Positions 1 to 64,000 of a stretch of DNA of 64,000 nt are shown piece by piece. Source of the stretch: Prescottella sp. R16 (GTDB lineage: Bacteria > Actinomycetota > Actinomycetes > Mycobacteriales > Mycobacteriaceae); NCBI RefSeq assembly GCF_030656875.1, contig NZ_CP130943.1:3100001-3164000 (forward strand), read 5' to 3'. How positions within the stretch are numbered: the stretch's first letter is position 1; every line of letters begins with the position of its first letter. The position numbers and the translations under genes were made by a program. The notes below the pieces were generated by a model. The model was not told where the DNA came from, made no database searches, and saw only the letters and a list, made by a program, of their open reading frames with translations.

Positions 1-1233
1 CCGCCATTCGGCGCCCGCGGTGGTGAAGATCTCACCGAGGCCTTCCGCTTCGGCCTGCGCCCGCACCCGCATCGAGCCGGGCACGACCAGCATCCGGACG
101 CCGTCGGCCACCTTCCGGCCCTTCAGGACGTCGGCCACAGCCCGCAGGTCCTCGATACGGCCGTTGGTGCACGAACCGACGAACACGGTGTCGACGGGGA
201 TCTCGCGCAGCGGGGTGCCCGGCTCCAATCCCATGTAGGACAGCGCCTTCTCCGCCGAGATCCGCTCGCCCTCGTCGGCGATGTCGGCCGGGTTCGGGAC
301 CGTGTCGCTCAGCGGCGCACCCTGACCGGGGTTGGTGCCCCACGTCACGAACGGGGTGAGCGACGCACCGTCGATGTGCACCTCGGCGTCGAACACGGCG
401 TCGTCGTCGGTCTTCAGCTGCTCCCACGCAGCCACGGCGGCGTCCCAGTCGGCGCCCTGCGGGGCGTGCGGCCGTCCCTTGACGAACTCGTAGGTGATCT
501 CGTCGGGGGCGATCATGCCGGCGCGAGCGCCCGCCTCGATCGACATGTTGCAGATCGTCATCCGCGATTCCATCGACAGTTTCCGGATGGCCTCGCCGCG
601 GTACTCGATGACGTAGCCCTGCCCACCACCGGTGCCGATCTTCGCGATGACGGCGAGGATCAGGTCCTTGCTCGTGACCCCGGGCGCCAGTTCACCGTCG
701 ACAGTGACCGCCATCGTCTTGAACGGACGCAGCGACAGCGTCTGCGTGGCCATGACGTGCTCGACCTCGCTGGTGCCGATTCCCATTGCGAGAGCACCGA
801 AAGCACCGTGCGTGGACGTATGGCTGTCGCCGCACACGACGGTCATACCCGGCTGGGTGAGGCCGAGCTGTGGGCCCACCACGTGGACGATGCCCTGGTC
901 CAGGTCGCCCATGGGATGCAGCCGGACCCCGAACTCCTCGCAGTTCTTGCGCAGGGTGTCGACCTGCGTGCGCGAGACCGGATCGGCGATCGGCTTGTCG
1001 ATGTCGACGGTGGGAACGTTGTGGTCCTCGGTCGCGATCGTCAGGTCCGGCCGGCGCAGCTTCCGGCCGGCGAGCCGGAGGCCGTCGAAGGCCTGCGGGC
1101 TGGTGACCTCGTGGACGAGATGCAGGTCGATGTAGATCAGGTCGGGTTGCCGCGCCGAGCCCTCTCCCTCACCGCGTACGACGACATGCTCGTCCCACAC
1201 CTTCTCGGCCAGTGTCCGTCCTCTGTGAGCCAT
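1..1233 (-). CDS. leuC: 3-isopropylmalate dehydratase large subunit, C-terminus beyond window
   Basis: LeuC, with LeuD, isomerises 2-isopropylmalate to 3-isopropylmalate in leucine synthesis, using a [4Fe-4S] cluster. The visible 411 residues are the aconitase-type N-terminal part (family about 470). They include [19 protein letters not shown], the Arg/Asp-rich core and the first cluster cysteine in VGSCTNGR near residue 355. The other two cysteines normally lie about 60 residues further on, outside the window. The ATG at 1231-1233 follows a clear AGGTGGAG ribosome site. leuD should lie just to the left. The gene is divergent from an IclR regulator 130 bp away, the arrangement known for leuCD with LtbR (Corynebacterium) and NdgR (Streptomyces). 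Confidence 0.97.
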
Positions 1234-1363
1234 GTTCTCCACCTCTGCAATCTGCTTTGTCGCGCCGCCGGAATTCAGGGCTGACCCGTGTCGCGTGCTG
1301 TGTCGTTCCCACTGTCCCGCACCTCGGCTATGATCCCAACATGCGAGAAAGTAGTATCGGCCT

Positions 1364-2065
1364 ATGAGACAGCATAGCGGCATCGGGGTACTCGACAAAG
1401 CAATGGGCGTGCTGCACGCAGTGGCCGAACAGCCGTGCAGTCTCACGGAACTGTGCACGCGAACCGGCCTGCCCCGCGCCACCGCCCACCGTCTCGCGGT
1501 GGGCCTCGAGGTGCACCGACTGCTCGCGCGCGACGCCGACGGACTGTGGTGCCCCGGCCCCGGACTGGCCGAGCTGGCCGCCAAGGCCACCGACACCCTC
1601 GTCGACGCCGCGGCACTCGTGCTCCCCCGGCTCCGCGACATCACCGGCGAGAGCGTCCAGCTGTACCGCCGCGAGGGCATCCAGCGGGTGTGCGTCGCCT
1701 CGGTGGAACCCCCGGCCGGCCTGCGTGACACCGTCCCGGTGGGGGCGCGCCTGCCCATGACGGCCGGCTCCGGTGCGAAGGTGCTCCTCGCCTGGGCCGA
1801 TCCGCAGTTGCAGCGCACCGTGCTCCCGGAGGCGACGTTCGGTGAACGCGTCCTGGCCGAGGTCCGCCGCCGCGGGTGGGCGCAGAGCGCCGCCGAACGC
1901 GAAGCCGGCGTCGCGAGCGTCGCGGCGCCGGTACGGGACGCCGCCGGCACCGTCGTCGCCGCGATTTCGGTGTCGGGCCCGATCGACCGCATGGGACGCC
2001 GCCCGGGTGCCCGCTGGGCGGCCGACCTCCTGGCGGCAGCGGAGGCGCTCCACAAGCGGCTCTGA
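1364..2065 (+). CDS. IclR-family regulator, LtbR/NdgR type
   Basis: This 233-aa regulator has an N-terminal winged helix-turn-helix (about residues 7-65) and a C-terminal IclR effector domain. Its start, [13 protein letters not shown], and its position divergent from leuC match the actinobacterial LtbR/NdgR group. That group controls leuCD and other amino-acid genes; this is known for the family and inferred here. The ATG is chosen because a TAGTAT -10 box (1352-1357) lies exactly 6 bases upstream, so the mRNA is probably leaderless. No ribosome site is visible. The shared 130-bp intergenic region should hold its operator. Confidence 0.9.
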
Positions 2066-2154
2066 CCCCGAGGGGACCCTGCCCGGCCACCCGGAACGTG
2101 ATCCGTGGCACAGTCGTGCCCGAGAACGAATTCCAGCCGAGTGGAGGTAGTGCC

Positions 2155-2658
2155 GTGGGAACGAACCAGCGCGGTCAGATCACGATGACCGACGACGAGA
2201 TCACCGAGTTCATCGAGCGCAGTCGCGTGTCCACGATGGCGACGGTCGGGCCGAGCGGCACCCCGCATCTGGTCGCCATGTGGTACGCGGTGATCGACGG
2301 CGAATTGTGGTTCGAGACGAAGGCCAAATCGCAGAAGGCCGTCAATCTCCGCCGCGACGACCGGATCACGATGATGATCGAGGACGGCCACACCTACGAC
2401 ACCCTGCGCGGCGTCTCCATCGAGGGCCGTGCCGAGATCGTCGACGACCCCGAAGCCCTGTTCAAGGTCGGGATCAGCATCTGGGAGCGGTACACCGGCC
2501 CGTACTCCGACGACGTCAAGCCGGCCGTCGAGATGATGCTGCACAAGCGAATCGCGGTGCGTGTGGTCCCCGATCGGGTCCGCTCCTGGGACCATCGCAA
2601 GCTCGGACTGCCCGCGATGCCGGTCGGCGGATCCACTGCAGCTTTCCTGCACTCGTAA
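2155..2658 (+). CDS. PPOX-class flavin/F420-dependent oxidoreductase
   Basis: A 167-aa split-barrel protein of the pyridoxamine-5'-phosphate-oxidase-like superfamily, which binds FMN or F420. The N-terminal helix [17 protein letters not shown], then [19 protein letters not shown], and the strand [18 protein letters not shown], are typical of the F420-type PPOX proteins common in actinobacteria. The GTG at 2155 is chosen because GGAGG sits five bases before it; the open frame upstream runs back into the IclR gene without a better start. The substrate cannot be read from the sequence. In mycobacteria a similar gene sits in the same place (my Rv2991 recollection). Confidence 0.85.
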
Positions 2659-2723
2659 ATTCGGGCGACGAGTCCCCCGCTCGGCGGTACATTCCGACGT
2701 ACCGACGAACGGAGGAGGACCCC

Positions 2724-2891
2724 GTGACCGATACCGGAACCGACGACATCAAACGCAAGTTCCGTGAGGCGCTGGATCGCAAGAATCACCAGCAGTCGAA
2801 CGCTTCGGCCCATCTGGACGGGCAGTCGAAAGTGCACGACTCGCACGGCAGCGCCGACCACAAACGGGAGTTCCGCCGCAAGAGCGGATAG
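2724..2891 (+). CDS. DUF5302-type small hydrophilic protein
   Basis: A 55-residue, highly charged protein with no signal peptide or membrane segment, starting [20 protein letters not shown] and ending KREFRRKSG. The two K-R-(E)-F-R motifs bracket a Ser/His-rich middle. The pattern matches the small actinobacterial DUF5302 family, whose function is unknown. The GTG has a strong GGAGGAGG site 5 bases upstream, and the gene ends 30 bases before a strong hairpin terminator, so it is probably transcribed with or just after the PPOX gene. Confidence 0.75.
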
Positions 2892-2920
2892 GGATCCGGA
2901 ACTCGCCCCACACAGAGAAG

Positions 2921-2953
2921 AACACCCTCCGATTCGTGTGATCGGAGGGTGTT
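2921..2953. terminator. Bidirectional intrinsic terminator
   Basis: A perfect 13-bp stem (AACACCCTCCGAT, 2921-2933, with its complement at 2941-2953) and a 7-base loop. A short T run follows on the plus strand and an A run precedes it, so it can end the DUF5302 transcript on + and the tRNA-Glu transcript on -. Confidence 0.85.
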
Positions 2954-2959
2954 TCGTTG

Positions 2960-3032
2960 TAGCCCCGACGGGATTCGAACCCGCGCTACCGCCTTGAGAG
3001 GGCGGCGTCCTAGGCCGCTAGACGACGGGGCC
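2960..3032 (-). tRNA. tRNA-Glu(CTC), copy 1
   Basis: A 73-nt cloverleaf on the minus strand. The acceptor GGCCCCG pairs with CGGGGCT (one G-T pair) and the discriminator is A. The anticodon loop has CTC between CCGCC and GGCGG arms, and the T-arm contains GGTTCGAATCC. No CCA is encoded. It is identical to the copy at 3058-3130, 25 bases upstream in transcription. Confidence 0.96.
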
Positions 3033-3057
3033 AGAACCGTGTTCGATACGACGTTGG

Positions 3058-3130
3058 TAGCCCCGACGGGATTCGAACCCGCGCTACCGCCTTGAGAGGG
3101 CGGCGTCCTAGGCCGCTAGACGACGGGGCC
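3058..3130 (-). tRNA. tRNA-Glu(CTC), copy 2
   Basis: A 73-nt tRNA identical base for base to the copy at 2960-3032, with anticodon CTC. The tandem pair, with tRNA-Gln upstream and gltX beyond it, is on one strand and may be partly co-transcribed. Confidence 0.96.
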
Positions 3131-3225
3131 GAGAACGTGCATCGAAACACGCTATGACTGCGTGACCACGCCGGGCCTCGACAGTATCTGTGCGATCCGG
3201 AAGGAATGCACCTTGCGGATCACTG

Positions 3226-3297
3226 CTGGGGTACCAGGACTCGAACCTAGAATGGCTGAACCAGAATCAGCTGTGTTGCCAATTACACCATACCCCA
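3226..3297 (-). tRNA. tRNA-Gln(CTG)
   Basis: A 72-nt cloverleaf on the minus strand. The acceptor TGGGGTA pairs with TACCCCA and the discriminator is G. The anticodon stem GCTGA/TCAGC encloses TTCTGGT, giving anticodon CTG. No CCA is encoded. There is no glutaminyl-tRNA synthetase in the window, but gltX and gatA/B/C are present, consistent with charging by glutamylation and amidation. Confidence 0.95.
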
Positions 3298-3441
3298 ATG
3301 GTCTGTTTCGGCGGCCTGCCCTGCGGGCGTCTGGCCTCCGTTCCGAACCGAGAGAAACATTAGCATCAACCCCGTATCGAACTACAAATCGGCAGGTCAA
3401 AGGCGGTAAATCGACCCAAAACGACAGCCCCGGAACGACAG

Positions 3442-3469
3442 CGGCCCGCCCCGAGGACGGGACGGGCCG
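3442..3469 (-). terminator. Probable gltX terminator hairpin
   Basis: GC-rich hairpin CGGCCCG (3442-3448) / CGGGCCG (3463-3469) with further inner pairing, 20 bases past the gltX stop. There is no strong T tract, so termination is inferred from position and structure. Confidence 0.5.
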
Positions 3470-3489
3470 AGCGCTCTCGGTGCTCGCGA

Positions 3490-4962
3490 TCAGGCGATCT
3501 GCGCCCGCGCCGACCGCAGCCGGGCCATCGTCGTGTCGCGGCCGAGCAGTTCCATCGACTCGTACAGCGGCGGGCTGATGTGCGATCCGGTCAGCGCCAC
3601 CCGCACCGGCGCGAATGCCTTGCGCGGCTTGAGTTCGAGCTTCTCGATGAGGGCGGCCTTGAGGGCCTCCTCGAGCTCGGCCGTCGTCCACTGCTCCAGC
3701 GCGTCGAGGGCCTCGATCGTCGCGTCGAGCACCGGCGCCGCATCGGCACCGAGATTCTTGGCCGCCGCGGCCGGGTCGATCGCGAAATCGGCCTCGTCGA
3801 CGAGGAGGAACTTCAGCAGGCCCCACGCGTCGGACAGCACCGTGATGCGGGTCTGCACCAGATCGGCCGCGACGTCGAACTGCTCGGGGGTGAGCGCGTC
3901 CACCGGATGCCCGTGCGTCGTCAGGTACGCGCGCAGCCGCGCCGAGAAGTCGGCCGGCTCGAGCAGACGGATGTGCTCGGCGTTGATCGCGTCGGCCTTC
4001 TTCTGGTCGAAACGTGCCGGATTCGAGTTGACCTTGGAGATGTCGAACGCGGCCACCATCTCGTCGAGGGAGAAGACGTCGCGGTCGTCGGCGATGCCCC
4101 AACCCAACAGCGCCAGGTAGTTGAGCAGGCCCTCGGGGATGAAGCCGCGGTCCCGGTGGATGAACAGGTTCGACTCGGGATCACGCTTGGACAGCTTCTT
4201 GTTGCCCTGTCCCATCACGAACGGCAGGTGCCCGAACTCCGGCGTGAACTCGGCGACCCCGATGCGCTGCAGCGCCTCGTACAGCGCGAGCTGACGCGGC
4301 GTCGAGGACAGCAGATCCTCGCCACGCAGCACATGCGTGATCCTCATCAGCGCGTCGTCGACGGGATTCACCAACGTGTACAGCGGAATCCCGTTGCCAC
4401 GGGTGAGCGCGAAGTCCGGCACCGTACCGGCCTTGAACGTCGTCTCCCCGCGCACCAGATCGGTCCACGTGAGGTCGTGGTCCGGCATCCGCAACCGCAC
4501 GACCGGCTTGCGCCCCTCGTCCAGGTACGCCTGGATCTGCTCCGGCGTCAGGTCCCGGTCGAAGTTGTCGTAGCCGAGCTTGGGGTCGCGTCCGGCCGCC
4601 TTGTGCCGGGCCTCGACCTCCTCGGGCGTCGAGAACGACTCGTACGCCTCTCCCGCCTCGAGCAGACGCCGCACCACGTCGAGGTGGAGATCACGGCGCT
4701 GCGACTGCCGGTACGGCTCGTACGGGCCGCCCACCTCCGGACCCTCGTCCCAGTTCAGCCCCAGCCAGCGCAACGCGTCCAGGATCGCCTGGTACGACTC
4801 CTCCGTGTCACGGGCGGCGTCGGTGTCCTCGATCCGGAACACGAGCGTGCCGCCGTGGTGACGGGCGAACGCCCAGTTGAACAGGGCGGTCCGGATGAGC
4901 CCGACGTGCGGGGTTCCGGTGGGTGACGGACAGAAACGGACGCGTACTTCGCTGGTGGTCAT
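3490..4962 (-). CDS. gltX: Glutamyl-tRNA synthetase
   Basis: A 490-aa class I synthetase that activates glutamate and charges tRNA-Glu. In organisms with GatCAB it also misacylates tRNA-Gln. The HIGH-type signature is [18 protein letters not shown] (residues 12-29) and the KMSKS-type loop is KLSKR near residue 258, followed by the alpha-helical anticodon-binding domain. The length is normal. It starts [10 protein letters not shown] at an ATG, 113 bp after the FAH-family gene on the same strand. tRNA-Gln and two tRNA-Glu genes lie directly downstream, so the enzyme is encoded beside its substrates. Confidence 0.98.
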
Positions 4963-5075
4963 GGCTCACTTCGGAAACAACGCTGCCTGGACGCGTCAAG
5001 CCGTCGCCCGGCAGCGATCGGGTACGGAACGGACCCCTACAGGCTAGTCCCGCACCCGAGCGGAGCGGTACCGGA

Positions 5076-5849
5076 TCAGCGCTTGGCGGCAACCGGATTG
5101 GTGAGTGTGCCGATACCCTCGACCGTCACGCTCACGGTCTGGCCGTCGACGATCGGGCCCACTCCCTCCGGCGTACCGGTGAGGATCACGTCACCCGGCA
5201 GCAGGGTCATGACGGCGGACACCCATTCGATCACCTTCGGGATGTCGTGCAGCAGAAGCGAAGTGCGACTGCGCTGCACGACCTCGCCGTCGACCTCCGT
5301 GCGCACCTCGACGTCGGACGCGTCCAGGTTCGTCTCGATCCACGGGCCGAGCGGGCAGAACGTGTCGTACCCCTTGCCGCGCGTCCACTGCCCGTCGTGC
5401 CGCTGCTGATCGCGGGCGGTGACGTCGTTGGCGGCGGTGTAGCCGAGGATGACCTCACGGGCCTTCGCCGCGGGCACGTCCTTGCAGGGGCGACCGATGA
5501 CGACGGCGAGCTCGCCTTCGTAGTGCACCTCGTTCGACGACGGCGGCAGCACGATCGGCGCGCCCGGGCCGACGATCGACGTGTTGGGCTTGATGAAGAT
5601 GACCGGGTCCTCGGGGGCCTCGCCACCCATTTCGGCCGCGTGCGCGGCGTAGTTCTTGCCGACGCAGATCACCTTGCTGGCGAGGATCGGGGCGAGCAGC
5701 CGGACGTCGGCGAGCGGCCAGCTCCGGCCCGTGAAAGTCGGTGTACCGAAGGGGTGTTCGGCGATCTCCTTCGCGGTCTGCGCATCCCCCTCTCCCTCGA
5801 TGGACACGAAGGCAACTCCGTCGGGACTGGCAATTCGACCTAGGCGCAT
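5076..5849 (-). CDS. Fumarylacetoacetate hydrolase family protein
   Basis: A 257-aa FAH-fold enzyme (hydrolase, decarboxylase or isomerase of beta-diketo or hydroxymuconate-like acids). A short N-terminal domain precedes the catalytic core, which has GKNYAAHAAEMG, the metal-site HYEGELAVVIG, NDVTARDQQ and LLPGDVILTGTPEGVG. The metal would be Mg or Mn bound by the conserved acidic residues. The substrate is not predictable. Genes of this type next to gltX in mycobacteria are often annotated 2-hydroxyhepta-2,4-diene-1,7-dioate isomerase. The ATG lies 6 bases from a TAGACT -10 box (5856-5861), so the mRNA is probably leaderless. gltX lies 113 bp downstream on the same strand. Confidence 0.88.
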   Translation of the reverse strand: MRLGRIASPDGVAFVSIEGEGDAQTAKEIAEHPFGTPTFTGRSWPLADVRLLAPILASKVICVGKNYAAHAAEMGGEAPEDPVIFIKPNTSIVGPGAPIVLPPSSNEVHYEGELAVVIGRPCKDVPAAKAREVILGYTAANDVTARDQQRHDGQWTRGKGYDTFCPLGPWIETNLDASDVEVRTEVDGEVVQRSRTSLLLHDIPKVIEWVSAVMTLLPGDVILTGTPEGVGPIVDGQTVSVTVEGIGTLTNPVAAKR

Positions 5850-5922
5850 GCGCCGAGTCTAACGAGTGCCCGGACACGCCTCGGTGCACGCGTGGCGGCG
5901 CAGGGTCTACACTCCGACCTGT

Positions 5923-5939
5923 ATTCACAATGTAGGAAT
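5923..5939. promoter_or_regulatory. Imperfect inverted repeat upstream of the MFS gene
   Basis: In a conspicuously AT-rich stretch before the MFS transporter, ATTCACA-ATG-TAGGAAT forms an imperfect dyad (5 of 7 positions) centred 42 bases before the chosen start. It is the size expected of a repressor operator. No cognate regulator is adjacent, so the role is inferred. Confidence 0.3.
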
Positions 5940-5972
5940 TTCATTTCACATATTGAGATAGAGGTGAGTGGT

Positions 5973-7175
5973 GTGAACCTGGCGGACACGACGACCGGAA
6001 CCGCACGCCGCTGGACGATGCTGGTGCTGGGCGTCCTCGCTCAGGCCGCTGGAGCGACGTTCTCGAATGCGCCCGCGTTCCTGCTTCCGGCACTCGAGAC
6101 CGAGCACGGACTGGACCTGTCCCGTGCCGGACTGCTCGTCGCCGCACCCACCGTCGGGTTCCTCGTCAGCCTCATGGCGTGGGGCGCGATCGTCGACCGT
6201 ATCGGGGAACGACGCGTCCTCGTCCTCGGCATGACGCTGACGGCGGCGGCGGCCGCCGGCGCCGCCGTGGCCGCCGCCGCGTCCTCGTTCCTCGCGACGG
6301 GCCTGATGCTGCTCGTGGGCGGAACGGCCGCGTCCAGCGCCAACGCCGCCAGTGGCCGGGTCGTCGTCGGCTGGTTCCCGCCGCACCGCCGCGGCCTCGC
6401 AATGGGGATCCGTCAGATGGCGCTGCCCCTCGGGGTGGCCTTCGGCGCACTGACGGTACCGAGAATCGCCGAAAACCACGGTGTCGGCTGGGCGTTGGCG
6501 ATACCGGTCGCAGCCGCCGCCGTCGCCGCGATCGCGTGCCTGTTCGTCGTCGACCCGCCACGACCGGACCGGGCGGCGGCCGCACAGTCCGGCCTGCTGG
6601 ACAATCCGTACCGGTCGTCGAGCGTGCTGTGGCGTATCCACGGCGTCTCGGTGCTGCTGGTGGTGCCGCAGTATCTGGTGTGGACGTTCGCACTGGTGTG
6701 GCTGATGTCGGACCGACACTGGTCCGCGGCCTCGGCGGGACTGCTCGTCACCGTCACCCAATTGCTCGGTGCGGCAGGACGGATCGCGGCCGGCGCGCTG
6801 TCCGACCGGGTCGGCAGCCGGATGCGTCCGCTGCGCTGGGTCGCGATCGCGGCGGCACTGTCCATGGGCGCCCTGGCCCTGACGGACGCGCTGGGCTCCT
6901 CCGCGTCCGTGGCACTGCTGGTGCTGGCGTCGGTGATCACGGTGGCGGACAACGGATTGGCGTTCACCGCCGTCGCCGAGATCGCCGGACCCTACTGGAG
7001 CGGCCGGGCGCTCGGCGCCCAGAACACCAGCCAGTACCTGGCGGCGTCACTGGTGCCACCGCTCTTCGGTGGGCTGATCGCGGCGGTGAGCTTTCCGGTC
7101 GCCTTCGCGGTGACCGCACTGTTCCCCCTCGTCGCCGTGCCCCTGGTCCCCGCCGACCGGCCCGAACGCCACTGA
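5973..7175 (+). CDS. MFS transporter
   Basis: A 400-aa major facilitator with 12 predicted membrane segments in two six-helix halves. It has the loop 2-3 motif WGAIVDRIGERR and the corresponding GALSDRVGSR in the second half, plus RRGLAMGIRQMALPLG in helix 5. The closest general type is the drug/metabolite exporters of the CynX/nitrate-type MFS group, but the substrate is unknown. GTG 5973 is chosen because AGAGGTGAG lies just upstream; GTG 5964 in the same frame is possible. It is convergent with leuB, from which a 15-bp terminator separates it. Confidence 0.85.
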   Translation: MNLADTTTGTARRWTMLVLGVLAQAAGATFSNAPAFLLPALETEHGLDLSRAGLLVAAPTVGFLVSLMAWGAIVDRIGERRVLVLGMTLTAAAAAGAAVAAAASSFLATGLMLLVGGTAASSANAASGRVVVGWFPPHRRGLAMGIRQMALPLGVAFGALTVPRIAENHGVGWALAIPVAAAAVAAIACLFVVDPPRPDRAAAAQSGLLDNPYRSSSVLWRIHGVSVLLVVPQYLVWTFALVWLMSDRHWSAASAGLLVTVTQLLGAAGRIAAGALSDRVGSRMRPLRWVAIAAALSMGALALTDALGSSASVALLVLASVITVADNGLAFTAVAEIAGPYWSGRALGAQNTSQYLAASLVPPLFGGLIAAVSFPVAFAVTALFPLVAVPLVPADRPERH

Positions 7176-7193
7176 CCCGTCGCCGATACGGCC

Positions 7194-7226
7194 GTGGCCG
7201 CCACCCGGGTTCCGGGTGGCGGCCAC
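7194..7226. terminator. Bidirectional terminator between MFS gene and leuB
   Basis: A perfect 15-bp GC-rich stem (GTGGCCGCCACCCGG at 7194-7208 with its complement at 7212-7226) and a 3-base loop, placed midway between two convergent genes. Confidence 0.8.
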
Positions 7227-7248
7227 GTCTGTCGGACGTACGGAGCGG

Positions 7249-8262
7249 CTAGACGGCAGCCGCGATCCGGTCGCCGACCTCGGTCGTGACGATCGGGGCG
7301 TCGCCGCGCGACGCCAGGTCGGCCTCGACGGCACGCTCGATGCGGGCGGCGTCGTCCTCCCGGCCGAGGTGACGCAGCAGCATCGCGGCCGACAGGATCG
7401 CCGCCGTCGGGTCGGCGATACCCTGGCCGGCGATGTCCGGTGCCGAACCGTGGACCGGCTCGAACATCGACGGATTGGTGCCCGACGCGTCGATGTTGCC
7501 CGACGCCGCCAGCCCGATACCGCCGGTGACCGCGCCCGCGAGGTCGGTGATGATGTCACCGAACAGGTTGTCGGTGACGATCACATCGAAGCGGGCGGGA
7601 TCGGTGACCATGTAGATGGTGGCCGCGTCGATGTGGCAGTACGCCGTCTCGACCTCGGGGTACTCGGCACCGACGGTCTCCATCGCGCGGGTCCAGATGC
7701 GGCCGGCGTTGGAGAGCACATTGGTCTTGTGGATCAGCGTGAGGTGCTTCCGCCGCTTCTGCGCCAGCTCGTACGCGGCGCGGACGACACGCTCGGCACC
7801 GAACCACGTGTTGACCGACACCTCGGTCGCCACCTCGTGCGGGGTGCCGATGCGGATCGAACCACCGTTGCCGGTGTACGGGCCCTCGGTGCCCTCGCGG
7901 ACCACGACGAAGTCGATGTCCGGGTTCGCGGCCAGCGGCGAGCTCGACTGCGGGTAGGTGCGCGCCGGGCGCAGGTTCACGTGATGGTCGAGCAGGAAGC
8001 GCATGTTCAGCAGCAGGCCGCGCTCGAGGATGCCCGGCGCCACGTATCGGGGATCGCCGATCGCGCCGAGGAGGATCGCGTCGTGCTGCCGGATCTGCTC
8101 GAGCTCGGCGTCCGGCAGCAGGTCACCGGTCTCGTTGTAGCGCTTGGCACCGAGGTCGAACTCGGTGGTCTCGACATCGGGAACCAGCTTCCGCAGGACC
8201 TTCAACGCTTCCGCGGTGACCTCGACACCGATGCCGTCACCGGGGATGACCGCAAGCTTCAT
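7249..8262 (-). CDS. leuB: 3-isopropylmalate dehydrogenase
   Basis: A 337-aa NAD-dependent, metal-requiring beta-decarboxylating dehydrogenase that converts 3-isopropylmalate to 2-ketoisocaproate in leucine synthesis. It starts [12 protein letters not shown]. Substrate and metal residues lie in the LRPARTYP region, [12 protein letters not shown] and the signature [15 protein letters not shown]; the NAD loop is [14 protein letters not shown]. It is shorter than the E. coli enzyme but normal for actinobacteria. The ATG at 8262 is preceded by GAGGAAGAG; upstream in-frame codons are not plausible. It lies downstream of serA on the same strand, with a terminator hairpin between them. Confidence 0.97.
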
Positions 8263-8318
8263 GAACACACTCTCTTCCTCGTGGACCGGCCGCGAACACG
8301 GAACCGGTGAATTCGACT

Positions 8319-8352
8319 GTGGCCGCGACCGTTTCGCAACAGTCGCGGCCAC
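8319..8352 (-). terminator. serA terminator hairpin
   Basis: An 11-bp perfect stem (GTGGCCGCGAC at 8319-8329, complement at 8342-8352) 20 bases after the serA stop, before leuB on the same strand. Confidence 0.65.
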
Positions 8353-8371
8353 CATCGTCAGAAGGGGACGA

Positions 8372-9964
8372 TCAGGACAGGTCGACCTGCGCGACGCGCG
8401 CGTCGAGCTGCGAGGTGATCTGCTCGACCTCGGCGTCACCGACGACACGGTCGACACGCAGGATGACGGTGGCGCCCTCGCCCTCGGCGTCCTGGCTCAG
8501 CGCTGCGGCCTGGATGTCGATGCCGGCGCCGCCGAGCACGGTGCCCAGGACACCCAGGACACCCGGACGATCCGTGTAGTGGACGACGATGTTGTGGCCC
8601 TCGGCGCGCAGGTCGAAGCTGCGGCCGTTGACGGCGACGATCTTCTCGACCTGCTGCAGGCCGGTCAGCGCGCCCGCGACGGTGGTGACGGTGCCGTCCG
8701 CGGCCACCGCCCGCACCTCGACTGCGCTGCGGTGCGTCTGGGCCTCGCTGTGCTTCTCGACCTCGACGGTGACGCCGCGCTGCTCGGCGAGCTGCGGGGC
8801 GTTGACGAACGTGACGGCCTCGTCGCTGCTCGCGGAGAACAGGCCGCGCAGTGCGGCCAGGCCGAGGATGTCGACGTTCTCGGCGGACAGCTCACCGCTC
8901 GCGATCACCTGGACGTTCTGGACGGCCTCGAGCGACAGGGTGCCGGCGAGCAGACCCAGCTTGCGGACCAGCTCGAGCCACGGGGCGACCTCTTCGCCGA
9001 CCGGGCCGCCGGAGACGTTGACGGCGTCCGGCACGAACTCGCCGGCCAGCGCCAGCAGGACGGACTTGGCGACATCGGTGCCGGCGCGGTCCTGCGCCTC
9101 GGAGGTGGAGGCACCCAGGTGCGGGGTGACGACGACGTTGTCGAGGTCGAACAGCTTGGAGTCGGTGCACGGCTCGGTGTTGAACACGTCGAGGCCGGCG
9201 GCGCGGACCTTACCGTTCACCAGCGCGTCGTACAGCGCGTCCTCGTCGATGAGGCCACCGCGGGCGGCGTTGACGATGATGACGCCGTCCTTCGCCTTGG
9301 CCAGGCGCTCCGCGTTGATCAGGCCCGCGGTCTCCTTGGTCTTGGGCAGGTGCACGGAGATGAAGTCGGCGCGCTCGACCAGCTCGTCGATGTCGACCAG
9401 CTCGATACCCAGCTGCGCGGCGCGGGCCGCGGGCAGGTAGGGGTCGTACGCGATGATGTCGGTCTCGAACGCGGCGAGACGCTGCGCGAACAGCTGGCCG
9501 ATACGGCCCAGGCCGACGACACCGACGGTCTTGCCGAGGATCTCGGTGCCGTTGAAGCTCGAACGCTTCCAGGTCTTCTCCCGCAGGGTGCGGTCCGCGG
9601 CCGGGATCTGGCGGGCGGTCGACAGCAGCAGCGACACGGCGTGCTCGGCGGCCGAGTGGATGTTCGAGGTCGGCGCGTTGACGACCATGACGCCGCGCTC
9701 GGTGGCGGCCGGGATGTCGACGTTGTCGAGGCCGACACCGGCGCGGCCGACGATCTTCAGCTTCGTGGCGGCGGCGAGCACCTCGGCGTCGACCGTGGTG
9801 GCCGAACGGACCAGCAGGGCGTCTGCCTCCGGGACGGCCGCGAGCAGCGCGGGACGGTCCGGGCCGTCGACCCAGCGCACCTCGACACCGTCTCCGAGCG
9901 CATCGACGGTCGATTGTGCGAGCTTGTCGGCGATCAGGACGACGGGACGGCCATTCTGGCTCAC
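8372..9964 (-). CDS. serA: D-3-phosphoglycerate dehydrogenase
   Basis: A 530-aa NAD-dependent enzyme that oxidises 3-phosphoglycerate, the first step of serine synthesis. It is the long type I form: substrate/NAD domains (about residues 1-315), with [13 protein letters not shown] for [16 protein letters not shown] and the catalytic-His segment [15 protein letters not shown]. An allosteric-substrate-binding domain follows, then a C-terminal ACT domain (about 455-530, [20 protein letters not shown]) that gives serine feedback in the mycobacterial enzyme. The GTG start follows GGGAG. The next step of the pathway but one, serB, lies about 49 kb away at 58673. Confidence 0.97.
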
Positions 9965-10122
9965 GAGCGAACTCCCTGTGTTGAGGTGGCGGCTTGGATA
10001 GTGCAGTGTCAGCTTAGTGGGCGGCGGTCACGGATTCCGCAGGGCGGGTGCGCCTTACCAGATAGTGGACACCTCCCGCACCGAAATCGGAGATTCGTAC
10101 CACTCTTTTGCCGCCGGAAAGG

Positions 10123-10164
10123 CCTTCGGCCCGAGCGGTACTCGCGTACCACCCGGGCCGAAGG
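10123..10164 (-). terminator. ilvC (ilvBNC operon) terminator
   Basis: An 11-bp stem CCTTCGGCCCG (10123-10133) / complement (10154-10164), with an inner GGTAC/GTACC stem. On the minus strand it is followed by CCTTTCC. It lies 28 bases after the ilvC stop, between ilvC and serA. Confidence 0.7.
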
Positions 10165-10191
10165 AGTCGGACCGTCAGATCCGGGACAGGA

Positions 10192-11769
<1,578 letters not shown>

Positions 11770-11773
<4 letters not shown>

Positions 11774-13710
11774 TGGCGTTCCTCTCCGGTTTCGGTGTCG
11801 GACTCGACCTGGTTGCGTTCGGTCGCTTCCGCGATGACGTCGTGGATGACGGCGGGGTCGTCGGCAGCCTCGTCCTCGTCGAACAGCGGACGGATGCCGC
11901 GGGCCGCCATGATCTCGTCGTTGCCGGTACCGGCCGCGACCATCGGCCACACCTGGGCGTCCTTGCCGACGATGAAGTCGATGACGACGGGCTTGTCGTT
12001 GATCGACTGCGCGGTGCGGATCGCGTCCTCGACGTCCTCCTCGCGCTCGACCCGGATACCGACACAGCCGAGGGCCTCGGCGAGCTTGACGAAGTCGGGG
12101 ATGCGCACGGTGCCGTGCGTGCCGAGGTTCGTGTTCGAGTAGCGCTGGTCGTAGAACAGGGTCTGCCACTGACGGACCATGCCCAGGTTGCCGTTGTTGA
12201 CGAGCGCGACCTTGATCGGCACACCCTCGACGGCGCACGTCGCGAGTTCCTGATTGGTCATCTGGAAGCAGCCGTCACCGTCGATCGCCCACACCTCACG
12301 GTCGGGCATGCCCATCTTGGCGCCCATCGCGGCCGGCACGGCGTAACCCATCGTGCCCAGACCGCCGGAGTTCAGCCACGTGCGGGGCTTCTCGTAGTTC
12401 ACGAACTGGGCGGCCCACATCTGGTGCTGGCCGACGCCCGCGCAGTAGATCGCGTCCGGACCGGCGAGCCGGCCGACGGCCTGGATCACGAACTGCGGCG
12501 ACAGCGTGCCGTCCGCGGGACGGTCGTACGACAGCGGGTAGGTGCCGCGGATGTCGTCGAGGTACGCCCACCACGCCGTGAGATCGAACGACGTGCCCGT
12601 CGCCATGTCGGCCCGGATCGCCTCGATCAGTTCGGCGATGACCTCCTTGCAGTCACCGACGATCGGCACGTCCGCGTGCCGGTTCTTGCCGATCTCCGCG
12701 GGGTCGATGTCGGCGTGGACGATCTTCGCATCGGGCGCGAACGAGTCGAGCCGGCCGGTGACGCGGTCGTCGAACCGGGCACCGAGCGTGATCAGCAGAT
12801 CACTCTTCTGCAGCGCAGCGACGGCCGCGACCGTGCCGTGCATGCCCGGCATGCCGCAGTTGAGCTGGTGGCTGTCGGGGAAAGCGCCGCGGGCCATGAG
12901 CGTCGTGACGACGGGGATGCCGGTCAGCTCGGCCAGTTCGAGCAGCTCGGCGGACGCGTCGGCCTTGATGACACCGCCACCGACGTACAGGACCGGGGCC
13001 TTGGCTTCGGCGATGAGCCGGGCCGCCTCACGGACCTGCTTGCCGTGCGGCTTGGTGACCGGACGGTAGCCGGGCAGGTGCATCTCCGGCGGCCACGAGA
13101 ACGTGGTCTGCGCCTGCAGGATGTCCTTGGGAATGTCGACGAGCACGGCACCGGGGCGGCCACTGGACGCGAGGTAGAACGCCTCGGCCAGGATGCGCGG
13201 GATGTCGAGACCGTCGGTGATGAGGAAGTTGTGCTTCGTGATCGGCATCGTGATGCCGGAGATGTCGGCTTCCTGGAAGGCGTCGGTGCCGATCAGCCCA
13301 CGGCCGACCTGACCCGTGATCGCCACGACCGGAACGGAATCCATCTGGGCGTCGGCGAGCGGCGTGACCAGGTTGGTGGCGCCGGGACCGGACGTGGCCA
13401 TGCACACGCCGACCTTGCCGGTCGCCTGCGCGTAGCCGGTCGCGGCGTGACCCGCGCCCTGCTCGTGCCGGACCAGGACGTGCCGGACCCGCCGCGAATC
13501 GAACAGCGGGTCGTACACCGGAAGGATCGCACCGCCCGGAATACCGAAGACGGTGTCGACCTCGAGCTCCTCGAGCGCGCGGACCACGGACTGCGCGCCG
13601 GTGACCCGCTCGGGGGCGAGCTGACGTCGATTGGTCGATGCGGCGGCAGTCGGGCCTGCTGTTCCCGACTTGCGCGGCGACGGCTGAGGCCGTGCGGTTG
13701 GTGCGCTCAC
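11770..13710 (-). CDS. ilvB: Acetolactate synthase large (catalytic) subunit
   Basis: A 646-aa ThDP/FAD enzyme that condenses pyruvate with pyruvate or 2-ketobutyrate, the committed step to valine, leucine and isoleucine. It has a disordered 35-residue N-terminus, then the pyrimidine-binding domain with catalytic Glu in [15 protein letters not shown], the central FAD domain, and the PP domain with the ThDP motif [16 protein letters not shown]...VNN. The GTG start follows AAGAGG. Transcription begins about 150 bp upstream and passes through an attenuator (13744-13860), so expression should respond to charged Leu/Val tRNA. Confidence 0.97.
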
Positions 13711-13743
13711 TGGAAAAACCTCTTGATTCTGGCTCCGGGCAAC

Positions 13744-13777
13744 AAAAAACCCTCGTCAGCATCAGCTGTACGAGGGT
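13744..13777 (-). terminator. Attenuator terminator in the ilvB leader
   Basis: An 8-bp stem ACCCTCGT/ACGAGGGT (13770-13777 with 13749-13756), an inner CAGC/GCTG stem, and six consecutive T on the minus strand (13744-13749). It ends 33 bases before ilvB, so it acts within the leader rather than after a gene. Confidence 0.85.
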
Positions 13778-13812
13778 GGCGCGTCGTTATCTGGCGAGTT
13801 GCAGCAACCGGC

Positions 13813-13860
13813 TCAGGCGACGACGCGCCGGCCGAGTACGAGCAACTCATTCTGCTTCAC
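13813..13860 (-). CDS. ilvBNC leader peptide
   Basis: A 15-codon ORF, GTG to TGA, encoding VKQNELLVLGRRVVA. It holds Leu-Leu-Val-Leu and Val-Val, seven branched-chain or near codons in fifteen, as expected of an attenuation leader for the ilv genes. It has no ribosome site. A TACCGT -10 box ends 7 bases before the GTG, so it is probably translated from a leaderless transcript. The codon clusters coincide with the 5' arms of the two alternative RNA stems. Confidence 0.75.
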   Translation of the reverse strand: MKQNELLVLGRRVVA

Positions 13861-13867
13861 GCGCTCG

Positions 13868-13897
13868 ACGGTAGGCGCGCGATTCGTAGACAGTCAA
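13868..13897 (-). promoter_or_regulatory. Promoter of the ilvBNC leader
   Basis: Minus-strand -35 TTGACT (13892-13897), an 18-base spacer and -10 TACCGT (13868-13873). The predicted start is at or next to the leader-peptide GTG (13860). Confidence 0.65.
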
Positions 13898-13958
13898 CTT
13901 TGGTGAGTGCGCTGTCCCAGAATGTGAGATGTATCGGCTGCAATGAGAAGATGGTGAG

Positions 13959-14477
13959 GTGTCCACTCCGCAGCAGCCCGTGCCACCGCAGCCATCATCC
14001 CACATCCCCGACGAAGACCGACAGGTCATCCGGATTTCGCCGCTCGCCCTGATCGCGTGCATCTTTCTGCTGTTCTGTATCAGCTTCCCGGTCCTGGGGT
14101 GGCCCGCCGCGTTCAGCTGGATGCTGCTGATCCCGTTCCTCGTCGGTGCCTGGGTCCTGCGGGTTCGCACCACCGTGACCCCGAACGGCCTGGAGCTGCG
14201 GCACGCCTTCTCCTCGACATCCATATCGTGGGATCAGATCAAGGGGTTCCGCTTCCCGAAGCGTGGCTGGGCCCGCGCCGACCTCCTCGACGGCACCGAG
14301 GTGTCCCTGCCCACCGTCACGTTCGGACGGCTCCCACAACTCGCCGCGGCCAGCGGTGGCCGCGTCACCGACCCGTACGCCGCAGCCCGCGAGGCCACCC
14401 GCCGCAAAGCCCGCGAAGAGGACGCCACGGCCGCAGCGAAGACCGAAACTACCGACCAGGAGTCGGATACCGACTGA
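13959..14477 (+). CDS. PH-domain membrane protein (CFP-6-like)
   Basis: A 172-aa protein with a Pro-rich N-terminus, two closely spaced membrane helices (about residues 27-70: LALIACIFLLFCISFPVLG and FSWMLLIPFLVGAWVLRV), then a small bacterial PH-like domain (TTVTPNGLELRHAFSSTSIS, SWDQIKGFRFPKRGWARADL) and an acidic, charged tail. This is the layout of the mycobacterial protein called low-molecular-weight antigen CFP-6, which sits beside ilvB there as well. The function is unknown. GTG 13959 gives VSTPQQP and has a GAGAAG-like site upstream. Confidence 0.8.
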   Translation: MSTPQQPVPPQPSSHIPDEDRQVIRISPLALIACIFLLFCISFPVLGWPAAFSWMLLIPFLVGAWVLRVRTTVTPNGLELRHAFSSTSISWDQIKGFRFPKRGWARADLLDGTEVSLPTVTFGRLPQLAAASGGRVTDPYAAAREATRRKAREEDATAAAKTETTDQESDTD

Positions 14478-14560
14478 CCGGCGCGCGAGAGTAGCGTCCC
14501 ACCAGGACGTCCCCGCTCCCCGGAGATGACGAGATCCGCTGATCGACGAAGGAAACGCCC

Positions 14561-16402
14561 ATGCCCCCGCTCAGGTCACGCACCACCACCGTCGGACGCA
14601 ACGCCGCCGGCGCCCGCTCGCTGTGGCGCGCCACCGGTATGACCGACTCCGACTTCGGTAAGCCGATCGTCGCGATCGCGAACTCCTACACGCAGTTCGT
14701 CCCCGGACACGTCCACCTCAAGAACGTCGGCGAGATCGTCGCCGAGGCCGTCCGCGCCGCCGGCGGCGTGCCCCGCGAGTTCCACACCATCGCCGTCGAC
14801 GACGGCATCGCGATGGGCCACGGCGGCATGCTGTACTCCCTGCCCAGCCGCGAGATCATCGCCGACTCCGTCGAATACATGGCCAACGCGCACACCGCCG
14901 ACGCCCTCGTCTGCATCTCCAACTGCGACAAGATCACCCCCGGCATGCTCAATGCCGCGATGCGCCTGAACATCCCGACCGTGTTCGTCTCGGGCGGCCC
15001 GATGGAGGCCGGCAAGGCCGTCGTCGTCGGCGGCGTCGCCCAGGCCCCCACCGACCTCATCACCGCGATCTCCGCATCCGCCAACGATGCGGTGTCCGAG
15101 GAAGGCCTCGACGAGGTCGAGCGCAGCGCCTGCCCCACGTGCGGCTCCTGCTCCGGCATGTTCACCGCCAACTCGATGAACTGCCTCACCGAGGCGCTCG
15201 GCCTGGCCCTGCCCGGCAACGGTTCGACGCTGGCCACGCACGAGGCACGCCGCGCCCTGTTCACCCGCGCCGGCACCACCGTCGTCGAGGCCGCGCTGCG
15301 CTACTACCGCGACGAGGACGAGTCCGTGCTGCCGCGGAACATCGCCACCCCCAAGGCCTTCCGCAACGCGATGGCACTGGACGTCGCGATGGGCGGCTCC
15401 ACCAACACCGTCCTGCACACGCTCGCCGCGGCGCAGGAGGGCGAGGTCGACTTCGATCTGTCCACCATCGACGAGATCAGCCGTCGGGTGCCGTGCCTGT
15501 CCAAGGTCTCCCCCAACTCGGACTACCACATGGAGGACGTGCACCGCGCCGGTGGCATCCCTGCACTGCTGGGTGAGCTGCGCCGCGCCGGCCTGCTGGA
15601 AACCGACGTCTCCACCGTCCACACGAAAAGCTTCGACGAGTGGCTCGACACGTGGGACATCCGCTCCGGCAAGGCGTCCGACGAGGCGATCGAGCTCTTT
15701 CATGCGGCACCGGGCGGCGTCCGCACCACCGAGCCGTTCTCGACGAACAACCGCTGGTCGTCCCTGGACACCGACGCCGAGGGCGGCTGCATTCGCGACC
15801 TCGAGCACGCCTACACCGTCGAGGGCGGCCTGTGCGTGCTGCGCGGCAACATCGCCGTCGACGGCGCGATCCTCAAGACCGCCGGCATCGACGAGGAACT
15901 GTTCTCCTTCCAGGGCCCGGCGGTCGTCGTCGAGTCACAGGAGGCGGCCGTCTCGGTGATCCTGCAGAAGCAGATCAAGCCGGGCGACGTCATCGTGGTT
16001 CGCTACGAGGGCCCCAAGGGCGGCCCGGGCATGCAGGAGATGCTGCACCCCACGGCGTTCCTCAAGGGCGCCGGCCTGGGCAAGGAGTGCGCGCTCATCA
16101 CCGACGGCCGCTTCTCCGGTGGCACGTCGGGCCTGTCCATCGGCCACATCTCCCCCGAGGCCGCGTCGGGCGGTGTGATCGGCCTCGTCGAGGACGGCGA
16201 CCAGATCCGCATCGACGTCGCGACCCGCACGCTCGAGGTCCTCGTCGACGACGAGACCCTCGCCGCGCGCCGCGCCAAGATGGAAGCCTCCGAGCGTCCG
16301 TGGCAGCCGGTCGACCGTCAGCGCACCGTCACCACCGCGCTGCGCGCCTACGCCGCCCTGGCCACCTCGGCCGACAAGGGCGCCGTGCGCTACGTGCCGT
16401 AG
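14561..16402 (+). CDS. ilvD: Dihydroxy-acid dehydratase
   Basis: A 613-aa Fe-S and Mg dehydratase that turns dihydroxy acids into 2-keto acids in valine and isoleucine synthesis. It has [17 protein letters not shown] and [19 protein letters not shown], the cysteine motifs of the cluster, [14 protein letters not shown], and the C-terminal [12 protein letters not shown] and [16 protein letters not shown]. The ATG follows GAAGGAAA. In M. tuberculosis I recall ilvD elsewhere; here it is next to the ilvBNC block but on the other strand, so it is probably regulated separately. Confidence 0.97.
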
Positions 16403-16420
16403 GCACTTCTCTCGACAGCT

Positions 16421-16463
16421 GAAGGGACCCTTTGTGCGCTCCGAGCGCACAAAGGGTCCCTTC
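16421..16463. terminator. Bidirectional 20-bp-stem terminator
   Basis: A perfect 20-bp inverted repeat (16421-16440 with 16444-16463) around a CCG loop, between the ends of ilvD (+) and the DoxX gene (-). The stem begins GAAGGGACCC. It is unusually long for a plain terminator but sits where one is needed for both strands. Confidence 0.8.
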
Positions 16464-16478
16464 GACTCATGGGGGGCG

Positions 16479-17387
16479 TCAGATCACCGGATTGGCACCG
16501 TTGAGGACGAACCACACGGCCAGTCCGGCGGCGATACCGGCGAGCAGGATCAGTACCGATCCGGCACGGGGTCGAGTGGCCCAGCTCCGGCGTCCGTCGA
16601 GGGCGATGCGGCCGGGGCCGGTGAGGGCGATCGCGGCGGCACCGGCAGCGAGAACCGTCTCGTATTCGATGCCGTCGGGGGCGAAGTATTCGAGGCCGGG
16701 TACCGCCGACTGCTTCAGGCACCACGCGTTGATCATCACGGCGAGGACGGCGGCCGCCGCGACGGGGGTGATCAGCCCGAGAATCAGCAGCAGCCCGCCG
16801 GCGACCTCCCCGACACCGCCGGCCACTGCCAGGATGCGGGCCTGGTCGAATCCGGCGGCCGCGAGATCGTCGCGGTAGCCGAGGAGCCCGGGCCCGTTCC
16901 ACCATCCGGTGAGTTTCTGCAGGCCGTGTGCCAGCAGAGTGCCACCGACCGCGAGCCGCAGGATCAGCAGGCCGACGTCGAGGGTTCCGCGACCCACCTC
17001 CGCGGCGGGTGCGGCCGGAGGCACGACGACGGGTGCCGCGGTGGTCGGCGTGAACTGTTCCGGCGGCACGGGTGCCGCGGCCCGGATCGGCTCGGTCGCG
17101 GACGCCTGTTCGGCGAACGCCTCCGTCGCCGGTTCGGTGCGGTCGATCACTGCGGTCGGCAGATCGTCCCCGGCCGGCTGGGGTGCCGGGATCGGACTCG
17201 CGGCGGGCCGGTATGTGGGGATCTGTTCGGTGGGCAGGCCGTCGAGGGCACCGAAGTCGAGGTCCTCGTCGGTGTGGGCCAGCGGCCGCCCCGCCGGATT
17301 CGACACGACGGGGAAACGTCCGGTCGGCTGGTCGTACGGGCTGGGCGCGGATCCCGTGCCCGGGGTGTCACTCGGCTTGTCCGTCAC
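16479..17387 (-). CDS. DoxX-family membrane protein
   Basis: A 302-aa protein with a Pro/Ala-rich disordered N-terminal half (about residues 1-135) and a DoxX domain of four membrane helices (VGLLILRLAVGGTLLAHGLQ, GGVGEVAGGLLLILGLI, and two more). DoxX proteins form small membrane complexes linked to thiol/oxidative stress in mycobacteria; the biochemical role of this one is unknown. GTG 17387 (VTDKPSDTPG) is a choice among weak starts; there is no clear ribosome site. It is divergent from the LppZ-like lipoprotein gene, 111 bp away. Confidence 0.8.
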   Translation of the reverse strand: MTDKPSDTPGTGSAPSPYDQPTGRFPVVSNPAGRPLAHTDEDLDFGALDGLPTEQIPTYRPAASPIPAPQPAGDDLPTAVIDRTEPATEAFAEQASATEPIRAAAPVPPEQFTPTTAAPVVVPPAAPAAEVGRGTLDVGLLILRLAVGGTLLAHGLQKLTGWWNGPGLLGYRDDLAAAGFDQARILAVAGGVGEVAGGLLLILGLITPVAAAAVLAVMINAWCLKQSAVPGLEYFAPDGIEYETVLAAGAAAIALTGPGRIALDGRRSWATRPRAGSVLILLAGIAAGLAVWFVLNGANPVI

Positions 17388-17498
17388 GTCCTGCAGCCTA
17401 GGGCTGTTCGTCCGAGTCGCCCGGGAGCGCGGTCCGGCGTGCCGGTCACAGCCACCGCGCGACACTCACCGATCGTCCTTTGCGTAACGTCGTGAACC

Positions 17499-18632
17499 AT
17501 GACGACGGGAGAACCGCGCCGGACCCTGGGACGTGTCGCGATGATCGGAGCGATCGCGGCCCTGACCCTCACCGGTTGCGCCCGCTTCGACGATGCCGCG
17601 TCGTCGCCGTTCACCCCCGAACCGACGTTCGATCCGGGTGCCGAGGTGCAGCCGGAGTCCCCGGCCGCACCGTCGTCGGCGGCGGAACCGACGATCCCCG
17701 ACGACCCGTGTTTCGACCCCGATCCGAACGTGGTCGCAACGTGCCTCGACACCACCTCCGGGTTGGTGCTCCTGCCCGGCGGCTCGGCGCTCGTCGCCGA
17801 ACGGCGGACCGGACGCATCCTGCGGGTGGCGCCGCAGCAGCAGCCGGCCGAGATCGCACGGATCCCGGTGGACGGCGCCACGGACGGCGGACTGCTCGAC
17901 ATCGCCCTGTCCCCCACGTTCGACGAGGACCATCTGATCTACGCGTACGTGACGACGCCGTCGGACAATCGGGTGGTGCGGATCGCACCGGGCGACATCC
18001 CGAAGGATGTGCTCACCGGCATTCCGCGTGGCGCGGGCGGCAACGCGGGCGCGCTCGCGTTCGCGACACCGAACGAACTGATGGTGCTCACCGGGGACGC
18101 CGGCGATCCGGCGGCGGCCACCGATCCCGGCTCGCTCGCCGGGAAACTGTTGAAGGTGACGTCCCTGACGTCGAATCCGAATCCGCCCCGGCCCGCAGTG
18201 GTGCTGTCCGGGATCGGGACGGCCGGCGACGTGTGCATCGACCCGCGCGGTGCGATCTGGGTGACGGACCGCACCGCCGTCGAGGACCGGTTGCAGCGGG
18301 TCCGCGCCGACGGCACGGTGGGTGCGCCGGCCTGGACGTGGCCCGACAAGCCCGGTGTCGCGGGCTGCGCGGCGGGGCCGGGGGCGGTCGCGGTCGCATT
18401 GACCGACGGGCAGGCGATGGCGCTGCTCGAGATCGAACGGGACACGGGCACGGTGACGTCGGCGCCGGCACTGCTCGCGGAGAACGCCTACGGTCGGCTC
18501 GGCGCCGCCGCCATCGACGCGGACGGCCGGATCTGGTCGGCGACGGTGAACAAGGCGGGCGGGCAACCGGTTCCGACGGACGACCGCGTCGTCAAGCTGC
18601 CGATGTCGTCCGGGGGCGGCGGTCCCGACTGA
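17499..18632 (+). CDS. PQQ-dependent sugar dehydrogenase-like lipoprotein (LppZ-like)
   Basis: A 377-aa lipoprotein: an N-terminal basic region, a hydrophobic segment and lipobox LTGC (Cys near residue 27), an acidic/Pro linker, then a beta-propeller of the glucose/sorbosone dehydrogenase (GSDH) type with repeated strands such as GLVLLPGGSALVAERRTGRI and GLLDIALSPTFDEDHLIYAYV. It is anchored outside the membrane. Family members bind PQQ, but PQQ use is not shown here. In mycobacteria the equivalent is LppZ. The last 41 bases overlap the end of the convergent antiporter gene. Confidence 0.82.
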   Translation: MTTGEPRRTLGRVAMIGAIAALTLTGCARFDDAASSPFTPEPTFDPGAEVQPESPAAPSSAAEPTIPDDPCFDPDPNVVATCLDTTSGLVLLPGGSALVAERRTGRILRVAPQQQPAEIARIPVDGATDGGLLDIALSPTFDEDHLIYAYVTTPSDNRVVRIAPGDIPKDVLTGIPRGAGGNAGALAFATPNELMVLTGDAGDPAAATDPGSLAGKLLKVTSLTSNPNPPRPAVVLSGIGTAGDVCIDPRGAIWVTDRTAVEDRLQRVRADGTVGAPAWTWPDKPGVAGCAAGPGAVAVALTDGQAMALLEIERDTGTVTSAPALLAENAYGRLGAAAIDADGRIWSATVNKAGGQPVPTDDRVVKLPMSSGGGGPD

Positions 18633-19788
18633 CGATCGCGTTCGCGAGCAGCGGCAGCACCAGGACGGTGATCGCCCCGGCAGCGACGAGGATCGACGCG
18701 GTGGCGTTCGACATCTGGCCGGCGTCGACGGCCACCCCGGTGACGGCGACGATGAGTGGCAGCCCGGTGGTGGCGTACAACGCCACCTGTACCTGCCCGC
18801 CGGTGTCGAGGCCGGAGGCCCGGTCGGTGCGGGACGCCACGAACACCGGCAGTCCGCGCACCACGACGAGCAGGGCGAGGAACGCCAGCAGGACCAGCGG
18901 TTCCCCGACCACCGCGGACACCTCGATCGCCATGCCGGACGTGACGAAGAAGATCGGGACCAGCAGCCCGAACGCGAGGCCGTCGAGTTTGTGTTCGAGT
19001 TGCTCGTCACCGTCCGGGACGGTGCGCCGCAGGATGAATCCGGCGGCGAACGCGCCGAGGATGATGTCGAGGTCGAACACCGCGGCCACCGCGATGAGGG
19101 CGACGAGGAGCAACATCACCAGCCGAACCGACGTCTGGCCGGTGGTGTCCGAGCCGCGTCGCACGACGGCGAGCAGTGCGGTGCCCTCTCGCAGGATCCG
19201 GGTCGGTAGCACCGCGACAACGGCGGCGACCACCGCGAACACCGCGAGGACGACGAGGGACGCGACGGCCCCACGCGCCCCGAGGAGGATCGCCATGGCG
19301 ACGACCGGGCCGATCTCGCCGACCGCACCGTGGTTGAGGACCGCCCGGCCGACCGGGGTGCCGATCAGCTTGCGGTCCTTGAGGATCGGGAGCAGCGTGC
19401 CCAGCGCGGTGGAGGTGAGCGCGATCGCGACGGCGATCTCCGAATGCACCAGTCCTGCCGCCGCCAGGGCACCGACGACGGCGAACGCCAGTGCCAGGCA
19501 CGCCAGCCATGTCACCAGGGCCCGGCGTCCGCCGCGGCCGGTCAGTTCGTCGCGGTCGATCTCGTAGCCGGCGAGCAGGAACAGCATGCCGAGCCCGAGT
19601 TCACGCAGCATCCCGATCTCGGAATCGACCTGTGCGAGATCGAGGGCGTACGGGCCGATCACGATACCGGCCACCAGCAGCAGTACGACTTCGGGAATCG
19701 GCTTGTGCCGCAACGATCCCGCGATCAGGGGCGCGATCGCTGCGGCAGCGACGATCCAGAACAGTGACGTGGCTACTGCAGCGCTCAT
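18592..19788 (-). CDS. Cation/proton antiporter, CPA2 family
   Basis: A 398-aa membrane protein with about 12-13 helices of the Na+/H+-exchanger fold (Kef/CPA2 type). It has GPYALDLAQVDSEIGMLREL followed by GLGMLFLLAGYEID, with the acidic residues in the discontinuous helix, and a GAFAAGFILRR segment. There is no RCK/TrkA domain, so it is the short form. It would exchange K+ or Na+ for H+. It starts 23 bases after the gatB stop on the same strand, so co-transcription is likely. Its 3' end overlaps the LppZ-like gene by 41 bases. Confidence 0.85.
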   Translation of the reverse strand: MSAAVATSLFWIVAAAAIAPLIAGSLRHKPIPEVVLLLVAGIVIGPYALDLAQVDSEIGMLRELGLGMLFLLAGYEIDRDELTGRGGRRALVTWLACLALAFAVVGALAAAGLVHSEIAVAIALTSTALGTLLPILKDRKLIGTPVGRAVLNHGAVGEIGPVVAMAILLGARGAVASLVVLAVFAVVAAVVAVLPTRILREGTALLAVVRRGSDTTGQTSVRLVMLLLVALIAVAAVFDLDIILGAFAAGFILRRTVPDGDEQLEHKLDGLAFGLLVPIFFVTSGMAIEVSAVVGEPLVLLAFLALLVVVRGLPVFVASRTDRASGLDTGGQVQVALYATTGLPLIVAVTGVAVDAGQMSNATASILVAAGAITVLVLPLLANAIVSRDRRPRTTSAA

Positions 19789-19811
19789 GCGGCGCTACAG
19801 TAGCCGGAACA

Positions 19812-21323
19812 TCAGCTGCACGCAGCGAGCACGAGCTCCTTGACGCGCGCCGGATCGGCCTGGCCGCGAGTGGCCTTCATGACGTCGCCGACGATCTTGC
19901 CGGCCGCCGCGACCTTGCCGCTGCGGATCTTGTCGGCGATGTCGGGGTTGGCGGCCAGGGCCTCGTCGACGGCGGCCTGCAGCTTGCTGTCGTCGCGCAC
20001 CACCACGAGCTCCGGGTGGGCCTCGAGGATCTGCTCGGGGTCGCCCTCGCCGTCGAGGACCCGGTCGACCACCTGGCGGGCCACCTTGTTGTTCAGCTTG
20101 CCGCTGTCGATCAGCGCGATCACCTGCGCGACCTGCGCGGGCGAGATGGGCAGCTCGCCCAGCTCGACGCCGCGCGTGTTGGCCTGCTGCGCGAGGTACG
20201 ACACCCACCACGAGCGGGCGGCGTCGGCAGAGGCGCCCGCCTCGGTGGTGGCGATGACGAGATCGAGCGCGCCGGCGTTGACGAGGTCGCGCATCACCTC
20301 GTCGGAGACACCCCACTCCTTCTGGATGCGGGCGCGGCGCAGCCACGGCAGCTCGGGCAGGGTGCCGCGCAGTTCCTCGACCCAGGCGGCGTCGGGGGCG
20401 ACGGGCTCGAGGTCGGGCTCCGGGAAGTAGCGGTAGTCCTCGGCGGTCTCCTTGCGGCGGCCCGCGGACGTGGTGCCGTCGGCCTCCTGGAAGTGCCGGG
20501 TCTCCTGAATCACCTCACCGCCGGAGACGAGAACCGCGGCCTGACGGCGCATCTCGTAGCGGACGGCGGTCTCGACGCTCTTGAGCGAGTTGACGTTCTT
20601 GGTCTCGGTGCGGGTGCCGAACACGTCGGCGCCGATCGGCATGAGCGAGACGTTGGCGTCGCAGCGCAGCGACCCCTGGTCCATGCGGACGTCGGACACG
20701 TCGAGGGCCTTGAGGAGATCGCGCAGCGCGGCGACGTAGGCGCGGGCCACCTCGGGGGCACGCTCACCGGCGCCGGTGATGGGCTTGGTGACGATCTCGA
20801 CGAGCGGCACACCGGCCCGGTTGTAGTCGAGCAGCGAGTGGCTCGCGCCGTGGATCCGGCCGGTCGCGCCGCCGACGTGCAGCGACTTTCCGGTGTCCTC
20901 CTCCATGTGGGCGCGCTCGATGTCGACGCGCCACGTGCTGCCGTCGTCGAGGACGACGTCGAGGTAGCCCTCGGTGGCGATGGGCTCGTCGTACTGCGAG
21001 ATCTGGTAGTTCTTCGGCTGGTCCGGGTAGAAGTAGTTCTTCCGCGCGAACCGGCCCCACGGGGTGATCGAGCAGTTCAGTGCGAGACCGATCCGGATTG
21101 CGGACTCGACAGCGGCCTGGTTGACGACCGGCAGCGCACCGGGCATACCGAGGCAGACGGGGCACACCTGCGTGTTGGGTTCGGCACCGAATGCCGTGGG
21201 GCACGGGCAGAACATCTTGGTCGCGGTGTGCAACTCGACGTGCACTTCCATGCCCAGTACGGGCTCGAACTTCGCGAGAACGGCGTCATAGTCGAGAAGG
21301 TCAGCGGACACGGCGGCAGTCAT
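19812..21323 (-). CDS. gatB: Asp-tRNA(Asn)/Glu-tRNA(Gln) amidotransferase subunit B
   Basis: A 503-aa GatB, the tRNA-binding kinase/transamidation subunit of GatCAB. It has the N-terminal [18 protein letters not shown] with Zn-site cysteines (CPCP and [10 protein letters not shown]), the [15 protein letters not shown] motif, RCDANVSL, and the C-terminal tail and YqeY-like domains. ATG 21323 is chosen because TAAACT (21331-21336) is 7 bases upstream and there is no ribosome site (leaderless); a GTG two codons earlier is the alternative. GatA and GatC are encoded together 10 kb away, separated from gatB by the inserted lipolytic cluster. Confidence 0.96.
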
Positions 21324-21365
21324 GTCCACGAGTTTAGACGGCCCGGGTCGGACGGTTGCGGAGCG

Positions 21366-22397
21366 TCAGCCGAAGATGATCCGCATCTCCCGGTAGCGCT
21401 CGGCGGGCACGAACTTGTGGTCGGCGAGGGCCTCGTCGAATCCGACGCGGGCGATGTCGGTGCCGTGCAGCGCCACCATGTGCCCCCACTGTTCGTCGGC
21501 GACGAGGTCGGTGACGGCCATGCCCAGCCGGGTGGCGAGTACCCGGTCGAACGCGGTGGGAACACCGCCGCGTTGGACGTATCCGAGGATCGTCGCGCGG
21601 GTCTCGATGCCGGTGTGTTCCTCGATGAGCGGTGCCAGCACGTCGGCGATGCCCCCGAGCCGGGGGCGGTCGAAGCCGTCCCGCCCCTTCGTCGAGTACA
21701 CCTCGCCCATGCCGGGCAGGGTGAAGCCCTCGGCCACGACGACCATCGGGGATCGTCCGCGGTCGTGCACGCTGGTGACCCATGCGCAGATCTGTTCGAG
21801 GCTCTCCGGGTGTTCGGGGATGAGGATCGCGTGTGCGCCGCCCGCGGTGCCCGAGTGCAGCGCGATCCAGCCGGCGTGCCGGCCCATCACCTCGAGCACC
21901 ATGCACCGGCGGTGCGAGTTGCCGGTGGTCCGCAACCGGTCGATCGCGACGGTCGCGATCTCGACGGCGGTGTCGAATCCGAACGTGTAGTCGGTGCGGC
22001 TGAGGTCGTTGTCGATCGTCTTGGGGACGCCGACGATCCGGATGCCGTCCTCGTAGAGGCGTTTCGACGCGGCCGCCGTCCCCTCCCCGCCGATCGCGAC
22101 GACGGCGTCGACGCCGAGCCGGTCGAGGGTGGCCCGAATGTTCTCCGCGCCCCCGTTCGGGCCCTGGTAGGGGCCGATCCGGCTCGTGCCGAGGATCGTG
22201 CCGCCCTCGTGGGACAGGCCCCGGACCCGGCTGCGGTCCAACGGGATCGCGTCGCCGTCGACCAGCCCGCGCCAGCCGTCGAGGAAACCCACGAACTCCT
22301 GGCCGTGGACCTCGGTGCCCTTGAGGACGGCCCCGCGGATCACCGCGTTGAGGCCGGGACAGTCGCCACCGCTGGTGAGGATGCCGATCCGGGTCAT
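21366..22397 (-). CDS. pfkA: 6-phosphofructokinase
   Basis: A 343-aa phosphofructokinase of the PfkA family, catalysing the committed step of glycolysis. It has GILTSGGDCPGLNAVIRG, the nucleotide loop GGEGT (Gly at the position that is Asp in PPi enzymes), PKTIDND with catalytic Asp (Lys at the position commonly Gly in ATP enzymes) and MGRHAGWIA. The mixture leaves ATP versus PPi use open, though Gly favours ATP. ATG 22397 is preceded by GGAAGGT. It lies 42 bp upstream of gatB on the same strand. Confidence 0.95.
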   Translation of the reverse strand: MTRIGILTSGGDCPGLNAVIRGAVLKGTEVHGQEFVGFLDGWRGLVDGDAIPLDRSRVRGLSHEGGTILGTSRIGPYQGPNGGAENIRATLDRLGVDAVVAIGGEGTAAASKRLYEDGIRIVGVPKTIDNDLSRTDYTFGFDTAVEIATVAIDRLRTTGNSHRRCMVLEVMGRHAGWIALHSGTAGGAHAILIPEHPESLEQICAWVTSVHDRGRSPMVVVAEGFTLPGMGEVYSTKGRDGFDRPRLGGIADVLAPLIEEHTGIETRATILGYVQRGGVPTAFDRVLATRLGMAVTDLVADEQWGHMVALHGTDIARVGFDEALADHKFVPAERYREMRIIFG

Positions 22398-22484
22398 GCT
22401 GCACAACCTTCCGTCGACGGACTGGGGCGCACCTGCCATCCTGCCCGCCCCGACGGTCGCCGGCACGCCGATCGTGTGGCCGGG

Positions 22485-23147
22485 TCAGCCCGGGACGACG
22501 AGCCCCGACTCGTAGGCGAGGACCACGGCCTGTGCCCGGTCCCGCAGTTCCAGCTTCGCGAGCACCTTCCCCACATGCGTCTTGACGGTCTGTTCGGCGA
22601 CGAACAGGCGCTGCGCGATCTCGGTGTTCGACAGACCGGCCGCGATCAGTTCGAGAACCTCCCGTTCCCGCGGGGTGAGCGTGTCGAGCCGTGGATGCCG
22701 CGGACGCGGCGTCGACCGGCGCCGGGTGGCGTCCTCGATCAGCCGGCGGGTCACGCTCGGCGCGAGCAGCGCGTCACCGGCGGCGACGACCCGGACCGCG
22801 CGGACGAGTTCCTCGGCGGGGGCGTCCTTGAGCATGAAGCCACTCGCCCCGATCCCGAGCGCCTCGTACACGTACTCGTCGATGTCGAACGTGGTGAGCA
22901 TCAGGACCCGGACCGGAGGATCCGTCGGCGCCGCCAGGATCGCCCGGGCCGCGTCGAGGCCGTTCAGTTCCGGCATCCGCACGTCCATGAGGACGACGTC
23001 GGGGCGCAGCCGTGCGACCTCGGCGACCGCGACCCGGCCGTCGGGAGCGTCACCGACGACACTGATGTCGGGTTGCGCGGACAACAGTGCCCCGAACCCC
23101 TGCCGCACCATCGCCTGGTCGTCCGCGATGAAGACCGTGATCGCCAC
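22485..23147 (-). CDS. NarL/LuxR-type response regulator
   Basis: A 220-aa two-component regulator. The receiver domain (about residues 3-120) has the phospho-acceptor Asp in VVLMDVRMPELNG, Thr in MLTTFD and Lys in FMLKDAP. The LuxR-type HTH follows (LTPREREVLELIAAGLSNTE, TVKTHVGKVLAKL). GTG 23147 is chosen since a TACTCT -10 box (23154-23159) lies 6 bases upstream with no ribosome site; GTG 23153 is the alternative. The likely partner kinase lies 2.8 kb away beyond two secreted-protein genes. The divergent promoter region carries direct repeats and a dyad. Confidence 0.9.
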   Translation of the reverse strand: MAITVFIADDQAMVRQGFGALLSAQPDISVVGDAPDGRVAVAEVARLRPDVVLMDVRMPELNGLDAARAILAAPTDPPVRVLMLTTFDIDEYVYEALGIGASGFMLKDAPAEELVRAVRVVAAGDALLAPSVTRRLIEDATRRRSTPRPRHPRLDTLTPREREVLELIAAGLSNTEIAQRLFVAEQTVKTHVGKVLAKLELRDRAQAVVLAYESGLVVPG

Positions 23148-23168
23148 CGTCACAGAGTAAGCGCCGGG

Positions 23169-23246
23169 CACGACGAATCGCCGAACACGACGAATCGGTG
23201 AGATCCGGACCACTTTCCGTCAATTCGGGAAACGTCAATCTTCCCG
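23169..23246. promoter_or_regulatory. Candidate response-regulator sites in the divergent promoter
   Basis: CACGACGAATCG occurs twice (23169-23180 and 23186-23197) with a 17-base period, followed by a dyad CGGGAA-N9-TTCCCG (23226-23246). All lie between the divergent response-regulator and secreted-protein genes. Repeats in such regions are often regulator-binding sites; which protein binds is inferred. Confidence 0.4.
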
Positions 23247-23315
23247 TCCCCCATGCTGTACCGAACAGTACGTCTCGCCCGGTCACACCCCGGGGCATTC
23301 GCTGGAAGTGGACGG

Positions 23316-24596
23316 ATGACAACTGCACGCACACCCCTGCCGGACTCGAAGCTCGCCCGAGCGGCCGTCGGTGTCCTCGCCGCCACGGCCGTCGCACTGG
23401 GCGGAACCACGTGGACGGCGGCGGCCACCCCCACCGGCGATGTCGACCGGTACCTGAACCTTCCGCTGGTGAACCGGGACGCCGCGCAGGGCCCGGGCGG
23501 TGTCAACCCGATCCTGCCCACCGACGGTGCCGCGCTGACCGCCCTGCTGCACGACGCCCGCAGCAGCGGCGCCGCCCCCAGCACCTATCGGGCACTGGTC
23601 TACCAGTACTGGCTGGTCCAGGCGACCGAGGCCGCCGGCATCGACCTCGCGGGCTGGGATCCGCGCGCCGGGGTGGAGGCCAACCGGGACAACCTGATCA
23701 AGTCGTACCGCTTCTACGAGGACCTGCAGCTGTCGCACCGCGAACTGCAGTGGGCCGGGATGGGCGGCATGGTGGGCGCCGACTTCGGCGGCGGCCTGAT
23801 CGACTTCGAACTGCTGACCGACGGGTTCGACATCCCCGCGGTACAGCAGTCGGCGCGCGCGATCGTGCAGGCGGCGACCGACGTCGCGGGACCGGACCTC
23901 GTCGCGTCGCTCCCGGAGGGCCTGCGTGCCCTCGCAGACGCCGGCACCGTGATCACCGGGGACGACCTGCACTACATCCTCGGCATGATCATGGTGATGC
24001 AGAAGAACATCTTCTCGGACCTGATGCCGATGCACCGCGCCTATGTCACCGAGGGGATTCCGGCACTCGAGGAGATGCACGCCGCCGGACTGTTCGGCGA
24101 CGACATCATGGACGCGTGGCGGGACGTCGCCTCGAAGGATCCCGATCGCATCGCCCGCGGCAACGCGGCACTGCTGCAGCGTGAGCAGGGGGTGATCATC
24201 CGCGACCAGTGGGACACCGTCCGCGACTACAAGGGCTCGGTCGGCGCCGCGATCACCTATCTGTCCACCGTCGCCGGATCGCCGTCGGTCGCCGGAGTGG
24301 TCCCGCCGCGGTCGTTCCACCCGATCGAGATCGGCACGACGCTGCCGGACGGCCGGACCGCGACCCTGACGACGCCGCTGCCGGACTGGAACTGGTCCGT
24401 GTACGACGAGCGCTGGGACTACATCACCACCCAGCTGCTGCCCAAGTACAAGAACATGGTCGAGAACCACTGGCCGCAACTCGAGGCGGAACTGCGGACA
24501 CCGTACGAGACACAACTCGAAACCCACCGGCCCCTGCTCAACATTCCGCAGATGCTGCAGTCGGCGGCCACGAACACGGCGGTGACGGTGTCATGA
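23316..24596 (+). CDS. Secreted protein of unknown function
   Basis: A 426-aa exported protein. The N-terminus has a basic stretch, a hydrophobic segment (AAVGVLAATAVALGG, about residues 16-30) and an Ala-rich cleavage region (TAAATPT). The mature part is rich in Trp, Asp and aromatic residues, with helix-rich segments such as IKSYRFYEDLQLSHRELQWA and VMQKNIFSDLMPMHRAYV, no membrane segment and no cysteine. I do not recognise the family. ATG 23316 has GGAAG upstream. It overlaps the next gene by ATGA, so the two are translationally coupled, suggesting that the proteins act together outside the membrane. Confidence 0.8.
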   Translation: MTTARTPLPDSKLARAAVGVLAATAVALGGTTWTAAATPTGDVDRYLNLPLVNRDAAQGPGGVNPILPTDGAALTALLHDARSSGAAPSTYRALVYQYWLVQATEAAGIDLAGWDPRAGVEANRDNLIKSYRFYEDLQLSHRELQWAGMGGMVGADFGGGLIDFELLTDGFDIPAVQQSARAIVQAATDVAGPDLVASLPEGLRALADAGTVITGDDLHYILGMIMVMQKNIFSDLMPMHRAYVTEGIPALEEMHAAGLFGDDIMDAWRDVASKDPDRIARGNAALLQREQGVIIRDQWDTVRDYKGSVGAAITYLSTVAGSPSVAGVVPPRSFHPIEIGTTLPDGRTATLTTPLPDWNWSVYDERWDYITTQLLPKYKNMVENHWPQLEAELRTPYETQLETHRPLLNIPQMLQSAATNTAVTVS

Positions 24597-25960
24597 GGAT
24601 TCGGGGAGGACGTTCCGTCCGCGCACTGACCGGGGTGACAGCGGTCGCATCGGCGCTCGTGACGCCCACGGTCGCATCGGCGGCACCGGCACCGATCGTG
24701 AGCGACCAGTCGGTGGTGCGGACGGCCGGCCTGGACGAGGTGTTCGGCACATACGTCGTGAGCACGCTGACATCGGGCCGGCTCGCGACACAGGCCGAGA
24801 TGGACGCCGGGATGCGCACCGACGAGCCGTTCTACGACGCACCGGCGCTCACCGGTACCGAGAAGCCGGGCACGCTGCTGAAGGTGCAGCCCGTCGAGGT
24901 CCTGTTCTCCGGAGTGAAACCGGGCAAGCTCGACGCCTACCGGATCATGTTCGTCACCACCGGGATCGACGGCGTCACCCCCGAGATCAGCACCGGCATC
25001 GTCCTCGTCCCCGACGACGGCACCCCGGCCGACCAGCGGAGACTGATCAGCTACCAGGAGGCCAACGACAGCGTCGGCGGCTACTGCCATCCGAGCACGC
25101 AGTGGACCGGCGGCGACCCGATGGACGGCGCGTCCTGGTCGGCACTGGGACCGCTGGCCCTGATGTTCGGCAAGGGGTACGCGGTCGTCATCTCCGACGT
25201 CGGCAACAACGGTGACCTGTCCCCGCACGGTGTGTTCGCGGGCCGGTACGCCGGCCACACCCAACTCGACGCGATCCGGGCGGCGACGGCCGTCGACGAG
25301 ATCGGGCTCCGCAAGGACGTGCCGGTGGGGCTGTTCGGGATCGCCGGCGGCGGTGTCGGTGCCGCGTTCGCGGCCGAATCGCACGCCGAGTACGCACCCG
25401 AACTGAACATCACCGCGACGGTGCTCGAGGGGATGGTCGTCGACCAGCGCACGTTCATGCGCACGGCCGACGGCTCCGTCGGCTCGGGGTTCGCGTTCGC
25501 GGCACTGCTCGGTCTCGAACCGAAGTACCCGGAGATGCGGATCGACGAGAAACTCACCCCGGTCGGGAAGAAGGTGGCCGACTGGTATCGCACACAGTGC
25601 CAGACACCCGCCTACTTCACGGCGCCGTTCGTGCCGTTGCGGACGCTCTTCACGAGCGGGCAGAGTCCGGCCGACATCCCCGAGTTCCAGCACGTGTACG
25701 ACGACAATCTGCTCGGCGACAGGGCACCGCGGTCGAAGGTGCTCATCGCGTCGTGCGAGAAGGACGACTCCCCGATGTCGCTGGTACCGGCGCAGGACGC
25801 CCGGGACCTCGCCGCCCGCTACCGGGCCGGCGGCACCGACGTCACGTACGCCCCGAGCGACTGCAGCATGGGCCGGTTCTTCGCCGACCCGTACGGGTGG
25901 GGCACCGACCTGTTCGGGATGCAGACGATCGACTGGCTCTCCGGCAACGTCACCGGCTGA
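24593..25960 (+). CDS. Secreted lipase-fold protein (LIP family) lacking catalytic Ser
   Basis: A 455-aa exported protein with a signal peptide (cleavage near AASAAPAP) and an alpha/beta-hydrolase of the secretory lipase (LIP, CalA-like) family. The nucleophile elbow, usually GYSGG, reads GIAGGG, followed by the familiar AAFAAESHAEYAPELNI; the Ser is Ala (codon GCC). Near the C-terminus, where the family has the catalytic His, the sequence is SDCSMGRFF with no His. The Asp-containing KDDSPMSLVPAQ segment remains. Four cysteines may form two disulfides. It is likely a binding or scaffold pseudoenzyme. It overlaps the preceding gene by 4 bases and ends 5 bases from the kinase stop. Confidence 0.8.
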   Translation: MRIRGGRSVRALTGVTAVASALVTPTVASAAPAPIVSDQSVVRTAGLDEVFGTYVVSTLTSGRLATQAEMDAGMRTDEPFYDAPALTGTEKPGTLLKVQPVEVLFSGVKPGKLDAYRIMFVTTGIDGVTPEISTGIVLVPDDGTPADQRRLISYQEANDSVGGYCHPSTQWTGGDPMDGASWSALGPLALMFGKGYAVVISDVGNNGDLSPHGVFAGRYAGHTQLDAIRAATAVDEIGLRKDVPVGLFGIAGGGVGAAFAAESHAEYAPELNITATVLEGMVVDQRTFMRTADGSVGSGFAFAALLGLEPKYPEMRIDEKLTPVGKKVADWYRTQCQTPAYFTAPFVPLRTLFTSGQSPADIPEFQHVYDDNLLGDRAPRSKVLIASCEKDDSPMSLVPAQDARDLAARYRAGGTDVTYAPSDCSMGRFFADPYGWGTDLFGMQTIDWLSGNVTG

Positions 25961-25964
25961 GCCG

Positions 25965-27155
25965 TCACCGCCTCGCCGGGGACGTCGCCGGCAGCGTCGC
26001 GACGACCTCGAATCCGCCGTCGTCGAGGGGCCGGGTGCCGAGGGTGCCACCGACCGCGACGGCCCGCTCGAACATTCCGGTGATGCCGCTGCCACCCGAA
26101 TGCTCCACCGGCAGCGTCTGATCGGGCTCGGTGCGGGCGGGTCCGTTGACGACACGCAACGCCACCGCGTCCGGTCCGTAGTTCAGCGTCACGTCGACGT
26201 GCGAGCCGGGCCGGTGCCGGGCCGCATTGGCGAGCGACTCCTGCAGGATCCGGTACAGCGCGAGCCCGGACAGCTCCGACAGCACCGACGGATCCCCCGT
26301 CACGTCCCACGACAACGCGATCCCGGCCCGCCGGGTGCCGTCGAGCAGTTCCCGGATCTGCGCGGTGCCCGGCTGCGGGGCGCGTTCGACGAGCTCGGCG
26401 TCGCTGCGCAGCACCCCGAGCAGCCCGCGGATCTCGTTGAGGGCCTGCCGCGCACTCGCCCCGATGGACTCGAACTCGGCGCGGGTCTCCTCGGACACCT
26501 CCGGCAACCGGTACGGGGCGCTCTGCGCCTGCACCACCACCATCGACATGTGGTGGGCGACGACGTCGTGCAGGTCGCGCGCGATCCGGGCCTTCTCCTC
26601 GAGGATCGCGCGGCGGGCCCGCTCGAGTTCGCTCGTCTCCTCCTCGGCGGCCAGTTGCCGGCGGGACGACACCAGCCAGCGGACGAGCAGCGCGAACACC
26701 ACGAGCGCGGTCAGCCCGAACGCCCAGCCGCGACCGTCGTCGCCGGGGGCCTCGGCCAGGAACAGCAGCGACGTCGCAGCCCATGCCACCAGCACCGTCG
26801 GCGGACCGGCGGTGAGACTCACCGACAGCAGCAGCGCCATGATCACGATGATGTGCACGACCTGCCACGGATACGTGTAGCCGGAATCGGGCACCAGGTC
26901 GAAGACCGCCGGGATCACTGCCGCCGACGCCGCCGAGATCGCCCATCCCAGAGCCGGATTCGCGCGTACGAACAGGAACGGCCAGGCGGCGAGGGCAGCG
27001 ACGATCGGCTGGACCGGCGGCGGCACCCGATGCGTGAGGTGCAGCGTCGGCCACGCCACCGCGTACAGGATCACGGTGACCAGCACGACGAGGACGATCG
27101 TGCCGTGTCCGCGCAGTCGCGTCCGCACACCGCGGGTGGTTCGGGTGACATTCAC
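25965..27155 (-). CDS. Sensor histidine kinase, HisKA_3 (NarL/LiaS) type
   Basis: A 396-aa membrane kinase. There are five or six membrane helices (about residues 15-175) with only short loops outside, suggesting intramembrane or envelope sensing. The HisKA_3 dimerisation domain has phospho-His in ARIARDLHDVVAHHMS (near residue 205), and the HATPase_c follows (LQESLANAARH, GSGITGMFERA). GTG 27155 is chosen because TAGAGT (27163-27168) sits 7 bases upstream without a ribosome site (leaderless). An ATG 13 codons earlier is possible. It is the natural partner of the response regulator at 22485-23147 and is divergent from a phospholipase A2 gene. Confidence 0.88.
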   Translation of the reverse strand: MNVTRTTRGVRTRLRGHGTIVLVVLVTVILYAVAWPTLHLTHRVPPPVQPIVAALAAWPFLFVRANPALGWAISAASAAVIPAVFDLVPDSGYTYPWQVVHIIVIMALLLSVSLTAGPPTVLVAWAATSLLFLAEAPGDDGRGWAFGLTALVVFALLVRWLVSSRRQLAAEEETSELERARRAILEEKARIARDLHDVVAHHMSMVVVQAQSAPYRLPEVSEETRAEFESIGASARQALNEIRGLLGVLRSDAELVERAPQPGTAQIRELLDGTRRAGIALSWDVTGDPSVLSELSGLALYRILQESLANAARHRPGSHVDVTLNYGPDAVALRVVNGPARTEPDQTLPVEHSGGSGITGMFERAVAVGGTLGTRPLDDGGFEVVATLPATSPARR

Positions 27156-27320
27156 CTGTCCGACTCTAGGAACCCGGAGCTCGTGGCGCGTCATACCCGG
27201 GAGTGAGATCGACCCGATACCGCAGGGTGAGAGCGGTCGCCCGCACCCCCACCGGTCGGGGTCGAGATCGGCTCCGCGGAGGGATGTTCCAGCGTATCGG
27301 CCATTCCTAACGTTCGGTTC

Positions 27321-27965
27321 ATGCACACGAGAACCTGGGCCGGAGCCCTCGTCGCCGGGGCGGCGATCCTGACTCTCACCGCGACCGCACCGCACGCCGA
27401 TGCCGGGACACCCGCACGCGACGGCTCCCCGGTTGCGCTGGCCGTCACGGCGCTGACCGCCGACGGCACACCGGATCCGTCGGCGGTGCCCGCCGACTTC
27501 GCCGACCGGTTCGGCTACCGACCCCGTGTCGTCGACGGCATGGTGGTGAACCCGAACGGCGCCTGCTCGTCCCCGGTTCCCCTGCCCGCCGAGTTCGACA
27601 TCGCGTGCATGGCCCACGACTACGGGTACGACCTGCTCCGGTACGCGCACGCGACCGGAACCGACCTCGGCCCGTGGGCGCGCACGGCCCTCGACGAGCA
27701 ACTCGACCGGCGGATGCACGACGCGTGCGAGGCGCGGGACACCGCCCGGGCGTCGTGCTTCGCGATGGCGAACACCGCGACCGTGGCCGTCGCGATCAAC
27801 TCGCAGCGGCAGGGGTACGGGGCGCCGATCGACGAACCGTGGATCCGGTACGGCCTGGTCGCCGGGCCGGTGCTGCTCGGCGGGTGGGCGCTCACCGCGG
27901 CCGCCCGCCGGGTCCGCCGGAGCCGGACACGGGTCGCCGCGGACACGGTGGGAGCCGTCGCATGA
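27321..27965 (+). CDS. Secreted phospholipase A2-like protein with C-terminal membrane anchor
   Basis: A 214-aa exported protein of the prokaryotic PLA2 family (about residues 60-150). The Ca-loop/catalytic region has NGACSSPVPLP and the His-Asp pair in MAHDYGYDLLRYA, with paired cysteines. PLA2 releases the sn-2 acyl chain of phospholipids. The signal peptide is ALVAGAAILTLTATAPHADA. A C-terminal helix (YGLVAGPVLLGGWALTAAA) and a basic tail could anchor it. The -10 TAACGT (27308-27313) lies 7 bases before the ATG, so the mRNA is leaderless. It overlaps the next gene by ATGA. Confidence 0.85.
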   Translation: MHTRTWAGALVAGAAILTLTATAPHADAGTPARDGSPVALAVTALTADGTPDPSAVPADFADRFGYRPRVVDGMVVNPNGACSSPVPLPAEFDIACMAHDYGYDLLRYAHATGTDLGPWARTALDEQLDRRMHDACEARDTARASCFAMANTATVAVAINSQRQGYGAPIDEPWIRYGLVAGPVLLGGWALTAAARRVRRSRTRVAADTVGAVA

Positions 27966-29278
27966 GCGCCGTACACGCGCCCCGGCTCGGCACCCGAATC
28001 CACGTCGGTGCCGCCGCCCTCCCCCGGGTGAGCACGTCGCTGGCGGTGTCGGCCGGCACGCTGATCTCCCTCGCACCGTCGCTGCTGCCCCGCCCCGCCG
28101 CGGTACAGGGCATCCTGACGGGGGTGCTCGTGTCGGTGCTGTGGGGGCTCGCGACCCTGGCCCGTCGCCGCCGGCGCACCGTGACATCGCCCGGCACCCG
28201 TGCGGTCGCCGCGACCGCCGCCGTCGTGGTCGCGGGGTGGGGTGCCGTGCTCGCCGACCACTGGCAGAACTCGCTACGGACGGCGATGGCGTTGCCCGGC
28301 ACCGACATCGGCTACTGGATCCGGGTGGAATGCTGGGCAGGGGCCGTGTGCCTGGCCGGGTTCGTCGCCGCCCGGGCCGTGACCGCCGGGACGCGCCGGC
28401 TGGGACGGCTGGGGCGGCTGGGACGTCGGAGGGTGATCGCGCTGGGCGGCGTACTCGTCGCCCTCGGCTGGTTCGTCGCCGTCCCCGCCGCGACGACTGC
28501 TGCGGCACAACACTTCCGGTCGTCGAACACGGAAGCGGAGCGGTTCCTGACCGGGGGATCCGATCCGCGTGCGGTCCGCTCGTACGTCGGACTCGATGCC
28601 GCCCCCGACGTCGCGTCCCGCGCCGCCCTCGCCGTGCGGGACCTCGATCGGGCCGGCGGTTTCGGGCGCGGCCACGTCGTCGTCGCGGTGCCGACGGGAT
28701 CCGGTTGGATCGACGGTGAGGCCGCCCGCGGTATCGAGCGCCGGTTCGACGGCGATGTCGCGATCGTCGGGCAGCAGTACTCGTACGCACCGAGCTGGGT
28801 GACGTTCCTGTTCGGGCGGAACGACGCCGCGGAGTCGGCGCGGGCACTGTTCACCGCGGTGTCGGCGCACATCGCGGCGATGCCCGTCGACACCCGCCCG
28901 GACCTGCACGTGTACGGGCAGAGCCTCGGATCCATCGGCGGCAGCGCCGTTTTCGACTCGGGCGCCGAGACCGCCGTGTGCAGTGTGCTGTGGGCCGGGC
29001 CCCCGGCCGGAGCCGTCCGCACCGACGGGGCGGCCGTTCTCGCCAACAGTTCCGACCCTGTCGTGTGGTGGTCGCCGACGCTGCTCACCCGGGCACCCGA
29101 TCTGTCCCGGGTGCGCATCGACGCCCCGGTCCCGCAATGGATTCCGTTCGTCAGTTTCGTCCAGACCACCGTCGACCTGGTGTTCGCACTCGACGCCCCC
29201 ACCGGGCACGGGCACCGCTACGGTGACGACCAGGGACTGCGGCTGCCCGGGTGCGGAACCGCTGCGGACGCCCGCTGA
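27962..29278 (+). CDS. Membrane alpha/beta hydrolase (Abhydrolase_9 type)
   Basis: A 438-aa protein with four N-terminal membrane helices (about residues 20-165) and a C-terminal alpha/beta-hydrolase domain carrying GQSLGS with the nucleophilic Ser, as in the actinobacterial Abhydrolase_9 family. The catalytic domain starts around residue 205 (SYVGLDAAPDVASRAALAVR). The substrate is unknown; esters or lipids at the membrane are plausible given the adjacent PLA2 gene. The ATG overlaps the PLA2 stop by 4 bases, so translation is coupled. Unlike the lipase-like protein upstream, its catalytic Ser is intact. Confidence 0.85.
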   Translation: MSAVHAPRLGTRIHVGAAALPRVSTSLAVSAGTLISLAPSLLPRPAAVQGILTGVLVSVLWGLATLARRRRRTVTSPGTRAVAATAAVVVAGWGAVLADHWQNSLRTAMALPGTDIGYWIRVECWAGAVCLAGFVAARAVTAGTRRLGRLGRLGRRRVIALGGVLVALGWFVAVPAATTAAAQHFRSSNTEAERFLTGGSDPRAVRSYVGLDAAPDVASRAALAVRDLDRAGGFGRGHVVVAVPTGSGWIDGEAARGIERRFDGDVAIVGQQYSYAPSWVTFLFGRNDAAESARALFTAVSAHIAAMPVDTRPDLHVYGQSLGSIGGSAVFDSGAETAVCSVLWAGPPAGAVRTDGAAVLANSSDPVVWWSPTLLTRAPDLSRVRIDAPVPQWIPFVSFVQTTVDLVFALDAPTGHGHRYGDDQGLRLPGCGTAADAR

Positions 29279-29296
29279 CGCTTCTACCGTGGAGGC

Positions 29297-29833
29297 ATGA
29301 ACGGCGACACCGGAAACCGGGACATCGACGCCACCCGCTCCGTCCTGCGGGACCACTTCGAGCGGATCCGCGAACTGGTGGAATCCGCCACCGCGGGGCT
29401 GACGACCGAGATGTCGGACTATCGCCCCGGGCCGCAAGCGAATTCGATCGCGTGGCTGCTGTGGCATCTGACCCGAGTGCAGGACGATCACGTGTCCGGG
29501 GCGGCCGGAGTCGAACAGGTGTGGACGGCCCACGGGTGGCGGGACCGGTTCGCGTTGCCCTTCCACGCCGACGACATCGGCTACGGGCACACCGACGAGC
29601 AGGTCGGACTCGTGCACGCCGACGCCCGACTGCTCGCCGACTATCACGCCGACGTGCACCGGGTCACGCTCGGCTACGTCGACGGTCTCACCGCCGACGA
29701 ACTCGACCGCATCGTCGATCGGCGGTGGGATCCCCCGGTGACCGCCGCGGTGCGACTGGTCAGTGTGATCGGGGACTGCCTGCAGCATCTCGGTCAGGCC
29801 GCCTACGTTCGGGGGTTGTTCGAGGCCGAGTGA
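29297..29833 (+). CDS. DinB/DUF664-family protein
   Basis: A 178-aa four-helix-bundle protein of the DinB-like superfamily, which includes mycothiol-dependent enzymes. The likely metal His residues are in AWLLWHLTRVQDDH and CLQHLGQAAYVRG. In actinobacteria such proteins often transfer or isomerise mycothiol conjugates; the substrate here is unknown. The ATG has GGAGG immediately before it, and a TACCGT -10 box 6 bases upstream, so the mRNA may be leaderless or very short. It follows the hydrolase by 18 bases. Confidence 0.82.
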   Translation: MNGDTGNRDIDATRSVLRDHFERIRELVESATAGLTTEMSDYRPGPQANSIAWLLWHLTRVQDDHVSGAAGVEQVWTAHGWRDRFALPFHADDIGYGHTDEQVGLVHADARLLADYHADVHRVTLGYVDGLTADELDRIVDRRWDPPVTAAVRLVSVIGDCLQHLGQAAYVRGLFEAE

Positions 29834-29951
29834 CCGCGCCCGGCGGCCGCGGGAACTTCATCCGAAAGGTGTGAAGTGCCGAGCCCGCCGCGGACCGTAC
29901 CGTCTCGTACGAGTCCGAGGTGACTCGACTTCGACCCACCAGGAGGAACCG

Positions 29952-30440
29952 ATGGCCGGAACATTGACCGTGTGGAAGTTCGACTCCCCCACCGGCGCGG
30001 ACACCGCGATCACAACGTTGGAAGATCTCCAGAAACAGGAACTGATCACGGTCCTGGACGCGGCCGTCGTCAGCTGGCCCGCGGACAAGAAGAAGCCGAA
30101 AACACACCAGTTGAACAACGTGACGGGCGCCGGCGCCCTGGGCGGCACGTTCTGGGGGCTGCTCTTCGGGATCCTGTTCTTCATTCCGCTCATCGGTGCG
30201 GCGGTCGGCGCCGCGGTCGGCGCGCTCACCGGCGCGATGACCGACGTCGGGATCGACAACGACTTCATCGCGCAGGTCAAGGACAAGGTGACGCCCGGTA
30301 CGTCCGCCCTGTTCGTGCTCACCACGGACGCGACGATCGATCGGGTCCACGAGGAGTTCCGGGGGCAGTCCGCCGAGCTGATCTCGACGAACCTCTCCCA
30401 CGAGCAGGAGTCCCAGCTGCGTGAGGTGTTCGCGGACTGA
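29952..30440 (+). CDS. DUF1269-family membrane protein
   Basis: A 162-aa protein beginning MAGTLTVWKFDSPTGADTAI with alternating charged segments, and a Gly/Ala-rich membrane hairpin (about residues 57-97: LGGTFWGLLFGILFFIP, then IGAAVGAAVGALTGAM). This matches DUF1269, found widely with unknown function. A perfect AGGAGG lies 6 bases before the ATG. It is followed by the AI-2E-family gene on the same strand, 39 bases later. Confidence 0.85.
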   Translation: MAGTLTVWKFDSPTGADTAITTLEDLQKQELITVLDAAVVSWPADKKKPKTHQLNNVTGAGALGGTFWGLLFGILFFIPLIGAAVGAAVGALTGAMTDVGIDNDFIAQVKDKVTPGTSALFVLTTDATIDRVHEEFRGQSAELISTNLSHEQESQLREVFAD

Positions 30441-30479
30441 CCGTCCGCGAACACGGATATCGAGACCACGGAGGCGAGG

Positions 30480-31595
30480 ATGATGTCGATGCGCTCCCGG
30501 AGATCGTCGTCGACACGCACGCTGCCGCCGGGGCCGGTGCCCACACTGGCACCGGCCCAGTGGGCGATCCCGCGCGGCCTGATCGTGCTGCTGGCCGGCG
30601 CCGGAGCGGTGGTCACGATCGCCGGCATCAAGACGTTCGCCGGGATTCTCGGGCCGGTGTTCCTGGCGTTGATGCTCACGATCGCAGTGCAACCGGTCCA
30701 GGGCTGGGTGCAGCGCAGGGGGCTGCCCCCGTGGCTCGGCATGCTGGGGGCACTGCTCGCCGTCAACGCCATCGTCGTCGCCCTGATCGGTGCGCTCGTC
30801 GTGTCCGCGGCCCAACTCGCGTCCGAGCTGCCGCAGTACGCGGACACCGCCGACGAACTGCTCGACGGGCTACGGTCCACCCTCTCGGGTGCCGGAGTGA
30901 GTTCCGACCAGATCCAGAACATGCTGAGCGGCATCGACACCGGCACGATCGTCGGGCTGCTCGAGTCGGCGTTGCAGGGGCTGCTCGGTGTGTTCTCCAA
31001 CCTGTTCTTCGTCCTGGCCCTGCTGCTGTTCATGGCCTTCGACGGCATGACCATCGGCAAGAAGATGCAGATCGTCGCCGAGGCTCGGCCGGAAATCGCT
31101 TACGCCCTTTCGACGTTCGCACACGGAACCCGGCAGTATCTCGTGGTGTCCACCGTCTTCGGCCTCATCGTGGCCGTGCTCGACGGTGCCGCACTGTGGT
31201 GGCTGGGAGTGCCGCTGCCGATCCTGTGGGCGGTCCTGTCGTTCATCACCAACTACATTCCGAACATCGGGTTCGTGATCGGGCTGGTGCCCCCGGCACT
31301 GCTCGCCCTCCTCGACGGCGGGGTCGGCGCCATGCTGTGGGTGATCGCCGTCTACTGCGTGATCAACTTCGTCATCCAGTCGATCATCCAACCGAAGTTC
31401 GTCGGCGACGCCGTCGGCATCAGCGTGACGATGGCGTTCCTGTCCCTCGTCTTCTGGACCTGGGTTCTCGGCGCCCTCGGCGCCCTGCTCGCGATCCCGA
31501 TGACGTTGCTGGTCAAGGCCGTTCTGCTCGACATCGATCCCACGACCCGCTGGGTGGGGGCACTGATCGGCGATCGGGTACCACCCCGCCCCTGA
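30480..31595 (+). CDS. AI-2E (PerM) family transporter
   Basis: A 371-aa membrane protein with about eight helices of the AI-2E/PerM family. It has the early GPVFLALMLTIAVQPVQGWV region, a central amphipathic stretch, and the C-terminal NFVIQSIIQPKFVGDAVGI and FLSLVFWTWVLGALGALLAI typical of the family. Members export small solutes or act as Na+/H+ antiporters; the substrate is unknown. The ATG follows GGAGGCGAGG. A 13-bp terminator follows before the convergent gatA. Confidence 0.88.
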   Translation: MMSMRSRRSSSTRTLPPGPVPTLAPAQWAIPRGLIVLLAGAGAVVTIAGIKTFAGILGPVFLALMLTIAVQPVQGWVQRRGLPPWLGMLGALLAVNAIVVALIGALVVSAAQLASELPQYADTADELLDGLRSTLSGAGVSSDQIQNMLSGIDTGTIVGLLESALQGLLGVFSNLFFVLALLLFMAFDGMTIGKKMQIVAEARPEIAYALSTFAHGTRQYLVVSTVFGLIVAVLDGAALWWLGVPLPILWAVLSFITNYIPNIGFVIGLVPPALLALLDGGVGAMLWVIAVYCVINFVIQSIIQPKFVGDAVGISVTMAFLSLVFWTWVLGALGALLAIPMTLLVKAVLLDIDPTTRWVGALIGDRVPPRP

Positions 31596-31600
31596 ACACG

Positions 31601-31641
31601 CGTGCGGCCCGGCCTCCTCGTCGAGGATGCCGGGCCGCACG
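31601..31641. terminator. Bidirectional terminator between AI-2E gene and gatA
   Basis: A perfect 13-bp stem CGTGCGGCCCGGC (31601-31613) / complement (31629-31641), with an additional inner TCCTCG/CGAGGA pairing, between convergent genes. Confidence 0.75.
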
Positions 31642-31656
31642 CGGGCGTCGGGGGCG

Positions 31657-33141
31657 TTACACGACGGGCGACGCGATCGGGCCGCGCGCGGCCTCGTAGG
31701 CCGCACCGACGCGGTAGAGCCGCTCGTCGGCGAGGGCCGGGGCCATGATCTGCAGGCCGACGGGCAGACCGTCGTCCGCGGACACCCCGGACGGCACCGA
31801 CATCGCGCAGTGGCCGGCCAGGTTGGTCGGCAGCGTGCACAGGTCGGACAGGTACATCGCCAGCGGGTCGTCGACCTTCTCGCCGAGCTTCCACGGCGTG
31901 AACGGGCTCGTCGGGGAGACGAGAACGTCGACCTTCTCGTACGCGGCGTCGAAGTCGCGGGCGATCAGCGTGCGGACCTTGAGCGCCGAACCGTAGTAGG
32001 CGTCGTAGTAGCCGGACGACAGCGCGTAGGTGCCGATCATGATGCGGCGCTTGACTTCCTTGCCGAAGCCCGCGGCGCGGGTGGCGGCCATGACCTGCTC
32101 GGCGCTCATGTTGCCGTCGTCGACGCGCAGGCCGTAGCGCATCGCGTCGAAGCGGGCGAGGTTCGAGGACACCTCACTCGGCAGGATCAGGTAGTACGCG
32201 GCGAGCGCGTGCAGGAAGTTGGGGCACGACACCTCGACGACCTCGGCACCGAGCGCCGTCAGCTGCTCGACCGCGGCGTCGAACGAGGCGATGACACCGG
32301 GCTGGTAGCTGTCGGAGTGCAGTTCCTTGACGACGCCGACTCGCACACCCTTCAGGTCACCGGTGGCACCCTGGCGGGCCGCCTCGACGACCGGGCGGAC
32401 CGGCTCGTTCACCGACGTCGAGTCGCGCGGGTCGTAACCGGCGACGACCTCGTGCAGCAGCGCGGTGTCGAGGACGGTGCGACCGCACGGGCCACCCTGG
32501 TCCAGCGACGACGCGCACGCGACGAGACCGAACCGCGAGACGGTGCCGTACGTGGGCTTGGTGCCGACGGTCGCGGTGACCGCGGCCGGCTGGCGGATCG
32601 AACCACCGGTGTCGGTGCCGATCGCGATCGGCGCCTGGTACGACGCGAGCGCTGCCGCCGAGCCGCCGCCCGAGCCGCCCGGGATGCGGGTGGTGTCCCA
32701 CGGGTTGCGGGTGGGACCGTACGCGGAGTTCTCGGTGGACGAGCCCATCGCGAACTCGTCCATGTTGGTCTTGCCGAGGATCGGGATGCCGGCCTCGCGC
32801 AGCTTGGTGGTGAGCGTCGCGTCGTACGGCGACACCCAGTTCTCGAGGATCTTCGACGCGCACGTCGTCGGCATGTCGGTGGTCGTGAAGACGTCCTTGA
32901 GCGCGATCGGCACACCCGCGAGCGCGGAGACCGGCGCGTCGCCGGCGGCGATCGCGGAGTCGACCTCCTTGGCCGCGACGAGCGCCTGCTCGCCCGCGAC
33001 GTGCAGGAACGCGTGCAGTTCGCCGTCGACCTGCCCGATGCGGTCCAGGTGCGCCTGCGTGACCTCCACCGAGGAGACCTCGCGGGAATGGATCTTCGAC
33101 GCCAGTTCGGATGCGTCGAGACGGGTCAGATCGGTGCTCAT
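31657..33141 (-). CDS. gatA: Asp-tRNA(Asn)/Glu-tRNA(Gln) amidotransferase subunit A
   Basis: A 494-aa amidase-signature enzyme that releases ammonia from glutamine for Glu-tRNA(Gln) amidation. The Ser-cisSer-Lys triad lies in IALKDVF (Lys near residue 81), [13 protein letters not shown] and [11 protein letters not shown]. The C-terminal part is normal. ATG 33141 overlaps the gatC stop by four bases, giving a coupled gatC-gatA pair. gatB is 10 kb away. Confidence 0.97.
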
Positions 33142-33437
33142 TCGCCCTCTCCCAGGATCTGCGGAACCGCGAACCGGTCCTGTTCGACAGCCGGGGCGCC
33201 CGACAGCGCCTGCTCCGGCGTGAGGCCGGGGACGATGACGTCCGGCCGGGTCACGTTGACGACGGGGTTGGGATTCGCGGTGGGCGGCACATCATCTGCC
33301 GCGACCTCCGACACCGCCTTCACATGGCTGAGAATCGAATCCAACTGACCGGCGAACTCGTCGAGCTCGGCGTCGGTCAGGGCGAGCCGGGACAGCCGGG
33401 CGAGGTGGGCGACCTCGTCACGGGAGATGGCAGGCAC
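33138..33437 (-). CDS. gatC: Asp-tRNA(Asn)/Glu-tRNA(Gln) amidotransferase subunit C
   Basis: A 99-aa GatC that wraps around and stabilises GatA and GatB. It has the N-terminal helices [19 protein letters not shown] and a C-terminal extended arm ending [12 protein letters not shown]. The GTG start follows AAGGGG by 9 bases. Length is typical (about 95-100). It is co-transcribed with gatA. Confidence 0.96.
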
Positions 33438-33616
33438 CTTCGGTGACCCCTTTCAGGTCGGAAGTGAACGTTCCCGACCAGCCTAGAGCGTGCCGTGAAC
33501 GGCCGTGCAGGCCGTCACCCCACCGGCGGACGCCTCGGAGTGACAGGATGGACGACGGCGGGGGCCGACCGGTGTCCCTTCCGAGTGTCGAACCAGACCG
33601 AACGGAAAGGCCACCC

Positions 33617-34267
33617 GTGTCCTACCTGCTCCGCGTCCAGCTTCCCGACCGGCCCGGCAGCCTCGGCGCGCTCGCGCTCGCGCTCGGCGCGGTCGGGGCC
33701 GACATCCTGTCGCTGGACGTCGTCGAACGCGGCTCGGGGTTCGCCGTCGACGATCTGGTCGTGGACGTCCAGTCCGGGTCGCTGCCGGACGCCCTCATCA
33801 CGGCCGCCGAGAAGCTGCCCGACGTGCACGTCGATTCGATTCGCCCGTACGCCGGGATGCTCGACACGCATCGCGAACTCGAACTCATCGACCAGGTCGC
33901 CGCCGCCCGCACCGACCGGCTGCAGGTGCTCGTCGACAACGCACCCCGCGTGCTGCGGGTGGGCTGGTGCACCGTCCTCGCGGCCGGGCCGCGCGGCACC
34001 TACCGGGTGGTCGGCAGCCCCGGAGCCCCGGAAACCCATGCAGCGGACGCCCCCTGGATGCCACTCGAACGCGCCGTCGTCCTCGACACCGACGACGACT
34101 GGGTGCCGGCGCTGTGGCGGGACATGGACACCGCGCTGGCCGCCGCACCCCTCGGGTCCAGCGGTAACGTGCTGCTGCTCGGACGGCCGGGCGGCCCCGA
34201 GTTCCGCCCGTCGGAGGTGGCGCGACTCGGCTACCTGACCGGGATCCTCGCCACCGTCCTGGGCTGA
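33617..34267 (+). CDS. ACT-domain amino-acid-binding protein
   Basis: A 216-aa protein with an N-terminal ACT domain (about residues 1-75: YLLRVQLPDRPGSLGALALA) and a less recognisable C-terminal domain, roughly matching the conserved mycobacterial protein encoded beside gatC. ACT domains bind amino acids; the regulated process is unknown. GTG 33617 is chosen for GGAAAGG 6 bases upstream. It is divergent from gatC, 179 bp away. Confidence 0.82.
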   Translation: MSYLLRVQLPDRPGSLGALALALGAVGADILSLDVVERGSGFAVDDLVVDVQSGSLPDALITAAEKLPDVHVDSIRPYAGMLDTHRELELIDQVAAARTDRLQVLVDNAPRVLRVGWCTVLAAGPRGTYRVVGSPGAPETHAADAPWMPLERAVVLDTDDDWVPALWRDMDTALAAAPLGSSGNVLLLGRPGGPEFRPSEVARLGYLTGILATVLG

Positions 34268-34270
34268 CCG

Positions 34271-34759
34271 TCAGACGAGTTCGCGCACCAGCGCGGTCAG
34301 TTCGACGCCGGGCACCGGCTCCCAGTTGCGGTCCGGTGCGGGCACGAAACCGTTGCGGTCGTAGATGCGGCGGGCGTCGGCCATATCGGGCTGGGTGGAG
34401 ATCACCACCGCCTGGTCGCCACGCTCGTACGCGATGTCGAGAACGTGCCGCACCAGCGCCGACCCGACCCCCTTGCCGCGGGCCGACTGGGCGACCGCCA
34501 GCATGCGGAACTCGAGTTCGCCCTTGTCGGCGACGTCCGAGAACGGCGTGCCGGGCTCGGCGATCGTCACCGAACCGACGATCTCGCCCTCGACCTCGGC
34601 GACGACGACCTGCGCCTGCTCGGCCCGGGTCGCGGTGTCGCGCAGGAGCTGCGCGTAGCCGTCGTCCCTCGACACGAAGCCGTCACCGATGTAGACGCCG
34701 ACGGTGAGATCGCCGATCGTGTCGAAGTCGGCAGGTGTCGCGGTGCGGATATCGATCAT
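34271..34759 (-). CDS. GNAT-family N-acetyltransferase
   Basis: A 162-aa acetyltransferase. The acetyl-CoA motif A is VAQSARGKGVGSALVRHVLD (Q/R-x-x-G-x-G), with the preceding LEFRMLAV beta-strand. The N-terminal half is acidic. The substrate cannot be told. ATG 34759 (MIDIRTATP) is chosen for its typical GNAT start; the upstream in-frame codons are not convincing. It is convergent with the ACT gene (3 bases between stops) and lies downstream of ligA on the same strand. Confidence 0.82.
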   Translation of the reverse strand: MIDIRTATPADFDTIGDLTVGVYIGDGFVSRDDGYAQLLRDTATRAEQAQVVVAEVEGEIVGSVTIAEPGTPFSDVADKGELEFRMLAVAQSARGKGVGSALVRHVLDIAYERGDQAVVISTQPDMADARRIYDRNGFVPAPDRNWEPVPGVELTALVRELV

Positions 34760-34977
34760 GGCGTCATGATGACAGTCGACCCCGACAGCAGGAAAACCGT
34801 TTCGAGAACACGTCCGAGACACATGTCACATTCTCGAGGCGTGAGATTCGCGGACCACGCCCGGGACCTGCAACCCGGCACCACATCAACGACACCGCGT
34901 CGTAGACGTGGCGTTCGTCACGTGGACAAGTCGGCCCCCGAAGTGCGAAAGTTCCTGTCGCTCTGTGCTTCTGCCGG

Positions 34978-37125
<2,148 letters not shown>

Positions 37126-37179
37126 CTATCGCAGCCGACCGACAGGATCCGCCGGGGAAAGCGCGGCGCCGACTCCCGT

Positions 37180-38208
37180 TCAGCGCCGCGCGTCGGGGTC
37201 CGCGCCGTCCGCGAAGGCACGGGTCAGCTCGGCCGCGCCACGCAGGACGTCCCGGGCCCGGTCGAGGCTCGCGCCGGTCAGTCCGCACGCCGGGGTGACC
37301 GCGACCCGCGACGCCAGATACTCCCGCGGAAACCCGAGCCGGTCGAGCAGCCGCGTCGCCGGCTCCGCCAGGTCCCGCCACCCGGGAACCGGATCGGACG
37401 CCGTCGGCACCAGCCCGAGCCCGAGATCGACGCCGTCGTCGAGCAGCCGGCCGACCCCGTCCAGATCGGCGGTGCGCAGGGTGCTCACATCGAACCCGAT
37501 CATCGTCGCACCGCTGCGGCGCAACAGGTTCCACGGAAGATCGGGGGCACAGCAGTGGATCGTCGTCGGCACACCGACAGTCCCGACCGCACGCTGCACC
37601 AGATCCAGGGCCTCCGGTTCCGGCAGCGCCGGCGGCGACTGCAGAATCGACACCCCCGGCAGCGATCCGGCCAGCACGGCGGGCAGCGACGGCTCGTCGA
37701 ACTGGACCACGATCGGGGAGCCGAGCCGCCGGGCGGCCTCGGCGACGTGGTTCGCGACGCCCTCCGCCAACGACTCCGTGACGTCCCGCAGTGCGCCGCG
37801 GTCGGTGAGCACCCGGTGGCCGCCGAACAGTTCGGTGTGCGCGGCGAGCGTCAACGGTCCCACCGCCTGCACCTTCACCGGACGGTTACTGCCCCGCAGC
37901 CCCGCGAGTTCCCACGCCTCCTCGAGCGCATCGAGGTCACGGGCCAGGAAATCGCGGGCCGCCCGGGTCGCCGCACCGGGCCGCTGCGCCAGCCGGTACC
38001 CGGTGGTGGACGTGTCCAGCGGCATGTCGACCAGCAGTGCCGCGGCCCGGCCGATCAGATCGGCGCCGACACCGCGCGCGGGCAGTTCCACCAGATGCGG
38101 CAGGCCGGGCAGTTCCCCGACGACGATCTCCGCGGCCATCCGCGGATCGGTACCCGGCCACGACCCGATGCCCGTCGCCACCCCGACGGGAACCCGGGTG
38201 TCCGTCAC
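37180..38208 (-). CDS. Cobalamin-independent methionine synthase-like protein (MetE C-terminal fold)
   Basis: A 342-aa protein with a single TIM barrel resembling the C-terminal domain of MetE. The Zn-type ligands occur in TIHCCAPD and [12 protein letters not shown], and QFDEPSLPA fits the Glu/Asp position. It lacks the N-terminal barrel, so methyl transfer from tetrahydrofolate to homocysteine is not assured; it may use another donor or thiol. The start is GTG ([10 protein letters not shown]), overlapping the mnmA stop (GTGA), so the two are coupled. Confidence 0.82.
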
Positions 38209-39293
38209 GGCCGGTCCGTGGACGTGCCCGAGATGGTGCCGCTGCCGATCACGATGTCACCGGCGGCGTCCGGGCGGTACAGCACGACGGCCTGCCCCTT
38301 CGCGACACCGGTCAGCGGCTCGGCGAGCCGGACCACGATGCCGTCGGGCGTGGCTTCGGCGACCGCGGGCGCGGTACCGCCGTGCGCGCGCACCTGCACG
38401 ACGCACTCGATCGGCCCCTCGGGGGTCTGCCCCGACGTCCAGATCGGCCGGTCCGCGGTGATCGTCCACACGTTCAACCGGTCCACCGAACCCACCTGCA
38501 CGGTGCCGGTCTCGGGTTCGATCGCGGTCACGTAGCGGGGCTTGCCGTTCGCGGCCGGCCCCTCCACACCGAGGCCCTTGCGCTGGCCGATCGTGAACCC
38601 GTGGACGCCGTCGTGCTGCCCGAGCACCTCACCGGTGTCGGCGTCGACGACGGCGCCGGGACGGATCCCGATCTTCGCGCCGAGGAACGCCCGGGTGTCA
38701 CCGGACGGGATGAAGCAGATGTCGTGGCTGTCGGGCTTGTTCGCGACCGCGAGGCCCCGCTCGGCGGCCTCCGCGCGGATCTGTTCCTTGGGGGTGTCGC
38801 CGACCGGGAACATCGCCCGCGACAACTGCTTCGCGGTGAGCACCGCGAGCACGTACGACTGGTCCTTGTCGGCGTCGACGGCGCGCCGCAGCTCACCGTT
38901 CTCGAGCCGCGCGTAGTGGCCGGTCGCGACCGCGTCGAAACCCAGCGCGTACGCCCGCTCCGCGAGCGCCGAGAACTTGATCTTCTCGTTGCAGCGCAGG
39001 CACGGGTTGGGGGTCTCCCCCGCCGCATACGACTCGACGAAGTCGTCGATCACGTCTTCCTTGAAGCGGTCGGCGAAATCCCATACGTAGAAAGGGATTC
39101 CGAGGACATCGGCGGCCCGCTTGGCATCGCCCGCGTCCTCCTTGGAGCAGCAGCCCCGCGACCCGGTCCGCAGGGTGCCCGGCGCAGTGGACAGCGCCAG
39201 ATGCACCCCCACCACGTCGTGGCCGGCGGCCACCGCGCGCGCCGCGGCGACCGCGGAATCGACACCGCCGCTCATCGCTGCCAGAACTCGCAT
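38205..39293 (-). CDS. mnmA: tRNA-specific 2-thiouridylase MnmA
   Basis: A 362-aa enzyme that adds sulfur to U34 of tRNA-Lys, -Glu and -Gln. It has the PP-loop [10 protein letters not shown] (residues 8-17), catalytic Cys in [12 protein letters not shown] and the second Cys in [10 protein letters not shown]. It needs sulfur from a cysteine desulfurase, which is encoded 7 bases upstream on the same strand, giving a probable sulfur-transfer operon. The tRNA-Glu and tRNA-Gln species in this window have C34, so they are not its direct substrates. Confidence 0.96.
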
Positions 39294-39300
39294 CTACCGA

Positions 39301-40506
39301 TTACCTCCGTGTCGTGTCGGCCAGTCCGGCGGCCCGGGCCCGTTCGATCACCTGTGGCAGCGCCGCCAGCAGCGCCTCGACGTCGCGTCGGGACGACGTG
39401 TGCCCCAACGAGAATCGCAGCGAACCCCGTGCCACGACCGGGTCGACACCCATCGACGTCAACACGTGACTCGCGCTCGCGACCCCGGCCGTGCACGCCG
39501 ACCCGGTCGAACATTCGACCCCGGCGACGTCGAGCAGCATGAGCAGCGAATCGCCCTCGCAGCCGGGGAACGTGAAGTGCGCGTTACCGGGCAGTCGCGC
39601 CGCACCCGTCGCACCGTTGAGAATCGCATCGGGCACGATCGCCCGCACCCCGGAGATCAGGCTGTCCCGCAGTTCGGTCAGCTCGGCCGCCCGCTCGTCC
39701 ATCTCGGCCGTCGTGATCCGCAGCGCCGCCGCGAGCCCGACGATCGACGCGGTGTCCTGCGTGCCGGAGCGGACGTCGCGCTCGTGCCCGCCGCCGTGCA
39801 GCAGCGGCACGCACGGCACCTGCCGGCCCAGCAGCAGGACGCCGACGCCGTGCGGGCCGCCGAGCTTGTGCCCGGCGAGACTCAGCGCCGACAGTCCGCT
39901 CGCGGCGAAGTCGACGGGCAGATGCGCGGCGGCCTGCACCGCGTCGGAATGGATCGGGACGTCGTAGGAGGAGGCGATCGCAGCGATCTCGGACACCGGG
40001 TTGATCGTGCCGACCTCGTTGTTGGCCCACATGACGGTCACCAGCGCGACCTCGTCGGCGTGGCGGGCCAGTTCGGTCCGCACCGTCTCCGGGTCGACGG
40101 CGCCGTGTTCGTCGACCGGCAGCCACGTCACCTGCGCACCCTCGTGCGTCACCAGCCACTCGACGGCGTCGAGCACCGCATGATGTTCGACAGCGCTCGC
40201 CAGGATGCGGGTACGACGCGGATCGGCGTCCCGTCGCGCCCAGAAGATGCCCTTGACCGCGAGATTGTCGCTCTCGGTGCCGCCGGAGGTGAAGATCACC
40301 TCGGACGGGCGGGCACCGAGGCACGCCGCGATGGACTCGCGGGACTCCTCGATCCGGCGACGGGCGGCCCTACCCGACCCGTGCAACGACGACGCGTTGC
40401 CCACGGTCGCGAAGATCTCGGTCATCGCCTCGATCGTGGCCGGATACATCGGGGTGGTCGCGGCGTGGTCGAGGTAGACCGCGGGACTGGGCGCAGGCGA
40501 GATCAT
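39301..40506 (-). CDS. Cysteine desulfurase (IscS/NifS family)
   Basis: A 401-aa PLP enzyme that converts cysteine to alanine and a persulfide. It begins [13 protein letters not shown], has VEHHAVLDA, the PLP Lys in [12 protein letters not shown], and the persulfide Cys in [12 protein letters not shown]. Next to mnmA, it most probably supplies sulfur for tRNA 2-thiolation, with no scaffold (IscU/SufU) gene nearby. ATG 40506 is used because there is no later start before YLDHAATTP. The upstream acyltransferase ORF overlaps its first 137 bases. Confidence 0.95.
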
Positions 40507-41353
40507 GGCCCGTCAAGGATAGCCCGTCCGCCGCAGCGGTCACGTCCGCGGAGGCGCCGGCCACCCGTCGCACGTACCGCTCGCACCGAGCGGCGAGTTC
40601 GCGACGATCCCCACCCGGCCGCTGCACCGGACCCACCACCACCTCGGCCCGCACGCCACGGCTCCGCAGGATCCGCCGCATCGACGCGCCGATCTCCTCG
40701 TCGCCCACGAAACTCGGGCCCGTCGTCCGCTCCCCGGACGCGTCGACATAGCCGATCGACACCGGCACCACCGGCCGGCCCGAATCGATCGCGGCCTGGA
40801 ACAGCGCCGGACGGAACCGCCCGTACACCCGGCCGCACCACGTGGTGCCCTCCGGGAACGCGATCACCGTCTCCCCCGCCGCCAGCCGATCCCGCACCAC
40901 CGCGACCGTCGCGGGCAGCCGGCGCAGCCGGTCCCGTTCGATCGGGACGACACCCGCCCACCGGGCCACGACACCGAGCAGCGGCCACGACACCAGATCC
41001 GCGCGGGCGACGAACCGGCCCGGCGTCACCGCTGCGAGTACCAGGACATCCAGCCACGACGTGTGCCCCGCGACGACGAACGCACCCCCACCCATCTCAC
41101 CGACGTCCACCCGGCGTCCTCGATCGAGGCGAATCCCGATGCTGTGCAATGCCACCCGCGCCAGGCTGCGGTGCACCGCCGTCCGCAGACCGGCCGGCAG
41201 CAGCCGTACCAGCGGCAGCAGCAGCGTCGACGACGCCACCAGGACCAGGGCGCACCAGCGGGCCGCCGCCACCACCGTCGGCACCCGTTCCGGACGCCGC
41301 GGCAGACACCCCGCACCGCACGGGCTCACCGGCTGCCACGCGTGCCCGCTCAC
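40370..41353 (-). CDS. 1-acyl-sn-glycerol-3-phosphate acyltransferase-like (PlsC/OlsA family)
   Basis: A 327-aa membrane-associated acyltransferase. The H-x4-D motif is HTSWLD, and the PlsC motifs FPEGTTW and [10 protein letters not shown] follow, with a short N-terminal hydrophobic segment. Together with the GNAT encoded upstream it resembles the OlsA-OlsB pair, in which OlsA adds the second acyl chain to lyso-ornithine lipid; this is inferred. The GTG start overlaps the upstream stop by 4 bases. The tail after about residue 280 runs through 137 bases of the desulfurase gene in another frame. Confidence 0.8.
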
Positions 41354-42165
41354 GCCGCGGCCTCGACCACCGCCGACGCCCGACGCAACCGCTCGAGATA
41401 GCGGGTGTCCGCGCCGTGCAGGCTCTGGACCGCCACGAAGTCGGCGACACCGAAGTCCGGATCGTGGGCGGGCTGCCCGTGGATCCGCGCACCCAACCGC
41501 AGGTATCCGCGCAACAGCGGCGGCACCACGGCGCGCTCGGCGGCGGCGATGTCGTCGAGCGGGCGCCCGTCGACCCGCACGGGCCGCCGCGGCCGCACCC
41601 ACCGGCCCGGGTCGGCGGCGTGCCGGGCCAGCAGCAGATCCCGGACCGCGCGGACGTTCGCCCCCGGCACCGCGTCGGGCCGGTCCTGCATCGGAACCGA
41701 CACACAGCCCATGACACTGTCGTGGCCGGTGAGCTGCAGATAGTGCAGGATTCCGGCCCACATGAGCGCCAGCACCGACCCGTTCCGGTGCGCGGCGTCG
41801 ACGCACGCCCGCCCCATCTCCACGACCCGCAGACCGGCCGGGTCGAGATTCGCGAGATCGAACTCGGTGGCGGTGTAGTAGCCGCCCGCGGCGCGAGCAC
41901 CGTCCGGCGGCAGCATCCGGTAGCAGCCGACGAACTCACCCGTCCGGTTGTCGCGGACGAGCAGATGGTCACAGAACTCGTCGAACCGGTCGGCGTCGAG
42001 CAGCGCCTCGTCGAGGGGAAGAACGAAGCCGGGTTCGGTGGAGAACACCCGGTAGCGCAGCCGCTGCGCGGCCTGCCGATGGTCACGGTCGGCGGAGACG
42101 ATCAGGGAGTAGCGCGGGGTCGTGTGCGCAGAACAGACGGTTTCGACGAACGGCGAAGTTGTCAT
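41350..42165 (-). CDS. GNAT-type N-acyltransferase (OlsB-like)
   Basis: A 271-aa GNAT of the OlsB/hemolysin-acyltransferase-like group (L-ornithine N-acyltransferase). It has RYRVFSTEPGF, the conserved VGCYRMLPPDGA and VEMGRACVDAAHRN, and a C-terminal segment KARIHG-like (YLRLGARIHGQPAHDPDFGV). OlsB-type enzymes transfer a 3-hydroxyacyl group from ACP to ornithine. With the PlsC-like gene downstream, an ornithine-lipid role is plausible but not shown. Confidence 0.78.
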   Translation of the reverse strand: MTTSPFVETVCSAHTTPRYSLIVSADRDHRQAAQRLRYRVFSTEPGFVLPLDEALLDADRFDEFCDHLLVRDNRTGEFVGCYRMLPPDGARAAGGYYTATEFDLANLDPAGLRVVEMGRACVDAAHRNGSVLALMWAGILHYLQLTGHDSVMGCVSVPMQDRPDAVPGANVRAVRDLLLARHAADPGRWVRPRRPVRVDGRPLDDIAAAERAVVPPLLRGYLRLGARIHGQPAHDPDFGVADFVAVQSLHGADTRYLERLRRASAVVEAAA

Positions 42166-42242
42166 GCTGCAGGTCTATCGCCCGTCGACAGCGCCGGGGC
42201 GTCTGCTCCGTGACGCGTCGATGCAGGTTCGGTGAACGCGCT

Positions 42243-42302
42243 GCGCGCACGTTGACGTCCTGCGCGCACGATTGCGCGCGCAGGACGTCGAGTCGCGCGC
42301 AG
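42243..42302. repeat. 60-bp palindromic direct repeat, copy 1
   Basis: A 60-bp unit found again at 43333-43392 with one mismatch (C in place of A at the loop). Each copy holds a 14-bp inverted repeat GACGTCCTGCGCGC / GCGCGCAGGACGTC with an 8-base loop, and flanking GCGCGC runs. The two copies bracket the AbiEi-like/DUF559 gene in the same orientation. Confidence 0.95.
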
Positions 42303-42306
42303 GAAC

Positions 42307-42334
42307 CTGTGGACAGCGTCGAAGTTGTCCACAG
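42307..42334. promoter_or_regulatory. Inverted repeat upstream of the AbiEi-like gene
   Basis: CTGTGGACA and TGTCCACAG form a perfect 9-bp dyad with a 10-base spacer, 43 bases before the gene. The right arm includes TTGTCCACA, which is also the high-GC DnaA-box sequence. It could be an autoregulatory operator, as AbiEi proteins bind inverted repeats, or DnaA-type sites. Confidence 0.5.
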
Positions 42335-42376
42335 ATTCCGAAACGGGTCTCGCGTAGACCCCGGCCGGCTTCCACG

Positions 42377-43345
42377 ATGGACGACATGACCGAGACACCA
42401 CGGCTGCTCCGTCGCAGCGACGCACTGGCCCACGGCTACACCGACGCCGAGATCCGGACCCTGTGCCGCACCGGCGGGCTGCACCGATTACGGCCCGGCG
42501 CCTACCTCGCCCACGACGCACATGCCGACCTCGAACCGTCGCAGCAACACCTCGAACTCGTCCGCGCGACGCTACCGAAGGTGAGTGCGGACGCCGTCGT
42601 CAGTCACCAGTCTGCGGCTGCTCTACACGGGTTACCCTTGTGGCGGATCCCACTCGATCGCGTCCACGTCACGCGGGTCCGGACGTCCGGCGGCCGTCGC
42701 ACCCGACTGCTGCACTCGCACTGTGCGCCGCTGGCCGATCGGGATGTCGTGGAAACAGGCGGCCTCCGCATCACCTCACTCGCTCGCACCGTGGCCGACT
42801 TGTGCCGGACAACTCCTTTCGAGTCCGCGGTCGTCACCGGTGATGCCGCGCTGCACACCGGCTCGATCCGAACCGACGATCCGGCCGACGCCCTGTCCTA
42901 CGCGGAGCGGAGACCCGGGTACCCCGCCGCACTGCGGGCGCTCGCGTTCCTGGACGGACGCAGTGAGAGCGTCGGCGAGTCCCGCAGCCGCGTTGTACTC
43001 GCCGGGCTCGACGTGCCGGCCCCGGAATTGCAACGATCGCTGCTCGACCCGGACGGCCGATTCCTGGGTCGGGTCGACTTCCTGTTCTCGGACGCCGGTG
43101 TCGTCGGGGAGTTCGACGGGAAGGTGAAGTACGGCAAGTACCTTCGTGACGGCCAGGACCCCGGGGATGCAGTGTTCGCGGAGAAGCAACGCGAGGACCG
43201 GATCCGAGACGCCGGCTGGGAGGTGGTGCGCTGGGTGTGGAGGGACCTCGCACGTCCGGAGGTGATCGGTGCCCGTATTCACCGGGCTATGCGCCGCGCC
43301 GCGGTCCGGCCTCGGCCACTCGGTGAGGCGCCGCGCGCACGTTGA
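42377..43345 (+). CDS. AbiEi-like winged-helix plus DUF559 nuclease-like protein
   Basis: A 322-aa protein. The N-terminus (about residues 10-50: RRSDALAHGYTDAEIRTLCR, LHRLRPGAYLA) is like the wing-helix of AbiEi antitoxin-domain proteins. The middle has HQSAAALHGLP, and the C-terminus (about residues 225-315) resembles DUF559/Vsr-type PD-(D/E)xK nucleases: GRVDFLF, GEFDGKVKYGK, AEKQREDRIRDAGWEVVRWVW. No AbiEii toxin gene is next to it. The start is ATG 42377 (ATG 42386 also possible). The flanking 60-bp palindromic repeats suggest a mobile or selfish unit. Confidence 0.75.
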   Translation: MDDMTETPRLLRRSDALAHGYTDAEIRTLCRTGGLHRLRPGAYLAHDAHADLEPSQQHLELVRATLPKVSADAVVSHQSAAALHGLPLWRIPLDRVHVTRVRTSGGRRTRLLHSHCAPLADRDVVETGGLRITSLARTVADLCRTTPFESAVVTGDAALHTGSIRTDDPADALSYAERRPGYPAALRALAFLDGRSESVGESRSRVVLAGLDVPAPELQRSLLDPDGRFLGRVDFLFSDAGVVGEFDGKVKYGKYLRDGQDPGDAVFAEKQREDRIRDAGWEVVRWVWRDLARPEVIGARIHRAMRRAAVRPRPLGEAPRAR

Positions 43346-43392
43346 CGTCCTGCGCGCACGATTGAGCGCGCAGGACGTCGAGTCGCGCGCAG
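43333..43392. repeat. 60-bp palindromic direct repeat, copy 2
   Basis: The second copy of the 42243-42302 unit, 59 of 60 positions identical, in the same orientation. It begins inside the last codons of the AbiEi-like gene and runs into the spacer before the etfA terminator. Confidence 0.95.
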
Positions 43393-43414
43393 CGCGCGCC
43401 GCCGGAGGACAGCA

Positions 43415-43450
43415 CGACGCCCCGTCACCGGAAGCGGTGACGGGGCGTCG
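43415..43450. terminator. Bidirectional terminator after etfA
   Basis: A perfect 15-bp stem CGACGCCCCGTCACC (43415-43429) / complement (43436-43450) with a 6-base loop, between etfA (-) and the AbiEi-like gene (+). Confidence 0.8.
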
Positions 43451-43469
43451 GTTGCCGAGCGGGTGGGTG

Positions 43470-44426
43470 TCAGCCCTTGTGAGCCTTGACGGCCTCGGTC
43501 AGCTGCGGGGCGACGTTGAACAGGTCGCCGACGACACCGTAGTCCGCGATCTCGAAGATCGGGGCCTCTTCGTCCTTGTTGACCGCGACGATGGTCTTCG
43601 AGGTCTGCATGCCGGCGCGGTGCTGGATGGCGCCGGAGATGCCGAGCGCGATGTACAGCTGCGGGGAGACCGTCTTACCGGTCTGACCGACCTGGAACTG
43701 GCCCGGGTAGTAGCCGGAGTCGACGGCGGCACGCGAGGCACCGACGGCGGCACCGAGCGAGTCGGCGAGCTCCTCGACGACCGAGAACTTGTCGGCCGAG
43801 CCGACGCCGCGGCCACCGGAGACGACGACCGACGCCTCGGTGAGCTCGGGGCGATCGCCACCGACGATGGGCTCACGGGAGACGACCTTGACGGCGCTCT
43901 CGTCCTGGGCCGGAACCTCGACGACGACCTGCTCGCCGGCCGCGGCCTGCGGGGCGGCCTCGACGGCGCCCGGGCGGACCGAGATGACCGGAACCTCGCC
44001 GTTGGCCTTGGCGTCGACGGTGAAGGCACCACCGAAGATCGAGTGGACGACGCTGCCGTCGGCCTTGATGTCGACGACGTCGGACAGCAGGCCGGAGCCG
44101 ATACGGGCCGCCAGACGTCCGGCGACCTCCTTGCCCTCGATGCTGGCGGCGAGGACGACGGCGGCGGGGCCGGAGGTCTCGACGAGGCTCGCGAGGACGT
44201 CGACCTTCGGGGTCACCAGGTAGCCCTCGATGTCGTCGGACTCGGCGACGTAGATCTTCGCGGCACCGGCGGCGGCCAGTGCGTCGGCCAGCTTCGCGGC
44301 CGTGCCGGCCGGGCCGGTGACGACGGCGGACGGCTCACCGAGCGCGCGGGCGGCGGTGATGAGCTCGGTGCTGACCTTCTTGAGTGCACCCTCGGCGTGC
44401 TCGACGAGCACGAGTACTTCTGCCAT
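43470..44426 (-). CDS. etfA: Electron transfer flavoprotein alpha subunit
   Basis: A 318-aa FAD-binding ETF subunit that passes electrons from acyl-CoA dehydrogenases to the quinone pool. Domain I is N-terminal ([18 protein letters not shown]), and the C-terminal FAD domain has [33 protein letters not shown] and the [22 protein letters not shown] signature. It lies 45 bp after etfB on the same strand and ends before a 15-bp terminator. Confidence 0.97.
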
Positions 44427-44471
44427 TGCTTACTTCTCCTGAGTCTTGTCTGCTGGTCTCGAGGGGTGCGA

Positions 44472-45272
44472 TCAGATGATCTTCTGGCCCACGAGGTACG
44501 CGGCGATCTTGCTGCCGCCGTCGCCCTCGTCGGTGACACGCTCGCCAGCGGTACGCGGGGGCTTCGGGGTGGACGCGGTGACGGTGGTGCCGGCGTTGGC
44601 GACACCCACGGTCTCCGGATCGACACCCAGGTCGGCCAGGGTGAGGACCTGAACTTCCTTCTTCTTCGCGGCCATGATGCCCTTGAAGGACGGGAAGCGC
44701 GGCTCGTTGATCTTCTCGGTGACCGAGACGATGGCCGGCAGGCCCGCCTCGAGGCCGAAGACGCCCTCGTCGGTCTCGCGCTCGCCGGTGACCTTGCCGT
44801 CGGCGACGGTCAGCTTGCGCAGCTGCGTGAGCTGCGGCAGGCCCAGGTACTCGGCGATGATGGCCGGGACGGCGCCGATGCGGCCGTCGGTGGCCTCGTT
44901 ACCGGCGATGACCAGGTCGGCGGCCTCACCGTTCTCGAAGCTGATCTGGCCGAGCGCGGCAGCCAGCGTCCAGCCGGTCTGGACCGCGTCGGAGCCGTGC
45001 AGCGCCGGATCGTTGACGTGAACGGCCTTGTCGGCACCCATGGACAGCGCCTTGCGGATGGCGTCGGTGGCGCGGTCGGGACCGGCGCACAGCACGATCA
45101 CCTCGCCGCCGTCCTTCTCCTTGATGAGGAGGGCTTCCTCGACGGCGCGCTCGTTGATCTCGTCGAGCACTGCGTCGGCAGCCTCGCGGTCAAGCGTGAA
45201 GTCGCCGTCGGTGAGCTTGCGCTCGGACCACGTATCGGGGACCTGCTTGATCAAAACGACGATGTTCGTCAT
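44472..45272 (-). CDS. etfB: Electron transfer flavoprotein beta subunit
   Basis: A 266-aa ETF beta subunit, beginning MTNIVVLIKQVPDTW, with GADKAVHVNDPAL, the GNEATDGRIGAVPAIIAEYLG motif and RFPSFKGIMAAKKKEV near the interface with EtfA. It binds AMP in a Rossmann-like fold. It is first in the etfB-etfA pair; the upstream region (45273-45512) holds a dyad operator candidate. Confidence 0.97.
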   Translation of the reverse strand: MTNIVVLIKQVPDTWSERKLTDGDFTLDREAADAVLDEINERAVEEALLIKEKDGGEVIVLCAGPDRATDAIRKALSMGADKAVHVNDPALHGSDAVQTGWTLAAALGQISFENGEAADLVIAGNEATDGRIGAVPAIIAEYLGLPQLTQLRKLTVADGKVTGERETDEGVFGLEAGLPAIVSVTEKINEPRFPSFKGIMAAKKKEVQVLTLADLGVDPETVGVANAGTTVTASTPKPPRTAGERVTDEGDGGSKIAAYLVGQKII

Positions 45273-45392
45273 GGGTCTTCGTCGACCTCCTGTGTGTAGC
45301 CGGCTGATGGTCGCGAGAATCTCCGCGACTTGTACCGAGCTCTCGTAAGTAATTTCGTCGCACGTTGGCTGTGCGACACGTTACCCCACGCT

Positions 45393-45412
45393 AAGTTACC
45401 CGCCGGTAACTT
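45393..45412. promoter_or_regulatory. Palindrome between etfB and the methyltransferase gene
   Basis: A perfect 8-bp inverted repeat AAGTTACC-CGCC-GGTAACTT (45393-45412), with a further half-site-like TTACC just upstream at 45381. TetR-family repressors of lipid metabolism in actinobacteria use TTACC/GGTAA-type dyads; that link is inferred. It sits in the 240-bp divergent region of etfB and the MGLP methyltransferase gene. Confidence 0.55.
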
Positions 45413-45512
45413 TTGTGGAATCCGGCCTCACTCTAACCGCGACCCCCGTCTCGACCGCTGTGATGTGAACCACCTTTACAGGTGTCCGAGAGTGGCCACT
45501 AACCTCGCTGAG

Positions 45513-46364
45513 GTGAGCAAATCCACAGTCGGTGAGCCGACGATGCCCTCTGCCGGCGAGCCGACGACGCCTTCCGTCGGTGAACCGACCCCGTCTTCCG
45601 CCGGCGAGTCGACCACCCCCACCCTGCCCCTGACCGGCGAGCGGACCGTGCCCGGCATCCCGGAGGAGAACTACTGGTTCCGCCGCCACGAGGTGGTCTA
45701 CCGGGATCTGCTCTCCCGTTGCGCGGGCCGCGCGGTACTCGAGGCCGGATCGGGAGAAGGCTACGGCGCCAACATGATTGCCGATGTCGCCACGACGGTC
45801 ACGGGTCTCGACTACGACATCTCGGCCGTCGAGCACGTCCGCGCCCGCTACCCCCGGGTGGAGATGCTGCACGGCAATCTCGCCGATCTTCCGTTGCCCG
45901 ACGGCTCGGTCGACACGGTCGTCAACTTCCAGGTGATCGAGCACCTGTGGGATCAGGGCCAGTTCCTGCGCGAGTGCCACCGGGTGCTCCGCGACGGTGG
46001 CGAACTTCTGGTGAGCACCCCCAACCGGATCACGTTCTCCCCCGGCCGCGACACCCCCCTCAACCCGTTCCACACACGTGAGTTGAATGCCGCCGAGCTG
46101 ACCGAACTGTTGGTCGACGCCGGTTTCCGGGTGGAACTCATGACGGGTGTCCATCACGGTCCGCGTCTGCGGGAGCTCGACGCCAAGCACGGCGGGTCCT
46201 TCATCGACGCGCAGATCGAGCGGGCCCTGGCCGGCGAGCCGTGGCCCGAGGACCTGTGCCGGGACGTCGAGGGGATCGGCGTCGACGATTTCGTTCTGCG
46301 CGAACCCGACATCGACGCGAGCCTCGATCTCGTGGCGATCGCCGTCAAGGATCCTCGGAAGTGA
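45513..46364 (+). CDS. Class I SAM-dependent methyltransferase (MGLP cluster, Rv3030-like)
   Basis: A 283-aa methyltransferase. The first 40 or so residues carry imperfect 8-residue repeats ((V/A)GEPTxPS). The core begins RRHEVVYRDLLSR with the SAM motif VLEAGSGEGYGANM, GLDYDISAV and VVNFQVIEHLWD. In mycobacteria the equivalent is thought to methylate the glucose polymer MGLP; this is inferred by synteny. GTG 45513 has TAACCT (45500-45505) 7 bases upstream and no ribosome site, so it is probably leaderless. It ends in a GTGA overlap with the next gene. Confidence 0.85.
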   Translation: MSKSTVGEPTMPSAGEPTTPSVGEPTPSSAGESTTPTLPLTGERTVPGIPEENYWFRRHEVVYRDLLSRCAGRAVLEAGSGEGYGANMIADVATTVTGLDYDISAVEHVRARYPRVEMLHGNLADLPLPDGSVDTVVNFQVIEHLWDQGQFLRECHRVLRDGGELLVSTPNRITFSPGRDTPLNPFHTRELNAAELTELLVDAGFRVELMTGVHHGPRLRELDAKHGGSFIDAQIERALAGEPWPEDLCRDVEGIGVDDFVLREPDIDASLDLVAIAVKDPRK

Positions 46365-47926
46365 CTGCCGTGAAAGGTGTTTCCGGGGGGACCCGCGAGC
46401 CGGGCATGTTCGCCCTGGTGCTGCATTCGCACCTGCCGTGGCTCGCGAACCACGGCCGCTGGCCGGTCGGTGAGGAATGGCTGTACCAGTCGTGGGCGGC
46501 GACGTATCTGCCGGTGACGTCGGTGCTGCGCCGACTCGCCGCCGAGGGCCGCACCCGGCTGCTCACACTCGGCATCACACCGGTGCTGGCGGCGCAGCTC
46601 GACGATCCGCACTGCCTCGCCGGCATGCACCACTGGATCGGCAACTGGCAGCTGCGTGCCCACGAGGCCGCGGGCATGCGGTCGGAGTCGCACCGGGAGC
46701 TCGGCGCCCGCGAGCACCGGGCGTCCGCCGCCGCCCTCGAGGATTTCGAAACCCGTTGGCGCCACGGCGGTTCCGCAGTTCTTCGGGAGCTGATCGACGC
46801 CGAGACGTTCGAACTCCTCGGTGGCCCGCTCGCGCACCCGTTCCAGCCGCTGCTCGATCCGCGGCTGCGCGCGTTCTCCCTCACCGAGGGACTCGCGGAC
46901 GCCCGTGCCCGCTGGGGGCACACCCCGTCCGGTATCTGGGCACCCGAGTGCGGCTACACCCCCGGCCTCGAGTCGCAGTACGCGGCGGCCGGCGTCTCCC
47001 ATTTCATGGTCGACGGTCCCGCCCTGCGCGGCGACACCTCGCTCGGCCGTCCGGTGTGGGATTCGGACGTCGTGGCGTTCGGCCGCGACCTCGAGGTCTC
47101 GTACCGGGTGTGGTCACCGAAGGACGGCTACCCCGGCCACGGCGCCTACCGCGACTTCCACACGTACGACCACGACACCGGACTCAAACCGGCTCGTGTC
47201 ACGTCACGGACCACACCGTCGGAGAAGAAGGCTCCCTACGATCCGGACCTCGCCGCGGCGGCCGTCGACAAGCACGTCGACGACTTCGTCGAGACCGTCC
47301 GGCGCCGGCTGCGCAGCGAATCCGCGCGCACCGGACGCGACGCGCTCGTGGTGGCCGCCTTCGACACCGAACTGTTCGGGCACTGGTGGTACGAGGGGCC
47401 ACAGTGGCTCGAGAAGGTGTTGCGGGCCCTGCCCGAGGCCGGCATCGAGATCGGCACCCTTTCCGATGCCCGCGCCCGCGGCTACGTCGGGCAGCCGGTC
47501 GAACTGCAGGACTCGTCGTGGGGGTCCGGCAAGGACTGGCGGGTATGGGCCGGCGACCAGGTGCGCGACCTCGTCCAACTCAACGCCGAGGTCGTCGCGA
47601 CCGCGCTCGACACGATCGACAAGGACCGCGATGCGCACCGGGAAACCCCGGAACTACGCAATCGGGTCCACGACCAGATGCTGCGTGAGACGCTGATGAC
47701 GGTCTCGAGCGACTGGGCGTTCATGGTCAGCAAGGACTCGGCGGCCGGATACGCGCGCGACCGGGCCCACAAGCACGCGCACGCGTTGCGGGAGATCGCC
47801 GACGCCGTCGCGTCCGGACGCCACGAGACCGCCCGCAGGCTCGCCGACGGTTGGAACGCCGCCGACGGGCTGTTTCCCGCGCTCGACGCGCGGCGACTGC
47901 CCGGCCGCGACACCGCGACCATCTGA
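46361..47926 (+). CDS. Glycoside hydrolase family 57 (1,4-alpha-glucan branching-type)
   Basis: A 521-aa GH57 protein. The N-terminal ALVLHSHLPWLANHG, the catalytic nucleophile Glu in IWAPECGYTPG (near residue 190), and the acid/base Asp in VAAFDTELFGHWWYEGP (near residue 337) are present. The fold is a (beta/alpha)7 barrel, followed by a C-terminal helical domain. The Rv3031-like protein is thought to act as a glucan branching enzyme in MGLP synthesis. GTG 46361 overlaps the methyltransferase stop (GTGA), so the genes are coupled. Confidence 0.92.
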   Translation: MTAVKGVSGGTREPGMFALVLHSHLPWLANHGRWPVGEEWLYQSWAATYLPVTSVLRRLAAEGRTRLLTLGITPVLAAQLDDPHCLAGMHHWIGNWQLRAHEAAGMRSESHRELGAREHRASAAALEDFETRWRHGGSAVLRELIDAETFELLGGPLAHPFQPLLDPRLRAFSLTEGLADARARWGHTPSGIWAPECGYTPGLESQYAAAGVSHFMVDGPALRGDTSLGRPVWDSDVVAFGRDLEVSYRVWSPKDGYPGHGAYRDFHTYDHDTGLKPARVTSRTTPSEKKAPYDPDLAAAAVDKHVDDFVETVRRRLRSESARTGRDALVVAAFDTELFGHWWYEGPQWLEKVLRALPEAGIEIGTLSDARARGYVGQPVELQDSSWGSGKDWRVWAGDQVRDLVQLNAEVVATALDTIDKDRDAHRETPELRNRVHDQMLRETLMTVSSDWAFMVSKDSAAGYARDRAHKHAHALREIADAVASGRHETARRLADGWNAADGLFPALDARRLPGRDTATI

Positions 47927-47947
47927 TCCGCTGGGGAGCGAGAAAAA

Positions 47948-49192
47948 ATGAAGATTCTGATCGTGTCGTGGGAGTACCCGCCCGTCGTGGTGGGCGGGTT
48001 GGGGCGGCACGTCCACCATCTGGCGACCGAACTGGCCGCCGCCGGGCACGAGGTCGTCGTGCTGTCCCGGCGGCCGACGGGCACCGACGCGTCGACGCAT
48101 CCGACGGTCACCGAGATCGCCGACGGCGTCCTCGTCGTCGCGGTCGCGGAGGATTCACCGCACTTCGTGTTCGGTGAGGACATGCTCGCGTGGACGCTCG
48201 CGATGGGCCACGCGATGGTCCGGGCCGGTGTCGCACTGTCGAAGGGCGGGATCGGCGACGGCTGGCAGCCCGACGTCGTGCACGCCCACGACTGGCTGGT
48301 CGCGCACCCGGCGATCGCACTCGCCGAGTTCTACGACGTGCCGCTCGTGTCGACGCTGCACGCGTCGGAAGCGGGCCGGCACAGCGGCTGGATCTCCGGG
48401 AAGATCAACCGACAGGTGCATTCGGTGGAGTGGTGGCTCGCCAACGAATCCGACTCGATCATCACGTGCTCGGCGTCGATGGAGGACGAGGTCACGCAGC
48501 TGTACGGACCCGACCTGCCGCCGATCACCGTGATCCGCAACGGTATCGACGTCACTACGTGGAACTATCGGGCGCGCGCCCCCCGGTCCGGTCCCGCGAC
48601 CCTGCTGTACGTGGGACGGCTCGAATACGAGAAAGGCATTCAGGACGCGATCGCGGCCCTGCCCCGGATCCGCCGCACCCATCCCGGCACCACGTTGGCG
48701 ATCGCCGGCGAGGGTACCCAGTTCGAATGGTTGCAGCAGCAGGCCCGCACCCACCGGGTCGTCCGTTCGGTGACGTTCCTCGGCAACCTCGACCACGAGG
48801 AACTGCTCGGCTGGTTGCACGGCGCCGACGCGATCGTGCTGCCCAGCCGCTACGAGCCGTTCGGGATCATCGCCCTCGAGGCCGCGGCCGCCGGTACCCC
48901 CCTGATCGCATCCACCGCCGGCGGTCTCGGTGAAGCCGTCGTCGACGGGACGACCGGGCTGTCCTTCGCACCCGGCGACGTCGACGGCCTCACGAGTGCC
49001 GTCCGCCGCACCCTCGACGACCCGGACGCCGCCCAGGTACGCGCGCGGGCCGCCCGCGACCGGCTCACCGCCGACTTCGACTGGGGCAAAGTCGCCGAGG
49101 AAACCGTCCAGGTGTACGCGGCCGCGAAACGTCGCGTCCGGCACCCTCTGGCCCGGCCGGTGATTCCGGAACATCCCCTGCCGGGCCGGTGA
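47948..49192 (+). CDS. GT4 glucosyltransferase (Rv3032-like)
   Basis: A 414-aa retaining glycosyltransferase with a GT-B fold. It has the N-terminal VSWEYPPVVVGGLGRHVHHL, HAHDWLVAHPAI, and the nucleotide-sugar motif RYEPFGIIALEAAAAGTPLI (E-x7-E). In mycobacteria the homologue extends alpha-1,4-glucan for MGLP and contributes to glycogen. The ATG follows GGGGAGCGA. It lies 21 bases after the GH57 gene, which completes a three-gene operon ending at a hairpin (49197-49240). Confidence 0.93.
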   Translation: MKILIVSWEYPPVVVGGLGRHVHHLATELAAAGHEVVVLSRRPTGTDASTHPTVTEIADGVLVVAVAEDSPHFVFGEDMLAWTLAMGHAMVRAGVALSKGGIGDGWQPDVVHAHDWLVAHPAIALAEFYDVPLVSTLHASEAGRHSGWISGKINRQVHSVEWWLANESDSIITCSASMEDEVTQLYGPDLPPITVIRNGIDVTTWNYRARAPRSGPATLLYVGRLEYEKGIQDAIAALPRIRRTHPGTTLAIAGEGTQFEWLQQQARTHRVVRSVTFLGNLDHEELLGWLHGADAIVLPSRYEPFGIIALEAAAAGTPLIASTAGGLGEAVVDGTTGLSFAPGDVDGLTSAVRRTLDDPDAAQVRARAARDRLTADFDWGKVAEETVQVYAAAKRRVRHPLARPVIPEHPLPGR

Positions 49193-49196
49193 CCGC

Positions 49197-49240
49197 TGTG
49201 CACCCTTGTCGGTGGTTGCTACTGCCGACAAGGGCGCACA
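49197..49240. terminator. Bidirectional terminator after the glucosyltransferase gene
   Basis: A 10-bp stem CCCTTGTCGG (49203-49212) / CCGACAAGGG (49225-49234), extended by an outer TGTGC/GCACA pairing, between convergent genes. Confidence 0.7.
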
Positions 49241-49259
49241 GGCTGGTACTACGCGGGCG

Positions 49260-49994
49260 CTAGGAACTCTTCTTGCGGGCGATGTCCTCGAGGGCGGCGA
49301 TGTAGGCGGCGCGGTCCTCGGCGCCCGATTCCCATTCGGCGCGGCGGTTCTTGACGACCTTGGCCGGGGAACCGACGGCGATGGAGAAGTCGGGGATCTC
49401 ACCCTTGACGACGGCGTGGGCGCCGAGGACGCAGCCGCGGCCGACGCGGGTGTTGCGCAGCACGGAGACCTTGGCGGCGATCCACGTGTCGGGGCCGATC
49501 CGGACCGGTCCCTTGACGATGCCCTGATCCTTGATCGGATAGGTGACGTCCTCGGTGCGGTGGTCGAAGTCGCAGATGTAGCACCAGTCCGCGACCAGGG
49601 TCGAGGCGCCGATCTCGATGTCGATGTAGGTGTTGACGACGTTGTCCTTGCCGAACACGACCTTGTCGCCGATGCGCAGCGAGCCTTCGTGGCAGCGCAG
49701 GGCGTTGCCGTCGCCGATGTGCACCCACTTGCCGATCTCCATGCGCGACAGGCCGGGGGTGGAGTGGATCTCGACGTTCTTGCCGAGGAACACCATGCCA
49801 CGGGTGACGATGTGCGGGTTGGCCAGTTTGAACTTGGCCAGACGGTAGTAGCGGACCAGATACCACGGGGTGTACGCCTTGTTGGCGATCACCCATTTCA
49901 ACGACGCCACCGTCAGGAACCGGGCCTGATCGCTGTCCCGCCGACGGGATCCGCGCCACCTCGAGCGCAACGGTGCGCCCCACATGCTCGTCAT
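49260..49994 (-). CDS. Hexapeptide acyltransferase (OctT-like)
   Basis: A 244-aa left-handed beta-helix acyltransferase with many hexapeptide repeats (about residues 65-200: VEIHSTPGLSRMEIGKWVHI, GDGNALRCHEGSLRIG, VVFGKDNVVNTYIDIEIG, and the loop CYICDFDHRTEDV). The Rv3034c/OctT-type enzyme octanoylates an early MGLP intermediate (glucosylglycerate); inferred from family and position. ATG 49994 is chosen: TAGGCT lies 8 bases upstream and there is no ribosome site; a TTG three codons earlier is possible. Confidence 0.85.
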   Translation of the reverse strand: MTSMWGAPLRSRWRGSRRRDSDQARFLTVASLKWVIANKAYTPWYLVRYYRLAKFKLANPHIVTRGMVFLGKNVEIHSTPGLSRMEIGKWVHIGDGNALRCHEGSLRIGDKVVFGKDNVVNTYIDIEIGASTLVADWCYICDFDHRTEDVTYPIKDQGIVKGPVRIGPDTWIAAKVSVLRNTRVGRGCVLGAHAVVKGEIPDFSIAVGSPAKVVKNRRAEWESGAEDRAAYIAALEDIARKKSS

Positions 49995-50050
49995 GGTCGA
50001 CAAGCCTACGGACCGGTATTGTGCGCCCGGTCACGTGGCCCGGGTGTGCG

Positions 50051-50380
50051 TTACGCGGCGTGCCGTCCGACGTTCCGAGAGTCCCAGGCCGGGGTGGTCG
50101 ACGTCTTCCACGACGGCGCCACCGCCACCCGGCGGCGTCGGGCCCGGCGCCGGTGCAGGCGGAGCGCCCAATCGTCGTCGTGCGCGGTGAGATAGGCGGT
50201 GACCGCGCCGACGAGAGCCGTGACGACCACTGCGACGACCGAGTTCAGGGCGATGCCGACCGCCGCCGCGATCCCGGCAACCAATGCCACCGCAATGGCA
50301 CGCCCGGCGGCCGGTGAACCCAGCAGATAGTCCGTTTCCTGCATCCGCGCCGCGGATTCGTTACCCGTTCCCGACTGCAT
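50051..50380 (-). CDS. Small membrane protein of unknown function
   Basis: A 109-aa protein with two hydrophobic segments (about residues 27-65: AVALVAGIAAAVGIALNSVV, VVVTALVGAVTAYLTA) and a strongly basic C-terminus (LRLHRRRARRRRVAVAP). The topology is short N-terminus in, two helices, Arg-rich tail. I do not recognise the family. ATG 50380 (MQSGTGNES) is an uncertain start; the ATG at residue 13 (MQETDYLLG) is an alternative. An opposing ORF exists on the plus strand but is not supported. Confidence 0.5.
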   Translation of the reverse strand: MQSGTGNESAARMQETDYLLGSPAAGRAIAVALVAGIAAAVGIALNSVVAVVVTALVGAVTAYLTAHDDDWALRLHRRRARRRRVAVAPSWKTSTTPAWDSRNVGRHAA

Positions 50381-50505
50381 GAAGCTATTAGACCCGTCCT
50401 GCGGTGGCGTGTCGCAGCAGAATATGTAAACGATCGGCAACAATTCGGTGCCGCCGGACGGACAACGCCCACACCGTTCACACAATCGTCCTGTTCGCCC
50501 TCCGG

Positions 50506-51639
50506 TCACTCGCGCAGGGCACTGTCCACGGGCACGTGCGGCAGGGCGTGTGCGAGCGCGACCGGAGCGTGGGTCACCTGCCCTGACCAGGTATTGAGCC
50601 CCCTCGCGAGCGACGGGTCCGTGGCCATCGCGTCCCGCCATCCCCGCCCGGCGATCGCCGCGACGTACGGCAATGTGACATTTACCAATGCATGGGTGGA
50701 CGTGTGGGGAACAATGCTCGGCATATTGGGAACGGCGTACATGATTGAATTGTGAACAGAAAATGTGGGATGGTCGTGTGTCGTAGGTCGGGAATCCTCG
50801 AAACACCCGCCCTGATCGATCGCGATGTCGACCAGAACACTGCCCGGCAGCATCCCCGACACCTGCCGGGACGACACGACCCGGGGAGCGCGGGCACCCG
50901 GGACCAGAACCGCGCCGATCACCAGGTCCGCATCGGCGAGGATCGCGTCGAGTTCGGTGCCGGTGGACACCGCCGTCGTGATCCGCGAACCGAACCGTGT
51001 GTGCGCGGCCCGCAGTCGATCGACGTCCCGGTCCAACACCGTCACCCGGGCACCCATACCGACCGCGACGGCCGTCGCCTGCGTTCCGACGCTCCCCGCC
51101 CCGATGACCGCGACCCGGGCCGGCGCCACGCCCGGCACCCCGCCGAGCAGGATCCCGCGGCCCCGCAGTCCGTCCGGTCCGGCGGTGGCCTGCAACGCGT
51201 GCGCCCCCACCTGGGTGGCGAGCCGGCCGGCGACCTCGCTCATCGGTGCGAGCAGCGGCAGTGTCCCGTCCGCCCGCTCGACCGTCTCGTATGCGATCGC
51301 CGTGACGCCGCTCGACAGCAGCGCCTCGGTGCACTCGAGGGACGCCGCGAGATGCAGATACGTGAACAGGACCTGTCCGCGGCGCATCCGCCCGTACTCC
51401 GGGGGCAACGGTTCCTTCACCTTGACGATCAGCTCCGTATCCGCCCACACGTCGTCCGGAGATTCGACGATCCGGGCCCCGGCGGCGGCGAAATCCGCGT
51501 CCGGAAGCGAGGATCCGTCACCGGCGCCCCGCTCGACGAGGATCTCGTGCCCTCGGGCCCGCAGTTCGGCCACCGCGAGCGGGGTGAGGGCGACCCGCAG
51601 CTCACCGCTCTTGATCTCCTTCGGGACACCGATGCGCAT
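50506..51639 (-). CDS. ald: Alanine dehydrogenase
   Basis: A 377-aa NAD-dependent enzyme that interconverts alanine and pyruvate with ammonia. It has MRIGVPKEIKSGELRVALTP, the catalytic Lys in ELIVKVKEPLPPE, His in FTYLHLAAS, and the NAD motif VIGAGSVGTQATAVAVGMG. The start is ATG 51639 with GAGGAGG close upstream. It interrupts the MGLP-type cluster order. It is divergent from the beta-propeller lipoprotein gene by 142 bp. Confidence 0.97.
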   Translation of the reverse strand: MRIGVPKEIKSGELRVALTPLAVAELRARGHEILVERGAGDGSSLPDADFAAAGARIVESPDDVWADTELIVKVKEPLPPEYGRMRRGQVLFTYLHLAASLECTEALLSSGVTAIAYETVERADGTLPLLAPMSEVAGRLATQVGAHALQATAGPDGLRGRGILLGGVPGVAPARVAVIGAGSVGTQATAVAVGMGARVTVLDRDVDRLRAAHTRFGSRITTAVSTGTELDAILADADLVIGAVLVPGARAPRVVSSRQVSGMLPGSVLVDIAIDQGGCFEDSRPTTHDHPTFSVHNSIMYAVPNMPSIVPHTSTHALVNVTLPYVAAIAGRGWRDAMATDPSLARGLNTWSGQVTHAPVALAHALPHVPVDSALRE

Positions 51640-51781
51640 GACGCCTCCTCGACCGAGCCTGCTTCGAGCGTCCCACGAATCGGGGTCTGCCGATACGAAA
51701 TCGTGGCCGGGATAGTCTCGTCCGTGCCGGTTCCCGCAGGGTCCGGTCGACAACCGGCAGACACCGACTCGAGGAGATGGA

Positions 51782-53089
51782 ATGCGGCGCGCCCTCAGGT
51801 CGTCGGCGGCAACGCTGACGGCGGTCTCGGCTCTCCTGCTCGTGGGATGCGGCGCGGATTCCGGCACCGAGAACGTTTTCGGCGGCGGTGGCTGGCCGGG
51901 CATGCACGCCGACGCCCGAAACAGCGACACGAGCGGTGTCACCGGCCCCCGCACACCGGAATTCACGTGGTCGCGTCCCGTGGGTGCCCCGACTCCGGTC
52001 CGGGCGACGGTCGCCGCGAACGGGCAGGTCTTCCTCACCTCCCAGGCCGGCGAGGGCTGCAACCTGCTGTCGTTCCAGCTCGACTCCGGCCGCAAACGCT
52101 GGTGTGTGTGGACGGGCCCCGGGGCGGCGACGTCGTCCCCGATCGTCGACGACAGGACCAACGTGTACGTGGGCACCGAGGGGGCGATGAGCTCGTTCGA
52201 CCAGCGCGGCCAGCTGCGGTGGTTCCGGCCGGTGACCGGAACACCCCTGTCCGCCCAGTTCACCGGTGACGGAAGGCTGCTGTTCGTTACGCATCTCGGG
52301 CAGATCGTGATCCTCGACCCGCAGACCGGTGACCGGGTGGCCGCCCCGTACGACCTGATCCCGCCCGCATCGTTCACACAGGACGCGAACGTGGACCCGG
52401 TCCCGAACGGGCTGGGCCTCGACGCGTGCTTCGACGGCGGCCCGGCATGCCCCGTCGCGAATCCACCCGCGATCGACCTCGGCAACGGCCGGTTCGTGCT
52501 CACCTTCACCCGGCCGGGAGAGTCCCGCGCCGACCTGGTCGCGATGCAGTACACCGGCGGCGACAGTCCCCGCATCGAACCGGTGTGGTCGACGACGACG
52601 CTCGACGACGGTCCGGCCGGCGCCCCGGTCCTGTCCGCAGACGGGGCCACGGTGTACGCGAACGACAATGCCGGGCAGCTGTGGGCGGTCGACGCCGAGA
52701 CCGGCACCCCGAAGTGGAGCCACGACCTCGGCTACCGTCCGCTCGACGGCCCGTCCGTGTCCGCCGACGGGCTGATCGTCCCGGCAGGCGGCGAGAACGC
52801 GCACCTGATCGCACTCCGGGACCGCGGCGACAGCGTCGAAACCGTTTGGGAACGCGACGATCTCGCACCGGTCGGAGGCGCGGCCCAGACAGCCGGCGGC
52901 ACCGGCCACACGACGGTCCGCGGCAGCGACGGCGGTGTCACACTGCTCACGTTCGACCTCGGAACCGGTGAGACCCTCGACCAGGACGTGCTGCCCGGCG
53001 CCACCGGATTCACCGCCGGCACCTCGATCGGACCGGACGGCGAGATCCTCACCCCGACACTCATCGGCGAACTGTTCGTCCTGAAATAG
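51782..53089 (+). CDS. PQQ-like beta-propeller lipoprotein (Rv3035-like)
   Basis: A 435-aa lipoprotein: lipobox LLVGC (Cys near residue 23), then an eight-bladed-type quinoprotein propeller with repeats such as GQVFLTSQAGEGCNLLSFQL, TVYANDNAGQLWAVDAETGT and TPKWSHDL. Paired cysteines (CVW and the CFDGGPAC loop) may bond. It is anchored outside the membrane. The conserved propeller need not bind PQQ. A mycobacterial homologue lies in the MGLP cluster. The ATG follows GAGGAGATGGA. It converges with the THUMP-like methyltransferase gene, 4 bases apart. Confidence 0.82.
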   Translation: MRRALRSSAATLTAVSALLLVGCGADSGTENVFGGGGWPGMHADARNSDTSGVTGPRTPEFTWSRPVGAPTPVRATVAANGQVFLTSQAGEGCNLLSFQLDSGRKRWCVWTGPGAATSSPIVDDRTNVYVGTEGAMSSFDQRGQLRWFRPVTGTPLSAQFTGDGRLLFVTHLGQIVILDPQTGDRVAAPYDLIPPASFTQDANVDPVPNGLGLDACFDGGPACPVANPPAIDLGNGRFVLTFTRPGESRADLVAMQYTGGDSPRIEPVWSTTTLDDGPAGAPVLSADGATVYANDNAGQLWAVDAETGTPKWSHDLGYRPLDGPSVSADGLIVPAGGENAHLIALRDRGDSVETVWERDDLAPVGGAAQTAGGTGHTTVRGSDGGVTLLTFDLGTGETLDQDVLPGATGFTAGTSIGPDGEILTPTLIGELFVLK

Positions 53090-53093
53090 GCGC

Positions 53094-54251
53094 TCAGTCC
53101 CGGGCTGCACACACGAACGCGACCGGCGTGCGCCCGATGCGGGTGAGCACCACCGACAGTGGCGTCGCCCCCCGCAGTTTCAGTCGACGCCGCAGTGCGT
53201 CCGGGTCGACGTCGAGACCCCGGACCAGGATCTCCGCGGACCCGCAGTCCCGGGCCGACAGTTCCTGCCGCAGCGCCTTTTCCGTGTATTTGAGTTGCGA
53301 CAGGATCCGGAATCCGCGGACCCCGTCGGGCACGCGGTCGCCGGTCAGGTACGCGATCCGCGGATCGAGTTGCCACAGCCCGTGCCGGGCCGCGTAGTGC
53401 CGCACCAGCCCCGCCCGGACGACGGCACCGTCCGGGTCGACGATCCACTCCCCCGGTTCGCGTTCCGGGATGTCGTCGGGCTCGGCGTCGGTGATCTCCC
53501 AGGCCGACCCGTCCGACCGCAGCACGCTCGCCCGCCGGCGCACCCCGGTCCCGGCCAGGCCCGGCGACCACAGGCACGCCTCCCGCACCCCGCCGTCGAG
53601 CGAGACGATCTCCACTTCGCCGTCCCAGTCGAGAGCATCGAAATCCAGTCCCGGAGCACACTTCACAGCGAGGTCGCGGCCGGCGTAGACGTCGAGGAGG
53701 TCCGGCAGCGGCGGCATCAGCGCCGCCGGATCGTGGGTGCGCTTGCCACCCGAGCGGCGGGCCGGGTCCGCGATCACCACGGTGTCGCGGGTGCACGGGC
53801 GCAGCGCGTCCGCCCGCACCAGCACCGCACCGGGCACGTTGTGCGCGGCCATCGCCAGCCGCACCGGGTCGAGGTCGCTGCCGATCACGGTGTCCGCCAC
53901 CGGAACCAGCGCCGACAACTCCGCCCCGATCGAACAGGTGACGTCGTGGACGCGTCGGCCCGTCAACCGGACGCTGCGACGGCGGGCCACCAGCGACGGC
54001 GTCGCCTGCTGCACCGCATCGTCGGTGAGCAGCCACGCCGCTCCCCCGTCGAGCTTGGCCTCCGCCTTGCGGCGCAGCAGCACCGTCTCGATCAGCAGTC
54101 CGGCACGATCACCGAAACGCGTACGCGCCCGACCGATGTCGGCCAGGCGCGTGCGCGTGGACAGTTCCGACTCCGCCGTCTCCGCGAGCGCGGCGACACC
54201 GTCGCCGCTGCGCAGATAGTCGACATCGTCGAGTGTGAAGTCGTATCCCAC
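53094..54251 (-). CDS. Class I methyltransferase, THUMP-like (Rv3037c-like)
   Basis: A 385-aa protein with a Rossmann-like methyltransferase core (HDVTCSIGAELSAL, GSDLDPVRLAMAAHN, VIADPARRSGGK) and a THUMP-like C-terminal domain (SQLKYTEKALRQELS and GRTPVAFVC). In the related mycobacterial cluster its homologue is listed among MGLP-locus genes; the substrate, RNA or glycan, is unresolved. GTG start, 16 bases after the preceding methyltransferase gene on the same strand, so the two are likely one operon. Confidence 0.82.
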   Translation of the reverse strand: MGYDFTLDDVDYLRSGDGVAALAETAESELSTRTRLADIGRARTRFGDRAGLLIETVLLRRKAEAKLDGGAAWLLTDDAVQQATPSLVARRRSVRLTGRRVHDVTCSIGAELSALVPVADTVIGSDLDPVRLAMAAHNVPGAVLVRADALRPCTRDTVVIADPARRSGGKRTHDPAALMPPLPDLLDVYAGRDLAVKCAPGLDFDALDWDGEVEIVSLDGGVREACLWSPGLAGTGVRRRASVLRSDGSAWEITDAEPDDIPEREPGEWIVDPDGAVVRAGLVRHYAARHGLWQLDPRIAYLTGDRVPDGVRGFRILSQLKYTEKALRQELSARDCGSAEILVRGLDVDPDALRRRLKLRGATPLSVVLTRIGRTPVAFVCAARD

Positions 54252-54267
54252 GTGCGAGCAGAATCGA

Positions 54268-55242
54268 TCAGTCGGTGGCGCCCGGCTTCACGCCGGTGAT
54301 CATCGCGTTGTAGAAGAAGCCCTTCGGGACGATGTGCTTCATGACGTTGTCGTCGACCCAGCTGAGAGCCTTCCAGCCGCCGAACGCGAACTTGGCCCAG
54401 TTCCAGCCGAGCTTGCCCTCCGGGACGGCCGCCTCGAACGTGCGGACCGGCCAGCCGAGCATCGCGGCCGTGAACTCCTCCGACGCCGCGTGCACCTGCA
54501 CCGCACCGGCCGAACGTGCCATCTTCTCGAGATCCGCCGGATCGAACGTGTGGATGTCGACGACGGCCTCGAGTGCCGCCGCGCGGGACGACTCGTCGAG
54601 CTCGGCCTGCGGACGACGCCAGCTGCTGAGCGGGCCGAACTTGGTGACGTTGGTGGTCAGATACCACGTGGCGCGAGAGAGCCAACGGGCGTAGAAGTCG
54701 CCGACCGTGGTGGGCTCGCCGGCGAAGACGAAACGGCCACCGGGCTTGAGGACCCGGATCACCTCGCGCAGCGACTGCTCGACATCCGGGATGTGGTGCA
54801 GCACCGCGTGCCCGACGACCAGGTCGAACGTGTTGTCGTCGTACGGGATCCGCTCGGCGTCCGCCACCCGACCGTCGACCGGCAGGCCCAGCCCCTCGGC
54901 GTTGCGCAGCGCCACCTTCACCATGCCGGGCGACAGGTCGGTGACCGAACCGGTCTTCGCGACACCACCCTGCATGAGGTTGAGCAGGAAGAAGCCCGTA
55001 CCGCAGCCGAGTTCGAGGGCCCGCTCGTAGGGCAGGTCCTGGTCGCCGGCGACTGCGTCGAAGCGCCCGCGCGCGTAGTCGATGCAGCGCTCGTCGTACG
55101 AGATCGACCACTTCTCGTCGTACGTCTCCGCCTCCCAGTCGTGATACAGGACCTGGGCGAGCTTGGTGTCCTGCATCGCGGCCGCGACCTCTTCGGCCGT
55201 GGCGTGCGGGTTGGGTGCGGGGTCTGTCGGGCTAGCAGTCAT
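54268..55242 (-). CDS. Class I SAM-dependent methyltransferase (Rv3038c-like)
   Basis: A 324-aa methyltransferase with motif I ALELGCGTGFFLLNLM, GSVTDLSPGMVKVALRNAEG and FDLVVGHAVLHHIPDV, typical of the methyltransferase-11 group. The substrate is unknown; the position next to the MGLP-type genes suggests glycan or lipid methylation. ATG 55242 has TAGGAT (55250-55255) 7 bases upstream, and a TTGTTC-like -35 about 16 bases beyond, with no ribosome site, so the mRNA is leaderless. Confidence 0.87.
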   Translation of the reverse strand: MTASPTDPAPNPHATAEEVAAAMQDTKLAQVLYHDWEAETYDEKWSISYDERCIDYARGRFDAVAGDQDLPYERALELGCGTGFFLLNLMQGGVAKTGSVTDLSPGMVKVALRNAEGLGLPVDGRVADAERIPYDDNTFDLVVGHAVLHHIPDVEQSLREVIRVLKPGGRFVFAGEPTTVGDFYARWLSRATWYLTTNVTKFGPLSSWRRPQAELDESSRAAALEAVVDIHTFDPADLEKMARSAGAVQVHAASEEFTAAMLGWPVRTFEAAVPEGKLGWNWAKFAFGGWKALSWVDDNVMKHIVPKGFFYNAMITGVKPGATD

Positions 55243-55304
55243 GCGGGGAATCCTACCGAAAGGTAAGCAATGAACAAGTTCTAGTTTTCCGGTTTCCGTC
55301 CTCC

Positions 55305-55365
55305 GCGTTTCACGCACTCGTCGTCGTCCGCCGGACGCGTGGACCACGACAAGTGCGCGAAACGC
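55305..55365 (-). terminator. Long hairpin after the enoyl-CoA hydratase gene
   Basis: Arms GCGTTTCACGCACT (55305-55318) and its complement (55352-55365) pair with one mismatch, 18 bases after the stop. There is no T tract. Confidence 0.55.
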
Positions 55366-55383
55366 GCGAGGTGGACGGTGCGG

Positions 55384-56163
55384 CTACTTGCCGGTGAACG
55401 ACGCCTTACCGGGACCGTTCTCGACGAACGACGCCATGCCGATCGTGCGGTCCTCGGTGGCGAACAGCGACGCGAACAGGTGCTGCTCGATCTTCAGACC
55501 GGTCGCCAGATCGGTGTCCAGCCCCTCGTCGATCGCAGCCTTCGCGGCAGCGATCGCGCGGCTCGCGGCACCGGTGAACTGCGACGCCCACGTGCGGGCC
55601 GCGTTGTACACCTCGTCGGGGGCGACCATCTCGTCGATCAGACCGATCGCGAGGGCCTCCTCGGCGCCGACGAAACGGCCCGTGAACACCATGTCCTTCG
55701 CCTTCGACGGCCCGACCAGACGCGCCAGGCGCTGCGTGCCGCCGCCACCGGGGATGATGCCCAGAAGCACCTCGGGGACACCGAGTTTCACATTGTCACC
55801 GGCGATGCGGCGGTCTGCGCCGAGGGCGAGTTCGAGACCGCCACCGAGCGCATAACCGGTGATCGCGGCGACCGTCGGCTTCGGGATGTCGGCGATCGCG
55901 CCGAGCGCCGACTGCAGGTCCGCGATGATCTCGCTCATCTGCACGAAGTCGAGCTCCGCCATCTCCTTGATGTCGGCACCCGCCGCGAACACCTTCTCGC
56001 CGCCGTACACGATGACGGCCTTGACGTCCGCATCCACCGTCGCCTGTCGTGCCGCGGCCCGGATCTCCTCCTGCACCTGACGGTTCAGCGCGTTCATCGG
56101 GGGGCGCGCGAGACGGATCGTGCCGATACCTTCGGAGACCTCGAGGGTCACAAACTCAGCCAT
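55384..56163 (-). CDS. Enoyl-CoA hydratase (crotonase family)
   Basis: A 259-aa crotonase-fold protein. The oxyanion-hole strands AAGADIKEM and GYALGGGLELAL hold the first catalytic Glu, and PEVLLGIIPGGGGTQRLARL the second, both present as in active hydratases (EchA17-like). It adds water to trans-2-enoyl-CoA in fatty-acid oxidation. The start codon ATG 56163 has a TAACCT -10 box (56171-56176) 7 bases upstream that overlaps the stop codon of the NUDIX gene. Together with etfBA it points to lipid catabolism. Confidence 0.95.
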   Translation of the reverse strand: MAEFVTLEVSEGIGTIRLARPPMNALNRQVQEEIRAAARQATVDADVKAVIVYGGEKVFAAGADIKEMAELDFVQMSEIIADLQSALGAIADIPKPTVAAITGYALGGGLELALGADRRIAGDNVKLGVPEVLLGIIPGGGGTQRLARLVGPSKAKDMVFTGRFVGAEEALAIGLIDEMVAPDEVYNAARTWASQFTGAASRAIAAAKAAIDEGLDTDLATGLKIEQHLFASLFATEDRTIGMASFVENGPGKASFTGK

Positions 56164-56173
56164 GCGGCTCAGG

Positions 56174-56989
56174 TTACTGGGCGGTCGACCAAGGGTGGGC
56201 CCCGGTGCCGTAGTAGCCGGCTTCCCCCGGGAACGACACCCGCGGCGTGCCGTCGACGAACGTCAGATCCGGCAGGATCGGCGAGATCTCCGGCTCCGCA
56301 GCGAGAATCGCGTCGACGCCGTCGTACCGGCCCAGCTCCGTCAGCTGCGTCCACGTCGGCGGCAGCAGGATGCTGCGCTTGCCGCGCCAGTCGTCGACGG
56401 CCGCGGCCGGGGTCCGCCACGCCACCTCCGCGGCCTCCGAGGTGTCCCCGTCGGCCTGCTGCCCCTGCGGCAGCACCGCGACGAAGAACCGGGTGTCGTA
56501 GCGGCGTCCCTCCTGAACCGGGGTGATCCAGTTGGCCCACGGCCGCAACAGGTCACTGCGCAGCACCAGGTTCTCCTGCTCCAGGAACTCCGCGAACGAC
56601 AACTCCCGCGATTCGAGCCGGCGGCGGGCCTGCGCGTACCCGGAGGTGTCCGCGACGACGGTATCCGCCGTCGGGCCGGCGAGCAGCACCCCGCACTCCT
56701 CGAACGTCTCCCGCACCGCCGCGCACACCGCCGCCTGCGCCCGGGACTCGTCGACACCGAACCGGTGCGCCCACCACGACGGCGGTGGCCCCGCCCAACG
56801 CACGTCGGCGTCGCCGTCGCTCGGGTCGACACCGCCCCCCGGGAACACCGTCATGCCCCCGGCGAACGCCATCCCGGTCACTCGGCGCAGCAGGAACACC
56901 TCCACCCCGTCCGCACCGTCGCGCACCAACATGACGGTGGACGCGTCCTTCGGATCGACCGGAGAGCCGGGCTCACGCATGGTTTCCAT
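56174..56989 (-). CDS. NUDIX hydrolase
   Basis: A 271-aa protein with a variant NUDIX box: FPGGGVDPSDGDA and RETFEECGVLL (G-x5-E-x7-REx2EExG spacing stretched by an insertion between the two parts). The longer insertion resembles the family of large, often CoA-pyrophosphatase-like proteins. The substrate (CoA derivative, NADH or nucleotide) is unknown. ATG 56989 lies 6 bases from TAGGTT (56996-57001), so it is probably leaderless; ATG 56977 is an alternative. It is upstream of the enoyl-CoA hydratase gene by 10 bp. Confidence 0.85.
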   Translation of the reverse strand: METMREPGSPVDPKDASTVMLVRDGADGVEVFLLRRVTGMAFAGGMTVFPGGGVDPSDGDADVRWAGPPPSWWAHRFGVDESRAQAAVCAAVRETFEECGVLLAGPTADTVVADTSGYAQARRRLESRELSFAEFLEQENLVLRSDLLRPWANWITPVQEGRRYDTRFFVAVLPQGQQADGDTSEAAEVAWRTPAAAVDDWRGKRSILLPPTWTQLTELGRYDGVDAILAAEPEISPILPDLTFVDGTPRVSFPGEAGYYGTGAHPWSTAQ

Positions 56990-57044
56990 ATCCGGAACCT
57001 ACGCTCCGAGTGACCGGGACCTCACGACCGCCCCGCCGCGCGTG

Positions 57045-57875
57045 TCAGGCCCGGTGCCGGCCGGGAAGCCGGCTGCGACGGGCGAAGTACCGGCCGTCGA
57101 CGCGGTCCAGACTGATCGACTGACTGAACGCCGCACTGAGGTTCTCGGCGGTGATCACGTCGTCGAGCAGACCCTGCGACACGACCCGGCCCTCCGACAG
57201 CAGCAGCGCGTGCGTGAAGCCCGGCGGAATCTCCTCGACGTGGTGCGTGATGAGCACCGTCGCGGGCGAATCCGGATCCGACGCCAGATCCCCGAGCCGC
57301 GCGACCAACTCCTCGCGGCCACCGAGGTCGAGGCCCGCGGCGGGCTCGTCGAGGAGTAGCAGCTCCGGGTCGGTCATGAGCGCCCGCGCGATGAGCACGC
57401 GCTTGCGTTCGCCCTCCGACAGCGTCCCGTACGTGCGGTCGGCCAGATGCTCGGCACCGAGACTCTCGAGCATCTCGACGGCCCGCTCGGTGTCCATGTC
57501 CTCGTAGCGTTCCCGCCACCGGCCCAGGACCGCGTACCCGGCGGACACCACGAGATCCTTCACGACCTCGTCCGCCGGAACCCGGTGGGCGAGAGCGGAC
57601 GACGACAGGCCGATCCGGGGACGCAACTCGGTGACGTCGGTCCGGCCGAGGGTTTCGCCCAGCAGCCGGGCGACACCGGACGTGGGATGAACCTCGGCGG
57701 CCGCGATACGCAGCAGCGACGTCTTGCCCGCGCCGTTGGGGCCGAGAACGACCCACTTCTCGTCGAGTTCCACCTTCCAGGAGACGGGACCGACGAGGGT
57801 CGCACCGCCCCGGCGGATCACGACGTCTTCGAAATCGATGAGGAGATCAGGATCTGGTTCCGACACGGTCACCAT
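57045..57875 (-). CDS. Stand-alone ABC transporter ATP-binding protein
   Basis: A 276-aa ATPase with Walker A GPNGAGKTS (near residue 46), an unusual signature LSEGERKR, Walker B LLLLDEPAAGLDL and H-loop LITHHVEEIP. It is of the YlmA/ModF type, with one ABC domain. There is no permease gene beside it, so the partner is unknown or absent. The start is ATG 57875 (MVTVSEPDP). It lies downstream of the Pth2-like gene by 57 bases on the same strand. Confidence 0.9.
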   Translation of the reverse strand: MVTVSEPDPDLLIDFEDVVIRRGGATLVGPVSWKVELDEKWVVLGPNGAGKTSLLRIAAAEVHPTSGVARLLGETLGRTDVTELRPRIGLSSSALAHRVPADEVVKDLVVSAGYAVLGRWRERYEDMDTERAVEMLESLGAEHLADRTYGTLSEGERKRVLIARALMTDPELLLLDEPAAGLDLGGREELVARLGDLASDPDSPATVLITHHVEEIPPGFTHALLLSEGRVVSQGLLDDVITAENLSAAFSQSISLDRVDGRYFARRSRLPGRHRA

Positions 57876-57932
57876 CTTCGCGCACCGGACACGGGCCGCG
57901 CCGACCGGTCCGGTGTGCGTGTCGTCGCAGTG

Positions 57933-61773
<3,841 letters not shown>

Positions 61774-62135
61774 TGATCCTCCTGATTGTGCCCTTGGTCG
61801 CTCCGCAGGCTCGCTCCGAACCCCGGCCTCATGCTCGAGGCAGGCGTTCTCCGGCTTGCGCTCATCGAATCGTAGACGGTGCTTTCGTGCCCGATCGACC
61901 GGGTCCTACTCCCTGTCGTACTCGGGTCCTTCCGCCTCCGGCCCGTAGAGCCTCGAGCAGGACCTTAGTCCCTGTTCGGGCCTATGCCCGAACAGGACCA
62001 CCGCGTGTCGAGGACCGAGGTCGCGCGCCGATCTCTTCCCGAACCGGAACCGTGGCGCGACCACACCCGACACCCCACTGTTAAGGTACCCCTTACTAAC
62101 CTGAGCCTCACCTTATCCACCTGGAGTTGTCGCCC
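61774..62135. other. 362-bp intergenic region between ctaD and the lipoprotein gene
   Basis: This divergent spacer has no convincing gene. It contains a perfect 10-bp hairpin CTGTTCGGGC-CTAT-GCCCGAACAG (61972-61995), a repeated AGGACCC motif in the ctaD leader, and, near the lipoprotein start, iron-box-like sequence (62081-62115). It probably holds two promoters facing outward. Confidence 0.6.
62081..62115. promoter_or_regulatory. Degenerate IdeR/DtxR-like box upstream of the lipoprotein gene
   Basis: AGCCTCACCTTA (62104-62115) matches the right half of the DtxR/IdeR consensus. Two overlapping 19-base windows (62081-62099 and 62097-62115) match the consensus at about 11-12 of 19 positions. 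The next gene encodes an Fe-siderophore-type binding protein, so iron regulation is plausible but not proven. Confidence 0.4.
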
Positions 62136-63143
62136 GTGTTCACACAGTCTCGTCGCGCTCTGACCGCCGTCGCCGCCGTAGGAGTGACCGCCGCCCTCGT
62201 CCTCACCGGATGCTCCTCGTCCGAGGACGACGCCCGCACTGCGGAGACAACGACCGCATCGGCCGGCGAGTTCCCCCGCACCGTCGAACACTTCCGCGGG
62301 GCCACCACCGTCGAATCGCAGCCGCAGCGCGTCGTGACCCTCGACAACAGCTTCACCGACGCCGTCCTCCTGCTCGGCTCACCGCTCACCGGCTACGCCG
62401 ACTACCGCGGCGCCGGACTGCCCGACTATCTCGGCGACGCCCGCACCGAGTACGGCGCCGACGCCGAATCGGTGGGCAAGGTCTCCGACGTGAACCTCGA
62501 GAAGGTCGCCGCTCTGCAGCCCGACCTGATCCTGTCGGCCGAGGTCCGCGACGGGAAGAACTACGAGACGCTGTCCGCGATCGCCCCGACCGTCTTCTCG
62601 CAGACCACCGGGCCGACGTGGAAGGACAACATCCGACTCGTCGGGCGCGCACTCGGCAAGGAGGACGTGGCCGAGCAGAAGATCGGCGAGTACGAGGCCC
62701 GCGCGAAGGCCATCGGCGACGAGATCAACGCCAAGGCCGGCAACCCGAAGATCTCGGTCGTACGGTTCGCCGGCGAGCCCACCGCCCGCCTGTACCGGAC
62801 CACATCGTTCAGCGGCATCGTGCTGTCCGATGCGGGCCTGGCCCGCCCCGACAGCCAGGGCCCCGACCCCGCGGACCCGAGCAGCATCATGAACGCGATC
62901 AGCCCGGAACGGATCACCGACGCCGACGCCGACGTCATCTTCGTCACGACGTACGACGACCCGGCCGGCAAGTCGGCCGAGATGTCCCAGACGTTCCTGC
63001 AGAACCCGCTGTGGGGAACACTGCACGGCCGGATCGTGAACGTCGACGACTCGCTGTGGATGTCCCCGGTCAGCATCCAGGGCGCACACAAGATCCTCGA
63101 CGACCTCGCGGAAGCCTTCGAGGTGGACCCGCACAACAGCTAG
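62136..63143 (+). CDS. Iron-siderophore-type ABC substrate-binding lipoprotein (FecB-like)
   Basis: A 335-aa lipoprotein: lipobox VLTGC (Cys near residue 25), then a class III binding protein of the FecB/TroA-like fold with two domains joined by a helix. It has RVVTLDNSFTDAVLLLGSPL, the core KVSDVNLEKVAALQPDLIL, and a C-terminal IFVTTYDDPAGK. It would bring ferric siderophore or a similar ligand to a permease that is not in the window. The GTG 62136 has GGAG 10 bases upstream; TTG 62127 is an alternative. It sits where the FecB homologue lies in mycobacteria, next to ctaD. Confidence 0.88.
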   Translation: MFTQSRRALTAVAAVGVTAALVLTGCSSSEDDARTAETTTASAGEFPRTVEHFRGATTVESQPQRVVTLDNSFTDAVLLLGSPLTGYADYRGAGLPDYLGDARTEYGADAESVGKVSDVNLEKVAALQPDLILSAEVRDGKNYETLSAIAPTVFSQTTGPTWKDNIRLVGRALGKEDVAEQKIGEYEARAKAIGDEINAKAGNPKISVVRFAGEPTARLYRTTSFSGIVLSDAGLARPDSQGPDPADPSSIMNAISPERITDADADVIFVTTYDDPAGKSAEMSQTFLQNPLWGTLHGRIVNVDDSLWMSPVSIQGAHKILDDLAEAFEVDPHNS

Positions 63144-63188
63144 CCTGGACCGGCCCGCCAGCAGGAGCCCGTCGAACAGGAAATCACC

Positions 63189-64000
63189 GTGGTGCCCAGT
63201 TCCCAGCCCGTCCGTGTCGCCCGACGGACCGCCGTCGCTCTCGCCGCCGTCTCCGTGACGGTCGCGGGCGTCACCGGATGCAGCAGCACGTCGGACGACG
63301 ACGCGTCGTCGATCGTGCGGAAGACCACCGCGATCGCCGGGGCCGGAGTCGTCACCGTCGAACGGGACACCAGCGGTGCGTGCGCGGCACCGACACCGCC
63401 CGATCCGGGGGCGCCGGACCCGCAGCGGATCGTCGTACTCGACAGCGGCGCACTGGATTCGGTGTGCGCGCTCGGCGTGTGGGATCGGGTGGTCGGGGCG
63501 ACGGTGTCGCCGGTCGACGGTGAGCGGCCGTCGTATCTCGGTGCGGGGATCGCGCAGCTTCCCTCGATCGGACCCGAGGGGGCACCGGACGTCGACCGGA
63601 TCGCCGCGGCCGCACCCGATCTGATTCTGGCGTCCGCTCCCCCGTCCCCCGATGTGGACGCGCGACTGACCACGATCGCGCCCACCGTGTCCGTCGGCGC
63701 CGATCCGGCGCAGTGGAAGCCCCGTTTCCTGGCTACCGGTGCGGCACTGGGCCGTTCGGGTGCCGCGCAGCAGGCACTCGATGCCTACACCGCCGACGCG
63801 GCCCGCGCCGGAGACGATCTCGGCGCCCGGCAGACGCAGGCGTCGGTGATCCGGTTCGGCGCCGACACCGCCGTCGTCGAGGGGCCCGGATCGTTCTCCG
63901 GTCAGGTCCTCGCCGACATCGGCGTCGCCCGCCCCGGACCGCAGCGGATCGAGACGGAGACGGCGCCGCTCGACGATCTCACCGCGGCCGAGGGTGACCT
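63189..64000 (+). CDS. Second siderophore-type ABC substrate-binding lipoprotein, cut by right edge
   Basis: A partial protein of at least 270 residues, open at the window edge. The start is GTG 63189 (VVPSSQPVRV) with AGGAA upstream. It has a signal peptide and lipobox VTGC (Cys near residue 31), then RIVVLDSGALDSVCALGVWD and IAAAAPDLILASAPP, the same fold as the gene before it. Pairwise similarity to the first is moderate, so these are ancient paralogues or distinct-ligand receptors rather than a recent copy. The two are 45 bp apart and likely co-transcribed. Confidence 0.85.
   Translation, partial: MVPSSQPVRVARRTAVALAAVSVTVAGVTGCSSTSDDDASSIVRKTTAIAGAGVVTVERDTSGACAAPTPPDPGAPDPQRIVVLDSGALDSVCALGVWDRVVGATVSPVDGERPSYLGAGIAQLPSIGPEGAPDVDRIAAAAPDLILASAPPSPDVDARLTTIAPTVSVGADPAQWKPRFLATGAALGRSGAAQQALDAYTADAARAGDDLGARQTQASVIRFGADTAVVEGPGSFSGQVLADIGVARPGPQRIETETAPLDDLTAAEGD

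Follow-up and report, generated by a model that had tools for sequence, protein, structure and literature searches.

A gene for an AbiEi-type protein with a predicted nuclease domain stands between two copies of a palindrome in the chromosome of Prescottella sp. R16, and matching sequences that contain a palindrome flank most of the related genes that could be tested. We give even chances to the reading that palindrome, gene and palindrome form one unit, whose protein binds its own palindrome and likely cuts or nicks it, and which recombination copies, homogenises and deletes.

The locus lies in the window, the whole stretch of 64,000 nucleotides analysed (NZ_CP130943.1, positions 3,100,001 to 3,164,000), and contains the following features (window positions):

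42238..42302, + strand: upstream palindromic element (element proper 42242-42302) with four GCGCGC half-sites
42254-42267 with 42276-42289: inner 14-bp stem of the upstream element, seen in the sequence
42308..42316, - strand: DnaA-box-like site 1, TGTGGACAG, which meets the short core only (42308-42314)
42325..42333, + strand: DnaA-box-like site 2, TTGTCCACA, strict form
42377..43345, + strand: gene of the AbiEi-type protein with a predicted Vsr/homing-endonuclease-like nuclease domain, 322 aa
42392..42955, + strand: predicted AbiEi-like N-terminal half, residues 6-193
42956..43306, + strand: predicted nuclease domain, residues 194-310, with E201, D234, E245, D247 and K249
43328..43392, + strand: downstream palindromic element (element proper 43332-43392), in direct orientation
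43344-43357 with 43366-43379: inner 14-bp stem of the downstream element, seen in the sequence
43415..43450, no strand assigned: separate 16-bp hairpin, located where the 3' ends of the 322-aa gene and of etfA face each other

The segments 42238-42302 and 43328-43392 form a direct repeat of 65 nt with 97% identity (2 differences). An earlier sequence-only reading had described 60-bp repeats with one mismatch, each with a 14-bp-stem hairpin, around a single gene. This description was confirmed: 42243-42302 and 43333-43392 differ at one position, the stem is present in both copies, and 42377-43345 is the only gene between them. The stem of either copy is nested in a larger imperfect palindrome with arms of 27-30 nt, which gives the element two tiers. 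The stop codon of the gene (43343-43345) lies inside the downstream palindrome. To the left, a GNAT acyltransferase gene on the opposite strand starts divergently from the 322-aa gene; to the right, etfA (with etfB), also on the opposite strand, is convergent with it. The acyltransferase (41350-42165, - strand) resembles L-ornithine N-alpha-acyltransferases (OlsB-like), with scores under the NCBIfam cut-offs. Neither a transposase nor an AbiEii gene was found between or beside the palindrome copies at this locus, as the sequence-only reading had stated. The hairpin at 43415-43450 is likely a terminator outside the cassette.

The 322-aa protein matched PADLOC AbiEi models with E values down to 3.7e-18, whereas Pfam AbiEi_4 scored 18.3 bits, under its cut-off of 25; NCBIfam gave no match. 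In the structure prediction the N-terminal half adopts an AbiEi winged-helix DNA-binding fold, matching 6y8q and 1zel, and the C-terminal half a Vsr/homing-endonuclease-like catalytic-domain fold. The gene had been called an AbiEi-like/DUF559 nuclease. The AbiEi part of that name held, and the nuclease guess is backed by the structure prediction because of this predicted C-terminal fold; the DUF559 part did not hold, as the DUF559 Pfam model found no match in the protein. A Pfam scan of 64 family members recorded AbiEi_4 (35), AbiEi_1 (4), CMD (2), DUF559 (1) and MTES_1575 (1), and no Y1 transposase model. The residues E..D..ExDGK are conserved in the family. Genes of this AbiEi-Vsr-type family usually bear the label AbiEi antitoxin or DUF559, and to our knowledge no role is known for them. 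The closest named relative is a protein of P. subtropica (87% identity). Searches for carriage on plasmids and phages gave no match at E <= 1e-20 and 1e-8, three family proteins had no match in PHROGs, and a sequence search of solved structures returned only one weak, unrelated match. In a viral structure library (VIA-align; families that it does not list stay possible) there were 448 matches at E <= 10 and none at E <= 0.001, and the best-ranked ones were mostly unnamed or bore DUF559, Vsr or restriction-type names.

A scan of GTDB genomes yielded 236 relatives, of which the best 80 (35-87% identity) were kept. Their genera include Rhodococcus, Nocardia, Williamsia, Gordonia, Nocardioides, Enemella and Micropruina; five of the 80 (L060-L063, L094) are Prescottella or close kin and overlap the genus set described below, and some are near-duplicates, such as L101/L102. 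Flanks were scored as matching when a local alignment between the two sides reached a score of at least 26, and control windows of the same geometry were shifted along the same loci. Two loci (L103, L114) were too short for this test. Matching sequences occurred on both sides of 61 of the other 78 genes, drawn from the best 80 of 236, compared with 12 of 585 control windows. The shared segment has a median length of 77 nt and contains a palindrome; among the 61 bracketed genes, 36 had their better match in direct and 25 in inverted orientation. The idea that the cassette is tied to the acyltransferase-etfA locus only was rejected, as bracketing was found at other loci.

The two flanks of one gene align with a median score of 53, whereas the palindromes of distant genes are unrelated. 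Similarity between palindromes follows protein identity (Mantel r 0.76, 0 of 2000 permutations): pairs of palindromes scoring at least 20 make up 0-1% under 50% protein identity, 12% at 50-60%, 33% at 60-70% and 68% at 70-80%, and all 21 of 21 above 80%. Common descent alone would also yield such a trend. Williamsia carries up to eight paralogues per genome. Among 20 Williamsia loci inspected, 16 had a matching flank pair (score >= 26), and three of the other four start less than 200 nt from a contig end; since paralogues with their own flanking pair are this common, the gene does multiply. R16 itself has a 51% paralogue (L032, G000:C1:3956907-3957815), with kin in other Prescottella genomes (L049, L050); these three adjoin different palindromes, TGTCGCAGG- and TCACACAC-type repeats.

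Each of the 61 genes with matching flanks has the E-D-E-D-K signature of the predicted nuclease domain intact, as do 9 of the 17 that lack such flanks (Fisher 1e-6). The alignment of relatives (A1) omitted 17 of the 80, seven for stops or a frame problem and ten by choice. In seven Nocardia genes (L076, L078, L081, L083, L129, L137, L139) the catalytic residue 249 is altered, and three have H at 201. The same seven have neither matching flanks nor DnaA-box-like cores; their sequences make it possible that this branch is repurposed and non-cutting.

The palindromes of the family share a design. In the 47 elements with arms of at least 24 nt (14 of the 61 palindromes have shorter arms and were omitted) the outer and the inner half-site of an arm share an exact word with a mean length of 6.1, against 3.9 after permutation. 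The shared word had at least 6 nt in 25 of the 47 elements and was shorter in 22, and in 24 of these 25 the outer and inner words are offset by 19-20 bp. An alignment of 44 Prescottella elements, from which seven of 51 were omitted by eye (L166, L169, L190, L191, the second L171, L196, L197), showed conservation peaks in four GCGCGC blocks and in the centre. L194 yielded no element, and the element model has no rows from G005, G011 and G013. This pattern has the look of four half-sites for a protein, which the enzyme may bind. The consensus of the 44 elements lacks GTAG/CTAC; a CGTC stretch occurs inside some copies.

Across nine Prescottella genomes, the two flanks of one genome are 89.1% alike in the mean, compared with 79.5% for flanks taken from different genomes (0 of 20000 permutations). 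Four genomes showed this concerted change strongly, namely G000 (R16 itself, 4.57 Mb), G012, G002 and G007; G008 showed it to a moderate degree, and G001, G006, G009 and G010 weakly or not at all.

A second sequence feature precedes the genes. Within 110 nt ahead of the matched start, 37 of 79 genes have the motif TT[A/G]TCCACA; it was present in 1 of 728 windows drawn at random and in 0 of 391 that precede neighbouring genes. For a shorter core the numbers were 59 of 79, 14 of 728 and 7 of 391. Here 'before the gene' means before the matched stretch, not the annotated start, and L103 was omitted (1 of 80). Two cores were present in 29 genes, 17-20 nt apart in 26 of them; at the R16 locus the core starts of the two sites are 19 nt apart. 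The core occurred in 50 of 61 bracketed genes (11 lack it) and in 9 of 18 others, and solo copies of the palindrome (29 plus 13) had no core within 80 nt. The DnaA box is a motif of this type, which makes these sites candidates for DnaA binding.

The history of the R16 locus was followed in 14 Prescottella genomes (G000-G013). At the etfA site seven have a full-length gene between two palindromes (G000, G001, G002, G007, G009, G010, G012), two have a broken gene between two palindromes (G006, G008), G004 has exactly one palindrome and no gene, and G003 and G005 retain short palindrome-like remnants; in G011 and G013 no acyltransferase gene was found beside etfA. Palindromes thus bracket the gene or its remnant in all nine genomes that retain either here, and the finding of the gene at the same place without repeats, which would have spoken against the earlier reading, was not made among them. 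In Antrihabitans (with etfA 4 kb off), Skermania and Tomitella, too, the gene is a neighbour of the acyltransferase gene. The palindromes of the Antrihabitans and Skermania genes are quite different from those of Prescottella, and at the Tomitella locus (L068) the flank match was under the threshold. Because the gene is present in 9 of 14 Prescottella genomes and beside the acyltransferase gene in other genera, it did not enter the site within this lineage but was lost by relatives. A recent insertion between the acyltransferase gene and etfA was therefore rejected, and the sequence-only claim that the gene interrupts an otherwise syntenic order has the wrong direction, the gene being the older state there.

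A second cassette, with a related but different palindrome, lies at one place in G006 and G007. Read by eye, the same site in G001-G005 lacks the gene and holds a single palindrome of 60-67 nt, and no palindrome was seen there in the other seven of the 14 genomes. Sites with one copy and no gene, which the earlier reading had led us to expect, were thus found in G004 at the etfA site and in five genomes at the second site. The species tree splits the two carriers, placing G006 with G001/G003 (support 100) and G007 with G004/G005 (95); it was built from two markers and its deep nodes are weak (support of the G001/G006 node, 51). The second-site genes of G006 and G007 are nevertheless sisters (support 100, about 90% identity). 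The simplest history is an ancestral cassette and at least three or four losses, each leaving one palindrome, much as solo LTRs are left; two gains at a resident palindrome are a possible alternative. For the gene-free sites with one palindrome, the species and gene trees favour loss over gain. The intergenic flanks of gene-free sites are too diverged to show a target-site duplication, and Pfam scans gave no transposase model.

Solo palindromes are also dispersed. The R16 genome has eight sites of the 61-nt element, two of them at the gene (16 matches, counting both strands), and none at any of its other four AbiEi-like genes. Sites were counted in this genome only; for the others we give two-strand matches, about twice the number of sites. 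The genomes with a full-length gene had 16, 23, 28, 32, 16, 9 and 22 matches (G000, G001, G002, G007, G009, G010, G012), those with a broken or lost gene 12, 10, 9, 14 and 10 (G003, G004, G005, G006, G008), and G011 and G013 none. Matches are thus more numerous with a full-length gene than with a broken or lost one (one-sided p 0.02), with an element model built from copies of the counted genomes themselves, except G005, G011 and G013. Among 30 copies examined with a simple ORF caller, some of them orthologous, 25 were intergenic and 16 lay between convergent genes. Gene remnants were absent from 23 of 23 solo loci and from 13 of 13 loci in another check. The L126-type element was found in four of seven genomes searched, the same four of five Williamsia that have an L126 orthologue (86-100%). 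The L115-type element was found in five of seven, three of which carry a gene 80-100% like L115; G016 has 16 matches, but only a 75% relative of the L115 gene was found there, and G018 has one match, a 74% relative and an 80% fragment. The palindrome is therefore scattered, yet its link to the gene family is strong; scatter without such a link, which the earlier reading had named as speaking against it, was not observed.

Candidates for movement of a solo copy were examined and rejected. At the L174 site G000 has a half-palindrome (a deletion) and the intergenic DNA of the other readable genomes is unalignable; in this comparison one or the other anchor was missing at 7 of the 14 loci. The L170 site proved to be present in G012 as well. 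Comparison of filled and empty orthologous sites at L174 and L170 thus revealed no clean insertion. Precise copying was likewise rejected for two near-identical copies 2.6 kb apart in G012, which belong to a duplicated segment of 134 nt. The solo palindromes may be either scars of lost cassettes only or also REP-like movers.

Two places in the R16 genome bear traces of breaks at the dyad. Outside the window, at 3385111-3412085 (G000:C1, L290-L292), a 9-kb unit occurs three times in the order right-left-right. The units are 99.84-99.88% alike; mismatches number 0-1 and gap positions 10-13. Palindrome copies mark one end of this inverted triplication and one of its two axes. At that axis the palindrome is, to within one base, the right half of the other copy fused to the mirror image of that half; no such element stands at the second axis. 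The triplication may be a recent event or an assembly fault. In the comparison of L174/L236 with L237 the palindrome is whole in G012 and cut at the dyad to its right half in G000. The triplication axis and the half-palindrome fit breakage at the palindrome centre, yet need no nuclease.

We infer binding to four half-sites and a cut or nick because of the predicted fold, the conserved residues and the co-variation of palindrome and protein; a cut close to the dyad, recombinational repair as the driving force and timing by DnaA are proposals of the same kind. The AbiEi-type domain would occupy the four half-sites of the cognate palindrome, and the Vsr-like domain would cut or nick this palindrome near the dyad. 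Repair of the break from other palindromes could homogenise the flanks, or copy the cassette to or from them, while recombination between the flanks would delete the cassette and leave one palindrome. Control by DnaA might make the cuts coincide with replication and hence with the presence of a sister copy for repair.

Several known systems resemble parts of this arrangement. REPtrons (TnpA-REP/RAYT; PMC8266576) likewise have a nuclease gene bordered by palindromes with dispersed cognate copies, and their gene is mostly kept like a housekeeping gene, as is seen for the cassette. TnpA-REP belongs to the HUH enzymes and works on single-stranded DNA, whereas the cassette protein has a predicted AbiEi-type half and a Vsr-like nuclease; the cassette elements are about 60-80 nt long, with four half-sites and low copy number. 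Further differences are the several family genes in one genome, with a separate palindrome for each, and the DnaA-box-like motifs. Since no HUH enzyme was found and the Prescottella consensus lacks GTAG, the cassette is not a REPtron. AbiE type IV toxin-antitoxin systems are bicistronic abiEi-abiEii operons (PMC3985639), and Rv2827c binds four repeats (PMC7319586). The cassette shares with AbiE the predicted N-terminal fold and inverted repeats before the gene; it differs in the extra predicted nuclease domain, the palindrome behind the gene and the dispersed copies. Identity with AbiE, and with it the idea of a toxin-antitoxin cassette, was dropped, as there is no AbiEii gene and the neighbours are the acyltransferase gene and etfA on the other strand. 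The predicted C-terminal half has the catalytic-domain fold of I-Bth0305I and Vsr (EDxHD), with the residues E..D..ExDGK instead and an AbiEi-like DNA-binding half. Unlike for the Vsr-like homing endonuclease I-Bth0305I, no intron or intein was seen, and the gene is flanked by two whole palindromes and does not split one site. In its mode of working the cassette comes closest to REPtrons or homing cassettes. Titles and abstract starts in the open-access literature gave no description joining this protein family to flanking palindromes or DnaA boxes. We know of no kind that pairs an AbiEi-Vsr-type enzyme with bracketing cognate palindromes, and for this reason rate the cassette as a new kind.

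In its widest form the reading is tentative, and we hold it at somewhat less than even chances: an undescribed, actinobacteria-wide mobile or selfish cassette, whose DnaA-timed AbiEi-Vsr nuclease would cut the dyad of a four-site palindrome, spread and homogenise by break-induced recombination, re-evolve palindrome and recognition at each locus, and leave solo scars or offspring, making it an independently evolved, nuclease-based counterpart of the REPtron. The partnership of a predicted nuclease with palindromes, already called REP-like in the sequence-only reading, is borne out by the bracketing (61/78) and the dispersed cognate copies. REP-like movement of the palindrome alone is, however, a serious rival, even if we think it rather unlikely: a domesticated resident enzyme would mobilise only the palindrome, the gene would rarely move, and the flanking copies would be the parents. 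It accounts for dispersed full-length copies that are mostly intergenic (25/30) and often between convergent genes (16/30), for solo sites without gene remnants (23/23 and 13/13 loci), for L126-type copies in the very Williamsia genomes with an L126 orthologue (4/5), for more matches with a full-length gene (9-32) than with a lost or broken one (9-14) and none in G011 and G013, and for the vertical retention of the gene at the etfA site. Low copy numbers (9-32 matches on the two strands together, and roughly half that number of sites) and the old look of the Prescottella copies fit it badly, as do the 16 L115-type matches in G016, where only a 75% relative of the gene was found. Moreover, single palindromes at the exact cassette position suggest recombination between flanks, and Williamsia paralogues commonly have their own flanking pair (16/20 loci inspected).

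An AbiEi-type repressor with a vestigial nuclease fold, whose operators would be the palindromes at its own promoter and in a small regulon, is improbable. AbiEi and Rv2827c do bind inverted repeats in their own promoters (PMC3985639, PMC7319586), and the acyltransferase gene and the 322-aa gene start divergently on either side of the upstream copy. Yet the downstream copy, like 16 of 30 dispersed copies, lies between convergent genes, where a promoter operator is unlikely, solo palindromes remain at the emptied second site, and the catalytic residues are intact in 61 of 61 bracketed genes. Lack of a partner gene, and loss or breakage of the gene in several Prescottella genomes, leave little probability for a defence system or replication-linked checkpoint, in which a DnaA-controlled nuclease held in check by chromosomal palindromes would attack DNA that lacks them; the DnaA-box-like motif, the PADLOC AbiEi similarity and the predicted nuclease fold would suit it. 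That terminator-like palindromic repeats merely happen to adjoin the gene we regard as negligible. GC-rich hairpins are common and solo copies often lie at gene ends, but chance is contradicted by the excess of matching flanks over the controls (61/78 against 12/585), by the Mantel correlation (r 0.76) and by the 19-20 bp step (24/25), and a terminator-like hairpin apart from the palindromes is already present at 43415-43450.

Because most tested genes carry their own palindrome, the family gains a likely target, and dozens, probably hundreds, of protein-site pairs of the same geometry can be read from genomes. If cutting holds, the cassette would be a new kind of palindrome-linked mobile element and would explain dispersed palindromes in actinobacteria. 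It would also offer a possible link between replication control by DnaA and the activity of an element, as well as a collection of sequence-specific nucleases whose specificities have re-evolved.
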